Of a DNA stretch of 64,000 nucleotides, positions 1 to 64,000 are shown one piece after another. The stretch is from Nitrosomonas sp. Nm34. Its GTDB lineage: Bacteria; Pseudomonadota; Gammaproteobacteria; Burkholderiales; Nitrosomonadaceae. Location: contig NZ_FORD01000009.1 in NCBI RefSeq assembly GCF_900113925.1, forward strand, positions 1-64,000, read 5' to 3'. Made by a program: the position numbers and the translations under genes. How positions within the stretch are numbered: the stretch's first letter is position 1; every line of letters starts with the position of its first letter. A model generated the notes under the pieces. The model worked only from the letters and a program-made list of their open reading frames with translations. It ran no database searches and was not told where the DNA came from.

Positions 1-276
1 TTTAAAGCATGATTAATGCCTTGCTTGCTGACACCCAACCGTTTGGCGCGCTCGTACTGATATGCGTCCGGATAATTCTTGACGTCCTGCGCCAACATTT
101 CCATGTTGATCCTGGTAGGCAGGTTTGTTGCGGGTGGTCTTGGGATCGGGAGTTTTGATCCAACGCATCACGCTGGCGACCCCTACATCAAAACGCTTGG
201 CCACTTGTACGATTGAGAGGTTCTCCTTCTCACGAACGGATAATACTTTACGGCGAAATGATATCGGATAGGTCAT
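1..276 (-). pseudogene. IS630-type transposase N-terminal fragment, frameshifted
   Basis: The first 50 or so residues form a helix-turn-helix of the kind at the start of IS630-family transposases (VAKRFDVGVASVMRWI). Translation in that frame gives sense down to about position 120, then turns into nonsense. The continuation (MEMLAQDVKNYPDAYQYERA, then a second helix-turn-helix, RAKRLGVSKQGINHAL) lies one frame away and runs off the window edge at base 1. One base is therefore gained or lost near 118-121. Some IS630 relatives use programmed frameshifting, but no clear slippery run is visible, so a dead copy is likelier. The left end of the element lies outside the window. Confidence 0.7.
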
Positions 277-889
277 CTGTAAATTATAATCAATTTATAG
301 GAGGCATGCTATAAAGCTGGATACTCAAAATGGCTCCCAACGGAGACTTTAGTTCAAGAAAGTATTATCTGATTTTTATAAATTTTTTTGGTTTTCCTCT
401 GTTGCAAAAGAAAGAGCGCTTTTACTTTCAAGTAATTTGCGAGAATAGATGTTAAAAATGAACAGGGTGAGTGTTGAACCTACTCTACTGGTATGTTACT
501 TTTGATGGTACTAAAAAACGTTTGTCGCAATGGGGTGGCAAGACTTGAGTCTGTGGCTTGTATTTTTACATTAGATAATATATTAGGTATATTAATGATG
601 TGAGAAATAGATTGCTGGGTTTTAGTTCTGTCGCCTTGCGCGGTTTCCCTGACTTGTCGGGCGTTGCCCGTCGTCCCGAAGTCGCCAATACTTGCTCCGT
701 GAAGCGCGCATTGCCAGCGCGTTGCGCCATTCGCTTCTTTTATCCGCCCTGATGCCAATTCATAACATAACAGCTTGCGGTCAGCTCCCTATCTATTAGG
801 TGAACCGTGGCTCGTTCTCCCTTTCTCCCTTCAGAGGAATGTTGATTTTTATACTACCGCCGTACATTATCGATATGAAGATGCCAATA
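277..889. other. Gene-free stretch with a GC-rich block
   Basis: I see no convincing gene. Bases 300-600 are AT-rich. Bases 620-790 are clearly richer in GC and contain a short hairpin (arms 658-662 and 666-670) nested inside gactt/aagtc. This block may be the worn end of a mobile element. The possible 92-residue reading on the minus strand (480-758) has no recognisable motif or ribosome binding site. Confidence 0.4.
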
Positions 890-1213
890 TTACATTCTAG
901 TTGGAAAACATTGGTAGACATCGAAGCTACGTCTTCCCTTATTAACCTCCGAAACAGGAACAATAGTATCGCCGTTAATTAACGCCGCTTCATTCCGCGC
1001 AAGATCAGCAAGTTCATCTGCAACTTTTTCTTGATCACGGTTAAACACTATTTTACTGACTACTTTAGTTTCAACTCTGCCAATTTTTTTGCATGGCTGG
1101 ACTGCTTTGGCTGAGTGTACCAAGCGTACTCCTTCGCCTTTGGAAGTAACCTTAACCCATGTACAGGAAGAGAATATTAAACAACTGGCAACAGCAATAA
1201 GAATCTTTATCAT
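890..1213 (-). CDS. Small DUF4156-like lipoprotein
   Basis: This 107-residue protein starts with a lipoprotein signal peptide whose lipobox ends at Cys17 (LIFSSC), so the mature part should be lipid-anchored in the envelope. The remainder (GEGVRLV, then CKKIGRVET, then a segment with AALINGDTIVPV and YQC near the end) follows the pattern of the DUF4156 lipoproteins, such as Escherichia coli YjeI. Two further cysteines (about 40 and 102) could form a disulfide. The biochemical role of the family is unknown. The gene stands alone, about 80 bp from the flavoprotein gene that lies in front of the next block. Confidence 0.75.
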   Translation of the reverse strand: MIKILIAVASCLIFSSCTWVKVTSKGEGVRLVHSAKAVQPCKKIGRVETKVVSKIVFNRDQEKVADELADLARNEAALINGDTIVPVSEVNKGRRSFDVYQCFPTRM

Positions 1214-1290
1214 TACACTATCTCAGTTATAGGGAAAAATTTTAATGAATAGTTTATTCGCAAAATAGGGCGCTCCATATTTTTTGGTTG

Positions 1291-2928
1291 TCAGATAATC
1301 GTTTTGCGCGAACGGAAGTGATTGTAAGGATCGTTTACATAGGTTCGCTTTATTTTTACGAGGTGGTGGTAGCTTTTATCGAAATAAGTTTGGGTAGGTA
1401 CTGAACTGTCTTTAAAGCTGATGAAAGCACCTGAAGTATTGGGAATATCATAATCACGGCAAACTTCCATCCAGTCGAGCGCCTGGTTGACGCGAGTATA
1501 CACATGATTATTCTCACCTTCTCTTTTTTCTTTTTCAGTTTCATTCCACCAGGTTTGGTATTGTATGGTGAAAATTTTATCCTTGTAAGGAAAGGCGCTT
1601 TTGTCTTTCTGCTCCAGGGTCATGACCTGCTGATAATAGCTGCCGGTAATAGCCCCTAAGGTAATATAAGTAAAGAGTCCCAGGTGCACGTTGCCGCTTA
1701 ATACCAGGGGAGAAGTGAGACTTTCCAATAATTTATAGTGGCCTTCTGTGCCAAGCCCCTCTTTATTTACTAAACGTGAGGTGATTTTGTGGGGGGCCGG
1801 CTGGTCTTCATCAGGTGGAAATGGTGTGCCTTCTAGTCCCTGTTTCAGCAAATTCATATTGTGAAACGAATAGCGATCCCAAGCACTCATCAGGTGATCG
1901 CCATAGGGTAAATCTTGGTACTTGCGCCCAGCTTTGCCCATTATGGTTACCGTGTAGGTGCCAGTGTGTCTAAAGTGTTTATCTACAAATTTCTGCAGGC
2001 TGTTTTCATCTCCTTCCCAATAGCCATACATCACGCAGTTGTGGCTTACAGTATGGGGATTAAAGTGCTCACCTTCGCTGGCATGTTTAGCCGCAATTTT
2101 CAGATTAGTCCCTACTAACTGGTTAGCGTCTGGCTGGGTGGAAGCAATGACTTTTTCCCATGTTTGCAACACATGCAAGGTAGGTGTGGTATCGCGCAGA
2201 GCAAATAATTTGTTTTCAGGCACATAGTGGTATTTATTCCACTCAATCTGAAACTTAATCATTTCATCGGGCAGGTCAAAGGTTTCAATTACAAACTCGG
2301 TCACTATGCCGTAGCTGAAACCACCTCCACCTTTTATAGCCCACAGCAGTTCTCGATCGCCAATTATTTCACTATTCATACTCAACTCGCGTATGCTGCC
2401 ATCGCCCAGCACCAGGGTAGCCCCTACGACACTTTCGCAGCACATGCCATGCTTGCGAGTCCAGGGACCCCAGCCTCCTCCCATGGTATAGCCTGCTATG
2501 CACACGGTAGCACAAGTGCCATGCGGAATCATGACATCACATTTAGCCAGCTCCGTGGTTAGGCTCTGAAAGCGTATACCAGGCTGTATGCGAGCAATCT
2601 TACGCTCACGATCAATTTTGACCTTATTCATCTTCGAGAGATCGAGCAGAAGGGTATCAGTGCCGCTGCATTCTCCTTCATGATCATGCCCACCCGAGCG
2701 CACACGTAAAGGCAAAGCATGTTTACTGGTAAATTTAACCGCTACGCTTACCTGTTGAGCTGTCTCACATAGCACAATAGCAGTAGGCATAAATTGGAAG
2801 AGACGGTTAAAAATTTGACGATATTGATCATATTTTTGCTGGTCTTGCGCACAGTTAAAAAGAATTTCGGGAATTTCCACACCGTCTGAGCAGTAGGTCT
2901 CTTTAAGTTTTTCAATTAGGTCATGCAT
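1291..2928 (-). CDS. FAD-linked oxidase, berberine bridge enzyme-like
   Basis: This 545-residue flavoprotein has a PCMH-type FAD-binding domain at about residues 40-215 and a BBE-type C-terminal tail (PYNHFRSRKTI). His81 in RSGGHDHEG and Cys139 in HGTCATVCIAGYTMGGGWG match the two residues that bind FAD bicovalently in berberine-bridge-type oxidases, so double flavin attachment is predicted. Such enzymes oxidise alcohols, sugars or alkaloid-like compounds with O2 or another acceptor; the substrate cannot be told here. There is no signal peptide, which suggests a cytoplasmic enzyme. It is flanked by gene-poor DNA and has no obvious partner. Confidence 0.85.
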   Translation of the reverse strand: MHDLIEKLKETYCSDGVEIPEILFNCAQDQQKYDQYRQIFNRLFQFMPTAIVLCETAQQVSVAVKFTSKHALPLRVRSGGHDHEGECSGTDTLLLDLSKMNKVKIDRERKIARIQPGIRFQSLTTELAKCDVMIPHGTCATVCIAGYTMGGGWGPWTRKHGMCCESVVGATLVLGDGSIRELSMNSEIIGDRELLWAIKGGGGFSYGIVTEFVIETFDLPDEMIKFQIEWNKYHYVPENKLFALRDTTPTLHVLQTWEKVIASTQPDANQLVGTNLKIAAKHASEGEHFNPHTVSHNCVMYGYWEGDENSLQKFVDKHFRHTGTYTVTIMGKAGRKYQDLPYGDHLMSAWDRYSFHNMNLLKQGLEGTPFPPDEDQPAPHKITSRLVNKEGLGTEGHYKLLESLTSPLVLSGNVHLGLFTYITLGAITGSYYQQVMTLEQKDKSAFPYKDKIFTIQYQTWWNETEKEKREGENNHVYTRVNQALDWMEVCRDYDIPNTSGAFISFKDSSVPTQTYFDKSYHHLVKIKRTYVNDPYNHFRSRKTII

Positions 2929-3153
2929 CTGTTTTATATAGGTTAAAGGTTTCTTATAAATGAGATAATTGATATTTCTGACTAACTATAAGCAAGTACC
3001 AGATTCGGAGAAAAGGTAGGATTTGAGCGCCTGCGCGGTAAGCAGTCATGTAAAAGCAAATTAACACTGATATGTTTTTTAAACCGTGCAATGCACAGTG
3101 TTTCCTTCTAATGCCATTCTTACAAGCGCGAACTAGGTATGCCTGCCAAGTAC

Positions 3154-3255
3154 TTCCATTTCTAAATCAAAACTGACTTTGTCAGTTTCACTTTGCCATA
3201 TTATTGATACTGTCGGCGGCTCGCCTTCGCGTCATTTTTGAGTTGGCAATCGAAT
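3154..3255 (+). repeat. MITE-like dispersed repeat, copy 1
   Basis: This is a roughly 100-bp element whose left end (TTCCATTTCTAAATCAAAA) is the inverted complement of the consensus right end (TTTTGATTTAGAAATGGAA). The core, tgtcggcggctcgccttcgc, is nearly the same as at 9449, 19699, 27188 and 36491. The right arm in this copy is eroded (gagttggcaatcgaat). It carries no coding capacity. Confidence 0.8.
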
Positions 3256-3316
3256 ACACCATGACTGATAACCCTCACAACTTTGATTGAGTGAGATTGC
3301 ACGTCAGCCGGACCGG

Positions 3317-3648
3317 AATGGTGAAGTCATACTAAAGTTGGGCTTTCCACAATCACGCTCTACTTTTTGTCATAGGTTATTTTTAATATCCCGAAATGCC
3401 TGCATGATGTATAAGATTTTATCTATTTACCAGAATAGGGCATATTAATAACTGGGAAACTGTAACTTTAGCGCTGATCTCAAAAACTCATTCCCACCAT
3501 ATAATAAATATTAACTCAGAAAGGGAACATTATCTATTATTGAAATTAGCATATGATTAATGTATGCCAAGAGCAAGCTGAATCATATTTGTTGATAAAC
3601 CCTATTGTAATAACCTGAAATGAAATCCGGGAGAATGACTTCACCATT
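3317..3648. repeat. 14-bp perfect inverted repeats 304 bp apart
   Basis: AATGGTGAAGTCAT at 3317-3330 is matched exactly in inverted orientation by ATGACTTCACCATT at 3635-3648. The interior has no gene. This could be the ends of an old non-autonomous element of about 330 bp, but no target duplication is evident and chance cannot be excluded. Confidence 0.35.
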
Positions 3649-4090
3649 GCTGTTGGAGGTAGTTAATATTCCGGCTATTGCTCGGTGTCAAGCTGGCTTT
3701 GCTTGTCATTCCTGGCTGGCTGCATGATTATAACTAGCTTTAACGTGATTCATGTGTTATACATTAACAATCATTTGGAATTCTTATTCTTTCTGTTGAT
3801 AAAAATTTTCCCATGATCGGATTAATAATGCGCTAGCCAGATTACAAGGAAAATTGTTTTCTTCGTGTTATGGTAGCGGGATACAGATGGTATGCTCGTG
3901 CATTATTGCCTGGTCATTAGTCATTCCCTGGCATCGGCATGTAATAAAGATGGTATTCCCTTATGGCTCGCTTTCGTGCCAGTTTGATCTGGAGGTGGAT
4001 GTTTGATTTCAGGACAGAATTAAGACCAATACGACATTGATATAGCCTTTTATCTTATTGATGATACTCTTGTCCTAAAAAGCTCCCGGT

Positions 4091-4765
4091 TTACACCAGT
4101 ACACCATCAATCAGTTGCAAAACCCGTTCTGCCTGGTTGGCGAGTTGCGGATCATGCGTAACGATGACAAGAGTAGCATTCACTTTGCGATTGAGCTCCA
4201 GCATTAAATTGAATACTCCTTCTGCGGTATGGCGGTCAAGATTGCCAGTAGGTTCATCGGCCAGCACGCAGGCTGGCTGAGTTACCAATGCTCGTGCTAC
4301 GGCTGCCCGTTGACGCTCCCCTCCAGAAAGCTCACCAGGCGTATGAGTCAGGCGATGGCTCAGGCCGACGTGCTGCAGCATGTCCGCTGCACGCTCCATC
4401 GCTTCTTGTTTATTCATGCGCCGTATCAGCAGTGGCATGGCCACGTTTTCCTGAGCGCTGAACTCGGGAAGCAGATGGTGGAACTGGTAAATAAAACCAA
4501 GTGAATGATTGCGCAATTGACACCTTTTTTCTTCGCTGATAGTGGTGAGTCCTTGACCTAGCAGCAAAATCTCCCCTTTGCTCGGTGAGTCCAGTCCGCC
4601 CAGCAGATGCAGCAATGTACTTTTGCCCGAACCGGAGGCACCGACCACCGATACCATTTCGCCCCTGCTCAACGTTAGGTTAACTCCTTGCAAGACGGGC
4701 ACTTCGAGCTTGCCCTGAAAGTAGCTTTTATAGAGATTCTTGCATGAAATGACGGTGTTATTCAT
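4091..4765 (-). CDS. lolD: Lipoprotein-releasing ABC transporter, ATP-binding subunit LolD
   Basis: LolD powers release of outer-membrane lipoproteins from the inner membrane to LolA. The 224-residue protein has Walker [10 protein letters not shown] (42-50), the Q-loop region [18 protein letters not shown], the ABC signature LSGGERQ (146-152) and Walker [13 protein letters not shown]. The [11 protein letters not shown]-type segment is typical of the LolD/MacB group. It overlaps the end of the upstream permease gene by 8 bp, so the two are translationally coupled. The length is normal for the family. Confidence 0.95.
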
Positions 4766-6005
4766 AGCGCAGTGCCTCTGCCGGATTAACTTTTGATGCG
4801 CGGTAGCTTGGGTAAAGCGTTGCGAGTAGTGTAAGCGTAAAGGATACCACTGCCACTGTCACGATATCATCCAATTGTGGATCAGAAGGTATTTCGCTGA
4901 TGTAGTAAACTTCCTGTGAGAGAAACTGAATGCTAAATAGCCGCTCGATGAACGCAACCACTTCTCCCACGTTATAAGCCAGCAGCGTTCCACCAATGAG
5001 ACCCAGCACTGTGCCAAGGACGCCGATTAGGGTCCCCTGCACAATAAATATTTTCATAATGCTGCCAGGGCTGGCACCCAAGGTGCGCAGGATAGCGATA
5101 TCCGGTTGCTTGTCAGTCACGGCCATGACCAGGGTTGAGACGATGTTGAAGGCTGCAACCGCGATGATTAATGCCAGAATCAACGACAACATGCGTTTCT
5201 CGATCTGAATCGCCCGGAAGTAATTAGCGTGCTGATGCGTCCAGTCAGTGATGTAGTTATCAGCAGAAAGCATCAATGATAGTTCTTTTACCACCTGGGG
5301 CGCTTGAAACATATCCTTCAGCTTCAGCCGCACTCCCGATACCTGGTTAGGTTCCATGCGATAGAGTTTCTGCGCATCTGCCATATGAATAAGTGCTAAG
5401 CCAGAATCATATTCATAATGGCCGGCTTCAAATACGCTCGTTACGGTGAATTGTTTTAGACGAGGTAACATCCCTGCAGGGGTTACTTGGCCTTGCGGGG
5501 AGATCAGGACAATCTTATCGCCCGGAAATGCACCCAGACTACGTGCCAGCTCGATGCCAATGGCAATATCGAATTCACCTGCTTTCAACTGATCAAGTTC
5601 GCCCATCACCATCATTTGCGCGAAATCAGCTACACGATTTTCATAGTCTGGCAAAATTCCACGCACCATAATGCCTCGTACTACCTGATTGTGAGAGAGC
5701 ATGCCTTGTGCGCTGACATAAGGGGCTGCTGCAATTACTTGCGGATGTTTGCTTGCCATGTCGGCAATTTGTTGCCAGTTAGTTAAAGTACCGCTAATGG
5801 TGCTGATTTGAACATGTGAAGCAACACCGAGTATACGTGAGCGGATTTCCTTATGAAAACCATTCATGACTGACATGACGGTGATGAGTGCCGTCATGCC
5901 CAGCGTGATGCCCAGCAAAGAAATCAAGGAAATAAAAGAGATGAAGTGATTACGCCGTTTTGCGCGTGTGTAGCGTAAGCCGATTAGCAGTTCATAGAGG
6001 AACAC
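4758..6005 (-). CDS. lolC: Lipoprotein-releasing system permease LolC/LolE
   Basis: This inner-membrane permease pairs with LolD. It has an N-terminal transmembrane helix after [18 protein letters not shown], a large periplasmic domain (about residues 45-265) and three C-terminal helices, and it closes with the family ending [19 protein letters not shown] place the start at a GTG at 6003-6005: it has AGGAA eight bases upstream and gives 415 residues, the usual length. The frame stays open to 6110, but the extra 35 residues look non-coding and would crowd the divergent rsmD region. Only one permease is present, as in species with a LolCE-type hybrid. Confidence 0.92.
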
Positions 6006-6181
6006 GAATATTTTTCCTGGAGAAAATGAGATCTTATGGGCTATATATTCTAATGAAGCTGGGTAAGTAAATGTCAGGAAATTTCCACAAAAAGTTTGAA
6101 TTTTTGCCAAATTGCAGAAAAGTACCTCTCGTCTTCAGTATAATTGATCAAGAGAAAACAGAATTTGATGTGGTTGGTTTT

Positions 6182-8178
<1,997 letters not shown>

Positions 8179-8397
8179 GGTTTACTAATTGGTAATAATG
8201 GCAATAAAAAATAATGAAATAATGCTCGCTGGGAAAAGTGGCGCTGAATAAGATTAACTATCCGCTACCAAATATCTTCTCAATTTTTATTTATCCCTAC
8301 CGTTATAAACAAGCAGGCTGTTACTTTGAGCTGGAAAACCAGGAAGAAATTCATGAAGACCAACCTTACCTACTTATAGCATCTAGGGAAAACGTAA

Positions 8398-9441
8398 ATG
8401 AACATAGTAGAACTACTTGCCTTTGTGGTCAAGAATAATGCATCTGATTTGCATTTGTCTGCGGGTATGCCACCAATGATACGTGTACATGGTGATGTCC
8501 GGCGCATCAATCTGCCAGCCATGGAGCATAAAGATGTCCATGACATGATTTATGACATTATGAATGATGGTCAGCGCAAATTCTATGAAGAGCATCTCGA
8601 ATGCGATTTTTCTTTTGCCGTACCTAATCTTGCGCGTTTCCGAGTTAATGCATTCAATACTCATCGAGGTGCAGCTTCAGTCATGCGCACAATTCCATCA
8701 AAGGTGCTAACACTGGAACAGATCAAGGCGCCCAAGATTTTTGCAGAAATTGCGCAGCAACCACGAGGCGTCGTGTTGGTGACAGGTCCAACCGGTTCGG
8801 GTAAGTCAACTACGCTGGCGGCGATGATCGACGATATTAATGAGAATCAGTATGGTCATATTCTTACACTTGAGGATCCGATCGAGTTTGTTCATGAAAG
8901 TAAGAAATGCCTGATCAATCAACGTGAAATCGGAAAAGATAGCCATAGTTTCGCTAATGCATTGCGCGCAGCCTTACGAGAAGACCCGGACATTATCTTA
9001 GTGGGTGAGATGCGAGATCTGGAGACGATTCGTTTGGCATTGACAGCGGCAGAAACAGGTCATTTGGTATTCGGTACCTTGCATACCAGTTCTGCCGCCA
9101 AAACCATTGATCGTATTATCGATGTGTTTCCTGCGGAGGAAAAGGAAATGGTTCGTGCCATGCTATCGGAATCCCTGCGGGCAGTGATCTCTCAGGCATT
9201 GTTGAAAACTAAAGATGGGACTGGCCGGGTCGCAGCGCATGAGATCATGATCGGTACCCCTGCCATCCGTAATCTGATCCGGGAAGGAAAAGTGGCTCAG
9301 ATGTATTCAACTATTCAGACCGGTCAGAGTGTAGGAATGCAAACACTTGATCAAAATCTGGCTGATCTGGTGAAGCGTAATGTCGTTTCCATGGTGGAGG
9401 CAAGAGCCAAAGCTATGAACAAGGACAATTTTCGAAGTTAA
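8398..9441 (+). CDS. pilT: Twitching motility retraction ATPase PilT
   Basis: PilT is the hexameric cytoplasmic ATPase that depolymerises type IV pili. The 347-residue protein has an N-terminal PAS-like domain, Walker A GPTGSGKST (130-138), the Asp box LTLEDPIEF, Walker B DIILVGEMRD and the His box GHLVFGTLHTS. The PilT-specific AIRNLIREGK motif lies near residue 290. A second ATPase of the same family (pilU) follows after one repeat element. No pilin gene is in the window. Confidence 0.96.
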   Translation: MNIVELLAFVVKNNASDLHLSAGMPPMIRVHGDVRRINLPAMEHKDVHDMIYDIMNDGQRKFYEEHLECDFSFAVPNLARFRVNAFNTHRGAASVMRTIPSKVLTLEQIKAPKIFAEIAQQPRGVVLVTGPTGSGKSTTLAAMIDDINENQYGHILTLEDPIEFVHESKKCLINQREIGKDSHSFANALRAALREDPDIILVGEMRDLETIRLALTAAETGHLVFGTLHTSSAAKTIDRIIDVFPAEEKEMVRAMLSESLRAVISQALLKTKDGTGRVAAHEIMIGTPAIRNLIREGKVAQMYSTIQTGQSVGMQTLDQNLADLVKRNVVSMVEARAKAMNKDNFRS

Positions 9442-9448
9442 TATACCT

Positions 9449-9551
9449 AATCCATTTCTAAATCAAAACTGGCTTTGTCGGCTTCACCTTGCCGTTTATT
9501 GAAACTGTCTGCGGCTCACCTTCGCGTCATTTTTGATTTAGAAATGGAATA
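9449..9551 (+). repeat. MITE-like dispersed repeat, copy 2 (best preserved)
   Basis: It sits between pilT and pilU. The left arm ATCCATTTCTAAATCAAAA pairs with the right arm TTTTGATTTAGAAATGGAAT. The core cttgccgtttattgaaactg and the following ctgcggctcaccttcgcgtc match the other copies. It ends about 25 bp before the pilU start and may carry the sequences separating the two cistrons. Confidence 0.85.
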
Positions 9552-9576
9552 AAAGGAAAGGATATTAAAATTTATC

Positions 9577-10713
9577 ATGGAACAAGAGCAGACAACAAAA
9601 TTTATGTACGATTTGCTGCATTTAATGCTCAGCAAAAAGGCTTCCGATTTGTTTATTACAGCTGGCTATCCGCCTGCGTTTAAAATTGACGGAAATATGA
9701 CCCCCGTATCCCAGCAGCCCCTTTCCCCCCAGCACACGGCGGAGCTGGCGCGCGCTATTATGAATGACAAACAGGCGGCAGAGTTTGCAGCGACCAAGGA
9801 GTGCAATTTTGCCATTCATCCAGCGGGCATCGGGCGATTTCGTGTGAATGCATTTATTCAACAACAGCGAGTGGGTCTCGTGATTCGCACGATCACTACA
9901 CAAATTCCAAAATTTGATGATTTGGGTCTACCGCTTGTGCTAAAAGACGTGGTGATGAGCAAGCGTGGTTTAGTTATTTTTGCAGGTGGTACCGGCTCAG
10001 GTAAATCGACCTCACTTGCCGCTCTGATCGGACACCGTAATCAGAACAGTTATGGCCATATCATCACTATTGAAGACCCAGTAGAATATGTGCATGAGCA
10101 TATTAACTGCGTTATCACACAACGAGAAGTGGGCGTGGATACGGATTCCTGGGAAGCGGCACTCAAGAATACCTTGCGCCAGGCACCCGATCTTATTTTG
10201 ATTGGTGAAATTCGTGATCGTGAAACCATGGAGCATGCCATTGCTTTTGCCGAGACGGGCCACTTATGCATGGGGACACTACACGCCAATAGCGCCAACC
10301 AGGCACTTGACCGTATTATTAATTTTTTTCCGGAAGAACGCCGAGCACAGCTGCTGATGGATTTATCATTAAATTTGAGAGCCTTGATCGCGCAACGGCT
10401 GATTCCCAGGAAAGAGGGGAAAGGGCGGGTGGCAGCCATTGAGGTGATGCTGAATTCTCCATTGATCTCAGATCTGATTTTTAAAGGAGAAGTTCATGAA
10501 ATCAAAGAGATCATGAAGAAATCGCGAGAGCTCGGTATGCAAACTTTTGATATGGCGTTATTTGAGCTTTATGAAGCTGGCCTGATTAGTTATGAGGATG
10601 CGCTGAGAAATGCAGATTCCATGAATGAGCTACGCTTGCAAATCAAACTGCACAGCTCAGAAGCGCAGCACAAAAACATCAATGAAGGCATTGAACATTT
10701 GACGATTACCTGA
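9577..10713 (+). CDS. pilU: PilT-family ATPase PilU
   Basis: PilU is the accessory retraction ATPase that works with PilT. The 378-residue protein has Walker A GGTGSGKST, Walker B DLILIGEIRD and the His box GHLCMGTLHANSANQALDR. It lacks the exact AIRNLIREG motif (here PLISDLIFKGEVHEIKEIM) and is longer at the C-terminus, both usual for PilU. Pairing directly downstream of pilT supports the name. A repeat element separates the two genes. Confidence 0.93.
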   Translation: MEQEQTTKFMYDLLHLMLSKKASDLFITAGYPPAFKIDGNMTPVSQQPLSPQHTAELARAIMNDKQAAEFAATKECNFAIHPAGIGRFRVNAFIQQQRVGLVIRTITTQIPKFDDLGLPLVLKDVVMSKRGLVIFAGGTGSGKSTSLAALIGHRNQNSYGHIITIEDPVEYVHEHINCVITQREVGVDTDSWEAALKNTLRQAPDLILIGEIRDRETMEHAIAFAETGHLCMGTLHANSANQALDRIINFFPEERRAQLLMDLSLNLRALIAQRLIPRKEGKGRVAAIEVMLNSPLISDLIFKGEVHEIKEIMKKSRELGMQTFDMALFELYEAGLISYEDALRNADSMNELRLQIKLHSSEAQHKNINEGIEHLTIT

Positions 10714-10758
10714 TGTATGGCGGAATGAACTCGTCATGTTATATTTTAGAAAGCTTCT

Positions 10759-10784
10759 GGCAGTTTGGCTTTCACCAAACTGCC
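10759..10784 (+). terminator. Hairpin after pilU, candidate terminator
   Basis: GGCAGTTTGG (10759-10768) and CCAAACTGCC (10775-10784) form a perfect 10-bp stem with a 6-nt loop, 46 bp after the pilU stop. Only a weak T run (gttta) follows, so strength as an intrinsic terminator is uncertain. It lies between pilU and the convergent carbonic anhydrase gene and could serve both. Confidence 0.55.
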
Positions 10785-10854
10785 GTTTAGGATGATTGCT
10801 TCTCAATAACAACCTGATTATTCAGTACTCAGCTATCGGTCTATCAGTATAGAA

Positions 10855-11646
10855 TTATTTCCCTGATAAAATATTTCGACCGTTTAAATTTTGAGGTAAA
10901 CGATTATTATTGGCGTAGAAGCTTTTTAATTGGGTAAGTTGTGCATCTGAAATGGTGATCAATTTGGGCAGAATATACCATTGAACACCTTCGCTACAGG
11001 GCGGGGTAGTTAACGATCCTGCTAAGGTGAAGTACTGGATCGGTTGATCAAGTTTTGGTAATAACGCTGCAGGGTCGAATTGCAAACCGGAGTTTTGATT
11101 TTTACCACCTGAATCAGGTGGCATATTGTCTAGAATCGTTTGGAATACTGGGTTTTGATCCCCTAAATTGATTGCCACCGCCAAAACGACCAGTCTGCCA
11201 TCACTCTTGACATGAACATAGTGCAATTCAGCTGGAAAACTAGTGGTACCCACGACATGTTCACTTGGTTCATGAAAATGAAATTGAGTTAACGGAAATG
11301 ATTCTTCTCCAATCTTAAGATGGCCTGTGTAACCGGAGGAAGTATTAACTTGTATCGCATGACCCGTATTGAAAAAAACGGGTGCATTATCAACAGGATA
11401 TGAAATTTCCAGAGGATTCACCTCTGTCCCCTCAATTTTTGCTTTAGCCAAGTCAATAGGAGATTGATGCTGCCCTACCCCGCATTCAGCAAAAGGAAAA
11501 CTTAACGGTGGTGTTTGAGAGGTGTCTTGAAGGGACCACCAATTTTCCTGCTCAGTATGATCCCAGTGAGGTGGGTCTGAAAAAACACTGGTTGCGTAAG
11601 ATACAATGACAGCAGCGAATAAATTAGTTAATAATTTTCTTTTCAT
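10855..11646 (-). CDS. Periplasmic alpha-type carbonic anhydrase
   Basis: The enzyme interconverts CO2 and bicarbonate and is exported: a signal peptide ends near residue 25 (SVFSDP). The three zinc ligands of the alpha class are present as His125 and His127 in QFHFHEPSEH and His144 in ELHYVH (numbered from an upstream GTG). SLTTPPCSEGVQWYIL is the other class hallmark, and its Cys can pair with Cys57 (AECGVG). The ATG at 11644-11646 has GGAG five bases upstream and is preferred to the GTG at 11652. In an autotroph this would feed inorganic carbon to the cell, which is inference. Confidence 0.93.
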   Translation of the reverse strand: MKRKLLTNLFAAVIVSYATSVFSDPPHWDHTEQENWWSLQDTSQTPPLSFPFAECGVGQHQSPIDLAKAKIEGTEVNPLEISYPVDNAPVFFNTGHAIQVNTSSGYTGHLKIGEESFPLTQFHFHEPSEHVVGTTSFPAELHYVHVKSDGRLVVLAVAINLGDQNPVFQTILDNMPPDSGGKNQNSGLQFDPAALLPKLDQPIQYFTLAGSLTTPPCSEGVQWYILPKLITISDAQLTQLKSFYANNNRLPQNLNGRNILSGK

Positions 11647-11675
11647 GATCACTCCAGCAGTAACTAGTTATGAGA

Positions 11676-11948
11676 TTAGCAAGTATGTTCTTTGCAGTAG
11701 TCTTCCATTGGATGCCCCTTTTTGGGAGTGGAAGATTCTTGCCCTGCCCCTGAATCGTTATCTTTTGATGATTCTGAGGTTTCATTTTTAGTTGATGTAT
11801 CAGATTGCTGTGTTGGCAGTATCAGCTCATTTGAGCTTGTTGATGAATTGGGTGATGTGGATGATTTGGATGAATTGGATGTCGTGTCTGCTGCGGAACA
11901 CGAAATGCTGAAACTTAGCAAGACAATTAACAAAACTTTAGTAAACAT
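11676..11948 (-). CDS. Ser/Thr-rich small lipoprotein
   Basis: This 90-residue product has a lipoprotein signal peptide with the lipobox SFSISC (Cys17). About 60 residues follow, made almost wholly of Ser, Thr, Asn, Asp and Glu: a flexible linker-like chain. The end (MEDYCKEHTC) has two cysteines. It ends 29 bp before the carbonic anhydrase start on the same strand, so the two may be co-transcribed. No family is recognised. The low-complexity sequence makes homology calls unreliable, but the signal peptide argues for a real gene. Confidence 0.6.
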   Translation of the reverse strand: MFTKVLLIVLLSFSISCSAADTTSNSSKSSTSPNSSTSSNELILPTQQSDTSTKNETSESSKDNDSGAGQESSTPKKGHPMEDYCKEHTC

Positions 11949-12262
11949 AATAAAGTCCTTGTGTATTAAAAGAATTTATAAAAACATACTTAAATGGTGA
12001 ATAATTAACTTTTTAAGCCCTTCAGTTAGCTTGCTTTTAATTTATATGACTGATTTTCCGTTCAAGTAAGATGATCGGCTAAAAATCCATCATCTTTAGT
12101 CCTAACAGCTCAGCAACGCTTCTAAAAGAGCAATTTTTTAATAGACATAGAATTTTCCTCCCTTGTAAAGAAATAAAGTGAAAATGGTGAAATCAAAATG
12201 AGGCAGCAGGAGAAATGCTGTCAATTTGTATTTATCTTTCGCCCCAGAATATTGACTAAGCT
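11949..12262. other. Gene-free intergenic stretch
   Basis: About 310 bp of AT-rich DNA separate two leftward genes for small exported proteins. I see no repeat copy, hairpin or RNA gene in it. A promoter for the downstream lipoprotein and carbonic anhydrase genes presumably lies here, but no clear box can be named. Confidence 0.4.
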
Positions 12263-12715
12263 TCATTCAAATTCTCGTGTAACATCCGAATCTAAAACCA
12301 TGGAAAGCGCACCCTTGGATAAAGGCAGTACTGTCACGTCGGTGTTGTATTCCTTCGTTTCAAGCGAGATTTCAGAGGATGTGCCTGCTATCTGCGAGGG
12401 GATCAGCTTGATAATGACCTGTTCGATAGCATAATTTCTATTCCCGTTGTAAACGCTGCCATTAAAGATTCCCCAACCGAAGCCGGCAGCAATTTTGATC
12501 TTATTCTCCGCGTCAGAGGGAAGCGTTATTACATTTGAATTGTCACCAGGAGAAGCCTCATCACACTGATTGCTCAATTCATGTTTTTGATTATTATTTT
12601 GCATAGAAGCTTTTAAGCAATGATCATAATCAGCTAAAGCTGGACTAGCGATAGTTGTAAGAGGCCAGAGAGTAATACCGATCAGCATAAACCTGGCTAA
12701 TAAAAATTGTTGCAT
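12263..12715 (-). CDS. Exported protein of unknown function
   Basis: This 150-residue protein has a signal peptide ending near ASPALA-DY. The mature part has two cysteines (in DHCLKAS and NQCDEAS) and a beta-rich C-terminal half with AAGFGWGIFNGSVYNGN and VIIKLIPSQIAG. The start is the ATG at 12713-12715, with AAGGAG seven bases upstream, rather than the TTG two codons earlier. I do not recognise the family. The spacing of the cysteines suggests one disulfide in the periplasm. Confidence 0.65.
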   Translation of the reverse strand: MQQFLLARFMLIGITLWPLTTIASPALADYDHCLKASMQNNNQKHELSNQCDEASPGDNSNVITLPSDAENKIKIAAGFGWGIFNGSVYNGNRNYAIEQVIIKLIPSQIAGTSSEISLETKEYNTDVTVLPLSKGALSMVLDSDVTREFE

Positions 12716-13150
12716 TAACAAACTCCTTCTCTGTTTTCGCTTATTGAGATCTCAGCTTTTGTATAAGGTACATTACTTAACCTAAATAAAATGTGAAGAT
12801 GGAATAGTCTGAAGCAGACTAAATGAAATTTTAGGTGATTACCAATCGCGCTTTGCTGTTAAATGGGGTTACGTGCCCTGGTTCGATATGCAGGTCAATC
12901 CGACTATTGCTTATTTCATTTCCAGATAAAATATGACACGAAGATGAGCTACAGGCAATATAAATAATACGGCAAGGTAAAGCTGATAAATTTTGATTTA
13001 GAAATGGAATGACATTCACGCATGAGGCCGGCAATCAAATTAAAGTGAGATGCTTGAACCTCATGAAAAATAAAAAAATGAAAGCAAGGTTAAGGATCAT
13101 CCCAGTCAATTTTGCTATTGAGTTGCCGTACTTGTTTATCTCTCAACTCA
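12716..13150. other. Intergenic stretch carrying one repeat copy
   Basis: Between the unknown exported protein and the 3' end of the aldehyde dehydrogenase remnant lies about 430 bp with no gene. It holds one inverted copy of the MITE-like repeat (12914-13010). The short reading on the minus strand at 12831-13034 runs through the repeat and is not a gene. Confidence 0.5.
12914..13010 (-). repeat. MITE-like dispersed repeat, copy 3 (inverted)
   Basis: Read on the minus strand, it begins ATTCCATTTCTAAATCAAAA, continues through ccttgccgtattatttata and ends with a degenerate right arm (tatctggaaatgaaat). The core is more diverged than in copies 1 and 2. Confidence 0.75.
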
Positions 13151-14657
13151 TCAATTAATGACTCGTGCATTGAAAGGATAGTGGCGCGGCTTGTGCTGAA
13201 TACTGATCCATTGATCAGTAGTAAATGCTGCGACGGCCCAGGCGCCGTTGAAACGACCGATTCCTGAATTTTTTTCACCACCAAATGGGTTGAACGGTAA
13301 ATCATTGACCGGCTGATCATTAATATGCACCATGCCTGATTCAAGCTCTTGTGCGAACCGAAGGCCGCGCTCGGCATCTTGTGTAAACACAGCAGCAGCA
13401 AGTCCAAGGTCTGTGTCATTGGCGATTTCCAGCGCATCGGCTTGATCGCGTGCACGTATGATCGGTGCGATAGGACCGAATGATTCCGTTTGTGCCAACT
13501 GCATTCGATTAGTTACTTGGGAGAATACATGGGGTGGAAGCACTAAGCCTTGTGCTTCACCCCCCACTATCTGATGGGCTCCTGATGAGATGGCCTCATT
13601 AATCCGGCGCTGCAACCCGTTTAGCTGGGATTCATTAATAATGGGGCCAATCATGGTATCTGGCGCATTGGGGTCGCCTACTTTCAGCTGGCGTACCCGA
13701 TCAGCGAAGCGCTCCACAAACTCATCGTGAATCCGATCATCAATAATAAAGCGATTCACACTCATGCAGGTTTGGCCTTGGTGTAAAAATTTACCAAACA
13801 CCGCAGCTTCCACAACTTGCCCCAGGTCGGCATCACTCAATACCACGAATGGGCCATTACCGCCCAGCTCCAGTTCAAGTCGTTTCAGCATGGAACCTTC
13901 TGCCGCTAACTTTGCGATATTGCGGCCAACCGGTGTGGAACCGGTAAACGATATGACACGAGGAAGCGGGTGAGTAACAAATGCATCGCCAATCTCGTTG
14001 CATGCACCGACGGTAATGCTGAGTACCCCAGCAGGAAGTCCGGCCTCCTCCAGAATTTTAGCCAATAGCAATCCGCCCGTTATGGGTGTGTCACTGGCTG
14101 GCTTGACCACAACAGCGTTATCAACGGGCCAATGCAGGTGCTGCAGAACGAGCAGTGAGCTGGAATGGCCAGTTCCAAGGACTGATCACACCGACGACAC
14201 CGACGGGTTTACGATACATGCGGCTTTCCTTGCCGGGAATCTCCGCCGGAAGAATCCGGCCTTCTACCAGATAAGGCAGCGTGGCTGCCTCGAGCAGTAC
14301 GCCATGCACGGCAGTCCATTCCAGATTGGCTTTGATGCGGGTTCCACCGGATTCATGAATGATCCATGACACAATCTCTTCACGGCGCGTTTCCATGATC
14401 TGTGTCACTCGCCGCATGATTGCCGCCCGCTCACCCGGTAATAATGCCGCCCATTCAGGTTGGGCCTTGGCGGCACCTCGATAGGCTTCGTGCATGTCAT
14501 CACGATCGGCATGCGGTATCTCGACCAGAACATTGCCATTATAAGGATTCAAGTCATTTAAAACCTTTGTTCCCTTGTCATGGCGCCACTGGCCGTTGAT
14601 CAGTAACTGATCGAAATTTGAATAGGGTGGTGGAGCCTCTTTTTCCTTTTCCATCAT
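13151..14657 (-). pseudogene. NAD-dependent aldehyde dehydrogenase, frameshifted
   Basis: Two adjacent frames together make one aldehyde dehydrogenase of the benzaldehyde/vanillin type. The first (14657 to about 14121) ends [22 protein letters not shown] and then hits a stop; the second (from about 14135 down to 13151) resumes with [22 protein letters not shown], the catalytic Glu in LELGGNGP, the catalytic Cys in HQGQTCMS and ESFGPI. One base is gained or lost near 14123-14132 (gcccgttgataacgc in coding sense). In a 4-cresol pathway it would oxidise 4-hydroxybenzaldehyde to 4-hydroxybenzoate. All catalytic residues survive, so the lesion is recent or a sequencing error. It lies 60 bp after the alcohol dehydrogenase gene. 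Confidence 0.85.
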
Positions 14658-14717
14658 GCATTCCTCATGCGTGTTTTCATAGAGAGCCCATTTGAAAAGG
14701 GAGTAAAAAAATTCGTA

Positions 14718-15827
14718 CTACAGCCGGATGATCGGTTTAATCGTGACCCCTTTCTCGCTATCTTCAGCCGCCTGATTGATTTGATCGAGCGTATAGAATT
14801 TCACCAGCTTGTCAAAAGGAAATTTCCCCTGCTGATAAAGCTCAACAAGCGCTGGAATAAAAAGATCCGGTTTGCTATCGCCTTCGATAATTCCGATAAT
14901 GCGCTTCCCTGCTGTCATCACCCCATTCACGTCGAAACTCGCTTCAGTACCCAAAGCAGGGGCGCCGACAATGCCGCATGTTCCCCGAATAGCCAGTGCA
15001 TCAATGGCTTGACGCAATACAGCAGGGCGTCCACTCGATTCCAGCGTGAAATCAGCGCCTCCTCCGGTAATTTTGCGAACCGCTTCGACAGGATCGGTTT
15101 CCCGGCTGTTAATGGTATGGGTTGCGCCCAGTTCCATAGCCAGAGTCAAGCGCGCAGGCACTACGTCTGCCGAAATGATGGTGGTTGCGCCGGCCGCACG
15201 CGCCGCCATCACGGCACTGAGTCCCACTGCGCCGCCTCCAAAAGCGGCAAAACTGCTGCCAGGATTGACTTTGAGAGCATTTATGACAGCTCCGGCACCG
15301 GTTTGAATGCCGCAACCCAGCGGGCCGAGTAGCTCTAAAGGCGCATCGCTGGGGACTCTGATGACGTTACGCTCATGCACGAGCGCAAATGTGCCAAACG
15401 ACGACTGCCCGAAGAAATGATCATGGACTAGCTCTGGAGTATTACCTGCTGTAAAGGTTGACGTACTGCCGTCTTCGCGTGCTCCATTGAAATTCAGCGC
15501 ATAAAAATGTTCGCAATAGGTCAAATCACCACGTAAACAGGGCTTGCAGTGTCCGCACCACATATAGGTCAGCACAACATGATCGCCAACAGCGACTTTC
15601 TTCACATGGCTACCTATCTGTTCGACTACGCCCGAGCCTTCATGACCTAACACCACCGGCAGCGGCACCGCATAAAGCTGATCGCGCGCGACCATATCAG
15701 TATGGCACATGCCCACCGCTAAGATGCGAACGCGTACTTCATCGGATCGTGGATCATCCTGCATCAGATCTTCAATTTGAAACGGCCCACCCTGTTGGCG
15801 AATTACTGCTGCCTTGATTTTTCTCAC
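14718..15827 (-). CDS. Zinc-dependent aryl-alcohol dehydrogenase
   Basis: This is a medium-chain NAD-dependent dehydrogenase of 369 residues, resembling benzyl alcohol dehydrogenases (XylB/AreB type). The catalytic zinc ligands are in GMCHTD and LGHEGSG, the structural zinc is held by the four cysteines of CGHCKPCLRGDLTYC, and the Rossmann motif is GGGAVGLSA. It would convert 4-hydroxybenzyl alcohol or similar alcohols to aldehydes. It starts 50 bp after pchF on the same strand and is followed by the aldehyde dehydrogenase remnant. The substrate is inferred from context. Confidence 0.88.
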   Translation of the reverse strand: MRKIKAAVIRQQGGPFQIEDLMQDDPRSDEVRVRILAVGMCHTDMVARDQLYAVPLPVVLGHEGSGVVEQIGSHVKKVAVGDHVVLTYMWCGHCKPCLRGDLTYCEHFYALNFNGAREDGSTSTFTAGNTPELVHDHFFGQSSFGTFALVHERNVIRVPSDAPLELLGPLGCGIQTGAGAVINALKVNPGSSFAAFGGGAVGLSAVMAARAAGATTIISADVVPARLTLAMELGATHTINSRETDPVEAVRKITGGGADFTLESSGRPAVLRQAIDALAIRGTCGIVGAPALGTEASFDVNGVMTAGKRIIGIIEGDSKPDLFIPALVELYQQGKFPFDKLVKFYTLDQINQAAEDSEKGVTIKPIIRL

Positions 15828-15877
15828 TGTTACCTCCGCTTTAGAAGGGGTGTTTTCTGTTCACAGTTAAGGCGAAG

Positions 15878-17422
15878 CTAGCGAATGCCTGATTTTCCCG
15901 GAGCAAGAATTCCATTGGGATCCAGTGCTTTTTTAAGTGTTTTGTGCACATTTCTCTGCACGGGGCCATAGGTTTCGGCCACTTTATCCATAAATGCCGT
16001 ATTGACGCGATAAGTTCCATATCCGCGCGCCGAGAATTCGGTCAGCAATTCATCGAAACACTGGTAAGCTGCTTTGGTCTGCTCCGGGTCAGTTTTATCG
16101 TACAGTACGTCGACAATATGATGCATATCACGCATGCCGACGATAAACTCACCGGAATAATCCAGGCCGTATTTGGCAAGAATCTGCTTGGTCAGAGCCA
16201 TCTGCTTGAGCGTTTCACTGCCCCGTGCCTGTGAGACGGGTGCGAACCACATCGACCCGCCACCACCGCGCCAGTTATACAACGAAAATTCTGTAAGTGT
16301 CATTTCTCCACGCATGAGCTTGGCGCGATAAACAAATGCGGGATCCTCCGCCGCTTCCTGCTCTGTCAGGATTTTTGCCTTGCCGGATCGACCAAAAGCC
16401 TGTGTCACGATTTTCCAGTTCACATCAATCTGCTCCTGCGTGCCATAGAGAGCCGCATACACATTCCAAATACCCAGTTTATGGTCTTTCATAATCCGAT
16501 AGACTGCTTCATCCGGGATTGAACCAGGCCCGGACACATAATCACTACGCCGAGCTTTTACGGGTGCCTCATACAGTGCATGAGCAATGACTACCGCATT
16601 CGGAATGACACCACTGATGCGCAGCGGACGGATCGTTTCCACGATCTCTACGATATCTTCTTCGTATTCATATTGAATCACAAACGGTTTGAACGCTGGT
16701 GGTTCAGGCATCAACCAGAAACCGAATTTAGTGACAATACCGTAGTTGGATTGTGTAAAAATGCCATCCAGATAGGGGCCGTATCCCCATTTAAATACCT
16801 GCCAAGTATTGGAATTGGGCATTGAGCCCATTCCTGTGCGCAATACTTCACCATTGGCCAGAACCACTTCCATGCCGCAGGCAAACAGAAAATGTTCTCC
16901 ATAGGGCGTATATCCGACTCCACGATCGAGCGTATTACCCACCGGTCCTGCAATGGCAGAGGGCGCTGGCATGGATAGCCATAAGCCCAGTTTGTGTTCT
17001 TTGATGTAGTCATCGAGCTGCTGATAGGTGACACCCGGTTCCACCAAAGCAAAGGCTAAATCTTTATCTACTTCGAGAATACGATTCATACGTTTGAGAT
17101 CAAGCACGACCTGTCCGCGCTCAGCAGGAGCTGCCGAGCCATAACCCAGATTTTTCCCAGTGGAAATCGTCCAGATCGGTACTTTGTATCGGTTACAAAT
17201 CCCAACAATCTTTTGAATCTGCTCGACAGTCGTGGCCAGAAGTGCCGCTGAGGGTGCATGTTCGGCATCGGAAACCGGCATCATCGTCTTGATGTAGGGT
17301 GCCAGTTGTTCTGCGCTGATGAGCACAGCGGCATCGCCAAGCACGCTGCGAAAATCGTTGATAGCTGCATCAAATACTTTCTCTGTTACGCTTTTAGGCA
17401 ATGCAATATATTTACTGGTCAT
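15878..17422 (-). CDS. pchF: 4-cresol dehydrogenase (hydroxylating), flavoprotein subunit
   Basis: PchF oxidises and hydroxylates the para side chain of 4-cresol and related 4-alkylphenols, passing electrons to the cytochrome subunit PchC. The 514-residue protein carries a PCMH FAD domain (IWTISTGKNLGYGSAAP; SAIAGPVGNTLDRGVGYTPYG) and a long C-terminal domain close to Pseudomonas PchF. Tyr382 in LYNWRGGGGSMWF aligns with the tyrosine that binds FAD covalently in PchF, whereas vanillyl-alcohol oxidase uses a His; this favours PchF over VAO. Neighbours pchX (12 bp upstream) and pchC complete the set. Eugenol hydroxylase is a possible alternative activity. Confidence 0.92.
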   Translation of the reverse strand: MTSKYIALPKSVTEKVFDAAINDFRSVLGDAAVLISAEQLAPYIKTMMPVSDAEHAPSAALLATTVEQIQKIVGICNRYKVPIWTISTGKNLGYGSAAPAERGQVVLDLKRMNRILEVDKDLAFALVEPGVTYQQLDDYIKEHKLGLWLSMPAPSAIAGPVGNTLDRGVGYTPYGEHFLFACGMEVVLANGEVLRTGMGSMPNSNTWQVFKWGYGPYLDGIFTQSNYGIVTKFGFWLMPEPPAFKPFVIQYEYEEDIVEIVETIRPLRISGVIPNAVVIAHALYEAPVKARRSDYVSGPGSIPDEAVYRIMKDHKLGIWNVYAALYGTQEQIDVNWKIVTQAFGRSGKAKILTEQEAAEDPAFVYRAKLMRGEMTLTEFSLYNWRGGGGSMWFAPVSQARGSETLKQMALTKQILAKYGLDYSGEFIVGMRDMHHIVDVLYDKTDPEQTKAAYQCFDELLTEFSARGYGTYRVNTAFMDKVAETYGPVQRNVHKTLKKALDPNGILAPGKSGIR

Positions 17423-17434
17423 GCTGTGTTCTCC

Positions 17435-18382
17435 CTACACGTCGATTACAAACGAAACAAAATGTTTTCCCGCTAACCCATGCTGATCCGGATAACGCTG
17501 AACCGATCGATGCACGAATGCGCGACTGGAGCAAAGTTCCTGATGTATCCCCTTATCCAATGCGGTCGCTACAGTCGCGTAGCCGGTGACTTCTATCCAG
17601 TTGTCAAATTGGGGAAGCTCAATTGCTGTAGCACTGGCTGTCTTATCTTGATAGGTGGAAGAACCATCGGTCTGAGAAAATATAGGTTGCCAATTTTCTG
17701 ATGCCCTCCAGCCAATGAGTTGACTGGCTTCCAGTGGAGATACGCCAGCACAATGTAAACGGATTGGCGCCTGATCAGCCCACTGATAAGATAAAAATTC
17801 GGATAGGTTTGCCTCTTTTCCTGCCCTATCTCCGCGCGGCGGTGCAAGAAAATTTTCGACAATAGAAAAATTGTGCTGATTCTGCATGAGTATTGATGCG
17901 AGTAACTCCCCGGCACTGTATGCGGGTGATGCCGTCGTCCACACATGACGCAAGGGGAGGGAGATGTTATCGCTGGATATAGAAGTATGTGAACCTAATG
18001 CCAGCAGGCGCCCTTCAGCATTCCGTACCAATTCAGTGAATATGGCCGCATTGGCATCATCCATGACGGCAACCCAGCGCATATTATGAGATTGTGTCAA
18101 TAGATCGACTATGCGCACAGGATTCGTTAATAGCTCATCCTCTAATTGGAATGCCGGCAATATACCTTGACGGTAACTGCTATAGAGAGCGCAAGCAGTT
18201 TGGGCGCCTTTGGCAAACGCTTCGTCGATAGGTGTAGCCCCCATCAATAACTTGCAATTATGTGTACTGTCGAACAGCGATTGATTGATGGGGGCTGCTT
18301 GAGTGATTCTGGGAATACCCAAAGCCAATAAGGTTCCACCGGTGAGTATGCCTTTGATGAGGTGACGTCGAGTTTCATCCAT
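17435..18382 (-). CDS. pchX: PchX-like exported protein of the cresol cluster
   Basis: This 315-residue protein starts with a Tat-like signal (ETRRHLIKGILTGGTLLALG) followed by a cleavage site near TQAAP, so it is probably periplasmic. Its position between the cytochrome and flavoprotein genes matches pchX of Pseudomonas cresol operons, whose role is not established; assistance in assembly or FAD attachment has been a natural guess. I see no catalytic motif. The gaps of 12 bp to pchF and 14 bp to pchC indicate one operon. The name rests mainly on position. Confidence 0.7.
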   Translation of the reverse strand: MDETRRHLIKGILTGGTLLALGIPRITQAAPINQSLFDSTHNCKLLMGATPIDEAFAKGAQTACALYSSYRQGILPAFQLEDELLTNPVRIVDLLTQSHNMRWVAVMDDANAAIFTELVRNAEGRLLALGSHTSISSDNISLPLRHVWTTASPAYSAGELLASILMQNQHNFSIVENFLAPPRGDRAGKEANLSEFLSYQWADQAPIRLHCAGVSPLEASQLIGWRASENWQPIFSQTDGSSTYQDKTASATAIELPQFDNWIEVTGYATVATALDKGIHQELCSSRAFVHRSVQRYPDQHGLAGKHFVSFVIDV

Positions 18383-18396
18383 AGGATGTGACCTCC

Positions 18397-18735
18397 TTAA
18401 TGCTGAGCTTCCGTTTTTGAAATGAAATCCGCCAGTTTTGTCAGTGATTCATCGTCGATCTCTGAAGAGCGGAAAGAGGGCATGGCCCGGTTTCCATTAC
18501 GAACGATAGTGCGGATATAGCTTATGGGAAGCTCACGGTTACGAATGGGTGGCCCGACCTGGGCTTCATGGCAATAAGCGCAAATTTTGGCATAAATTTC
18601 TGCACCATCCTTCCACGCAAACCCAGCACTAAGTTTCTCTTCCTGCGCTGACCATGCATGGTTTATCGCGGGGAAGAATATTACCAACATGAAACCGAAT
18701 ACTACGAATGCGCCTCCCAATCTTGTTTCTTTCAT
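18397..18735 (-). CDS. pchC: 4-cresol dehydrogenase, cytochrome c subunit
   Basis: PchC is the periplasmic c-type cytochrome that takes electrons from PchF. The 112-residue precursor has a signal peptide ending near HAWSA-QE, a single haem motif CAYCH (52-56), a likely axial Met85 in RAMPSF, and the family pattern ISYIRTIVRNGNRAMPSF followed by DDESLTKLADF. The length fits the known small subunit. It is the first pch gene on the leftward transcript, 80 bp after the dioxygenase gene. Confidence 0.9.
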   Translation of the reverse strand: MKETRLGGAFVVFGFMLVIFFPAINHAWSAQEEKLSAGFAWKDGAEIYAKICAYCHEAQVGPPIRNRELPISYIRTIVRNGNRAMPSFRSSEIDDESLTKLADFISKTEAQH

Positions 18736-18815
18736 ACTGGTCCTCCGCAGAATTTCAGTGAGTTGTCGGGTGGGTAATGTGATGTATCTCCAGAAGAGTT
18801 AATAAAATTTTTCTG

Positions 18816-19637
18816 CTACTGCCACAGAAAGCTCGTAACTCTTTTACCCATGATTTCCTGGTTAAACACAACTTTGGCTGTCGGTGTGTCGATACAGACA
18901 GCACCATAACAGACATGTAACGGTAAAAGATGGTCTTCTCTAGGGTGGCAATATCGAGCAGAGGGAGCTTTTTCCCACTCAATCAATCTTTGCTCGCGCT
19001 CATCTGGCAGAAAATCTCTGCTGGCACATGTTTCTATCAGCCAGCTATCAAACTCATCGTTTTCTTTGTTGCCATCATTGCCACTCGAAAAGAACCGCTT
19101 CAAATTATGAAAGGACATCCCGGAACCAACAATCAGAACATTTTTCTTTCGTAAAGAGGTGATGGCTTTCCCTAAATTAATGTGTTGACCTGGGTCTAAA
19201 TTCTTGAGTAGGGATAACTGGAGGCAGGGGATGTGTGCCTGTGGATACATCAGCATGAGTGGAATAAACATGCCATGATCAAAGCCCCGCTGTTCGTCCA
19301 GTTTAGCTGGAATTCCACTGGCTGTTATCATTTCAAGGGTTGCTTGCGCGAGTTGCGGATGACCTGGAGCAGGGTAACGGATTTGATAGGCTCTTTCCGG
19401 GAACCCATAGTAATCATAAATTAATTCAGGATGGCTGTTACTCGTGATGGTTGCTTGATCCTCTTCCCAATGAGCACTGATGACTAATATGGCTGAGGGC
19501 TCACTCAAATTTTTTGCGATCTCTTTTAGAAAAAAAACCATCCTTTCATGCTCTTTATCGCCCATAACGGGTAAGGGCCCTCCACCATGTGGTATATACA
19601 ACACTGGTGAAAGTGTCTCTGATGGTTGATTGCTCAT
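18816..19637 (-). CDS. LigB/DODA-type extradiol dioxygenase family protein
   Basis: The 273-residue protein belongs to the YgiD/DODA group of class III extradiol dioxygenases. Metal-binding histidines are visible in YIPHGGGPLP, VISAHWEE, RGFDHGMFIPL and GSGMSFHNL. Such enzymes cleave catechols or act on DOPA-like compounds. I use the ATG at 19635-19637, with AGGG nine bases upstream; the longer open frame reaches 19736 but runs through a MITE-like repeat. It precedes pchC by 80 bp and could join the cresol transcript, although ring cleavage of protocatechuate by this protein is not shown. Confidence 0.85.
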   Translation of the reverse strand: MSNQPSETLSPVLYIPHGGGPLPVMGDKEHERMVFFLKEIAKNLSEPSAILVISAHWEEDQATITSNSHPELIYDYYGFPERAYQIRYPAPGHPQLAQATLEMITASGIPAKLDEQRGFDHGMFIPLMLMYPQAHIPCLQLSLLKNLDPGQHINLGKAITSLRKKNVLIVGSGMSFHNLKRFFSSGNDGNKENDEFDSWLIETCASRDFLPDEREQRLIEWEKAPSARYCHPREDHLLPLHVCYGAVCIDTPTAKVVFNQEIMGKRVTSFLWQ

Positions 19638-19698
19638 ATACTTATTCCCTATCGCAAGAAAAACTAATATATTCCAATCATGAGAGGGATTTTTGGTT

Positions 19699-19800
19699 AT
19701 TCCTTTTCTAATCAAACCTGACTCTGTCGGCTTCACCTTGCCTTATTATTGATACTGTCTGTGGCTCACTTTCGCGTCATTTTTGATTTGGAAATAGAAT
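19699..19800 (+). repeat. MITE-like dispersed repeat, copy 4
   Basis: The left arm is ATTCCTTTTCTAATCAAACC and the right arm TTTTGATTTGGAAATAGAAT. The core cggcttcaccttgccttatt is intact. It lies between wrbA and the dioxygenase gene, both leftward, and therefore in the upstream region of the dioxygenase-pch group. Confidence 0.8.
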
Positions 19801-19824
19801 GACATTCCCTCTTGAATCAGAAAT

Positions 19825-20424
19825 TCAGGCTAATTTTCTGGTTATCTTGGCTACATGAGCTCCCTGAAAGCGAGCAATTTTTAGTTCATTTTCTGACGGT
19901 TGACGGCTGCCATCTGCGCCGGCGAGTGTGCCTGCCCCATAGGGAGAGCCTCCGGTAATTTCACTCATATTCATGATTTCCTGGCAGGAATAGGGAACAC
20001 CTACGATGATCATGCCCTGATGTAATAAAGTGGTATGAAAGGATGTAATGGTAGTTTCCTGACCCCCGTGCTGGGTAGCAGTGGACGTAAAAACGCTCGC
20101 AATTTTACCAATCAAGCTACCGTTAAGCCATAAGCTACCGGTCTGATCAAGAAAATTGCGCATCTGTGCGCACATATTGCCAAATCGGGTTGGCGTACCA
20201 AAGATAATAGCTTGATAGTTCGGTAATTCATCTACTGTCGCGATCGGTGCTTCCTGATCAAGCTTGACACCAGCCTTTCGTGCCACCTCTTCCGGGATCA
20301 GCTCAGGCACTCGCTTGATAATGACTTCAGTATTCTCGACGCTTTGCACCCCTTCCGCAACTGCTTTCGCCATGCTTTCAATATGTCCATACATACTGTA
20401 GTAAAGAACAAGAACTTTCGTCAT
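19825..20424 (-). CDS. wrbA: NAD(P)H:quinone oxidoreductase WrbA
   Basis: WrbA is a tetrameric FMN flavodoxin-like enzyme that reduces quinones by two electrons and protects against redox cycling. The 199-residue protein has the flavodoxin phosphate loop [12 protein letters not shown] at the start, the [13 protein letters not shown] segment, the TQHGGQETT segment, and the family motif [12 protein letters not shown] near the C-terminus. The length is standard. Next to a cluster making phenolic oxidation products, a quinone reductase would be useful, but the link is inference. Confidence 0.93.
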
Positions 20425-20964
20425 GTTTTCTCTCCTGTCTTGATTTCCTGGTTCGAAAAATGGCTTGTATTGAATTCATCCGTTTTTATTTCTATTTTTA
20501 TTTCTATTTCTAATAGGCTTCTATTTTTTAAAAAAGTTTTGTAACTTTAATAAGGTTATTCCTGAACCAAATTTATGGCAATAAAAATTTTGATTATCAA
20601 TTTTAGATTAGATGGGGCTCTAATTTTTGAGTTGTCAGATCAAATTTTAGTTACTGCACGTCAAGATATGACGGCACTATCTTTACGCTTGCCGCCTGAG
20701 ATTGGCCGCGTAGCTCGGCCGCGTCAATACGGTGGATATATGCATCGGTGTACGCTTGCCGAATACCACAGTTAGCTAACATAACCATAACCGCATGGGC
20801 TCCATGTTTGAAAACACACCTCGCACTGAAATGCACTCATTCATCAAAATATCATTAAAGTGACCTAAAAAGCTGGATAAATTAACTTAAAAGATCATTT
20901 CTACTTATTATTTCTTTAAGCTCTTTCAAATAAAGAGTTATTAATTTTCTGTGTAATCAGGATA
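20425..20964. other. Gene-free stretch with a GC-richer island
   Basis: The flanks are AT-rich; bases 20640-20840 are noticeably richer in GC and can be read on the minus strand as about 60 residues (20651-20836) with no known motif. This may be a worn fragment of a transferred gene. I cannot support a gene here. Confidence 0.35.
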
Positions 20965-21159
20965 TTATTTTTTATTAATATCCAGAAATACGCTTCTTAA
21001 TAGCAGCGTGAACAAAAAAGGAATAAAACTCATTCCTGTTACCCAATAATGCTCATAAGTGAATTGATCGCCTTCATCCATTATGATATACGTAAAAAAG
21101 ATACCGACGGGTGCAATCAAGGAAAGGAATTGAATTAATAAAAATAGTCTTTTGATCAT
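20965..21159 (-). CDS. Small two-helix membrane protein
   Basis: The 64-residue product has two predicted transmembrane helices (about residues 4-26 and 43-58), separated by an acidic loop (MDEGDQFTYEHYW) and followed by a short charged tail (DINKK). Charges at both ends fit a hairpin with both termini in the cytoplasm. No strong ribosome binding site precedes the ATG, so the call is tentative. No family is recognised. Confidence 0.5.
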   Translation of the reverse strand: MIKRLFLLIQFLSLIAPVGIFFTYIIMDEGDQFTYEHYWVTGMSFIPFLFTLLLRSVFLDINKK

Positions 21160-21306
21160 ATGGGGTTATCTTATATATTAATTTCTATCAGTTATTATAA
21201 ACTTGATAGATTCCTGCGTAGTCAAAGTAATTTGAGTTTAGTATAAAAAAGAATAAAAGGCTTTTGAATCTTCCCGGCTTTTGAATCTTCCTGTGTATGA
21301 GACAAA

Positions 21307-21630
21307 ATGGAAGCTATACTTATTATCACCAATTTTCCTGACAAAACGAGCGCGTTAACGCTCGCTCAAAAACTCATTGAACGTCGAGCTGCAGCGTGCA
21401 TCAATATTTTGGCCGAATCCACTTCAATATACCGATGGCAGGGAGAGACTGAAGTAAGCAATGAGATACCGGTTTTCATTAAAACATTAGCAAAACATTA
21501 TAGGGCGGTAGAAGAAATCATTAAAGCCATCCACCCTTATGAACTCCCTGAGATTATTGCAGTCCCTGTAAAGTTGGGATTGCCAGCCTATATACAGTGG
21601 GTTGCCGATGAAGTGACCAACCATTCTTGA
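21307..21630 (+). CDS. cutA: Divalent-cation tolerance protein CutA
   Basis: CutA1 is a small trimeric protein with a ferredoxin-like fold, linked to copper tolerance and often found next to dsbD. The 107-residue protein has the family blocks LIERRAAACINIL, IYRWQGE, and HPYELPEIIAVPV near the end. The dsbD gene starts 34 bp downstream, repeating the cutA-dsbD pairing of enterobacteria, where the two share a transcript. Confidence 0.93.
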   Translation: MEAILIITNFPDKTSALTLAQKLIERRAAACINILAESTSIYRWQGETEVSNEIPVFIKTLAKHYRAVEEIIKAIHPYELPEIIAVPVKLGLPAYIQWVADEVTNHS

Positions 21631-21664
21631 ATTAGCAATATAAAAAAACAAATTTGGGTCAGCT

Positions 21665-23599
21665 ATGCGTTTAATTCAATTTTTTTTAATTTTATTTATT
21701 TTTGTTAGTACAAATGTAGTGGCTGAAGAAGAAAGACGCTCTAGCGTGCTATCGATCTTGCAGAAATTCGGTGCTAGCTTTGGGGAAGCAGAACAGGAGT
21801 TGCTGCCTCCGGATGAGGCATTTAAGTTTTCGATTGAGGTGAGAGATGAGCATACACTCATTGCCAATCTTATTCCTGCAAAACACTACTACCTTTATCG
21901 CGATAAAATTGCCTTTGAGCCGAAAAGTGATGGTATCCATATAGAAAAAATCACCTTGCCACCCGGCAAGATAAAGGAGGATCAGACCTTTGGTAAGACG
22001 GAAGTTTATTATCAGCCTGTTCAGGCAGTTATTTCATTAAAACGAGAAGCACCAGCTGTAAACCAGCTTTCTATTGCCGCAACTTATCAGGGATGTAATG
22101 AACCGATCGGTGTGTGCTATGCACCGATCAAAAAAGAAAACGATATCACCCTGCCGACAATCAAAGCCGCTCTGAATACGGCTGCTGAGACGATCAGTGG
22201 CAGCGCAGCGGCTGCAAATGTGGATGCTACTGCAGAGTTGTTCCAAACACCCGCAGGCTTACCCGCTATTGAAACGGAGTCGTACAAAATCGAGCAAATG
22301 TTTGCGAGTGGTAATTTCTGGTTGATATTGACCGGTTTTTTTGGCATAGGCTTATTGCTCGCGTTTACGCCATGCGTTTTTCCTATGTTTCCGATTTTAT
22401 CGGGCATTATTGCCAATAGGAGTCAGCATCTTACTAAACGACGTGGCCTTGTTCTTGCGCTGGCTTATGTCCTGGGAATGGCGATTGCTTATGCCATTGC
22501 AGGTATTGCGGCCGGCTTATCAGGTGCGATGCTGGCTGCGGCTTTGCAAAATGCCTGGGTACTAGGTACCTTTGCGCTGATCTTTGTGGTATTAGCTTTT
22601 TCAATGTTTGGCTTTTATGAATTGCAGTTACCCAGCTTCCTCCAGAGCAAGCTTTCAGAAGAAGCAGGACATTTGAGAGGAGGGCACTTATCTGGTGTCT
22701 TTGGTATGGGGGCGCTGTCTGCCTTGATTGTCAGTCCTTGTGTGGCGGCGCCCCTTGCTGGTGCGCTGCTCTATATCAGTCAGACCCGTGATGTCGTATT
22801 GGGTGGAGCGTCATTATTCATGATGGCGCTGGGTATGGGTGTCCCGCTGTTATTATTGGGGGTTTCAGCAGGTGCGCTGTTACCTAAATCAGGCCCATGG
22901 ATGGAAGCCATCCAGCAGTTTTTTGGTGTGCTGTTATTGGCGGTTGCCATCTGGCTGATATCACCGGTGATTTCTGAAGTCGCTCATATGTTGCTATGGG
23001 CCGCGCTACTCATTATCTCGGCAATTTATCTGCATGCGATCGATCCGTTACCTGAAAGAGCATCTGGTTTCAGAAAATTTCTTAAAGGCCTTGGGGTCAT
23101 TGCGTTACTGACCGGGGTCGCTCTTTTGATCGGCGTATTGTCTGGCAGCCGGGATATTCTGCAGCCTCTCTCAAAATTGAGTGTTGCTAGTGCAGGGAAC
23201 AATGAAGTGGCGCAGTCTGTAAGCTTGAATCAAGCTGACCATCTGCCATTTCAGCGAATAAAAACAATTGCTGAGCTTGATGAAGTGATCCAGCAATCAA
23301 AAAATAAATACATTATGGTAGATTTTTATGCTGACTGGTGTATTTCCTGCAAGGAAATGGAGCGCTTTACATTTGCTGATGCAAACGTGCAAGCGCGATT
23401 AAAAGATGTGGTGTTATTACAAGTAGATGTGACTGCTGGAACACCGGATGATACAGCGCTACTGAAACGTTTCAAATTGTTTGGTCCACCCGGAATTCTA
23501 TTTCTTGACCGCCAAGGGAACGAGATACCGAACATCAAAATTATTGGCTATCTCAATAAGGAAGATTTTCTTACTGTATTGGATGCCGTATTGATTTAG
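21665..23599 (+). CDS. dsbD: Thiol:disulfide interchange protein DsbD
   Basis: DsbD carries reducing power from cytoplasmic thioredoxin across the inner membrane to periplasmic partners. The order is: signal peptide (ends near VVAEE), an N-terminal periplasmic domain with GCNEPIGVCY, about eight transmembrane helices including TPCVFPMFPIL and VSPCVAAPLAG, and a C-terminal thioredoxin domain with WCISCKEME at about residue 558. All three cysteine pairs needed for relay are present. The length of 644 residues is slightly above the E. coli protein. The downstream TlpA-type protein is a likely partner in cytochrome c maturation. Confidence 0.95.
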   Translation: MRLIQFFLILFIFVSTNVVAEEERRSSVLSILQKFGASFGEAEQELLPPDEAFKFSIEVRDEHTLIANLIPAKHYYLYRDKIAFEPKSDGIHIEKITLPPGKIKEDQTFGKTEVYYQPVQAVISLKREAPAVNQLSIAATYQGCNEPIGVCYAPIKKENDITLPTIKAALNTAAETISGSAAAANVDATAELFQTPAGLPAIETESYKIEQMFASGNFWLILTGFFGIGLLLAFTPCVFPMFPILSGIIANRSQHLTKRRGLVLALAYVLGMAIAYAIAGIAAGLSGAMLAAALQNAWVLGTFALIFVVLAFSMFGFYELQLPSFLQSKLSEEAGHLRGGHLSGVFGMGALSALIVSPCVAAPLAGALLYISQTRDVVLGGASLFMMALGMGVPLLLLGVSAGALLPKSGPWMEAIQQFFGVLLLAVAIWLISPVISEVAHMLLWAALLIISAIYLHAIDPLPERASGFRKFLKGLGVIALLTGVALLIGVLSGSRDILQPLSKLSVASAGNNEVAQSVSLNQADHLPFQRIKTIAELDEVIQQSKNKYIMVDFYADWCISCKEMERFTFADANVQARLKDVVLLQVDVTAGTPDDTALLKRFKLFGPPGILFLDRQGNEIPNIKIIGYLNKEDFLTVLDAVLI

Positions 23600-23642
23600 C
23601 TTATCTGTTTTACCGTTTAATTAATCCACAAGGAAAGATTGC

Positions 23643-24182
23643 ATGTCAAAGTTAGGCAAGTGGTTGCTTTATGTTGCTATCGCTTTGGGAGCGATAACTG
23701 CAGGATTTATGTTCAAGGCTCACCAAGTGAACCCAAAGTTAAGCAGCACCCAGAAACAAGCGGGCGCGGAAGCGTTCTTTGCGGCTAGTTTGCCGGATAT
23801 CGAAGGGAATATACAGTCTTTCTCTCAATGGCGCGGCAATGTGTTGCTCGTAAATTTCTGGGCTACCTGGTGCGCACCCTGTCGTGAAGAAATACCAGAA
23901 TTTATGGAAACACAAGATAAATTTCGTAAGCAGGGATTGGTGGTAGTAGGTATTGCTATCGATCAAAAAGAAAGGGTAGATGCATTTAGTAAAGAATTTG
24001 CCATTAATTATCCTGTCGTGGTGGGGGATTTGGATGCTTTTTCACTCGCAGAGGCAATGGGTAATCCGCAAGGTGCGCTACCTTACACAGTAATGATCAA
24101 TCGCGCGGGAGAAATTGTTGATACTCATTTAGGCCGCATCCACATGGATAAAGTCGAAAAAGTACTGAAACCTTTGCTATAA
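23643..24182 (+). CDS. TlpA/ResA-type periplasmic thioredoxin
   Basis: The 179-residue protein has an N-terminal membrane anchor (about residues 5-24) and a redoxin domain with the active site FWATWCAPC (Cys77, Cys80) followed by the EEIPEF motif and a cis-proline segment (GALPYTVMI). Such proteins reduce apocytochrome c or other periplasmic thiols. It follows dsbD by 43 bp, which would supply its electrons. The exact client is not known. Confidence 0.92.
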   Translation: MSKLGKWLLYVAIALGAITAGFMFKAHQVNPKLSSTQKQAGAEAFFAASLPDIEGNIQSFSQWRGNVLLVNFWATWCAPCREEIPEFMETQDKFRKQGLVVVGIAIDQKERVDAFSKEFAINYPVVVGDLDAFSLAEAMGNPQGALPYTVMINRAGEIVDTHLGRIHMDKVEKVLKPLL

Positions 24183-24193
24183 CTTTGGAAGGG

Positions 24194-24580
24194 ATGCAGT
24201 TAGCGGACATCATATTGATCATTCATTTTTTGTTCGTGTTATTCGTGGTAGGCAGTGTTCCTCTTATTTGGATGGGTGAGTGGCTGCATCTAAAATTTGT
24301 CCGGAATTTTGTATTTCGACTCACCCATCTTGCAGCCATACTGTTTGTTGTGGCTGAGTCGCTGATCGGTGTAATTTGCCCACTCACGAGTTGGGAAAAC
24401 GAGTTACGTGGAATCAAAGCAGAGCAAAGTTTTATCCAGTACTGGTTACATCGAATGCTATATTATGATTTTCCTGAAGGCGTACTCACGGCAAGTTATG
24501 TGGTATTTGCGCTGTTAGTAGCGATCACTTTCAAGTTGGTTCCCCCAGACATTCCCAGCAAATTTAAGTTTAAGCGCTAA
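24194..24580 (+). CDS. DUF2784 membrane protein
   Basis: The protein of about 128 residues has three to four transmembrane helices and the DUF2784 features: an N-terminal ADIILIIHFLFVLFVV helix, CPLTSWENELR after the second or third helix, and a conserved His in YWLHRMLYYDFPE. The function is unknown. The start is uncertain: the ATG at 24194 sits directly against GGAAGGG, and a TTG at 24185 is also possible. It comes just after the TlpA-type gene and converges on ttcA. Confidence 0.8.
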   Translation: MQLADIILIIHFLFVLFVVGSVPLIWMGEWLHLKFVRNFVFRLTHLAAILFVVAESLIGVICPLTSWENELRGIKAEQSFIQYWLHRMLYYDFPEGVLTASYVVFALLVAITFKLVPPDIPSKFKFKR

Positions 24581-24591
24581 TAAGGAGCAAT

Positions 24592-25503
24592 CTAATCACT
24601 TTCTCTTTCGGTTAAGTTATTTTTAGTCAGAGAAAGGAGCTCTGCAATCGGTGGCTCAAATATTTCTTCATCAAAAGCCTTATCCCCATCAGCGGCGGGA
24701 GCGCCATTGGGTTTGAGCCCTTGGAAATTGTAGCGCGCTTTGTCTGCTAAGTGAGATAATTGCACATTCTGGAGCGCAGTAAACATCGTTTCGAGCCTTC
24801 CTGGGAATTTTTTATCCCATTGCTGTATCATTTCTTTGATTACCTGGCGTTGCATATTTTTTTGAGAACCACATAAATTACAGGGAATAATTGGAAAATT
24901 CTCAATTTCAGCGTAAACAGTCAGATCCTTTTCTTTGCAATAAGCCAATGGACGAATGACGATATGATGACCGTCATCACTAATGAGCTTGGGCGGCATT
25001 GCTTTGAGCTTGCCGCCATAAAACATGTTGAGGAAAAAAGTTTCGAGTATGTCGTCCCTGTGATGACCTAAAGCTATTTTGGTTGCGCCAAGTTCAGTTG
25101 CCACACGGTAGAGTACCCCTCGGCGTAAACGGGAACATAAACTACACGTGGTTTTTCCTTCAGCGATTACTCGTTTCACGACACTATAGGTATCCTGCTC
25201 AACAATGCGAAATGGCATCCCCATTTGCGTAAGATATTCAGGTAGGACATGCTCAGGGAAACCAGGTTGTTTCTGATCCAGGTTGACCGCAATCAGTTCA
25301 AAATCCAAGGGAGCATGTGCCTGAAGATTGCGCAAAATATCGAGCAGAGCATAGCTATCTTTTCCACCCGATAAACAGACCATCACCCGGTCGCCAGGTT
25401 CGATCATATTGAAATCAGAGATAGCCGTGCCTACCAGGCGACGTAATCGTTTACGAAGTTTGTTGGTGTTATATTGTACTTTTTTGGATAAAGGTTCCAT
25501 CAT
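24592..25503 (-). CDS. ttcA: tRNA 2-thiocytidine(32) synthetase TtcA
   Basis: TtcA thiolates cytidine 32 of certain tRNAs, using ATP and a [4Fe-4S] cluster. The 303-residue protein has the PP-loop SGGKDS (45-50), the cluster motif CSLC near residue 129 and the later cysteine in PCNLCGS. The block [20 protein letters not shown] is diagnostic (quoted in full at 20 residues). The length is usual. It is divergent from the cupredoxin gene, about 175 bp away, so both promoters lie in that gap. Confidence 0.95.
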
Positions 25504-25679
25504 GAGAAATGCTGTCGTGTAAAAGTTCTAAAATACTTTATTGGTTAGGTTATATCACTGCTTTCGTAACAAACTAAAAAATAAATAGTTTAACAGCCGG
25601 AACAATAAAACAGTAACGCGTTCTAATGATAGGATTTAAAATCACAGTTTTGTACCATAAGCACAGAGGGCAGAATTAT

Positions 25680-26147
25680 ATGAAGAAGCACATCACCGTA
25701 TTCTTCTCGATTATGATGTTCTGGGTGATGAGTGTATCGGCTGGTTTGAATCACAATCAACATAGTATCAATCCTTCTGCCATTGGTAAGCCAGGTGATC
25801 CTGCCAATGTGACACGTACGATAGAAATCACGATAATGGATAATTACTTTTTACCTTCCAAAATTAATGTGAGGCAAGGTGAAACGATCAAATTTATTGT
25901 TAAGAACGAAGGTGTGAGGCGACATGAAATGGTCATTGATTCCTTGGAAAATTTAAAGAAACACGCCAAAATGATGCGTTCGAATCCTGGTTTCATCAGT
26001 GACAGTCCCAACTATGTTGATATGCTGCCACGTGAGCAAAAAGAGCTCATATGGCATTTTACAGAAAGTGGTATAGTTAATTTTGCTTGTGGTTATCCTG
26101 GACATTTCAAAGGGATGCGCGGCGAGATATATGTGGAGATGAAATGA
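25680..26147 (+). CDS. Periplasmic cupredoxin-like copper protein
   Basis: The 155-residue precursor has a signal peptide ending near VMSVSA-GL. The mature part folds as a plastocyanin-like domain: His in GVRRHEMVID and Cys, His and Met in FACGYPGHFKGM supply the four ligands of a type 1 copper site. The start at 25680 has GAGGG nine bases upstream; the frame is open from 25626 but those residues look non-coding. It overlaps the DUF411 gene by ATGA, so the two are coupled. A role in copper binding or electron transfer is expected. Confidence 0.85.
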   Translation: MKKHITVFFSIMMFWVMSVSAGLNHNQHSINPSAIGKPGDPANVTRTIEITIMDNYFLPSKINVRQGETIKFIVKNEGVRRHEMVIDSLENLKKHAKMMRSNPGFISDSPNYVDMLPREQKELIWHFTESGIVNFACGYPGHFKGMRGEIYVEMK

Positions 26148-26611
26148 AAATAGCAATGAATAGATTTTTGTTGAAATCGATGATGGCTGGTGCATTAGCC
26201 TTAACAACATTGTCGACTTTTGCTGCTGAAACAGTTGAAGTTTATAAAAGCCCGACATGTGGCTGCTGCTCAAAATGGGTTGATCATCTGAGAGAGAATG
26301 GGTTTACCGTGAATACCCATGATGTGGGTAATAAAGAAGCAAGAGCGCGCGCAGGTATCTCTCCTTCTTTAGGCTCTTGCCATACCGCTCTGGTCAGCGG
26401 CTATGCCATTGAAGGGCATGTACCTGCACGTGATATCAAGCGGCTTCTGCGAGAACGCCCTGAAGCGGTTGGCTTGGCAGTTCCTGATATGCCCCATGGT
26501 TCCCCCGGTATGGAAGGCGCACGTAGCGATCCTTACAATGTTCTTCTGGTCAAACAAAAAGGCGACCAACGACGTGATGCCGCCGTTTACAGCAGCTATC
26601 CTTCTAAATAA
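26144..26611 (+). CDS. DUF411 periplasmic metal-binding protein
   Basis: After a signal peptide (cleavage near TFAAE) this 155-residue protein begins VEVYKSPTCGCCSKWVDHL. The CGCC cysteines and the later SLGSCHTA, with GYAIEGHVPARDIKRLL, define the DUF411 family, which is tied to copper and metal resistance loci. The start overlaps the cupredoxin stop by 4 bp. Together they suggest a copper-handling pair in the periplasm; direct copper binding by this family is inferred from the motif. Confidence 0.88.
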   Translation: MKIAMNRFLLKSMMAGALALTTLSTFAAETVEVYKSPTCGCCSKWVDHLRENGFTVNTHDVGNKEARARAGISPSLGSCHTALVSGYAIEGHVPARDIKRLLRERPEAVGLAVPDMPHGSPGMEGARSDPYNVLLVKQKGDQRRDAAVYSSYPSK

Positions 26612-26688
26612 AAAACGATAAGTAAAATCCAATATTCTCTATTAACTCTAAAAGATTTTTGCTTTTTTATACGATTATGTGGCTTGAA

Positions 26689-27165
26689 ATGAAAAAGTGT
26701 TTGCTGCCGACTTTAACGATAAGTGGATTTATTTTAATGTCGGGCTGTACCGATTCTATTTCTACTGCCAATAAGCTTCTGCAGCAGATCCAACAAGGAC
26801 AGACTGAAATAGTTGAGCGAAATTTTGATCCCGCCCAGATTACTCGAGGGCGGGCAATTTTTCGCGAGAATTGTGCTGTTTGTCATGGACCAAATGCTGA
26901 AGCCACACCCAATTGGAGAAAGCCATTGGAAAATGGGCGGTATCCGCCGCCTCCTTTGGATGGCACGGCGCATGCCTGGCATCATTCGACTGAGGAATTG
27001 AAACGTTTCATTTTAAAAGGTGGTCCTCCTGGAGAAGGTCGTATGCCCGGCTGGGAAGGTAAACTCATAGAACAGGAAATAGAGGATATTCTTGTTTGGA
27101 TTAAGTCTTTATGGCCTGATGAAGTATATGATGCTTGGTATAAACGAATTGAGCATCGCGAATAA
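26689..27165 (+). CDS. Lipoprotein cytochrome c, class I
   Basis: The protein of 158 residues has a lipoprotein signal ending FILMSGC, so it is likely anchored in a membrane facing the periplasm. One haem motif is present (NCAVCHGP), with a probable axial Met in EGRMPGWEG, as in single-haem class I cytochromes. An upstream ATG at 26677 would add four residues; neither has a clear ribosome binding site. It lies 77 bp after the DUF411 gene and may be part of the same copper/electron-transfer group. Confidence 0.82.
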   Translation: MKKCLLPTLTISGFILMSGCTDSISTANKLLQQIQQGQTEIVERNFDPAQITRGRAIFRENCAVCHGPNAEATPNWRKPLENGRYPPPPLDGTAHAWHHSTEELKRFILKGGPPGEGRMPGWEGKLIEQEIEDILVWIKSLWPDEVYDAWYKRIEHRE

Positions 27166-27187
27166 ACCGCTTTTTCAAGCATAAGTA

Positions 27188-27271
27188 AGCTGACTTTGTC
27201 GGCTGCACCTTGCCGTATGATTGATGCTGTCTGCGGCTCGTCTTTGCGTCAAGTTTGATTGAGAAATGGAA
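27188..27271 (+). repeat. MITE-like dispersed repeat, copy 5 (left end eroded)
   Basis: The core cggctgcaccttgccgtatg and the right arm TTTGATTGAGAAATGGAAT are recognisable. The left arm is lost beyond gctgac. It lies just upstream of the tRNA-Arg gene's 3' end. Confidence 0.7.
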
Positions 27272-27307
27272 TGACTAGTCCGTTATTTGATAACGAGTGG
27301 CTGATGA

Positions 27308-27383
27308 TGGCGCGCCCAACACGATTCGAACGTGTGACCCCCGCCTTCGGAGGGCGGTACTCTATCCACTGAGCTATGAGCGC
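27308..27383 (-). tRNA. tRNA-Arg (anticodon CCG)
   Basis: Read on the minus strand, the 76-nt gene folds as a cloverleaf. The acceptor stem pairs GCGCTCA with TGGGCGC and the gene-encoded CCA ends at 27308. The anticodon loop CTCCGAA on a CCGCC/GGCGG stem gives anticodon CCG, reading CGG arginine codons. The T arm has GTTCGAATC. It lies between a cytochrome gene and the CNNM-type transporter gene. Confidence 0.95.
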
Positions 27384-27435
27384 TTAATACTTAAATTCCC
27401 GATAGGGAATGATAATAAAGAACATTAATCTGGAT

Positions 27436-28719
27436 TTATTCCTTTAACCCAGGCTTTGGCAAACCTGGATAAATACGGACAACTTTGACTACTTGATTTT
27501 TCGTTTGAATAATCTCCAGGGGATACCCAGCTATATTTAATCCAATCCCAGCCTCTGGGATATCCTGAAAATGCTCCAAAATTAAACCGTTTAAAGTTTT
27601 AGGTCCATCTAAAGGCAATTGCAACCCAAGCTTCCGATTAAGATCACGTAATAACACACTACCTTCTACAATTATACTACCATCTGGCTGCCGAATGAAT
27701 GTGCTCGTCTGAGTAGGTGGGTGTGTGGTAAATTCACCAATAATTTCCTCAAGAATATCTTCGAGGGTTACCAGCCCTATCCACTCACCATACTCATCAA
27801 CAACCAAACCTATTCGTTTCCGATTTTCCTGAAATAGTTGCAATTGTGAAAACAAGGGGGTGCCAGATGGGATGAAGTAAGGCTCCTGCATAACTTTCTC
27901 AAGTATGGTCGCAGTAATTTTTCCACCTCTCATTTGGTTGAATATTTTGCGTACGTGAATGATTCCAACTACATTATCAAGATGTCCGCGATATACCGGC
28001 AATCGAGTATGGTGGCAGGTCAGTAGTTGATCATGGATGGTTTCATCATCAGCCTCCAGATCGATGGCTTCAATCTGACTTCGTGGCACAATGACATCGT
28101 CAACGGTAACGGTTTCAAGATCAACAAGATTAATCAGTACGCTCTGATGTTTCTTCTGGATGAAATGGCCAGCTTCCAGAACAAGTGTTTTAAGTTCTTC
28201 AGGACTCATTTTATGATTTTGTATTTCCTTAAGCTTTAGGCGAAAGAGGATTAATAGTCCTTGGACGAAAAGATTAACAAACCAAACGACAGGGTAGAAA
28301 ATTTTTAGCAAGGGTGTTAATACGTAGCTTGCCGGTAATGCAATTTTCTCTGGATAGGCAGCGGCGATAACTTTGGGCGTAATCTCGCTGAATATCAGTA
28401 TTGCCAGTGTTACACCTATTGTGCCGATAAGTAGCGCCAAATCATTGTGTGCAAAGAACATAGAAATAATTACTGCCACCAGGGTGGCCGCGGCTGTATT
28501 TAATAGATTGTTTCCAAGCAAAATGACACCGAGCAATTTGTCGGTGTTGACTAATAATTGAGTTGTTAAGCGAGCGCCGCGATGCCCTTGTTTAGCAAGA
28601 TGCTTCAAGCGATAGCGATTAATCGCCATCATGCTGGTTTCAGAGAGCGAAAAAAAACCAGATAAAATGAGTAATAAAAATAATGCTACAAGTAATACAG
28701 ATAAAGGTACGTCTTCCAA
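27436..28719 (-). CDS. CNNM/CorC-type membrane protein (Mg/Co transport family)
   Basis: The 427-residue protein has the DUF21/CNNM transmembrane domain (residues 1 to about 190, with SGFFSLSETSMMAINRYRL), a pair of CBS domains (about 205-330, with VPRSQIEAID and GLVVDEYGEWIGLVTLEDILEE in part) and a C-terminal CorC_HlyC domain. Family members are linked to magnesium and cobalt efflux. The length is normal. It is transcribed leftwards toward the tRNA gene. Confidence 0.9.
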   Translation of the reverse strand: MEDVPLSVLLVALFLLLILSGFFSLSETSMMAINRYRLKHLAKQGHRGARLTTQLLVNTDKLLGVILLGNNLLNTAAATLVAVIISMFFAHNDLALLIGTIGVTLAILIFSEITPKVIAAAYPEKIALPASYVLTPLLKIFYPVVWFVNLFVQGLLILFRLKLKEIQNHKMSPEELKTLVLEAGHFIQKKHQSVLINLVDLETVTVDDVIVPRSQIEAIDLEADDETIHDQLLTCHHTRLPVYRGHLDNVVGIIHVRKIFNQMRGGKITATILEKVMQEPYFIPSGTPLFSQLQLFQENRKRIGLVVDEYGEWIGLVTLEDILEEIIGEFTTHPPTQTSTFIRQPDGSIIVEGSVLLRDLNRKLGLQLPLDGPKTLNGLILEHFQDIPEAGIGLNIAGYPLEIIQTKNQVVKVVRIYPGLPKPGLKE

Positions 28720-28845
28720 ATGGCTTTGTCCTTGTAATTTTCCGCAATCAAGCGTAAAAACAACTTCAGCCTCATACCAACTTATGAATTGGTTTCAGCT
28801 GCTAGCACACATATATTGTTGAAGAAGACTTTCTATCTTTAAACT

Positions 28846-29055
28846 CTATTTCTTTAGCCAATCGAAATAAACATAACTACTTTGTGGAACTTTCGACTCG
28901 GTAAAACGCTTAAGTTCTTCTTGATTCAGTTTCTTATCCCACCACATAGCGCGAGCTTCCTTTTGCTGCTCGGCCAAGTAGGGCCTTTTTTCAAATAATT
29001 CTTGCAGAAATTTAGTGTGCTCAGATTCATAATTGTCTATAGTCGGTTTGCTCAT
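28846..29055 (-). CDS. DUF3460 family protein
   Basis: This is a 69-residue soluble protein with the DUF3460 pattern: YESEHTKFLQELFEKRP near the start, ARAMWWDKKL in the middle and SYVYFDWL at the end. The family is small, mostly betaproteobacterial and without known function. It is divergent from the homospermidine synthase gene, with about 130 bp between them. Confidence 0.88.
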   Translation of the reverse strand: MSKPTIDNYESEHTKFLQELFEKRPYLAEQQKEARAMWWDKKLNQEELKRFTESKVPQSSYVYFDWLKK

Positions 29056-29183
29056 AATAGTAATAATTTGTAAACTTTAACTACAATTGATTGGATTGTT
29101 TTTGTAAATGTAACTTTTGCTAATGATAACTTCAACTGGGTAAATTATAAAAGAAGAAAAATGATTAAGAAAAGATTAAGCTA

Positions 29184-30602
29184 ATGGTTACTAATGAAAA
29201 GCTATTCAAATTTAATAGGAAATTTATATTTATTGGCTTCGGGAGTGTTGGACAAGGATTTCTTCCCTTATTATTAAGGCATGTTGATATTTTACCTGCC
29301 CAGATTAGGATTATTGCTGCAGATGAAAGGGGCAGAATTGAAGCAGAAAATCAAAATATCTCCTTCGAGGTTAATCCACTGACGCCGCAGAATTACCGCC
29401 CAATACTTGGCCCCCTGCTAGAGCGTGGTGATTTTTTACTTAATGTGTCTGTCAACGTATCCAGTCTGGCATTGATTGAATTATGCCACACACGAGGTGC
29501 GCTTTATCTTGATACTTGTATTGAACCTTGGGTAGGTGGCTATGCTGACACCAATTTATCACTTTCTGAGCGCTCTAACTATGGATTACGTGAGAAAGCG
29601 CTGGCGCTGCGTGAGAAATTAGGGTGCGGTCCGACAGCTGTTCTTTCTCATGGGGTTAATCCTGGTCTTGTTTCTCATTGGGTTAAGCAAGCGCTGCTGA
29701 ATATCGCGCATGATATTGGCTTGAGTTTAGAAACCCCGGCTACGCGTAACCAATGGGCAAAGTTGGCGCAGATGCTCAATGTTTCCGTTATTCAATGTGC
29801 AGAGCGTGATACACAAACAATTAATCCGCCGAAGCAGGTTGATGAGTTTGTTAACACCTGGTCAATTGATGGCTTTGTCTCCGAAGGAATACAACCTGCG
29901 GAGTTAGGGTGGGGAAGCCATGAAAAGCATATACCGCTTGATGGAAGACGTCATGGTTTTGGTTGTGATGCGGCTATTTACTTGGCACGGCCGGGTATTC
30001 AAACGCAAATTTATGGCTGGACTCCGCTTGAAGGAGCTTATCGCGGTTTTTTGATTACGCATAGTGAGTCCATCTCCATTGCGGATTATTTAACAGTCAA
30101 AGAAGGAAATAAGCTTTGCTACCGTCCCACAGTTTATTATGCGTATCATCCTTGTGATGCGGCTGTTCTTTCAATACATGAATTCAATGGCAAGAATTTT
30201 AACCTACAATCAAAAGCTCGCTTACCTATGGAGGATATTTTTGATGGTGCCGATGAACTTGGGGTGTTGTTGATGGGACATGCCAAGGGGGTATATTGGT
30301 ATGGCTCGGTACTGTCTATCCATGAGGCGCGCAAGCTTGCTCCTTACAACAATGCCACTAGTTTGCAAGTGGCAGCGGGTGTATTAGGGGGGGTAATCTG
30401 GGCCATGAAAAACCAGCAAGCGGGTATTGTTGAGCCCGATGAAATGCCTTTTGAGGATGTTCAGAAAGTGGCGGCTTCTTATCTGGGGAAAATGGTGGCG
30501 CAATATAGTGACTGGACCCCACTTAGCGGACGAGGAGTGCTGTTTCAAGAAGATTTGGATAAAACTGATCCATGGCAATTCAAGAATTTTCGTGCTAGTT
30601 GA
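29184..30602 (+). CDS. hss: Homospermidine synthase
   Basis: Hss makes sym-homospermidine from putrescine (or spermidine) using NAD as a hydride carrier. The 472-residue protein has an N-terminal Rossmann segment FIFIGFGSVGQGFLPLL, then LNVSVNVSSL, LYLDTCIEPWVGGY, and PTAVLSHGVNPGLVSHWVKQA, which match bacterial homospermidine synthases of the saccharopine-dehydrogenase-like fold. The length is typical. Putrescine could come from the ornithine decarboxylase-type enzyme at the far end of the window. The palindrome after the stop may act as its terminator. Confidence 0.92.
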   Translation: MVTNEKLFKFNRKFIFIGFGSVGQGFLPLLLRHVDILPAQIRIIAADERGRIEAENQNISFEVNPLTPQNYRPILGPLLERGDFLLNVSVNVSSLALIELCHTRGALYLDTCIEPWVGGYADTNLSLSERSNYGLREKALALREKLGCGPTAVLSHGVNPGLVSHWVKQALLNIAHDIGLSLETPATRNQWAKLAQMLNVSVIQCAERDTQTINPPKQVDEFVNTWSIDGFVSEGIQPAELGWGSHEKHIPLDGRRHGFGCDAAIYLARPGIQTQIYGWTPLEGAYRGFLITHSESISIADYLTVKEGNKLCYRPTVYYAYHPCDAAVLSIHEFNGKNFNLQSKARLPMEDIFDGADELGVLLMGHAKGVYWYGSVLSIHEARKLAPYNNATSLQVAAGVLGGVIWAMKNQQAGIVEPDEMPFEDVQKVAASYLGKMVAQYSDWTPLSGRGVLFQEDLDKTDPWQFKNFRAS

Positions 30603-30714
30603 ATAGTCGATAGATAGCTTTTGTTTTTACGGCGGAGATAAGAAAATGCAGTTGGGTGTATCGCTTGATTTGCAATACAATATCGTAATGTGGTCGATTT
30701 TCAGTTCAATTTTG

Positions 30715-30746
30715 AAAAATAATGTTTCACGTGAAACATTATTTTT
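30715..30746. promoter_or_regulatory. parS: parS centromere site within a perfect 32-bp palindrome
   Basis: Bases 30723-30738 read TGTTTCACGTGAAACA, the consensus parS bound by chromosomal ParB. The symmetry continues perfectly outward to 30715 and 30746 with A/T-rich arms, giving 16-bp half sites. It lies 83 bp before mnmG and 2.7 kb before parA-parB, as expected for an origin-proximal parS. The arms ending in ATTTTT could also act as a transcription terminator after hss. No second copy is seen in the window. Confidence 0.95.
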
Positions 30747-30829
30747 GAGGTTGAATTTTTTATGAATAAAAATGCGGAATCCCTTAGAATTGAACAATAA
30801 TTAGATTACCGGTGTTACAACGCACATTT

Positions 30830-32719
30830 ATGAGCTTTTCGGAAAACTTTGATGTCATCGTGGTAGGCGGGGGTCATGCAGGAACAGAAGCAGCGCTAGC
30901 GGCTGCTCGCATGAGGCAGAAAACGTTGCTGCTTACCCATAATCTCGAAACGCTAGGGCAGATGTCTTGTAATCCCTCCATAGGGGGTATAGGTAAAGGG
31001 CATTTGGTCAAGGAAATTGATGCTTTAGGTGGTGTGATGGCTGAGGCCATAGACGAGGCGGGGATCCAGTTCCGAATGCTTAATTCAAGTAAAGGTCCCG
31101 CTGTGCGTGCGACACGTGCTCAGGCTGATCGGGTGCTTTATCGTCAGGCTATTCGCAGGCGCCTGGAGAACCAGCCAAACCTATGGTTAATTCAACAGGC
31201 GGTCGATGATCTGGTGCTGCAAGGTGATCGCGTCGTGGGAGTAATGACCCAGCTGGGCGTTAAGTTTTTTGCATCAGCCGTTATCTTGACAACCGGTACT
31301 TTTTTGGCTGGATTGGCGCATGTGGGTAATAATAATTTTCAAGCTGGCAGAGCAGGGGATCCGCCCTCCATCAGCCTGGCGCAACGACTGCGTGAGATGA
31401 AATTACCGGTTGGACGCCTCAAAACCGGCACACCTCCGCGTATCGATGGGCGCAGTATTAATTATGCTTTGCTGCAGGAGCAGCCTGGTGATGATCCTGT
31501 GCCGGTATTTTCATTTCTAGGTAATGTGGCGCAGCATCCGCGCCAGATAGCCTGCTGGATGACACGCACGAATCGCCGGACGCATGACATCATTCGCGAA
31601 GGCTTGGATCGTTCACCTTTATTTACAGGAAAAATAGAAGGAATAGGGCCACGTTACTGCCCGTCTATTGAAGACAAAATCGTTCGTTTTTCGGATAGAG
31701 ACTCGCATACGATTTTTCTTGAACCCGAAGGACTGGATACGCATGAGGTGTATCCTAATGGTATTTCGACCAGCCTGCCTTATGATGTGCAGGTTAATTT
31801 AGTCCGGTCGATCAATGGGCTAGAAAATGCGCATATTATCCGTCCTGGTTATGCCATCGAATATGATTATTTTGATCCGCGCGCACTTAAAAGCTCACTA
31901 GAAACCCGTGGTATAGAGGGTCTGTTTTTTGCGGGCCAAATTAATGGGACAACGGGTTATGAGGAAGCGGCTGCACAGGGATTACTGGCAGGATTAAATG
32001 CAGGCCTCAAAGTGCAAGGACGTGCAGCATGGTGTCCGCGTCGTGACGAAGCCTATTTGGGTGTACTCGTGGATGATCTGGTAACTCGTGGTGTGACGGA
32101 GCCTTACCGCATGTTTACCAGTCGTGCAGAATATCGTTTGCAGTTACGAGAAGATAATGCCGATATGCGATTGACTGAAATAGGATATCGCTTAGGAATC
32201 GTCAGCGAATCACGTTGGCGAGCGTTCGAGCTTAAACGTGAGGCCATTGAAACCGAGCAAGAAAAATTACGTAAGATATGGGTGCGTCCGGGGATGTTGC
32301 CAGAAGCGGATTTACTCAATGTGCTCGGTAAGACTATTGAAAAGGAATATTCGTTATATGAATTGTTGCGTCGCCCGGATGTGACTTATATCGGATTAAT
32401 GGAATTGCTAGGCATAAAAGGTAACATGGCTGATGAAAAAGTTATTGAACAAGTGGAAATCAATGTTAAATATGAAGGGTATATTGAGCGGCAAAAACAG
32501 GAAGTCGCTCGTTATAGCGTCTATGAAATGACGAGCCTGCCAAAGGATATCGATTATGGAAGCGTACGCGGTCTTTCGAGGGAAGTGCAACAAAAGCTGA
32601 ATCAGCATAAGCCTGAGACGATTGGCCACGCAGCGCGCATTTCTGGCATTACACCTGCGGCTATTTCTCTATTACTGGTCCATCTAAAACGCGGTTTCGT
32701 ATTGTCAGAAATAAAATAA
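30830..32719 (+). CDS. mnmG: tRNA uridine-34 carboxymethylaminomethyl synthesis protein MnmG (GidA)
   Basis: MnmG with MnmE modifies U34 of tRNAs, using FAD and methylene-tetrahydrofolate. The FAD-binding motif is [20 protein letters not shown], followed by [25 protein letters not shown], and the C-terminal tRNA-binding region with [16 protein letters not shown] choose the ATG at 30830 (629 residues) over a GTG at 30812 because the FAD motif normally begins about eight residues in. It opens the gidA-gidB-parA-parB string. Confidence 0.96.
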
Positions 32720-32722
32720 GTT

Positions 32723-33376
32723 ATGAGTTTAGAAAAACAGCTACTGGAAGGTCTTAATAAACTTGAGGCTGGTCTGCCTGAAGAGAGGGAGCGGACTAGC
32801 ATCCGCTTGCTGCAATATATCCATTTTCTGGATAAATGGAATCGTGTTCATAATTTGACCGCCGTGCGTGAACCAGAAGAAATGATAACCAAGCATGTGC
32901 TCGATAGTCTGACGTTGCTCCCTGTGATTAGCGGGACTCATCATGCTGATGTCGGTGCTGGCGCGGGCCTGCCTGGTATTCCGCTGGCGATTGCGCGATC
33001 GGATTGGCATCTGACCTTGATTGAAAGTAATCAGAAAAAAGCGGCTTTTTTAAAACAGGGCTGCATTGAGTTAGCGTTGAAAAATATCGAGGTGATTTGT
33101 GAGCGTGCTGAGTGCTTCTTTCCCTCTGAGAAATTCGATACAGTCATTTCTCGGGCTTTTGCTGATCTGAGCACTTTTGTCAAATCAGCGAACCATTTAT
33201 GTGCTGAGCATAGCAAAAGTAGGTTGATCGCGATGAAGGGCCGATTTCCCGATGCCGAGCTGATGCAATTACCCGCGCAATTTGAAGTGGAAAAAGTATT
33301 GCGTGTCATGGTGCCTGGCTTGAGAGCCGCTCGGCATCTCATCGTTATTAAGCCAGATCTCGGAACGCGAGATTAA
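32723..33376 (+). CDS. rsmG: 16S rRNA (guanine-N7)-methyltransferase RsmG (GidB)
   Basis: RsmG methylates N7 of G527 in 16S rRNA; its loss gives low-level streptomycin resistance. The 217-residue protein has WNRVHNLTAVREPEEMITKH, the SAM motif DVGAGAGLPGIPLA, LIESNQKKAAFL and VISRAFADL. It starts 3 bp after mnmG, so the two are coupled. The length is normal. Confidence 0.95.
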   Translation: MSLEKQLLEGLNKLEAGLPEERERTSIRLLQYIHFLDKWNRVHNLTAVREPEEMITKHVLDSLTLLPVISGTHHADVGAGAGLPGIPLAIARSDWHLTLIESNQKKAAFLKQGCIELALKNIEVICERAECFFPSEKFDTVISRAFADLSTFVKSANHLCAEHSKSRLIAMKGRFPDAELMQLPAQFEVEKVLRVMVPGLRAARHLIVIKPDLGTRD

Positions 33377-33388
33377 GGAGCGGGTGTT

Positions 33389-34153
33389 GTGGTAAGAATT
33401 CTTGCGATCGCCAATCAAAAAGGGGGGGTCGGTAAAACAACAACGGGTATCAATCTGGCTGCAAGCTTGGTTGCGGTCGGTAAGCGTGTGCTACTCGTGG
33501 ATCTCGATCCCCAAGGAAATACTACCATGGGAAGCGGCGTGGATAAACGGGGGTTGCAACAGACGATTTACCATGTTTTATTGGGTGAGCAGCCCATCAC
33601 TGAGGTAAGAGTGGTTTCCACGCCGGGTAAATATGATTTGATCCCGGCCAATCAGGAACTGGCTGGCACAGAAGTGGAAATGGTCAATTTGGAGCAGAGG
33701 GAAACACGCCTCAAAACAGCCCTTCAGCCTGTCAAGGAAGAATATGATTTTATTCTGATGGATTGCCCTCCATCGCTCAATTTGCTGACATTGAATGGTC
33801 TTTGTGCCGCCCACTCAGTCGTCATTCCAATGCAGTGCGAATATTTTGCACTGGAGGGGCTCAGCGATCTGGTCAATACGATCAGAAAGGTGCGGCTTAA
33901 TTTTAACCCTACGCTTAAGATTGAAGGCTTGCTGCGCACCATGTTTGATCCACGTAACGTTTTGGCAAAGCAGGTTTCCGATCAACTGCAACAGCATTTC
34001 GGCAATAAAGTGTACCGGACGGTAATTCCGCGCAACGTCCGGTTGGCGGAGGCGCCGGGGTTTGGTGTGCCTGTCTTATTCCATGACAAATTATCAAAAG
34101 GGGCACAAGCTTATCTTGCCCTTGCGAAAGAGATTATGGGCGTTGCAGCTTAA
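33389..34153 (+). CDS. parA: Chromosome partitioning ATPase ParA
   Basis: ParA (Soj) forms ATP-dependent DNA-bound gradients that move ParB-parS complexes. The 254-residue protein has the deviant Walker A NQKGGVGKTTTGINLA, the A' motif VLLVDLDPQGN and Walker B FILMDCPPSL. The GTG start at 33389 has AAGGAG eight bases upstream. It follows rsmG by 12 bp and precedes parB. Confidence 0.96.
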   Translation: MVRILAIANQKGGVGKTTTGINLAASLVAVGKRVLLVDLDPQGNTTMGSGVDKRGLQQTIYHVLLGEQPITEVRVVSTPGKYDLIPANQELAGTEVEMVNLEQRETRLKTALQPVKEEYDFILMDCPPSLNLLTLNGLCAAHSVVIPMQCEYFALEGLSDLVNTIRKVRLNFNPTLKIEGLLRTMFDPRNVLAKQVSDQLQQHFGNKVYRTVIPRNVRLAEAPGFGVPVLFHDKLSKGAQAYLALAKEIMGVAA

Positions 34154-34203
34154 CATGCCGGGTTTTCCAGATAAATTAGAAAAAAACAGGTAATCAAGAG
34201 CAA

Positions 34204-35043
34204 ATGGCTAAGGTAAAAGGTCTGGGAAGAGGACTAGACGCACTATTATCAAGTGATCATAACGATCATGCGTTAGCAGAATCGTTGCAGCATTTGGAGA
34301 TCAATTTGTTGCAGCCAGGTAAATATCAACCCCGTACCAGCATGGATCAAGACTCTCTGATGGAATTATCCGAATCCATCAAAGTGCAAGGGGTAATGCA
34401 ACCCATTCTGGTTCGGCCGTTAACTACGGAGCGTTATGAAATCATTGCAGGTGAGCGCCGCTGGCGTGCGGCCCAGTTAGCTGGACTAACTCAAGTGCCT
34501 GTCATCATACGTGAAGTACCGGATGAATCAGCGCTGGCAATGTCTCTGATTGAGAATATCCAGCGTGAGAATCTGAACCCGTTAGAAGCTGCCACAGGCA
34601 TCCAGCGTCTCATCAAAGAGTTTGGCATGACCCACCAAACTGCGGGTGAGGCACTGGGAAGTTCGCGCAGCGCAATTTCAAATTTACTACGACTGCTTAA
34701 TCTGGCTGGGCCTGTGCAAGAATTAATGTTGCAGGGGAAAATCGATATGGGGCATGGCCGTGCGCTGCTTGTTTTACCTGCTGCGAAACAAGTTGAAATC
34801 GCCCATCTAATTGTTCACAAGCAATTGTCAGTACGTGAAACTGAAAACCTGATCAAACGCATCGAGCAGGCTCCGGTAGAAAAAATGGTCAAGCAAGACC
34901 GTGACTTGCTACGCTTGCAGGAAGACATTTCTTCCAGGCTAGGCGCCAATGTCGTTATCAAGCCTGGAAAACGTGGAGCAGGCAATCTGGTTATCCACTA
35001 TACCAGTTTGGAGCAATTGGATGGCATTCTCTCTAAATTCTAA
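34204..35043 (+). CDS. parB: Chromosome partitioning protein ParB
   Basis: ParB (Spo0J) is a CTP-dependent clamp that loads at parS. The 279-residue protein begins KGLGRGLDALL, has the CTP-binding box YEIIAGERRWRAA and IENIQRENLNPLEAA, a helix-turn-helix (TAGEALGSSRSAISNLLRLL) and a C-terminal dimer domain (GAGNLVIHYTSLEQLDGIL). The matching parS lies upstream of mnmG. The ATP synthase genes that often follow in proteobacteria are not here; an ADP-ribosylglycohydrolase gene follows instead. Confidence 0.96.
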   Translation: MAKVKGLGRGLDALLSSDHNDHALAESLQHLEINLLQPGKYQPRTSMDQDSLMELSESIKVQGVMQPILVRPLTTERYEIIAGERRWRAAQLAGLTQVPVIIREVPDESALAMSLIENIQRENLNPLEAATGIQRLIKEFGMTHQTAGEALGSSRSAISNLLRLLNLAGPVQELMLQGKIDMGHGRALLVLPAAKQVEIAHLIVHKQLSVRETENLIKRIEQAPVEKMVKQDRDLLRLQEDISSRLGANVVIKPGKRGAGNLVIHYTSLEQLDGILSKF

Positions 35044-35101
35044 AAGATCGCTTGGGTTTCATGTTAAAAATAAAACATTAAACTCATCTGGAGTCTAATA
35101 A

Positions 35102-36070
35102 GTGAATACGCACATTCTCATCAACCCTGACGTTGCTGCCATCCTCGGCGCCCTCGTTGCGGATGCAGCATCACTTGGTCTGCATTGGCTGTATGATCCA
35201 GTGCGCATTGCAGAAATAGAAAAGGATGCGGAGTTAGTATTTCGCCAACCCGATGCTGCCGATTATGCCGGATCAAGCGGTTTTTTTGCACATGGTAGCA
35301 GGCAGGCGGGAGAATCTTCAGGTTATGGAGAAGTATGTCTGCTAATGCTTAAACACCTGGCACAACACGGTGATTTCAATCGTGCAGCTTACCAGCTCGA
35401 ATTTCGTACGCATTTTGGACCTGGTGGTGAATATGTCGGGTATATCGATTCACCTACTCGCCAGACCCTACGGATTTTATTATCGCTTGATAACGCCAGC
35501 TTTCCGGAAATATCCGGTGCAGATGATGATCAAATGCCCGCACTCGCTGCCATTCCCGCACTGGTTGCCGCGCACCATGGGTCATACGATGCGCTCATGC
35601 AGCGTGTCAAAGAAGTGGTGCGCATTACCAATAACAATGAAATCGCAGTTTCCGCAGCGTGCTGTGCGGCAACTGCATTGCAAGGCATATTGAGTGATAG
35701 ATCAATGACTCAGGCTTTGACTGATGCTCTTGCTGTTGCCGGGGAAGTATTGAAGCCCACGTTGGAGCAGGCACTTGCTATGGAGACGCTGGATAGCCTG
35801 TCTGCCGCAAAGTCCTTTGGTTCAGCCTGTCATGTCACGGAAGGGCTTCCTCTTGTCTTTCATATCGCCAAGCATGCGCCGGATTACACTACTGCGATCA
35901 AAGCCAATATCCGAGCTGGTGGAGATAGCTGCGGACGCGCCATTATGCTCGGGGCATTGGTCGCCGCGCATCAGGCCAAACAACAAAACCTGGCCTCTTC
36001 CATTCCATTATACTGGCTGGCGCGCTTTCGCAAACTGGCGATAGCGGCTGAGGCTTGTGAGAGGATTTAA
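35102..36070 (+). CDS. ADP-ribosylglycohydrolase family protein
   Basis: The 322-residue all-helical protein belongs to the DraG/ARH/J1-crystallin superfamily. It begins with ILGALVADAASLGLHWLYDP, a signature of the crystallin-J1-like branch, and the C-terminal metal-binding block appears as IRAGGDSCGRAIMLGALVAA, where the usual GGDTD is GGDSC. That replacement of one metal-binding Asp by Cys is notable. These enzymes remove ADP-ribose from proteins or small molecules; the substrate is unknown. It starts at a GTG 58 bp after parB and may share its transcript. Confidence 0.85.
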   Translation: MNTHILINPDVAAILGALVADAASLGLHWLYDPVRIAEIEKDAELVFRQPDAADYAGSSGFFAHGSRQAGESSGYGEVCLLMLKHLAQHGDFNRAAYQLEFRTHFGPGGEYVGYIDSPTRQTLRILLSLDNASFPEISGADDDQMPALAAIPALVAAHHGSYDALMQRVKEVVRITNNNEIAVSAACCAATALQGILSDRSMTQALTDALAVAGEVLKPTLEQALAMETLDSLSAAKSFGSACHVTEGLPLVFHIAKHAPDYTTAIKANIRAGGDSCGRAIMLGALVAAHQAKQQNLASSIPLYWLARFRKLAIAAEACERI

Positions 36071-36109
36071 TTGCCTGATAACAGCCTCCAGAGTAGATCA
36101 TTAAAAATT

Positions 36110-36196
36110 ATTTTATTTTCAATCAAATATATGCGAAGGCGAGCCGCAGGCAGTATGAATTATACGGCAAGGGGAGTCGACAAAGTTTAAAAAAGG
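36110..36196 (-). repeat. MITE-like dispersed repeat, copy 6 (inverted, degenerate)
   Basis: On the minus strand it reads ctttgtcgactccccttgcc, then tgcctgcggctcgccttcgc and ends ttgattgaaaataaaat. The core is clear, but both arms have drifted. Confidence 0.7.
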
Positions 36197-36490
36197 AAAT
36201 AGCTGGCTTTCAAAGCAATATTTTTGAGTAGATAGAGGCATTATTATCTACGGAAGCTTGTGAGTATCCGTGCTCTATGTTGCTAGAACTTCTTTAATTT
36301 GTGCTCCTTTTATGGCCAGAGAACTGGCTCAAGATCATAACTCTCCAAAGCACAATTACTGCCTGCGTAATAGTAGTATGGCTCTCATTTCATTCCAATT
36401 CAAACGGTCATTGCAGTTTGCTCCTCACCCCATATAATGAAACACCTCCTAGAGGTGCTAGGGGTGGCACTTAGCAGAGGTAACTGAATA

Positions 36491-36595
36491 ATTCCATTTC
36501 TATAAATCAAAATTGACATTGTCGACTTCACCTTGTCGTATGATTGAGATTGTCTGCGGTTCGCCTTCGCGTCATTTTTGATTTGGAAATAGAAT
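36491..36595 (+). repeat. MITE-like dispersed repeat, copy 7
   Basis: Both arms are well kept: ATTCCATTTCTATAAATCAA at the left, with a 2-base insertion, and TTTTTGATTTGGAAATAGAAT-like at the right. The core ttcaccttgtcgtatgattg and the following ctgcggttcgccttcgcgtc match the other copies. Confidence 0.82.
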
Positions 36596-36978
36596 AAGCA
36601 TGCAACAGGCCAATATTCCGCATCGTAGTATTCTGCCGCGAGATTTTTCTGCGCCCAAATTTCGTGATATTTCACACTAATGATCATGAGAGCATTGCTT
36701 CGCCCCGAATGATAAAAGATAAAAACGGCGCGGTGTGCAGTTATGAGAAGTTGTTCAAGTTTATGGAGATTTGACTCCGCACGCTAATATGGCTCAAGTG
36801 ATCAACTCGCCTCCAAATTGTTGCCCCATAGTAAAAAGGTCGCTTGCCATCACAGGATTGCAGGCAATTTGGTCGCTTGACAACAAATATGCGCCGTAAT
36901 AATGCAGTACTTGTGTTAGTCATCTTTCCTTACCCATCCCGCTTTATGGTGTCGGGTGTTTTGTCTTTTATCTATGTT

Positions 36979-37072
36979 CTTTCATAGTAAACCTGACATT
37001 CCCCGCTTTTCCTTGATATATTATTGATACAGTCTGTGGCTCGCATTTGCATAAATTGATTGGAAATGGAAT
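36979..37072 (+). repeat. MITE-like dispersed repeat, copy 8 (degenerate)
   Basis: The left arm is reduced to tcatagtaaacctgacatt; the core gatatattattgatacagtc and tgtggctcgcatttgc is recognisable and the right end TTGGAAATGGAAT is intact. Confidence 0.65.
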
Positions 37073-37362
37073 AACATGATCTGCTTCTCCTTTCAAATTT
37101 ACTGTTTGAAACTCAAATCCAACCCCAACCCCAGCCAGTGGTATAATTACGCTTAAATCAAACAACTATACAATCTGCTTGGCCGGAAATATTAGCTTGA
37201 ACGTGCAAACACCGTTAGAAAACAATACAGCCATTAATCTGCTTTACGCCCACCGTCGCTTGCTTCAAAAGAAAAAATTCTAAATATGCTTCATCACTTC
37301 CACTTCCTGTTTTTGATTCAGCGCTACAGATTTACCGATTTATATTATTTATTGGAGGAGAA

Positions 37363-38313
37363 ATGAGTCACACATTGTATGAAACCAAGATTCAGCGCGT
37401 GCAACGTTGCGAGTTGGCCGTGCCAGGTTCACGTCCGGAAATGTTTGAAAAGGCACTGAAGAGCGGGGTGGATTTTATCTTTCTGGATCTGGAGGATGCC
37501 GTTGCGCCGGATGATAAAATACAGGCCCGTAAAAATATCATTCAGGCAATCAACGATCTGGACTGGAAAGGGCATGGCATCACGTTGTCAGTGCGCATCA
37601 ATGGCCTGGATACGCAATACATGGTACGCGATGTGGTTGATCTGGTTGAGCAGGCCGGCCACAAAATTGACACCATTCTGATTCCCAAAGTGGGGGTTTA
37701 CGCAGATGTTTACATGGTTGAGGCGATGCTTAATCAGTTGGAAATGCAGCAAGGACTGAAAAACAGAATCGGCATTGAGGCCTTGATTGAAACTGCTTTA
37801 GGTATGGCTAATGTCGAGGATATCGCGCGCAATGGCACTTGTGGACGGCTGGAGGCGCTACATTTTGGTGTGGCTGATTATGCAGCCAGCAATCGCGCGC
37901 GCACTACCAATATCGGCGGACTAAACCCGGATTATCCTGGCGACCAATGGCATGCAGCCATCAGTCGCATGACCGTGGCTTGTCGTGCTTTTGGCTTACG
38001 ACCCATCGATGGGCCATTTGGTGATATTCAGGATCCTGAAGGTTATAAGCAAGCTGCTAAACGGGCAGCTGCTCTCGGTTGCGAGGGGAAATGGGCGATT
38101 CATCCGAGCCAAATTGCATTGGCTAACGAGGTATTTACGCCGCCTCCAGCTGAAATTGAGAAAGCCAAGCGCATTCTGGCAGCATTGAAAGAAGCAGCGG
38201 CGCAAGGTAAAGGTGCTGCTTCACTTGATGGCCGCTTAATCGATGCCGCTTCAGAAAGAATGGCTAACAATATTGTGAAAGCTGCTGAGGCCATTGCTGC
38301 CAAAAACAAATAA
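37363..38313 (+). CDS. mcl: Malyl-CoA lyase (CitE-like)
   Basis: The enzyme cleaves malyl-CoA (or methylmalyl-CoA) to glyoxylate and acetyl-CoA (or propionyl-CoA), reversibly. The 316-residue TIM barrel has RCELAVPGSRPEMFEKA, the metal-binding FIFLDLEDAVAPDDK, IGIEALIETALGMANVE and WAIHPSQIALANEVF. Its length and these blocks fit malyl-CoA lyases better than citrate lyase beta subunits. Directly downstream genes encode a malate-CoA ligase-type pair, which supports the substrate. A ribosome binding site (GGAGGAG) precedes the ATG. Confidence 0.88.
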   Translation: MSHTLYETKIQRVQRCELAVPGSRPEMFEKALKSGVDFIFLDLEDAVAPDDKIQARKNIIQAINDLDWKGHGITLSVRINGLDTQYMVRDVVDLVEQAGHKIDTILIPKVGVYADVYMVEAMLNQLEMQQGLKNRIGIEALIETALGMANVEDIARNGTCGRLEALHFGVADYAASNRARTTNIGGLNPDYPGDQWHAAISRMTVACRAFGLRPIDGPFGDIQDPEGYKQAAKRAAALGCEGKWAIHPSQIALANEVFTPPPAEIEKAKRILAALKEAAAQGKGAASLDGRLIDAASERMANNIVKAAEAIAAKNK

Positions 38314-38359
38314 TCAGAAGGCAGGTTTTTGAACAGTTTTTAAATAGAAGGGGTAGGCA

Positions 38360-39541
38360 TTGGATATTCACGAGTATCAGGCAAAAGAAATTCTGGCGGA
38401 ATATGGTATCAAGATAGCCGAAGGTGGCTTGGCATATACGGTGGAAGAAGCAGTACAGCGCAGCCGGGAAATTGACGGAAATGTCTGGGTGGTAAAGGCG
38501 CAGATTCATTCTGGGGCACGTGGCAAGGCTGGCGGTATCAAAGTTTGTAAAACCAATGATGAAGTGGAGGCAGCAGCCGAAGCGCTGTTGGGTAAGAAGC
38601 TGGTAACCCATCAGACTGGGCCGGCTGGCAAGATGTGTAGTCGGCTTTATGTCGAAGCCGGGACGGATATTGCCCGAGAGCTCTACCTTTCTTTCATGAT
38701 AGACCGCAGCCATGAGCGCGTCATTATGGTGGGTTCTGCGCAAGGTGGAATGGAAATTGAGCATCTCGCTGCCACTAATCCTAAAGCAATCGTTAAAATT
38801 TATATAGAGCCTGCGGTAGGATTACAGGATTTTCAGGCGCGCACCATGGCTTTTGCCCTCGGTCTCGGAGAAGATCTGCTCAATCACGCGGTTAAAACTA
38901 TCAAGGGATGTTATCGCGCTTTGCGCGATCTGGATGCCAATGTTTTGGAAATCAATCCGTTGGTCGTGACCAAGAGCAATGAGTTGATCGCGCTGGATGC
39001 AAAAATGAGTTTCGATGAAAACGCCTTATTCCGTCGCCATCGGATCGCCGAATTGCGCGACAAGACACAAATTGATTTGCGCGAGGTTGCTGCAGCAGAG
39101 GCTGGTTTGAGCTATGTCGGTTTGGACGGAGATATCGGCTGCATGATCAATGGTGCTGGCTTGGCGATGGCCACCATGGACATGATTAAGCTGGCAGGCG
39201 GTGAGCCAGCCAATTTCCTCGATGTAGGCGGCGGTGCTTCAGCAGAGCGTACTGAAAAAGCATTTCGTTTGGTGCTGGCTGATACAGGTGTCAAGGCCAT
39301 GTTGGTCAATATCTTTGCTGGTATCAATCGCTGTGATTGGATTGCAGAAGGCGTGGTGCAAGCGGTTAAAAATATCGATATGCAAGTACCCTTGGTGGTG
39401 CGTCTATCCGGCACGAATGTTGAAGAAGGTCGCAAGATCATTGCAGACAGCGGATTGCCGATCATTACCGCAGAAACATTGGCGGAGGCAGCAGAAAGAG
39501 TCGTTCAGGCACGCAACGAAATGGTGGCAGGACAAGGTTAA
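38360..39541 (+). CDS. mtkA: Malate-CoA ligase, beta subunit (ATP-grasp)
   Basis: This subunit of an ADP-forming acyl-CoA synthetase (393 residues) has the ATP-grasp domain ([30 protein letters not shown]) and the CoA-ligase domain ([26 protein letters not shown]). By sequence alone it could be the succinyl-CoA synthetase beta subunit; the position after malyl-CoA lyase makes malate the likelier substrate. The start is a TTG with AAGGGG six bases upstream. mtkB follows after 10 bp. Confidence 0.85.
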
Positions 39542-39551
39542 GGAGAACAGA

Positions 39552-40439
39552 GTGGCCATTTTAATTAATGAAAATACGCGCATTATTGTGCAAGGGTTTA
39601 CCGGTAGAATCGGTACTTTTCATGCGCAGGAAATGATCGAATATGGGTCGAAAGTCGTGGGAGGTGTTACCCCGGGTAAGGGTGGACAAACTCATTTGGG
39701 GCTGCCGGTTTTCAATACTGTGAGAGAAGCGGTCGAACAGGTCGGTGCCGAAGCGAGCATCGTGTTTGTACCACCGGCATTTGCCGCTGATTCGATCATG
39801 GAAGCAGCCGACGCGGGTATCAAATATTGTGTCTCAATCACAGATGGTATCCCGACGCAGGATATGATGACAGTCAAGAGTTTTTTGCGCCGTTTTCCCA
39901 AGGAACAAAGAATGATGCTGACGGGGCCAAATTGTTCAGGCACGATTAGTCCGGAGCGCGCGATGCTGGGTATCATGCCTGGTCATATTTATAAACGCGG
40001 GAATGTGGGTATCGTTGGTCGTTCGGGCACGCTGGGTTATGAGGCTGCCGATCAAATGCGGCGACTGGGAATCGGTATTTCGACCTCTATCGGTATTGGC
40101 GGCGATCCGATCATTGGGAGCTCCCATCGTGATGTGTTAGAAAAGCTGGAACAGGATTCTGAAACCAAAGTCGCGTTGATGATTGGTGAAATTGGTGGGC
40201 CGCAGGAAGTGGAAGCGGGTATTTTTGCTAAAGAGAATATGAGCAAACCACTGGTCGCCTATATTGCCGGATTGACGGCTCCTCCTGGTCGGCGTATGGG
40301 GCATGCCGGCGCAATCATTTCTTCTGCGGGCGAAAGTGCTGCAGAAAAAGTGGAACGGCTGAAAGAGCTGAATGTCACCATCTGCCCAACGCCGTCCTTG
40401 ATGGGACAAACGGTGGCCTCCGTATTGGCTAAGTTGTAA
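39552..40439 (+). CDS. mtkB: Malate-CoA ligase, alpha subunit
   Basis: The 295-residue alpha subunit has the CoA-binding Rossmann domain (IVQGFTGRIGTFHAQEMIEYG), VGGVTPGKGG, and the active-site histidine that is phosphorylated in this family, in RRMGHAGAIIS. The start is a GTG with AAGGAG upstream; the open frame runs back to 39234 but that part overlaps mtkA in another frame. With mtkA and malyl-CoA lyase it would convert malate to glyoxylate and acetyl-CoA, or the reverse. Confidence 0.86.
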   Translation: MAILINENTRIIVQGFTGRIGTFHAQEMIEYGSKVVGGVTPGKGGQTHLGLPVFNTVREAVEQVGAEASIVFVPPAFAADSIMEAADAGIKYCVSITDGIPTQDMMTVKSFLRRFPKEQRMMLTGPNCSGTISPERAMLGIMPGHIYKRGNVGIVGRSGTLGYEAADQMRRLGIGISTSIGIGGDPIIGSSHRDVLEKLEQDSETKVALMIGEIGGPQEVEAGIFAKENMSKPLVAYIAGLTAPPGRRMGHAGAIISSAGESAAEKVERLKELNVTICPTPSLMGQTVASVLAKL

Positions 40440-40580
40440 GTCATATTGTTTCCTCAGCTTACTGGCCAGGTTTTGCCATGACTGTATGGTAAGTCTGGTC
40501 AATTTTCTTGAATCTGTTATCAGCCATTTATAAAATAAATGCACGTTATCGTGCGCGAAATTGACGTAATTTCTGAAATT

Positions 40581-41195
40581 ATGGACATTAATCAAAAGAC
40601 TGACAAAAAAAGAATCTCAGCAATAGCCCGCTTTCTCTTTTTATCGCGCTGGCTGCAGCTACCGCTTTATCTAGGGTTAGTACTGGCACAATGTATCTAT
40701 GTATTTCATTTCTGGGTAGAATTGATCGATCTGTTAGGCGCTATCATGGGTGATAAAGAATCATTAACGCATATAGTGCATATCGTTTCGCATGAAAATG
40801 GTGACGGACCGATAAAAATTACTGAAACGGCGATTATGCTGGTGGTGCTGGGCTTGATAGATGTCGTGATGATTTCCAATCTACTGATTATGGTCATTAT
40901 TGGCGGATATGAAACATTTGTTTCACGCATGAATCTGGAAAGTCATCCCGATCAGCCTGAATGGCTGTCGCATGTCAATGCCTCGGTATTAAAGATCAAG
41001 CTCGCCACTGCCATTATCGGTATTTCGTCTATTCATCTGCTCAAAACCTTTATCAATGCCGGTGCGTATGATGAAAAGACATTAATCGCTCAAACAGGTA
41101 TTCATATTACCTTCCTGATATCGGCAATTGCGATTGCCTTTACAGATCGCCTCATGTCTGCAACGATACACGCCAGCACAGAATCAAGCGAGTGA
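40581..41195 (+). CDS. YqhA/UPF0114 family membrane protein
   Basis: The protein of about 204 residues has four predicted transmembrane helices and the UPF0114 features ARFLFLSRWLQLPLYLGL, ITETAIMLVVLGLIDVVMISNLLIMV (in part) and YETFVSRM. The function is unknown. The frame is open from an ATG at 40539; I use the inner ATG at 40581 because family members start shortly before the first helix, but neither has a good ribosome binding site. The end overlaps the convergent pncC gene by 12 bp. Confidence 0.87.
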   Translation: MDINQKTDKKRISAIARFLFLSRWLQLPLYLGLVLAQCIYVFHFWVELIDLLGAIMGDKESLTHIVHIVSHENGDGPIKITETAIMLVVLGLIDVVMISNLLIMVIIGGYETFVSRMNLESHPDQPEWLSHVNASVLKIKLATAIIGISSIHLLKTFINAGAYDEKTLIAQTGIHITFLISAIAIAFTDRLMSATIHASTESSE

Positions 41196-41696
41196 AGGAG
41201 GAATGTCTTTTAATAGTTTGAGAATACCCTGTAAGGCGGTCCCAACAGCTTGCCGCCTTACTGCTTCACGATTTCCTGAGAAAAAATGAGTTTTGCTGCG
41301 TGCGAATCCTTGCCTGGATGCCCAAGCAAAGCACACCATCCCGACCGGCTTTTCCTTCGACCCCCCTGTCGGGCCGGCAATGCCCGTTACTGCCACGGCT
41401 AGCTGAGCATCACTCATTTTAATAGCGCCTGCTGCCATTTCTTGTGCGGTTTGTTCGGATACTGCGCCATATTGAGTCAGCGTGGCAGACTGTACTCCGA
41501 GCATTTGTTGCTTAGCGTGGTTACTATAAGTAATAAAACCCCGATCATACCAGGCTGAACTTCCTGCCACGGCAGTTACCGCTTGGCCTATCCAACCCCC
41601 TGTGCATGATTCTGCACTAGTCAGCATAAAGCCTCTTTTAGCAAGTGCCTCGCCTAACTGCTGGGCATAAGTTACCAGCATTTGATCATCAATCAT
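41184..41696 (-). CDS. pncC: Nicotinamide-nucleotide amidohydrolase PncC (CinA C-terminal type)
   Basis: PncC deamidates nicotinamide mononucleotide to nicotinic acid mononucleotide in NAD recycling. The single-domain 170-residue protein has LTSAESCTGGWIGQAVTAV, a segment with YDRGFITYSNHAKQQMLGV, and VAVTGIAGPTGG. The ATG at 41694-41696 follows GAGGTGATGTT. The extension to 41780 looks non-coding. It is the last gene of the rib-nusB-thiL-pgpA string, about 145 bp after pgpA. Confidence 0.92.
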   Translation of the reverse strand: MIDDQMLVTYAQQLGEALAKRGFMLTSAESCTGGWIGQAVTAVAGSSAWYDRGFITYSNHAKQQMLGVQSATLTQYGAVSEQTAQEMAAGAIKMSDAQLAVAVTGIAGPTGGSKEKPVGMVCFAWASRQGFARSKTHFFSGNREAVRRQAVGTALQGILKLLKDIPPSLA

Positions 41697-41785
41697 AACA
41701 TCACCTCTAGAGTTATCTTGCAGACGAATCGCAGCCCTGCGTTTCACCCATTTTAAACGTGACAAGCAGGTGAGGTGCAAAGCTT

Positions 41786-41842
41786 AATAAATCATACCGT
41801 AAAGGAAAACGGTAAAATCAGGTTTGATTTAGAAACAGAATT
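41786..41842 (-). repeat. MITE-like repeat, truncated copy 9
   Basis: On the minus strand it starts AATTCTGTTTCTAAATCAAA, passes cctgattttaccgttttcc and fades after tacggtatgat. Its first bases include the TAA stop codon of pgpA, so insertion or decay here may have set the end of that gene. Confidence 0.6.
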
Positions 41843-42386
41843 AGAAGTAACTTTCAAATAATACCAGTGACTTCCAGCCAGCAAGACAAAGTAAGGTATA
41901 GAATGCTGCCAGTAAATCATCAAACATTACACCGAATCCACCGTGTAACTTGCGTTCAAAATATGTGATAGGAGGAGGTTTGAGTATGTCAAAAAAACGA
42001 AATAATATAAATGCAGCGCTATACCATAGCACTTGATCGGGAATGAAATAAAGCACCAGCATGAAAGCTACGATTTCATCCCATACCATACCTGAATGAT
42101 CCGGTGCGCCCAATACTTTGCCAGTAATACTACACGCCCAGATACCTAAAATAAACAATATATCGATAACGAGTAACAGTGTGATCGGTTCGAACCACGA
42201 ATTCAGAGACCAGAATAGTGGAAAAGCAATGAGTGTTCCAAACGTGCCAGGCGCCCACGGGATTAATCCTACTCCAGCACCAAATGCGACAAAGTGGGCA
42301 AAGCGGCTATGAACAAACGCTAAATCAGGCTGCAAACGGGGGGGAGGGAGATCAGATTGATAAGGTTCAGGTAAGGAAGTGGTCAT
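41841..42386 (-). CDS. pgpA: Phosphatidylglycerophosphatase A
   Basis: PgpA removes phosphate from phosphatidylglycerophosphate in the inner membrane. The 181-residue protein has GVGLIPWAPGTFGTLIAFP near the N-terminus, the acidic motif HSGMVWDEIVAFM, FFDILKPPPI, and GGFGVMFDDLLAAFYTLL in the last helices. The ATG at 42384-42386 lies inside the end of thiL, a 20-bp overlap. The longer frame to 42464 is a shadow of thiL. The stop codon coincides with the edge of a truncated repeat. Confidence 0.92.
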   Translation of the reverse strand: MTTSLPEPYQSDLPPPRLQPDLAFVHSRFAHFVAFGAGVGLIPWAPGTFGTLIAFPLFWSLNSWFEPITLLLVIDILFILGIWACSITGKVLGAPDHSGMVWDEIVAFMLVLYFIPDQVLWYSAAFILFRFFDILKPPPITYFERKLHGGFGVMFDDLLAAFYTLLCLAGWKSLVLFESYF

Positions 42387-43338
42387 AGCCTTTTTTCTCG
42401 TATGTGATCGAATTACCGTTTGCATCCAGAAGGAGCAACCCTTCTCCTTGGGATATTTTACCAATGCGGTTAAGGGGAAGATCCAATTCCTGGGATAGCT
42501 GCATTATTTCTGCAAATTTTATCTCGGGTGCAGTAAAACAGAGTTCATAATCATCTCCCCCTGCGAGTAAACAGTCAACTGCAAGTGGTAAAGATAAGTA
42601 TTTTTGCATGACCCATGAGCATGCTATTTTTTCTACCTGGAGCGTGGCGGCCACATGGGAACATTCCAGGATATGCCCAAGATCAGCCAGCAATCCGTCG
42701 GAAACATCGATAGCGCTATGCGCAAGATTAATTAACCGCTGCCCGAGCTCGACGCGTGCGTTAGGCAGATCAAGTGCAGGTAAACATATTGCCAGTTCTG
42801 CTGGAGCCAAAGTGATGCGTTTCTGCAGATGAGCCAGTGCTAAGGCAGCATTACCTAAATGCCCGGAAATCCAGATATCATCTCCTGCTATTGCTCCATT
42901 TCTTCGCAAAGCTTTATGTTTGGGGACTTCTCCTATGATTTGTATACCGATATTAAGCGGGCCACAGGTAGTGTCACCACCGATGAGTTCTACTTGGTAT
43001 TCGCTGGCTAATGTAAAGAAGCCTTCGGTAAACGCTTCCAGCCAGCCGCTATTCATGTTGACCAAATTGGCAGGTAATGTCAGCGAGAGGGTGCTCCAAC
43101 GCGGAATAGCCCCCATTGCTGCCATATCAGAGAGATTGACTGCTAGCGCTTTATGACCGAGTTTATAAGGATCAGCATCGGCGAAGAAATGCTGATCGAC
43201 TACCAGCGTATCAGTAGAAATAGCTAAATCACTTGTCGCGGTGTAGGGAATGAGCGCAGCATCATCGCCTATGCCAAGAATCGCCAGCGGAGTTGGTCGT
43301 GTGAAATAGCGACGAATAATATCAAACTCGGAACTCAC
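42367..43338 (-). CDS. thiL: Thiamine-monophosphate kinase
   Basis: ThiL phosphorylates thiamine monophosphate to the active diphosphate. The 323-residue protein has GIGDDAALI, STDTLVVDQHFF, GHKALAVNLSDMAAMGA, VELIGGDTTCGP, and ISGHLGNAALAL, then AIDVSDGLLADLGHIL and LAGGDDYELCFT. All family blocks are present and the length is normal. It sits between nusB and pgpA, an order shared by many proteobacteria. Confidence 0.95.
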   Translation of the reverse strand: MSSEFDIIRRYFTRPTPLAILGIGDDAALIPYTATSDLAISTDTLVVDQHFFADADPYKLGHKALAVNLSDMAAMGAIPRWSTLSLTLPANLVNMNSGWLEAFTEGFFTLASEYQVELIGGDTTCGPLNIGIQIIGEVPKHKALRRNGAIAGDDIWISGHLGNAALALAHLQKRITLAPAELAICLPALDLPNARVELGQRLINLAHSAIDVSDGLLADLGHILECSHVAATLQVEKIACSWVMQKYLSLPLAVDCLLAGGDDYELCFTAPEIKFAEIMQLSQELDLPLNRIGKISQGEGLLLLDANGNSITYEKKGYDHFLT

Positions 43339-43398
43339 GATTAGGCTATGGAATGGAAATAATCATGAAGGATATACCAGACAACTGGCAGAACGTAG

Positions 43399-43920
43399 CT
43401 ATGATGCCGGTTCAATTTTTTTCCTGGCCGCCGACTGAATTTCAATGGTGCGTAATTGTGCTGCGAGCTTATCCAGCACTCCATTCACATATTTGTAGCC
43501 GTCGGTTCCCCCATATGTTTTGGCGAGCTCTATGGCTTCGTTGATAATGGCCCGATAAGGAATTTCCAGATGATAAATGAGCTCATAGGTACTGAGTAAA
43601 AGAATAGAAGACTCAATAGGGCTGAGATCGGTCAGAGAACGATCAAGACAGGGTTGTATATGTTGTTCCAGCGTAGTTGCATTTTTAAGTACACCGCGCA
43701 GTAACTCGCAAAAAAAAGATTCATCTATTTTGGGAAAAAGGCTGGTATCACGTAATTGTGCCTCGATGAAACTGGCATCGCTGCCAGCGACCCGCCATTG
43801 GTAAATACCTTGTAGCACGAGTTCGCGCGAAAGATGACGACGTTTCTTGTATTTAAAGCCAGATTTTGAATGTGAAGTTGATTGTGCAGCAGCCATGAAC
43901 GAGTTTTTAGGTGATTTCAT
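43399..43920 (-). CDS. nusB: Transcription antitermination factor NusB
   Basis: NusB binds boxA RNA with NusE (S10) and supports rRNA antitermination. The all-helical protein of about 173 residues has [18 protein letters not shown], an [22 protein letters not shown]-type segment and [22 protein letters not shown]-type end (quoted in parts). The ATG at 43920 overlaps the ribH end by 14 bp; the ATG at 43896 is an alternative. This ribH-nusB order is standard. Confidence 0.93.
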
Positions 43921-44386
43921 CAAATTTTGCCAGAAGATTGGCCATTTCAATCGCTGCGCGTGCAGCTTCTATTCCTTTTTGCGTCATGCGGGCAAGCGCT
44001 TGATCATCGTTGTCTGTCGTAAGAATGCCATTTGCCACAGGAATATCCGTATCGAGTTGCACGGTGATTAAGCCTCTGGCTGATTCATTGGCGACGATTT
44101 CAAAATGATAGGTATCGCCCCGTATGACCGCTCCTAATGCAATCAAGGCATCAAACTGATCGGATAAGGCCATTTTTTGTAAGGCGAGCGGGATTTCCAA
44201 TGCACCAGGTACCGTAGCTAATAATATATTGGGTTCTTGAACACCCTGCTTAGTTAATTCAGCAATACACGCGCCAAGTAGTCCTTCTGCTACTTCAATG
44301 TTAAAGCGGCTCATTACGATGCCGATGCGAAGTTCGGTTCCAATGAGCGTAGTTTCAATTTCTAGAATATTGTCATAATACGTCAT
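43907..44386 (-). CDS. ribH: 6,7-dimethyl-8-ribityllumazine synthase
   Basis: RibH condenses the butanone phosphate from RibB with a pyrimidine to give lumazine, the riboflavin precursor. The 159-residue protein has [51 protein letters not shown] and [17 protein letters not shown]. The family residues for phosphate binding ([11 protein letters not shown]) are intact. It follows ribBA by about 50 bp on the same strand. Confidence 0.95.
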
Positions 44387-44437
44387 GCTAACTCCAATTA
44401 GGCTACTAATAGTAGAAAAAATAGAATAGGCTGGATT

Positions 44438-45553
44438 TTATTGTAAAGCAGTTAGTTTATTACGAGTTTCCAGATATCCCGTCACTTCCAGGCCAAAACC
44501 CGTCATGCTGGGCATTTTGCGGGGCGTTGCAAGCAAACGCATCTTACCTACGCCGAGATCTTTCAGAATTTGGGCACCAATGCCATGATCACGTAAATCT
44601 GTCTTGGGTTGATCATGGTACTGTGCTTTGCTTTGCAAAAGACGATCTGTCAAGACAGCGGCATCTCCTTTACGATGAAGCAGTACGATAACACCTTGTC
44701 CTGCCTCAGAAATGGCACGCATGGCATCATTGATGCTCCACGAATGCGTACGATCATTGATATCCAGCACATCGATGACAGATAAAGGTTCATGCACACG
44801 GACGAGCGCCTCTTTATCAGGATGAAGCATGCCTTTTACCAACGCAAGGTGGATAGTATTAGCCATTTTATCATGGTAAGCAGTCAGATGAAATTCGCCA
44901 TAAATAGTTTGAATGGATCGTTCCGCCACGCGTGTAACCAAGCTTTCGGTGAGACTCCGATAATGAATGAGATCTGCGATAGTGCCAATTTTGAGTTGAT
45001 GCTTGGCGGCAAATTCAATAAGATCCGGCAGCCGCGCCATTTCACCATTCTCTTTCAGAATTTCACAGATGACGGCAGCAGGGGTCAATCCTGCCATATG
45101 CGCTAGATCGCACCCTGCTTCGGTATGACCCGCGCGTACCAATACACCTCCTTTCTGGGCCTTGAGCGGAAAAATATGACCTGGCTGAATGATATCTTCG
45201 GGCTTGGCATCTGCTTTAACAGCAGCTTGAATGGTACGCGCGCGATCAGCGGCAGAAATGCCTGTCGTGACTCCATTTGCCGCCTCAATAGAAACGGTAA
45301 AGTTGGTGCCATGCGCTGAATAGTTAGCCGAAACCATCATGGGCAACTGGAGTTGATGGCAGCGTTCTTCGGTCAGTGTTAAACAGACCAGTCCGCGGCC
45401 ATACTTAACCATAAAGTTGATCGCTTCTGCTGTCACAAAATCAGCAGCTAAAACCAGATCACCCTCATTTTCACGGTCTTCTTCGTCGATGAGAATGACC
45501 ATTTTCCCAGTTTTGAAATCTGCAATGATTTCATCGGTCGTGCTAATTGCCAT
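44438..45553 (-). CDS. ribB: DHBP synthase with degenerate GTP cyclohydrolase II-like domain
   Basis: Residues 1 to about 205 form 3,4-dihydroxy-2-butanone-4-phosphate synthase, with the metal site DEEDRENEGDLVLAADFVT and HTEAGCDLAHMAGL. The remaining 165 residues align with GTP cyclohydrolase II in layout (YGEFHLTAYHD ... DLRDHGIGAQILKDLGV), but the zinc-binding cysteines expected after RVH-type sequence are absent (here LVRVHEPLSVIDVLDI). The second domain is therefore unlikely to open GTP, and a separate RibA is expected elsewhere. Such hybrids are common in betaproteobacteria. Confidence 0.92.
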   Translation of the reverse strand: MAISTTDEIIADFKTGKMVILIDEEDRENEGDLVLAADFVTAEAINFMVKYGRGLVCLTLTEERCHQLQLPMMVSANYSAHGTNFTVSIEAANGVTTGISAADRARTIQAAVKADAKPEDIIQPGHIFPLKAQKGGVLVRAGHTEAGCDLAHMAGLTPAAVICEILKENGEMARLPDLIEFAAKHQLKIGTIADLIHYRSLTESLVTRVAERSIQTIYGEFHLTAYHDKMANTIHLALVKGMLHPDKEALVRVHEPLSVIDVLDINDRTHSWSINDAMRAISEAGQGVIVLLHRKGDAAVLTDRLLQSKAQYHDQPKTDLRDHGIGAQILKDLGVGKMRLLATPRKMPSMTGFGLEVTGYLETRNKLTALQ

Positions 45554-45563
45554 AGTTATTTAA

Positions 45564-46163
45564 TTATTTTCCAGAAGAGAATTCCATCAGACGCGCTACA
45601 TAGCGTGCCAGCATGTCCGATTCCAAATTTAATTGTTCACCCGGTTTAAGATGTTTCAGGTTTGTTTCAGCTAGTGTATGGGGAATGAGATTGATTTCCA
45701 GGATATCGTCACAGATACGATTAACGGTCAAACTGACACCGTTGACCGTAATCGATCCTTTTACTGCCATATATTTTAACAGTGATGGCGGGGATTTGAT
45801 TGCCAGCAGATAATTTTCTCCAACTTGCTCGAATTTCGTTACTTCACCGATCCCATCCACATGGCCACTGACCAGGTGACCACCTAATCGATCCGTTAAG
45901 CGCATAGCCTTTTCCAGATTAACATAATTACCTACTCTATTCAGGCCAAATGTACAATACAACGTTTCCTCGGACACATCGACTGTAAAAAGATGGTTAG
46001 TTAATGAAGTTACTGTCAGACACACACCATTCACTGCAATACTATCACCCACTTTGACATCGCTCATCTCGAGCTTGCCTGGCTCAATTTGCAGGCTGAT
46101 TGCATTCGATTTCTGGGTAAGTTGTTTAATTTCTCCGATTGCTTCGATGATTCCTGTAAACAT
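45564..46163 (-). CDS. ribE: Riboflavin synthase alpha subunit
   Basis: RibE dismutates two lumazines to riboflavin. The 199-residue protein has two lumazine-binding barrels: MFTGIIEAIGEI with VNGVCLTVTSL in the first and GHLVSGHVDGIGEV with VNGVSLTVNRI in the second. The length is normal. It is the first gene of the leftward rib-nusB-thiL-pgpA-pncC string and ends 10 bp before ribB. No ribD gene lies alongside. Confidence 0.95.
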   Translation of the reverse strand: MFTGIIEAIGEIKQLTQKSNAISLQIEPGKLEMSDVKVGDSIAVNGVCLTVTSLTNHLFTVDVSEETLYCTFGLNRVGNYVNLEKAMRLTDRLGGHLVSGHVDGIGEVTKFEQVGENYLLAIKSPPSLLKYMAVKGSITVNGVSLTVNRICDDILEINLIPHTLAETNLKHLKPGEQLNLESDMLARYVARLMEFSSGK

Positions 46164-46350
46164 TTTTATTTTCCTAACATTGAGAAGCCATCACCTTGAT
46201 TATGCTTCTTGGCGACGCAATCACCAGCATACGCCATCCTGAAAGTTTTTTTCAATTCAAATTGCCCAGAACATACGGCTAGTACCAGCTTTATTAATGC
46301 TAACGGCTTTTGCCGAAATGTTTTTCGCTTCCCACGAATTGTTTTATTAC

Positions 46351-46374
46351 TTTGGCGAAGCTAGTTTCGCCAAA
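46351..46374. promoter_or_regulatory. Palindrome upstream of the sigma-54 promoter, candidate enhancer site
   Basis: TTTGGCGAA and TTCGCCAAA (46351-46359 and 46366-46374) are perfect 9-bp arms around six bases. The centre lies about 120 bp before the -24 element, where sigma-54 activators usually bind. The cluster itself encodes such an activator (56843-58210), which makes this its likely site; a terminator for an unseen transcript is the alternative. Binding is inferred. Confidence 0.5.
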
Positions 46375-46481
46375 TTTCATAGTTCCTTTTCCATATGATG
46401 CCTCAGATCGGTTAATTATTTCATCATATTTTCAACCTATTAAGTAATTTTTAAACCAAGTGCTCTGGCAGCAACCATTTC

Positions 46482-46496
46482 TGGCACGATCCTTGC
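46482..46496 (+). promoter_or_regulatory. Sigma-54 (RpoN) promoter, -24/-12 type
   Basis: TGGCAC at 46482-46487, five bases, then TTGC at 46493-46496 is an exact match to the core sigma-54 consensus. It faces the gene at 46636, with a leader of about 130 nt. A sigma-54 activator gene at the far end of the cluster and an upstream palindrome strengthen the call. Confidence 0.85.
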
Positions 46497-46635
46497 GCAT
46501 ATCTATTTGAAGGCAACCAAGGTTGAACAGGCTGACCTGACGAGAATGAAACCAAACACGTTAACGCAAGACCTGATGACTGATTTGATCATAACCCGAT
46601 GCGTAACGAAGATCTAAAAATTGGAGGACTAAGCC

Positions 46636-47292
46636 ATGCATGATATTGATCGCACAATGATGGAATATGAGCCAGAGATGGAACCTGAAGCTGGTTATGA
46701 GTTCGGTGAATTTGAATATGCTGATATGGAAGGAGTACTCGATGAAGCCGAGGAAATGGATTTGGCAGCAGAATTGCTAGGTGTGACAGATGAAGCAGAA
46801 CTCGATCAATTTATCGGAAAGCTGTTCAAAAAAATCGGAAGCAAAGTAGGCAAGTATATTAAATCTCCAACCGGCATTGCACTAAGGGGCATTCTGAAGA
46901 GCGCTGCGCAAAAAGCACTGCCAATGCTAGGCACAGCGATTGGTGGTCCCGTAGGCGGTGCACTGGCCAGTCAATTGGCAGAAGCTGGAAACGAAATCTA
47001 CGGTATGGAGCTGGAAGGGCTAAGCGAAGAAGATCAAGAATTTGAAATGGCAAAACAGTTCGTACGTTTTGCCAGTACGGCGGCGGAGCAAGCGGCCGGT
47101 GCCCCTCCTCATATCGAACCAAAGGTAGCGGCAAAATCTGCCGCGATAACATCAGCCCAGCAGCATGCGCCCGGCCTGTTACGCCCTGCCCCTTCCGCTA
47201 TGTCCATGTCTACTATGTCGCTGCCGGGTAGTGGCCGCAGTGGGCGTTGGGTCAGACGGGGCAGCAAGATCATTCTGTATGGCGTCAAGTAG
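46636..47292 (+). CDS. Acidic-tagged protein with Gly-rich hydrophobic segment, function unknown
   Basis: The 218-residue protein has three parts. Residues 1-60 are strongly acidic with regularly placed aromatics (AGYEFGEFEYADMEG; EAEEMDLAAELLGV). Residues 60-125 contain lysine-rich amphipathic helices (FIGKLFKKIGSKVGKYIKSP) and a Gly/Ala-rich stretch (LPMLGTAIGGPVGGALASQL) that looks membrane-active. The C-terminal third is helical, then Pro/Ser-rich and basic (GRWVRRGSK). There is no signal peptide. It is the first gene after the sigma-54 promoter and has a strong ribosome binding site. I do not recognise a named domain; pore formation or membrane anchoring is only a suggestion. Confidence 0.8.
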   Translation: MHDIDRTMMEYEPEMEPEAGYEFGEFEYADMEGVLDEAEEMDLAAELLGVTDEAELDQFIGKLFKKIGSKVGKYIKSPTGIALRGILKSAAQKALPMLGTAIGGPVGGALASQLAEAGNEIYGMELEGLSEEDQEFEMAKQFVRFASTAAEQAAGAPPHIEPKVAAKSAAITSAQQHAPGLLRPAPSAMSMSTMSLPGSGRSGRWVRRGSKIILYGVK

Positions 47293-47318
47293 TCATTGCA
47301 TTGATTGGAGTGTCACTC

Positions 47319-48629
47319 ATGGTGAACAAACCTGTTTATGTGCGCTGGATGTTAATGCAAGAGGCTCGTGCCATGCTAGTTCGGCTGTCTCAGGTAAAAC
47401 CGTTTGTACTGACCGAGTCAACTGTGCCGGCGGCAAATGCCTCGTTATCGGCTCAAACCGCAATTGATCGCTATCTGATGGCAGGGCGACATGCATTGCG
47501 GTTGCAGGTGCAATCCTATTTGCACTGGTTGCAAGGCCTGGACGATGAGAGCACCCGTCCAGCTGAGGCGCAGCAGCGTTTGAGTTTACTGCGGCTACGC
47601 TTCAACGCAACGCTTTCACAGCTTGATATTTTTGCAGATGCCTTGACGCAACGCAGTGAATATGAAATAGGTATCTGGTTAGCTGGGCTGGATGTCGTGG
47701 CCGCTGATGCATTGAGGTTGGAGGATTATTATGTGCCACCTCCCGTGATCTGTTATCTCGATCGTGGCTCGGGTGCGGCGATCCGCCGGGCCAGGACCCG
47801 CTTGCCGGGTGGTGGAGAAAATCCGGTGGCCGTGATTCGGGTGCCGCGCGAGCGGATGATTGGTAGTGGCATTGCCTCATCATTGATCCATGAGGTTGGT
47901 CACCAAGCGGCGGCGTTGCTGAATCTCACCAACTCCCTTCGGCAGGTATTGCAACAACAGGAGCGTGAGGTCAAGGATAGTATTTGGCGTTACTGGGAAC
48001 GGTGGATATCGGAAATTGTTGCGGATTTCTGGTCGGTTGCCAGGGTAGGGGTGACTTCAACCCTTGGCTTGATGGGGGTGGTAAGTCTGCCACGGGCGTT
48101 TGTCTTTCGCATGAATATGAATGATTCCCATCCTTTTCCATGGATTCGGGTCATCCTAAGTTGCGCTATCGGACAGGCACTTTATCCTCATCCGCAGTGG
48201 CCTCGACTGGCCCAACTCTGGAAGTCGTTTTATCCAAAGGCAGACTTGGATACGGCTGGTTATACCTTAGTTAATCAGCTTGAAGCCGGGATACCTGAGT
48301 TCATCAACCTGTTAATTCACCATCAGCCTCGAAGTTTGCATGGCCAGTCACTAATTGATGTCATGGATACCGCCAATCGTCAACCTGATCGATTAAATGC
48401 TTATTTTGATCACTGGCAGCGGACGCCCGCAGCGATGTATCGCACTGCTCCGACTTTGGTATTTGCGGTGATTGGGCAAGCACGATCCGATGGCAGGATG
48501 AGTCCGGAACAGGAGAGCGCAATTTTGGCCAAGCTGCTGACCCATTGGGCAATACGCAGCACATTAAAAACTCATGCGGCCTGTGTAATGCCTGAACTAA
48601 CACCCCCGATAGCCAAGGTATCTTCATGA
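47319..48629 (+). CDS. Predicted zinc metallopeptidase (HExxH)
   Basis: The 436-residue protein has a helical N-terminal half and the motif SSLIHEVGHQAAALL, with zinc ligands His191 and His195 and catalytic Glu192. SEIVADFWS, 36 residues on, offers the third ligand Glu232, the gluzincin pattern. There is no signal peptide. I choose the ATG at 47319 because GGAG lies eight bases upstream; the frame is open from 47247, inside the previous gene. It starts 26 bp after that gene, so both are on the sigma-54 transcript. It could process neighbouring proteins, which is inference. Confidence 0.82.
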   Translation: MVNKPVYVRWMLMQEARAMLVRLSQVKPFVLTESTVPAANASLSAQTAIDRYLMAGRHALRLQVQSYLHWLQGLDDESTRPAEAQQRLSLLRLRFNATLSQLDIFADALTQRSEYEIGIWLAGLDVVAADALRLEDYYVPPPVICYLDRGSGAAIRRARTRLPGGGENPVAVIRVPRERMIGSGIASSLIHEVGHQAAALLNLTNSLRQVLQQQEREVKDSIWRYWERWISEIVADFWSVARVGVTSTLGLMGVVSLPRAFVFRMNMNDSHPFPWIRVILSCAIGQALYPHPQWPRLAQLWKSFYPKADLDTAGYTLVNQLEAGIPEFINLLIHHQPRSLHGQSLIDVMDTANRQPDRLNAYFDHWQRTPAAMYRTAPTLVFAVIGQARSDGRMSPEQESAILAKLLTHWAIRSTLKTHAACVMPELTPPIAKVSS

Positions 48630-48685
48630 ACCTGAGGGTGGCATAGCACAAGGGGTGCAATTGATTTTAATTGAGGAGAAATATT

Positions 48686-50530
48686 ATGGAAAATGAAAAG
48701 GACGACAATGATCTTGGAGAAAATCGCATTCGAATTCACCATTCTACTGGAACATATAGTGATATAGAGGGGGGAAGTGCAATCACGACGCTTATACAAA
48801 AAGCGACTGCGTATTTCGATGCAGGTTTCGTTAGGCAGACAAGCACAGCTTTGGAGCCTTCGGCAGGAACGCCAACGGACGACCAGGCACTTTGGGCAGC
48901 GATACGGGATCGCACGAATGCTATTAGCTTTGAACAATACAATAATTTTATCGAGCGAGTATTTTGCGCCCCCCGCACATCTGACCAGGGCAGAGCAGTA
49001 TGTTGTCCAGAGTTTGAGGATTCAGGTCCAATAGGGATAAGCTCTACATCGGATAACTGTCGAAATATGCCGTGTAGTACTTCAGATATTGAAGCATCTA
49101 ATAATTTCGTTAAAACCAGCTCGATCGGATCGCCGTCGATTAATGAAAGGTATGAAGAATTATGCAGGCGACCCGGCATTTATGGCACCGATGCCTATCA
49201 GTTATTAAAGCTAGCGACACAGGCATTTTTGCTGTTTGAAAGCGGAGTCGTGATTGAAGGAGCAAGAGATCCTGGCAGTGGTCGATTTCTCGTACCTAAT
49301 TCTTCTGGTCTTCGCGGACGTAAATGTGATGACAATGTGCCGGTAGAAAAAGAGCGGGGTAACCTAAATGATACTTCTTTTGGAACGCTCCAGGGTACAT
49401 TAGAGCGTTATCTCACAACCACCTTAGGCGCTAACAGAGCACTACCTTATTTGAAACGTATCGTCAGCGCTCTTCCTTCATTGAATTTGAGCACTGAAGA
49501 GGGACCGCCGTATTGTAATATTATTCTGCAACATCGGCTCAGCTGCCCGAGCCTCCTGGAGCTCATCTGGTCCTATTGGCACGAGGAAGGCATGCTGGTA
49601 CAGACAATGAATGCCATTTCCCTGCGATTCCAAAACAAGAAGCGGCACGCAAAGGATCCGCTGGCGAATCTGGCACTTGATTCTTTACGTCCTCTGAATA
49701 ATATTCTTTGGGGATATATCCAGGATGAGCCTAATCGGTTAAGCATACAACGCCGCTGCTACGAATACGACAGTCAATACGGCATTACTCTGGTAGGTAA
49801 AGCTGTGCCCAAATTGGAATCTGCCGATAGCCGCTCCCAGTTTATCAAGGCATTTCATAATTTGCTTTATCGTACAGTATTGTTTTACCGTGAAGATGAT
49901 GATAACACCATCAAAGCCGATGCTTTCTCATTACTCAACGCCCTGCGAGAAGTACATATTATTCTGGCGGAAGGAGCGATCAACCAGTTCGGCGATTTAC
50001 CATGGACTGCACGCCATGAGATGTTGCTGATGCAATGGATGCTGGCACGGCCCGAAACGAAGGAGTTCTTGCGGGGCCGTTATTCTGTGCCATACCAGGA
50101 AACATGGATGGGGGCAGTGGATGATATGAAGCGCTTACAGGGCTGGTCGGATGTCACCGTCACACATTTCCATGAACTCGCCATAAAAGGGGAGCAGATC
50201 TTGCTCTCCATCCGCTATGGCGATTGGATTGATATTAATAATCAGGAACAGGCCAGAAATTGGGCGCGTGACTGGCGGCCTGAAATTCAGCGCTATATAC
50301 ATGCCTACTATGCAGTGTCGGGGGTTGATCTAACTTCGGAAACCGTCGATGCCCGCGCAGCGGAAGCGCGTTATGCACAGCCATCTCTATTGCTTCAAAA
50401 ACGACTCGCGATGCAGCAGCCAAAAAATAGGGTTGCCGGCCCTAATCAGCGTTTGGCGAATATCCGGCGGACGGGGTATGGACCCTTGACAAACAAAATG
50501 GCGAACCGTCTGCGCATTGAGCGAAGCTGA
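48686..50530 (+). CDS. Large protein of unknown function in the sigma-54 cluster
   Basis: The 614-residue protein has a cysteine-containing N-terminal third (FCAPRTSDQGRAVCCPEF; NCRNMPCSTSD) and a mostly helical remainder rich in Trp, Arg and Glu (LIWSYWHEEGMLVQTMNA; WIDINNQEQARNWARDWRPE). The C-terminus is Gln/Arg-rich and basic. No signal peptide, membrane helix or known catalytic motif is visible. The ATG at 48686 follows GAGGAG closely; five residues upstream are also open. It lies 56 bp after the metallopeptidase gene and 35 bp before the next, so it is an operon member. Confidence 0.75.
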   Translation: MENEKDDNDLGENRIRIHHSTGTYSDIEGGSAITTLIQKATAYFDAGFVRQTSTALEPSAGTPTDDQALWAAIRDRTNAISFEQYNNFIERVFCAPRTSDQGRAVCCPEFEDSGPIGISSTSDNCRNMPCSTSDIEASNNFVKTSSIGSPSINERYEELCRRPGIYGTDAYQLLKLATQAFLLFESGVVIEGARDPGSGRFLVPNSSGLRGRKCDDNVPVEKERGNLNDTSFGTLQGTLERYLTTTLGANRALPYLKRIVSALPSLNLSTEEGPPYCNIILQHRLSCPSLLELIWSYWHEEGMLVQTMNAISLRFQNKKRHAKDPLANLALDSLRPLNNILWGYIQDEPNRLSIQRRCYEYDSQYGITLVGKAVPKLESADSRSQFIKAFHNLLYRTVLFYREDDDNTIKADAFSLLNALREVHIILAEGAINQFGDLPWTARHEMLLMQWMLARPETKEFLRGRYSVPYQETWMGAVDDMKRLQGWSDVTVTHFHELAIKGEQILLSIRYGDWIDINNQEQARNWARDWRPEIQRYIHAYYAVSGVDLTSETVDARAAEARYAQPSLLLQKRLAMQQPKNRVAGPNQRLANIRRTGYGPLTNKMANRLRIERS

Positions 50531-50565
50531 TTGCAGCTCAGAGTAAAGTCTGAAGGAGATCAATT

Positions 50566-51918
50566 ATGAAATATGCATTGAATCTAGAACCCGAAAGCGG
50601 CGGCAATACATTCGAAATGGATGAATTCGAGGATGAGGCAACTGATAACTTTTGGGAACTGGACGGAAACCCTGGTTATGAGTGTGGATCAAGCGCTGAA
50701 TTCGACACGGAGTTAGGCGAGGCAGAATGGGAGGCCGAAATCAGAAGAGGGCAGCGTATGCCTATGCGTCCAACCGGGCTTAGGCCTGCTGCTTACCGAA
50801 GACCTGGCTCATCAGGTCAACCTAAACCTCGTGGTAACTATCCGTTTCATAAACACGGGAAATATAGGCGCTGGCCTGCGGGCGTTATAACAGCACCCCA
50901 TAGTTGCACCTGCCCAGCGCCTAACTGTCCACGGCATGGCAGCGAGTATGTGCGTTGGGTGCAAAACACGTTGAATCAGGTTTTGGGACTGCGACTCCCG
51001 GTTACCGGCATCATGAATCCGGCGGCACGGAGCGCTGTTCGCAGCTTCCAGCAGCGCCAAGGGCTCCCCGTCGATGGCATTGCCGGTCCTGATACAGAAC
51101 GTGCGCTAATTGCGGTGAGAAGTGGAAAATCACCCGGCAGTGTTGCTGCAAAACCTGCTGAGACAGATATGGTGACACCGCTTGCATCGGTCAAGGTACC
51201 ACTTACTGCAGAATTCGACTTTGAATTCGAGCGGCTAGAAGCCGCTGGAGAGCGTCAGAGCAAGGCCCTGGCTAAGCGCCTACAGAACACACCAGTCGGC
51301 CGAGCGCTTACAAAGATGGGAGCAAAAATTACCATTGAGAAGGCCCCGCTCTTGCACCCCGCGCATTGGGTACGCGGCCTGAGCAGTTTTGAGGTGCGCT
51401 GTGGTGGACAACGAAACATCAATGTCGTGTTTGGGCTGTTTGACCAGCAGAAGAAAATGCTGGCTTGGTACCTGTTTTCTTCGACCGTAGACTTAAGGTC
51501 AAGGCTCGCGTGCAAAAGAAGTGGCTCAAGACCAGTCGTGAAACCTTTTGGAGTTGCTAGCGCCGTTGCCACTTTCACTCCCGACCTCCAGAAAAGCCGG
51601 ATTGACGTATTCGAATTGGTGCGTGACGCTAAAAGTCCATCTGCAACAATGACATTGAACACTAAGATTGATAAGAACCGCATAACTTGCCGCTTGGATA
51701 ACCTCAATACTAAATCAAATGGTCTGGTTCACCTAACTTTCGGTTTAATAAAAGTCTCCGAACCTTCAAGCGCGAATGCCCCCATACCTGGCAAGCTGTT
51801 TTTCCTAGATGTTGAGCCGTTTGATGAAGAAAAGTTCAGAGAGCCTTCTTTTCTGGACCCTCGGCGTATATGGGGTCCTCAGGCAATAGCCGAGAGGAAA
51901 GCCATATCTAACTTTTGA
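50566..51918 (+). CDS. Acidic-tagged peptidoglycan-binding protein, variant 1
   Basis: The 450-residue protein has an acidic-aromatic N-terminus (FEMDEFEDEA; EFDTELGEAEWEAE), a basic Pro-rich linker, a small Cys motif (CTCPAPNCPRHG) and a PG_binding_1-type three-helix module at about residues 127-185 (YVRWVQNTLNQVLGLRLPV; FQQRQGLPVDGIAGPDTERAL). The last 220 residues are beta-rich and unlike anything I recognise. There is no signal peptide. The module is nearly repeated in the protein at 52355, but the C-terminal parts differ. Cell-wall targeting is expected from the module; the activity of the C-terminus is unknown. Confidence 0.82.
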   Translation: MKYALNLEPESGGNTFEMDEFEDEATDNFWELDGNPGYECGSSAEFDTELGEAEWEAEIRRGQRMPMRPTGLRPAAYRRPGSSGQPKPRGNYPFHKHGKYRRWPAGVITAPHSCTCPAPNCPRHGSEYVRWVQNTLNQVLGLRLPVTGIMNPAARSAVRSFQQRQGLPVDGIAGPDTERALIAVRSGKSPGSVAAKPAETDMVTPLASVKVPLTAEFDFEFERLEAAGERQSKALAKRLQNTPVGRALTKMGAKITIEKAPLLHPAHWVRGLSSFEVRCGGQRNINVVFGLFDQQKKMLAWYLFSSTVDLRSRLACKRSGSRPVVKPFGVASAVATFTPDLQKSRIDVFELVRDAKSPSATMTLNTKIDKNRITCRLDNLNTKSNGLVHLTFGLIKVSEPSSANAPIPGKLFFLDVEPFDEEKFREPSFLDPRRIWGPQAIAERKAISNF

Positions 51919-52354
51919 CCATGGTTTATTTCTTGTGAAAAAAATTGGGATGAGGCAATTTTGGCTAGTTACTGGTGAGGATATTCGTGAGGCTGAGTTG
52001 GCGTGTCGCGGAGTTCACCAACAACTTTCCAAAAATACCGACTTCAAGAATGAAATGAATTAGGAGTGAAGACGGCGACAAATATCATAAAAACGTAATT
52101 AGCCGGGGGTCCTAAAAATGGAGAACAAAAATGAATGCAAGTGAAATAGGGTCGGAGTGAATTTCATTGTAGAGAGGGCGAACACTATCGAGGAAAACGC
52201 ATTCTTTGCCAGGAACAACTTACCAGAGGATCGCGAATGGTTGCTGTTTCTACCGCCTTGATGAGGACACCCTTTACTCTTCTGTTCTGTGAATAACCGC
52301 TGTAAGCCCGGAATAAACGCCAGCACATTGGAAGAATAATTATGGAGTTTAGTC
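51919..52354. other. Gap between the two peptidoglycan-binding genes
   Basis: No gene is evident in these 436 bp. Stops occur in all frames, and no sigma-54 motif or repeat copy was found. The gap may be the residue of a deleted cassette gene, given the modular neighbours. A ribosome binding site (GGAG) lies just before the next ATG. Confidence 0.45.
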
Positions 52355-54493
52355 ATGAGCAATGAATACAGTTTTAAAGAGCAGCCATTTAAGGCTTCTT
52401 CCGAATTTGGGGAAGAAGAGAGCGAATTCGATCCAGAGACTTTCGGTGCTGAGCTAACCTACTCCAAATGGAAGGAGGGAATGCGGGGCAGCACGCCTTG
52501 GTCGTCCAAGCGCCGTATATGGAGGTATTCATCTCCTCCGTTGTTTGTGGACAAGGTTGAAGGTGAATCTGTCTCCTGTGCCTGTCCCGTGCACGGCACT
52601 GCGTTCGTCCACTGGGTGCAAAGTTCATTGAATCAGGTTTTGGGTCTACGGCTCCCGGTCACCGGCATTATGAACGCGGCGATGCGGAGCGCGTTGCGCC
52701 GGTTTCAGCAACAGCGGGGTCTTAGGGCCAACGGCATCGCCGGCTCGGAGACCCGGCGCGCCTTGGTCGAAGCGAAGAAATCTGAAAAGGGACAAACCGG
52801 CGGCTTAACCGACCCGGCCGAATATGCGGAATTATTGGCTGAGGTTAGTGATAGTGGAAAAGCAGATGCTTTTGTCGCTGACAAGAACGGAAAAAAATAC
52901 TTTGACTCATTTCCGCAGCTTGGAAATTTAAAAGTTCAACGAATAACCATCTTGAAACCGTCAAATTTCGAGAATCTCATCGATCTGATGCTGGCATCGA
53001 ATCAAAAGAACTTCGTGATTGATGCTCATGGGAACCCTTATGGCTTGACTATGCCTTTGGCAAGCTCAACTAGAATATCTGCAACAAAAAATGCTTTGTT
53101 CATCCTGGGGGGTATTGAATCTGTTCGATCCTTGGTCCGCTGGGCTAAAGAAAGTGATACTTTCTGGGGACGAGCTTCTGGGATGGATTTAGATAGATGG
53201 CGGCGGATTGTGGAAGTCATGCATTCCAAAACATGGCAACAGATGGTGGCTGGATGGCCAAAGATAACCCCCAAAGTCTCCACAGTAGATGCAGCTAAGA
53301 GGATTGTTCAAGCTCGCCTCAACTCACTCGTGGATTCCCTATTCCCCGGAAAAGTTACCAACAAACAAGATCGAGTGAATAGGCTTATCAATAAAATGCT
53401 GCGCTTGCAAGCCCAAGGCATCCGTGAGATCCAATTTCGTGCATGCAACATCGGGAAAGACTTGGATTCACTGTATGAGTTTCGGAAGTTTTTTGGAGCT
53501 GATCACCTCTGTGCTCCTGATGTGCGTAGTGGCATGGGACCCCTAAGAAGATTTGATATTAGTCGGGGAGCTGTTGATCGATTAGCGCGCAATCGTCGAA
53601 CCCAGGTATTTAGTATGCCTAGTGGCCGATTGGCCATCCTCATCAATGTCCTGAATCACGAATTTGAAGCATTTTGTGCAGCAGATGCACAGGCAGCCGT
53701 GAATGAATGGATTGCCACTCACATCATGGCTCACTCGACCTATCGACGAGGAGCATTTCCAATTCATTTTCTGCAAACGCAGCCGCCAGTCTTTCCATTA
53801 GATAATGACTATGCGGCTCATATTAAGTGTCGTTCATCTTTCTGGGAAAGTGTCATTCGTAAGAGTGAAAAGCGCCAGCAAGAAATCGAGGATTATGACG
53901 AACGGGAAGAAAACTGGGCGCTCAAGAAACCGGAAAATGAAAAATATGATGAATATATTGGCCAATTGAGCGAAGAGGAATTTGAAGAAGGTGGCACAAT
54001 GCCGGTGCTGTCGCTTGACAAGCTCAAGATCGATGGCCTTCCTGAGATTATCTTGACGTTAGGGGATAGTGGGCAATACCAGGGGTTTATTAGAAAACCT
54101 CCATCGTCATACAATGGATCGGTAAAGCTAAGCGGAAGGGTTCAAATTGAAAAAGCGGGAACCCGTCGGAACTATGATTACGATCTCGATCGTAGCCAAT
54201 GGCTTTTGGGTAAGGTATGGGCCAATGTTGAAATTGGCGGCGCTATCTCTTCAAGTAGCGCAAGTTTCTCTTCTGTCAAGCGCGACGGGGCGTTTACCAC
54301 ATCGACCTGGATCGGCTATAAACCTTACCTGGTTCGCCGTCTCACAATAAAAGTGATATTGGCGCTGAGAAACGGCAAGAGGTTTGGAACCAAAGTAGTG
54401 GTGGAGCTAATCGACCTGGCCGGGTTCCTATCGGTCGTTTTGACCCTAAGGAGAAGACCCGCCCTGGGTGGCAAACCCACTTGCAGTTTCTAG
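52355..54493 (+). CDS. Acidic-tagged peptidoglycan-binding protein with caspase-like domain, variant 2
   Basis: The 712-residue product starts with an acidic tag (FGEEESEFDPETFGAEL), a short Cys motif (SCACPVHG) and a PG_binding_1-type module (about residues 83-138) very close to that of the previous gene. Residues about 190-400 carry VIDAHGNPYGL (His225) and EIQFRACNIGKDLDSLYEF (Cys364), the order and setting of the His/Cys dyad in clan CD peptidases such as caspase or DUF4347-like proteins. A charged segment and a beta-rich region follow. The last 25 or so residues look out of frame; the true continuation appears to be the next reading frame. Confidence 0.75.
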   Translation: MSNEYSFKEQPFKASSEFGEEESEFDPETFGAELTYSKWKEGMRGSTPWSSKRRIWRYSSPPLFVDKVEGESVSCACPVHGTAFVHWVQSSLNQVLGLRLPVTGIMNAAMRSALRRFQQQRGLRANGIAGSETRRALVEAKKSEKGQTGGLTDPAEYAELLAEVSDSGKADAFVADKNGKKYFDSFPQLGNLKVQRITILKPSNFENLIDLMLASNQKNFVIDAHGNPYGLTMPLASSTRISATKNALFILGGIESVRSLVRWAKESDTFWGRASGMDLDRWRRIVEVMHSKTWQQMVAGWPKITPKVSTVDAAKRIVQARLNSLVDSLFPGKVTNKQDRVNRLINKMLRLQAQGIREIQFRACNIGKDLDSLYEFRKFFGADHLCAPDVRSGMGPLRRFDISRGAVDRLARNRRTQVFSMPSGRLAILINVLNHEFEAFCAADAQAAVNEWIATHIMAHSTYRRGAFPIHFLQTQPPVFPLDNDYAAHIKCRSSFWESVIRKSEKRQQEIEDYDEREENWALKKPENEKYDEYIGQLSEEEFEEGGTMPVLSLDKLKIDGLPEIILTLGDSGQYQGFIRKPPSSYNGSVKLSGRVQIEKAGTRRNYDYDLDRSQWLLGKVWANVEIGGAISSSSASFSSVKRDGAFTTSTWIGYKPYLVRRLTIKVILALRNGKRFGTKVVVELIDLAGFLSVVLTLRRRPALGGKPTCSF

Positions 54494-55437
54494 CCTCGGT
54501 GCGAAAGGTTTTTCATGGTAATGCCAGAGAACCCCAGTTCATCGGGCCATTCAACTGGATATTGTATCGACATCGGAACGTAGAGCCACTGTTTAAGTTT
54601 TGCACTCCCGATGAAGAACGGCTTCAAGCCAAGCCCAAACATTGTAATCCCGCGCAACAAGCCGCAGAAAAGCGGCTTCGGCTCTACAAAATGCTCTATG
54701 ACAAAGGAGAGTGGCTTGAAATAGGACATGTACTTGCCGGGATTGAAGGCTCGCCAAAGCAGGAGCCGAATAAGAATCAGAGTGTTCCAATACCAATCCG
54801 ACCGGAACTAATCGTGACTTGGTCGGGCGATTTGGGTAGTGCTTTGCAACGTTATATTCAGCATTTTTGGCTTGCAACTGACAAATACGGGAACCCCATA
54901 GACAAAAACGATCCACTGGACCTGAATTACTATCTTGTGAGGGAAGCGAGCCGGTCTGATTTAATTGGAGATATCGATGGAATCAATATCGGAAGCGTCT
55001 ATGATTCCTCACGTTCTTTAGCAGATAATCTGAATGCCTACTATGGCAAGAAAAGCCTTCGCCGGTATCATGATTTTATTGCTAACTCGAAGAACGAGAA
55101 AGGCGTGGCGGAGTTACCGCTGGAGCCTGGCAAGAAACCTCCCAAGCTCTCCAGACAAGCTTGGCAGACGATTGCTATTCATACCCATGGATATCTGAAA
55201 TATTTCTGGGTGACAGGCGCACTGTACCATGGCGCGGAGCCTGCCAAGCGCAAGCGGGTAGATGACATCATGAGGGTTAATAGCAAGTTGCTTCCCTTAT
55301 CTGCAGAAATTCAGCAGGTTACTGATTATTTTGTCCGCTTTCTTGAGGATGGGCTTGCGCTGGAACAAAGACAAGGTATCCAACCGGAACTTGAAGAATT
55401 TGATGAATTTCTTGATGAATTGAATGAGGAACAGTAA
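54481..55437 (+). pseudogene. Probable frame-shifted C-terminal part of the preceding gene
   Basis: This 318-residue frame has no ATG, no ribosome binding site and begins only at a TTG inside the previous gene. Its open frame extends further back with sensible sequence (VPIGRFDPKEKTRPGWQTHL) that fits on after ELIDLAG of the previous product. A single-base loss near 54413-54430 would explain both, giving one protein of about 1,025 residues. The part is helical, with a LYHGAEPAKRKRVDD segment and an acidic end (LEEFDEFLDELNEEQ) echoing the N-terminal tags. Independent translation from TTG is the alternative. Confidence 0.6.
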
Positions 55438-55969
55438 AAGCCAGAGAACGAGTTTGAAAACTGGAGCAAACAGAAAACGTCTTCTGCCCAAGAAAAACAT
55501 CCCAACTTACAGGAGAAATACAGGGGCTACTGTCTCTATTACATAAATGATAGAAAACTTGACTCTGCATCTGCCGTTTTAAAGGTGGGTGCGACAAACC
55601 GAGTATAACCAACCTGTGTTGCGTATCAAATAAGCAGGTAAACGCGGGGGCGCAGTTTCATCAGAATCAATGACCGAGCCCAGATATCGAGTTGGTCAAC
55701 ACTAACCAGATAGCTCCCGCGGGGAAATATGAAATTGTCGTTCAGCCGGTGGCAATATCTGTTTAGAGACTACCAGCCAATTTGGAGCAGGACAGAGCGT
55801 CATCGCGATTGCCAATGCTTCGGTCGCCTCGTCCGTGGCTCCTGCTGACGGTGGAATCTTGTTTGTCGAGGGCGGAGCGCTCATATGGATAGTTCATCGG
55901 CTATTCCTAACCAAATGCTCCATCTCTTGAGATGGTAAGTCCCTTTTAATTTCTAAGAGGAGGTGGACC
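55438..55969. other. Intergenic stretch with decayed coding sequence
   Basis: No intact gene is present in these 530 bp. Bases 55683-55891 carry a broken coding remnant (separate entry). The rest is unremarkable. A good ribosome binding site (GAGGAGG) stands just before the next gene. Confidence 0.5.
55683..55891 (+). pseudogene. Decayed remnant of an unknown gene
   Basis: Two short frames read like real protein: IELVNTNQIAPAGKYEIVVQ up to a stop at about 55775, then TSQFGAGQSVIAIANASVAS and APADGGILFVEGGALIW in another frame. The alternation of Val, Ala, Ile and Gly resembles a beta-structured structural protein, perhaps tail- or surface-related, but no family is claimed. No start codon or ribosome binding site is visible. 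Confidence 0.4.
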
Positions 55970-56773
55970 GTGATCATTGATTGCCACTGTCATGCCGGAA
56001 CAGGCGATGGCTTGACCGGCCCTTGGGACACCCGGGCAGCATTGCACGATTATCTGCGACGCGCATCAGCAGCAGGAATACACAAAACGGTACTGTTTGC
56101 TGCTTTTCATTCAAACTATGCCATAGCCAATGAAGAAGTGGCACGCATCGTATCGAAGAATCCTAAGCGCTTTTTCGGCTTTGCTTTTGTCCATTCTGCA
56201 CGTGATCGGGGACGTGTGCATGAACTGGTCAAGATTGCCGTTGAGTGCTATGGTTTCGTGGGCATCAAAGTTCACCGCCACGATGCCTCCATCACACGCG
56301 AAATCTGTGCAGTTGCGCGCATTTACAATTTGCCGGTGCTGTACGATGTAGCGGGTGAAGTATCGGTCTGCGAGCTACTTGCTCAAGAATATCCAGATGT
56401 TAACTTTATCATTCCGCATCTCGGCAGTTTTGCCGATGACTGGCGTGCTCAACTTGCTGTGATCGACCATCTGGTTCGCCATCCGAATATCTACGCTGAT
56501 ACTTCTGGTATACGACGCTTTGATTTGCTGAAACAAGCCGTCAAACGAGCGGGAGCAAATAAACTCTTGTTTGGCTCCGACGGGCCGTGGCTGCATCCGG
56601 GAGTTGAACTGACCAAGATCAAGGCATTAGGACTGCCGCCATCCCAGGAAAACTTGATTTCAGGAGGAAATTTTCTAAATTTAATTAGCGTAGCTAGAAA
56701 TGGCAAATCATCAATAGTGACAGGCAAGTTAGCTGGTTCAGCGAAAATAATGACTGCAAGCGCTCGATTTTAG
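55970..56773 (+). CDS. Amidohydrolase-2 family metal-dependent hydrolase
   Basis: The 267-residue TIM barrel begins IIDCHCHAGTG, the HxH metal motif, with further ligands in GIKVHRHD, FIIPHLGSF and the catalytic Asp in LLFGSDGPW. These mark the PF04909 amidohydrolases, which hydrolyse or decarboxylate small molecules. The start is a GTG after GAGGAGG. It lies between the effector-like genes and the convergent sigma-54 activator gene, whose 3' end is only 69 bp away. Its substrate and its link to the cluster are unknown. Confidence 0.85.
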   Translation: MIIDCHCHAGTGDGLTGPWDTRAALHDYLRRASAAGIHKTVLFAAFHSNYAIANEEVARIVSKNPKRFFGFAFVHSARDRGRVHELVKIAVECYGFVGIKVHRHDASITREICAVARIYNLPVLYDVAGEVSVCELLAQEYPDVNFIIPHLGSFADDWRAQLAVIDHLVRHPNIYADTSGIRRFDLLKQAVKRAGANKLLFGSDGPWLHPGVELTKIKALGLPPSQENLISGGNFLNLISVARNGKSSIVTGKLAGSAKIMTASARF

Positions 56774-56842
56774 CTTATTGGTCATGTGAGATAGAGCATA
56801 TTGTCTATCTTGTTGCGTATTTGGTTATTTTTGTGAGATACG

Positions 56843-58210
56843 CTAAAAATTTTCCTGGCGCTGCGCTGCCCGACGCATCTGAAGTGCACGGTCAGTAACG
56901 CCCAGACGCTGGGCAGCTTTTTGCAGGTTGCCGCTAGCTTCATTCACAGCAATTCGGATAGCGACATTTTTACTTTCCCGACTGATGGTTTTGAGATTCA
57001 CACCGCGCGTCAGAGCGACGCGGATAGCGCGCTCAAAGCCACCGTCGCACCATGTGCTCCAGTAACCAGTATGATTTGGTCGGTCTTCCGGAGGGATGCA
57101 GCCTACCGTGATTGCTCCTTGCCCGGCGTAATGGCAGAGCATACGTGCTACAACCTGTTTGAGATCACGTACGTTGCCAGGGTATTCGTGACGCAGCAGG
57201 TATTCCTGTACTAAAGCATCCAGCTCAGGGGGGCCTTGATTGGGGAGGAATACCTTCAGGAAGTGATTGGCCAAGGGAAGAATGTCTTCAGGACGTTCCC
57301 GTAAAGGCGGCAAATGGCAAACATAACTGGCGATACGGTAATAGAGATCCGCACGGAATTCACCGCGTTGCACTTGTGCGCAAAGATCGCGATTGGTGGC
57401 GCAAATCAAGCGGAAGGAAGTTTGCTGCCAAGTGTTGCCCCCGACACGTTTGAAGGTATGTTCTTGAATAACCCGCAATAGCTGGGCTTGCAGTGTCAGA
57501 GGGAGTTCTCCTACTTCATCGAGAAACAACGTACCACCGTTGGCAAGCGCGAACACCCCATCACGGGAAGACACCGCGCCAGTAAAAGCACCCCGCTCAT
57601 GACCGAAGAACTCGCTGCCGGATAATTCCGGCACGATCGTGGTACAATCCTGAATGACCAAATTGCCCTTGTTCGCACGGGGATCCAAGGCATGCACGAG
57701 ATTTGCCAGCAATTCCTTGCCAGTACCACTCTCACCAAGGATCAAAACCGACGCATCGGTGAAATGGGCCACTTCCACCACTTGACGTAGAATCGCCTTC
57801 AGAACCTGGCTTTCTCCCACTAATACATTCTGCACTACGGGTGAATTCACCAGACGGTGCACCGCCCCCCAGCGTTGAAGACGAGCAATGATCTCATGGA
57901 TGAGGGTATTATCTTGCGAACTCACTAAGACGTCACAAGCGCCTGCTTCCAATAGCTGCCAGACGGCATCACCCGTAATAGTCGTGTTACAACAGGCAAG
58001 CACGGCTATCTGACCATTACGGCTAAGTTCGCGTAATTGTTTGCAGATCTTTGGCGTGACCTCATTACTAAACATCACGCCTGCCATGCAGGAAAAACTA
58101 TTATCATAGTCGTGTACATCGATGTCCTGTTGATGCAATCGATCAACGATTTCATCAGCAGCTTGTTTCTGATAGCCATCCATCCAGCGAAACCAGACTT
58201 TGATAGTCAT
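56843..58210 (-). CDS. Sigma-54-dependent transcriptional activator (Fis-type HTH)
   Basis: The 455-residue protein has an N-terminal receiver-like domain (about 1-120), a central AAA+ domain with Walker A GESGTGKE (159-166), the sigma-54 contact loop GAFTGA (207-212) and [11 protein letters not shown] (225-235), and a C-terminal Fis-type helix-turn-helix ([19 protein letters not shown]). The receiver lacks a clear phosphoacceptor aspartate at the usual place, so the input signal may not be phosphorylation. It is the natural candidate to drive the sigma-54 promoter at 46482. It is transcribed toward the amidohydrolase gene. Confidence 0.93.
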
Positions 58211-58897
58211 CTAGTACCTCCAGTATTCAGTATTCTCGAAGAGAGAGCATGCTTAAATAAAGAGGAAAATAGAATGTTTCTAAACTAACAATTGAATTCA
58301 ATCTTTCGAGTTAACGTCAGTGTATGCTATTGATCTAGAGAGGATTTTCTCTGGCTCGATGTCTCGCTCATCTCATCTCTTCTGTTATGAGTAATGCTGT
58401 CAATATTGATCATTACTCTATGCAATTAGCTTTAAGCCTCAAGATACTAATGAATAACAAATAGGCAGGCAACCCTACATTTGCATACAATTTTAATTTT
58501 TCAATGGCAGAAATATGTGAAATCAGCCATATGATCCATGCGGTTGTTCAGCAGCACCTTCTCAATTCATTATAAATAAGATAATTTCTCAGTTTTCTGG
58601 AAACTATGAAAGATTTGACTATCTAACTGGATAATCATCAATTAAGAGATTAATGATTATCCCAGCTCAAATCTCGGGCAGATAAATTAACAGTTGATAA
58701 TCATTTTCAGTTTTTTGATACGCAGTTCCCTTAAGAGATGTGCAATCACTACGTGAATCGCATGCTCACTGCAAAGGGGCTAGTGGAATCGTTCAAGTTT
58801 AGGGGTCGTCACAATCACTGATTATGTCACTGATTTAGTGTATAATTATTTCTTGTTCGCATCCATTTCAAGTTAAATTCTTAGGTACTTAAACTAT
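58211..58897. other. Gene-free stretch before typA
   Basis: About 690 bp of AT-rich DNA between the activator gene and typA holds no convincing gene. An inverted repeat (58629-58662) and a related half site near 58695 are the only structures seen. Promoters for both divergent genes must lie here, but no boxes can be assigned with confidence. Confidence 0.5.
58629..58662. repeat. 10-bp inverted repeat upstream of typA
   Basis: GGATAATCAT (58629-58638) and ATGATTATCC (58653-58662) are perfect arms around 14 bases. A partial third copy (gataatcat) occurs at about 58696. The grouping could be a binding site for a repressor or just AT-rich symmetry. Confidence 0.4.
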
Positions 58898-60712
58898 ATG
58901 TCACGCCCACTCCGTAATATCGCTATTATTGCTCACGTTGATCATGGAAAAACCACCATGGTAGACAAATTGCTGCATCAGGCAGGAACGTTTGCCGCGC
59001 ATCAGACCATTGCCGAACGCGTCATGGATTCCAACGATATTGAACGCGAGCGTGGCATCACGATTTTTTCCAAGAATTGCGCAGTCGATTATGAGGGAGT
59101 GCATATCAATATTGTAGATACACCTGGGCATGCCGATTTTGGCGGGGAAGTCGAGCGTGTGTTGTCGATGGTGGATGGGGTGTTGTTGCTGGTGGATGCC
59201 GTGGAAGGACCGATGCCGCAGACACGTTTTGTCACCAAAAAAGCGTTGGCGCTGGGGCTACGGCCGATTGTCGTCATTAACAAGATCGATCGCCCTGGTG
59301 CGCGACCGGATTGGGTGATCAACCATACCTTCGATCTGTTTGATAAACTGAATGCAACGGAAGCGCAGCTGGATTTTCCAGTCGTGTATGCCTCCGCACT
59401 CAATGGCTATGCTACCTTGGATCCGAAGCAAACCAGCCCGGATATGCGTCCGTTGTTTGAAACTATTCTCAAGCATGTGCCTGAACCTACTGGCAATCCT
59501 GACGAACCGCTGCAATTGCAAATCAATGCGCTTGATTATTCGAGCTTTGTAGGACGCATTGGCGTGGGACGCATCGCGCGCGGACGACTCAAGCCTGCTC
59601 AGGAGGTAATGGTCATGACGGGGGAGCAAACCCCCAAGAAAGCGCGCATCAACCAGGTGTTTGGTTTCCGTGGTCTGGAACGCGTGCCGCTGAGTGAAGC
59701 ATTAGCAGGCGATATCGTGTTAGTGAACGGAATTGAAGAGCTCAGCATCGGCACGACCCTGGCAGATATCGATCATCCCGAAGCGTTACCAATGCCGAAG
59801 GTGGATGAGCCAACCCTGTCCATGACTTTTCAGGTCAATACTTCTCCCTTTGCGGGCAAAGAAGGAAAGTTTGTCACCAGCCGCCAGTTGCGCGAGCGTC
59901 TGGAAAAAGAACTGCTCACCAATGTAGCGCTCAAGCTGGAAGAAACGGGTGAGACTGATTCTTTCCTGGTTTCCGGGCGTGGCGAATTGCATTTGACGAT
60001 CTTGTTGGAGAATATGCGGCGCGAGGGTTATGAATTAGCTGTTTCCCGCCCCCGCGTGGTGATTCGTGAAATTAATGGGGAAAAATGCGAACCTTTTGAA
60101 GTGCTCACGGTGGATGTCGATGAAGAAAACCAGGGTGCCGTGATGGAAGCGCTGGGGATGCGCCGTGGCGATTTGCTTGATATGGTATCGGATGGGCATG
60201 GCCGGGTCAGACTGGATTATCGTATCCCTGCACGGGGTCTGATTGGCTTTCAATCGGAATTCATGACCATGACACGCGGTACCGGCATGATGAGTCATGT
60301 CTTCGATGAATACGCACCGATGCGCTCGGAAATTGCAGCACGCCGAAACGGGGTACTGATTTCTGCCGAATATGGCGAAGCAGTCGCCTATGCCCTGTGG
60401 AAGCTGCAAGAGCGGGGACGCATGTTTGTCAGTCCGGGCGATCCGGTTTATGAAGGCATGGTGATCGGGATTCATAGCCGCGATAACGATCTGGTGGTCA
60501 ACCCGATCAAAGGTAAGCAATTGACCAATATTCGTGCCTCCGGCCATGACGAAGCCGTGGTGCTGACACCACCGATCCAGCTCACGTTGGAATCCGCCAT
60601 TGAATTCATTGCGGATGATGAATTGGCGGAAATTACGCCAAAAAGCATACGGATACGTAAACGCTTACTGCTGGAACATGAGCGTAAGAAAGCATCGCGC
60701 ACCGCTGCATAA
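58898..60712 (+). CDS. typA: Translational GTPase TypA/BipA
   Basis: TypA is a ribosome-binding GTPase needed for growth under stress and late 50S assembly. The 604-residue protein has G1 [12 protein letters not shown], the [12 protein letters not shown] switch, G3 [12 protein letters not shown] and G4 [10 protein letters not shown]. The BipA-specific C-terminal domain is complete ([33 protein letters not shown]). The length is normal. The gene stands alone after a long upstream region. Confidence 0.96.
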
Positions 60713-60741
60713 ACTATCTTTTTCTTGCTCTGCTTGCCGAA

Positions 60742-61380
60742 ATGAATGCGCGCATAGTGTGGTATATCGCTGATCCGATGTGCTCCTGGTGCTGGGGATT
60801 TTCACCCGTCATTGAAACCATCAGGCATGATTATGGCGAGCGCCTGACGATGAAGCTGGTAGTGGGCGGGCTGCGTGCCGGCACCACCGAACCGCTTACC
60901 CCCGGGAAACGGGCAGAGATACTGCAGCACTGGCATAACGTCCAGCGTATGACGGGACAACCCTTCACGTTTGAAGGGGCTCTTCCAGCGGAGTTCATTT
61001 ACGATACCGAACCTGCGTGCCGTGCTGTGGTTAGCGCTATGCTCATCGATTCATTGTATACCTTTCCGTTACTCGCTGCCATTCAACATGCTTTTTACGT
61101 TGAGCTGATCGATGTGACCCAGTTGCAAACGCTGATTCAACTCGCGACAGATGTCGGTATCTCTGCCGAATCATTTTCGCAAGTGTTTACGTCGGATGTG
61201 GCTAAACAGACAACACAGGATCATTTCCGCCAAGCTATTCAATGGGGGATTCGAGGTTTTCCCACTGTTATTGGACAGGATGTTGCCGGTCTTCATTTGC
61301 TGACGAATGGCTATTGCACGATTGAAACCATGGGTCAGCGCATCGATATCTGGGTAAATACGTCTAATAGCCATAGCTGA
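60742..61380 (+). CDS. DsbA-family thioredoxin-like protein
   Basis: The 212-residue protein has a thioredoxin fold with a helical insert. The redox motif is CSWC in YIADPMCSWCWGFSPV, and the cis-proline loop is RGFPTVIG. There is no signal peptide, so it is cytoplasmic, like the FrnE-type or disulfide isomerase-like members of the family. It starts 29 bp after typA and may be co-transcribed. The substrate is unknown. Confidence 0.87.
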   Translation: MNARIVWYIADPMCSWCWGFSPVIETIRHDYGERLTMKLVVGGLRAGTTEPLTPGKRAEILQHWHNVQRMTGQPFTFEGALPAEFIYDTEPACRAVVSAMLIDSLYTFPLLAAIQHAFYVELIDVTQLQTLIQLATDVGISAESFSQVFTSDVAKQTTQDHFRQAIQWGIRGFPTVIGQDVAGLHLLTNGYCTIETMGQRIDIWVNTSNSHS

Positions 61381-61599
61381 TTATTTAGTACCGAGGAGTA
61401 CAGAAACACGGGTAAGGGTTGGAGTAAAGAGCCTGCTCTTTACTGTGCAGTGCTGTGCTGTGTATCGGTAGCCAGGTCTACAGGTCGATATTTTATGAAC
61501 TGTAGTATGATGTGATTGAATATAGACTGATTCCTCTGCTGCACAGCTTGCCGCGTTTCGATTGATTCAGGATTGCCGAAAAACTGGGGAGGTTTGCCA

Positions 61600-62376
61600 A
61601 TGATATCTGCTCATCGAGAAGGGCGCTTATTGCGAAGTTTGCTGATCGCATGTCTACTATGTGGTATGTATCCTTTGTTAGTTCAGGCTGAAATCTGGAG
61701 TCGTACACCCATAAACGGCATGAGGGATGTGACTGTCGCACTTAACGGCATCGTCTGGCTGACCGACAAGAACGGCGCTGTCTGGAAGTCGGATAATATC
61801 TACGCATCCTCACTCACGCAGATGGAGACGAGCGGTTTTAGCCGAATAGCTGTTGGACCGGATGGTGTGGTATGGGCAGTTAAGTCCAATGGTACCTTAT
61901 GGAAATTTGCCACAGACAGCTGGAGCGAAACAGCGGCAAAAGAAATAGAAGATGTGGCTGTTGCACCCGATAGCAAAAAAGTTTGGGTGGTTGGAAAAGA
62001 TGGCACGGTATGGCTTAGTAGCGATCAAGGGCAGCGCTTCATACAGATTGAGGGAAGTGATTTTAGTCGGATTTCTGTTAAATCAGAAAGTATGGTATGG
62101 GCAGTGAAATCCGATGGCACTGTGTGGAAGTTGGCCTCAGGAGGCTGGAGCGAAACAGCAGCAAACGAGATAGAAGATATTGCCATTGCACCAAATGGCT
62201 TGATCTGGTTAACCGGAAAAGATGGCACCGTATCGAGCTCATCAGATGATGGTGTCACTTTCAGTCAATATGAAGAAGTTGGTGGTTTGAAAAATATCGC
62301 TGCCAGGAACAGAGACGCATGGGCCGTCAGCTTCGATGGCACACTATGGCATAAATTCTTTTCTCCTCAGTTCTAA
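61600..62376 (+). CDS. Exported tectonin-like beta-propeller protein
   Basis: After a signal peptide (cleavage near LVQAEI), this 258-residue protein is built from repeats of about 36 residues with the tectonin pattern, for example VWAVKSNGTLWKFATDSWSE and VWLTDKNGAVWKS. A unit of about 75 residues is nearly duplicated (FSRIAVGPDGVVWAVKS and FSRISVKSESMVWAVKS). Tectonin propellers bind sugars or lipopolysaccharide in other organisms. The ATG at 61600 has GGGGAGG seven bases upstream; the frame is also open from 61573. The ligand is unknown. Confidence 0.82.
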   Translation: MISAHREGRLLRSLLIACLLCGMYPLLVQAEIWSRTPINGMRDVTVALNGIVWLTDKNGAVWKSDNIYASSLTQMETSGFSRIAVGPDGVVWAVKSNGTLWKFATDSWSETAAKEIEDVAVAPDSKKVWVVGKDGTVWLSSDQGQRFIQIEGSDFSRISVKSESMVWAVKSDGTVWKLASGGWSETAANEIEDIAIAPNGLIWLTGKDGTVSSSSDDGVTFSQYEEVGGLKNIAARNRDAWAVSFDGTLWHKFFSPQF

Positions 62377-62462
62377 TTCCATTTTTAATCATACCTGATA
62401 GTCTTCTGGCCAGCCTCTTGGCAGCTCGCGCAGAGCACAATAGCGAAGCGTATGGCGCTTTA

Positions 62463-62483
62463 GCATGCCCGGCATGGGCTAAA
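62463..62483. repeat. REP-like palindromic motif, left copy
   Basis: The motif contains CATGCCcGGCATG, a near-perfect palindrome, followed by GGGCTAAA. The same GCCCGGCATGGGTTAA-like sequence stands at 63984-64000 on the other side of the decarboxylase gene, at the window edge. Confidence 0.5.
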
Positions 62484-62635
62484 ACTTGTTATCTGAAAGG
62501 CGATATGAGGTATGTATGTCTATAAAAAATGTATGCAATTAAATTATTGCCTGGGTTTTTGTCATCACTTAGCATAGCGATAGAATTTGATTGATAAAGA
62601 GCATTTATTTTACCTATATATATTTAGCAGCTCGA

Positions 62636-62695
62636 ATGTTAAACTTCGTCATGGCGGTGCCATATGACTTTGCCTGTTGACACCCTATAGCCTTA
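62636..62695 (+). repeat. Imperfect direct repeat flanking the decarboxylase gene, left copy
   Basis: AATGTTAAA, then TCATGGcGGtGCcATAtG and ttgcct line up with AATGTTAAA, TCATGGtGGcGCaATAcG and tcgcct at 63930-63985. Each copy can fold into a hairpin. Identity is partial, roughly two thirds by eye. Confidence 0.45.
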
Positions 62696-62778
62696 CGACC
62701 CTGTAAGCCGGGCGGTGAAACAGACTAAAAAGAGAAATCAGGAACGTCAAATATAAGGTTTCATAAATTGGCCTGCCG

Positions 62779-63903
62779 ATGAAGAAAAACACGACAGCGT
62801 TGAGAAAAATCATCAGCTCCCTTGCAAAAAGGCACGGCACGCCGCTATTTTTGATTAGCGAGAGCCTGCTCATCGAGCAGGTGAAGAAGTTTCAGACGCT
62901 ACTGCCAAGCGTTAAGCCGTTCTATGCGGTCAAAGCGAACAGCCATCCCTTCGTGCTGAAGATATTTGCAGAGTACGGAATCGGTTTCGACGTTGCGTCG
63001 ACTCAGGAGATGAAAGCAGTGCTCGATCTCGGCGTTACACCCGATCGCATAATCTTTGCGAACACAGTCAAGCGGCCAGAGGCTTTGCAGTTTGCGGCCC
63101 AGCACGGTGTACGGTTAATGACATTCGATTCAGAATACGAGCTCAACAAGATCGCGAAACATGCGCCGGGTGCGCACGTCTTGATAAGGATAAAAGTGCC
63201 GAATGTCGGCTCGCTCGTCGAGCTGTCCTTAAAATTCGGGGCCGAGCCGGTCGATGCCATTCCTCTCCTTATCAAAGCCTTTCAAATGAAACTAAAACCG
63301 GTGGGAGTGAGTTTTCACGTTGGGTCGCAGAATACCAACGAGGAGAACTATCTCGCATCCCTTGAAATGGCGTCAATGATATTCAATGAGGCTAAGCTGA
63401 AGCAGTCGCCCTTGGAGATCCTCGACATCGGTGGCGGCTTTCCGATTCGTCATTTTGAGCAGGATAAGGATAGCTTCGCTCCTATGTCCATCCAAATAAA
63501 AAAGGAATTGAAACGCCTGTTCGGTCCGGATGTCCAGATAATCGCTGAGCCAGGCCGGGCGTTCGTTGGGCCGGCATGCTATCTGGTCATGCAGGTTGTG
63601 GGAAAATCGATTCGTGGCAACAAGCATTGGTATTATCTTGATGATGGCGTGTACGGATCATTGTCCGGCATCATCTACGATCACGCGAAATACCAGTACC
63701 GTACCTTCCGTAGAGGGGTCACACAAATCACTACCCTTGCCGGACCGACCTGTGATTCGCTGGACATCATCTCAGTGAGCGAAGATATGCCAGAATTGGA
63801 GATCGGAGATCTTGTCTATTGTGAAAATATTGGTGCCTATTCCTGGGCAACAGCCACAAACTTCAACGGCATACCACCAGCAGAAGTGGTTTCGATACCG
63901 TAG
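62779..63903 (+). CDS. Ornithine/lysine decarboxylase-type PLP enzyme (fold III)
   Basis: The 374-residue enzyme has the PLP lysine in FYAVKANSHP, the glycine-rich SFHVGSQ, LDIGGGFP, the phosphate-binding EPGRAFVGP and the catalytic cysteine in LAGPTCDSLDII. These are the marks of eukaryotic-type ornithine decarboxylases; lysine or diaminopimelate activity is less likely given GPTCDSLD. It would give putrescine for the homospermidine synthase at 29184. Repeats on both sides suggest it arrived or moved as a unit. Confidence 0.85.
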   Translation: MKKNTTALRKIISSLAKRHGTPLFLISESLLIEQVKKFQTLLPSVKPFYAVKANSHPFVLKIFAEYGIGFDVASTQEMKAVLDLGVTPDRIIFANTVKRPEALQFAAQHGVRLMTFDSEYELNKIAKHAPGAHVLIRIKVPNVGSLVELSLKFGAEPVDAIPLLIKAFQMKLKPVGVSFHVGSQNTNEENYLASLEMASMIFNEAKLKQSPLEILDIGGGFPIRHFEQDKDSFAPMSIQIKKELKRLFGPDVQIIAEPGRAFVGPACYLVMQVVGKSIRGNKHWYYLDDGVYGSLSGIIYDHAKYQYRTFRRGVTQITTLAGPTCDSLDIISVSEDMPELEIGDLVYCENIGAYSWATATNFNGIPPAEVVSIP

Positions 63904-63929
63904 AGGTAGAAGATTGCTCATGTGCCAAG

Positions 63930-64000
63930 AATGTTAAATCTGATCATGGTGGCGCAATACGGCTTCGCCTATTACGCCTAGTGTGCCCGGCATGGGTTAA
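63930..64000 (+). repeat. Right-hand repeats after the decarboxylase gene
   Basis: An AATGTTAAA-led repeat (63930-63985) with the hairpin ggcgcaatacggc/gcctattacgcc is followed by a GCCCGGCATGGGTTAA motif that reaches the window edge. Both match sequences left of the gene, though in the opposite order. This is typical of REP-like intergenic repeats. Confidence 0.5.

Follow-up and report, generated by a model that had tools for sequence, protein, structure and literature searches.

RtcR, the activator of RNA repair, has a CARF-AAA-HTH architecture. Enhancer-binding proteins are described in passages of two papers as binding about 100-150 bp upstream of the promoter, to which they are looped, often with the help of IHF (PMC7057263, PMC7175178). 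For Desulfovibrio vulgaris, single-component enhancer-binding proteins have been reconstructed together with their local sigma-54 operons, as parts of PMC4641369 set out. Polymorphic toxin systems, as outlined in sections of PMC3482391, join shared N-terminal parts to varying catalytic domains, and peptidoglycan (PG)-binding and OmpA domains occur in them. The titles and abstracts listed in searches of open-licence papers contained no description of a CGAA-N6-TTCG motif or of the operon presented here.

The window, which is the whole stretch of 64,000 nucleotides that was analyzed (Nitrosomonas sp. Nm34, contig NZ_FORD01000009.1, positions 1 to 64,000), contains a block of plus-strand genes (46636-56773), an activator gene convergent to this block, and a set of candidate regulatory elements upstream of the first gene:

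46314..46327, no strand assigned: distal dyad CGAAATGTTTTTCG, candidate activator-binding site; the pair is kept across loci
46351..46374, no strand assigned: proximal palindrome TTTGGCGAA-N6-TTCGCCAAA; its conserved core CGAA-N6-TTCG is 46356-46369 (CGAAGCTAGTTTCG)
46430..46442, plus strand: putative IHF-like site TTTCAACCTATTA, located in the spacer that separates enhancer and promoter; it departs from the IHF consensus at one position
46482..46496, plus strand: sigma-54 -24/-12 promoter core TGGCACGATCCTTGC, a pattern match, with the predicted start near 46508
46636..47292, plus strand: gene A (first gene); acidic N-terminus, glycine-rich middle, GRWxRRG C-terminus; no Pfam family at cut-off
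47247..48629, plus strand: gene B; HEVGH motif, no Pfam family
48671..50530, plus strand: gene C, conserved protein without a family at the Pfam cut-off
50566..51918, plus strand: gene D, cargo-type protein; PG_binding_1, 3.1e-14
52355..54493, plus strand: gene E, cargo-type protein; PG_binding_1, 5.5e-11
54481..55437, plus strand: gene F; no Pfam family
55970..56773, plus strand: amidohydrolase gene (Amidohydro_2), adjoining the activator gene here and in most loci
56843..58210, minus strand: sigma-54 activator (enhancer-binding protein) gene; AAA+ with GAFTGA, putative C-terminal helix-turn-helix

The initial annotation of this DNA had pointed to an exact RpoN core at 46482-46496. Indeed, TGGCACGATCCTTGC matches TGGCAC-N5-TTGC exactly, as does no other site in the 64 kb window, and it has the GG and GC dinucleotides of a sigma-54 promoter at -24 and -12 with the correct spacing. 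The base 3' of its TTGC is a G, instead of the usual W. With up to one mismatch allowed, the window contained 8 matches, against 5.3 expected from shuffles; because this count is near the shuffled expectation, one-mismatch sites in the window are uninformative. The genome encodes rpoN (Sigma54_DBD, 2.9e-64). Near-consensus -24/-12 sites, scoring 13.5-14.5 on an ad hoc, hand-made scale with a maximum of 14.5, were found 5' of the first gene in all 8 loci of the genus, which are related and are therefore not 8 independent observations. The best match was weak in 3 of 25 promoters (G704 11.5, L214 11, and L240 12.0, of 14.5), and an equally good site was present in 20% of the control windows for G704, 33% for L214, and 11% for L112. 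In G204, G330, G346, G481, L112, and L240, the -12 element departs from TTGC at its first base, which is not T.

The palindrome, with its 9 bp arms and 6 base loop, had been placed about 110-130 bp upstream of the promoter in the initial annotation, which agrees with the 108-131 bp found from the -24 box. The full palindrome has no second copy in the 3.8 Mb genome when up to 2 mismatches are allowed; allowing a third adds 1 place, against 4 for a reversed control. As a genome-wide search motif it was misleading until it was cut to CGAA-N6-TTCG. The idea that the palindrome is the conserved unit held for this core, which lies at the enhancer position, but not for the outer arms (TTTGG/CCAAA), which are unconserved; the real unit is a pair of dyads 42 bp apart. 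In the window, CGAAATGTTTTTCG and CGAAGCTAGTTTCG are exactly 42 bp apart, start to start. Single copies of CGAA-N6-TTCG occur 55 times in the genome, against 139 for a reversed control, while 2 copies at a gap of 18-48 bp are found in this genome only here (control 0). This second dyad, overlooked by the initial annotation, is the strongest part of the case.

The conservation of the dyad was assessed in 18 promoters found by protein homology at 17 loci (G018 has 2 promoters, and 2 of the loci are on Alphaproteobacterial plasmids), by counting every dyad with a 4-letter half site and a gap of 0 to 12, 3328 dyads in all. G602 (a 3.7 kb contig without the promoter), G728, L241, and H2 (a near copy of H1) were outside this set. 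CGAA-N6-TTCG was the best of the 3328 dyads, being present in 18 of 18 promoters. The next-best dyads, in 9, 9, and 7 promoters, all overlapped CGAA-N6-TTCG sites, and unrelated dyads reached at most 4 of the 18. In 16 promoters, CGAA-N6-TTCG is accompanied by another exact copy at a distance of 41-44 bp; in the remaining 2, the accompanying copy has one mismatch, at 42 bp in G001 and at 32 bp in Paraburkholderia phymatum L240. Within the genus, both dyads are exact at 7 of the 8 loci, and in G001 one of the two carries a single mismatch; the start-to-start distance is 42 bp at every locus. When the 8 genus regions were shuffled with their dinucleotides kept, at least 1 copy was seen in less than 1% of shuffles per region, and 2 copies in 0 of 2000 each. 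Spacings of 32 and 41-44 bp are close to 3 and 4 helical turns, and the distance from the proximal dyad center to the -24 box ranges from 38 to 130 bp across promoters. Dyad-symmetric, helically phased, and upstream at enhancer distance, the sites have the features of those recognized by enhancer-binding proteins.

Some of these upstream regions contain further symmetry. In G007, a perfect palindrome of 42 bp, with arms of 21 bp, encloses the distal dyad (L037:7534-7575). A further palindrome, TGTTCRGA-N4-TCYGAACA, is common to G005 and G031 (L077, L035); it lies about 320-340 bp 5' of the first gene A match, and a change in one arm is matched by a change in the other.

Pairs of dyads at a gap of 18-48 bp were searched for in 61 genomes, 37 of them of the genus, and were found in 12. 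The initial annotation had held that a palindrome frequent at unrelated sites would speak against its pairing with the promoter. Among the 37 genus genomes, the pair lies at the cluster in 7 (twice in G018, before 2 gene A copies), and at 2 stray places, G005:C38 and G023. Beyond the genus, 7 pair places were found in 4 of 24 genomes, all 4 without gene A, and 2 of these places had a 42 bp spacing. The reversed control pattern gave 6 places in 6 of the 61 genomes. Because of the stray pairs outside the genus and the reversed-control places, the dyad pair alone is not proof.

The 42-bp pair was also scanned alone over public genome contigs, where it matched at least 119 stretches. Genes A/B were found by tblastn in 7 of the matches listed, belonging to Cupriavidus respiraculi, 2 Janthinobacterium, Rhizobacter, Nitrosomonas nitrosa Nm90, a Methylococcaceae contig, and a Phaeodactylibacter MAG. 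In 6 of these 7 carriers, the pair, genes A, B, and C, and a convergent activator gene are on one contig; for the seventh, Methylococcaceae L214, an activator fragment beside the amidohydrolase gene stands at the start of a different contig, of 9 kb. Ten of the stretches listed (L103, L104, L118, L145, L148, L176, L180, L182, L195, and L209) come from 2 Paenibacillus genomes with an unrelated dispersed palindromic repeat that fits the 42 bp pair pattern. The cluster in the Phaeodactylibacter (Bacteroidota) MAG (L201, L277) has a TAA inside the activator frame, and its presence there may be a binning error.

Activator matches at E 1e-60, a threshold of our own choice, were present in 19 of the 61 genomes. 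Eight of these were near-full-length (1e-143 or better, G000 included), and 10, at about 1e-61 to 1e-64, covered mostly the AAA+ part. Homologs of gene A were found in exactly the same 8 of the 61 genomes as the near-full-length activators. In G035, a decayed activator gene with 8 stops (L044:17327-18285), without gene A and without the pair, is the trace of a lost cluster; the G001 activator is split over two frames. A gene B profile identified 4 further genomes among 399 of the order and 4 among 369 of the class. Six of these 8 contained genes A, B, and C and the activator, all with the pair at 41 to 44 bp and with the activator convergent at the far end. G728 and L241 each have a distant gene B homolog, and gene A, the activator, and the pair were not found in either. 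Plasmid loci of Rhizobium sp. CCGE532 (41 bp) and Ensifer adhaerens (43 bp) contain the pair, the promoter, and the activator. The P. phymatum plasmid has its exact and one-mismatch dyads 32 bp apart, and on the Paraburkholderia PGU19 plasmid only a distant gene B was detected, the pair not being found. A predicted GIM-2 beta-lactamase label on a Paraburkholderia plasmid (L241:3414-3515) spans 102 bases, which seems too short for a gene.

The activator gene is at the other end of the block, 10.3 kb from the promoter region, where the initial annotation had placed it at 10 kb. Its product matches Sigma54_activat (PF00158, 7.1e-58), with the Walker A motif GESGTGKE and GAFTGA intact, as in AAA+ activators. 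HTH_8 was matched at 13.0 bits, against a cut-off of 22, and the same region aligns with the helix-turn-helix of other activators. The first 125 residues matched no Pfam family at E 0.1, receiver families included, and no conserved phospho-acceptor Asp of the NtrC type was seen by eye at the expected strand end. When folded alone, this N-terminal domain had a mean pLDDT of 54.7, and comparison with the PDB gave no match at E 0.001 or better; from this low-confidence model, a degenerate receiver-like fold is possible.

A tree was built from 50 enhancer-binding proteins; in it, 20 cluster activators grouped in one clade with a support of 100/100, apart from 29 others, and a second activator at the G481 locus fell outside this clade. 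The tree was made without L170 (dropped by the GAFTGA filter), L201, L214, and G001, and the G704 frame was without its helix-turn-helix. The G011 activator pairs with that of N. nitrosa, and the activator of the window stands beside them, a placement that would itself point to Nitrosomonas as the probable source of the window. Most cluster activators have a common recognition helix near GVTDRALQ. GAFTGA is altered in 7 of the 23 readable cluster activators: GAFTSA in G018, GAFTNA in G204 and L201 (L246), GAFTHA in G330 and G346, GSFTGA in G298, and GAYTGA in L170 (L247). GAFTHA and GSFTGA are among the variants thought to retain function in passages of PMC4641369. A link between these variants and the -12 base, an idea gained by eye, was dropped, as there were too few cases.

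Between enhancer and promoter, the pattern WWTCAR-N4-TTR, which was loosened after the sequences had been viewed, was seen 50-52 bp 5' of the -24 box in G704 and, among the genus loci, in the first promoter of 7 out of 8, where 0.026 would be expected per spacer. It was not found in the 2 G018 promoters, L112, or N. nitrosa L213. Matches to IHF with at most 1 mismatch were present in 7 of the 12 rows with a long spacer and in 3 of the 12 with a short one, Rhizobium L238 among the latter having a perfect match, and in per-promoter shuffles (L240 outside the set) the site was mostly not significant. The one thing that argues for the candidate IHF site is its fixed position.

What the sequence establishes is the promoter core, the phased pair of dyads, the conservation of both, and their co-occurrence with one activator clade. 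The tie between regulator and target that the initial annotation had proposed is supported by the conservation of the promoter and the palindrome core and by the co-occurrence of the local activator gene with both. Very probably, in our view, the paired dyads are the binding sites from which the local enhancer-binding protein activates sigma-54 polymerase for the operon of about 10 kb. The dyads could instead be operators of another regulator, for example that of the divergent riboflavin operon on the minus strand (ribE, encoding riboflavin synthase, starts at 46163), with the sigma-54 promoter nearby only incidentally. Riboflavin genes are the divergent neighbors here, in G011, and in N. nitrosa L213, but ribE/ribBA were not found in the stretches retrieved for the 6 remaining genus loci, nor in those for the 6 further loci, the plasmid loci, or the 5 remaining loci reached through the motif, where the pair still stands at the cluster promoter. 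Also, the pair, the activator, and gene A have the same distribution, and such operators seem quite improbable to us. Still less can be said for LexA (SOS) boxes of the Gram-positive type, CGAAC-N4-GTTCG: these fit CGAA-N6-TTCG, and both G298 sites read this way, but C...G was seen at the inner positions of none of the other cluster-promoter sites listed, and in these bacteria LexA should recognize a different box. We therefore rate SOS control as highly improbable.

The 9 bp arms and 6 base loop would also suit a transcription terminator or other RNA hairpin. Terminator-like matches numbered 18 on both strands, against 12.1 expected, but the palindrome is not among them and lies upstream of the promoter, and what is conserved is two phased short dyads and not the length of a stem; a hairpin is hardly conceivable as the explanation. 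The sigma-54 match itself could be fortuitous, with the operon read from an ordinary sigma-70 promoter. By arithmetic, chance alone would place the 10-letter core about 7 times on the two strands of 3.8 Mb, and a W-ended -24/-12 pattern occurs at 5 places in the genome (control 0). However, the near-consensus elements recur in every one of the genus loci even though the spacers are otherwise poorly alike (alignment scores of 0.37-0.58 of perfect, with one pair at 0.74), and the region has no more sigma-70-like matches than shuffling gives (17 against 17.8), which makes a chance match very improbable.

Under activation by the local enhancer-binding protein, then, sigma-54 RNA polymerase would sit at 46482-46496, and activator dimers would occupy the 2 CGAA-N6-TTCG dyads, 4 helical turns apart on the same face of the DNA. 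The activator would assemble its AAA+ ring, the DNA would loop to the promoter, with IHF at 46430-46442 perhaps helping, and ATP would be spent to open the promoter. That the product of 56843-58210 is the dyad binder we infer from co-occurrence, as conservation alone does not identify the bound protein. The activator clade, so far unassigned, thereby gains a predicted binding site and a target, and the rule of spacing by whole helical turns gives a sharp prediction. The pair pattern reached the same operon in Cupriavidus, Janthinobacterium, Rhizobacter, N. nitrosa, and others without a protein query; it is a DNA signature that can help to map the spread of the cluster. Switching on one promoter would be a direct route to the role of the cluster.

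We assume that the block is transcribed as one unit; it has internal gaps of 437 and 533 bp, and a GGAGG lies 5' of gene A at 46623-46627. Gene B likely starts near 47319, judging by homology, and from its HEVGH motif the product is a possible zinc peptidase. Its profile found no match among solved structures (best E 0.74), and protein B folded poorly (mean pLDDT 53.7). In gene E, the motifs DAHG and RACN are reminiscent of a clan CD cysteine peptidase. Many other loci have a PLP aminotransferase gene (about 375 aa, Aminotran_1_2) 3' of gene C, which was not found at 50530-50566 of the window or in the stretches of G298, G481, and L240. The amidohydrolase had no match in the fetched stretches of G018, G481, L238, L170, and L201. 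A PADLOC search with 6 operon proteins gave no match; with 8 more proteins, the activator had an RtcR-type match and a G018 trypsin-like protein weakly matched the LmuA and RT-Protease models. When 6 operon proteins were compared with PHROGs, D and E matched endolysin PG-binding domains, and A had 2 weak matches to unknown families.

The genes near the activator end vary by locus, while A, B, and C are constant (L037, L031, L043, L042, L231, L234, L238, L239, L225). The cargo of other loci includes Amidase_2, GH25, Peptidase_M74, glucosaminidase, DUF2272, DUF4056, trypsin, and GIY-YIG, often with PG_binding_1; for 2 of the 3 G204 cargo proteins, no family was found. At L037:13965-16349, a protein of 794 aa joins PG-binding, gene A-like, and amidase domains, and a PT-VENN match there is just below the cut-off (19.9 of 20.3 bits). 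A constant core with varying catalytic cargo is the arrangement of polymorphic toxins and lytic effectors. From this core and the varying wall-degrading, protease, and nuclease genes, we reason, on weaker grounds, that the switch probably turns on a secreted, wall-attacking (lytic) programme. More tentatively, and with some doubt on our part, the block may be an undescribed, sporadic, and modular lytic-effector system with its own clade of sigma-54 activators and a phased CGAA-N6-TTCG pair. Such a system would consist of the constant A, B, and C, usually with the aminotransferase and amidohydrolase, and of swappable cargo, many of these proteins having acidic N-termini and PG-binding domains.

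As a regulatory device, the locus is of a known type, a sigma-54 promoter with a local enhancer-binding protein. It has upstream sites for an AAA+ activator in common with PspF, NtrC, and NorR, whose binding motifs differ from the dyads here and whose targets are unrelated. RtcR is the best NCBIfam match of the activator and, as RtcR_PspF2, the best PADLOC match, in both cases over the AAA+ and HTH parts. However, its 289.8 bits fall short of the equivalog cut-off of 650, the matches begin at residue 125-127, without a CARF match, and the target genes differ from those of RtcR. Like polymorphic toxins, as sections of PMC3482391 describe them, the cluster would join shared N-terminal parts to varying catalytic domains, here predicted from the genes. 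The D. vulgaris cases, in the parts of PMC4641369 that set them out, are similar in having an AAA+ activator with GAFTGA and predicted sites 5' of a neighboring sigma-54 operon. They differ in their motifs and targets; the dyads described here form a phased pair that is found across many genera.
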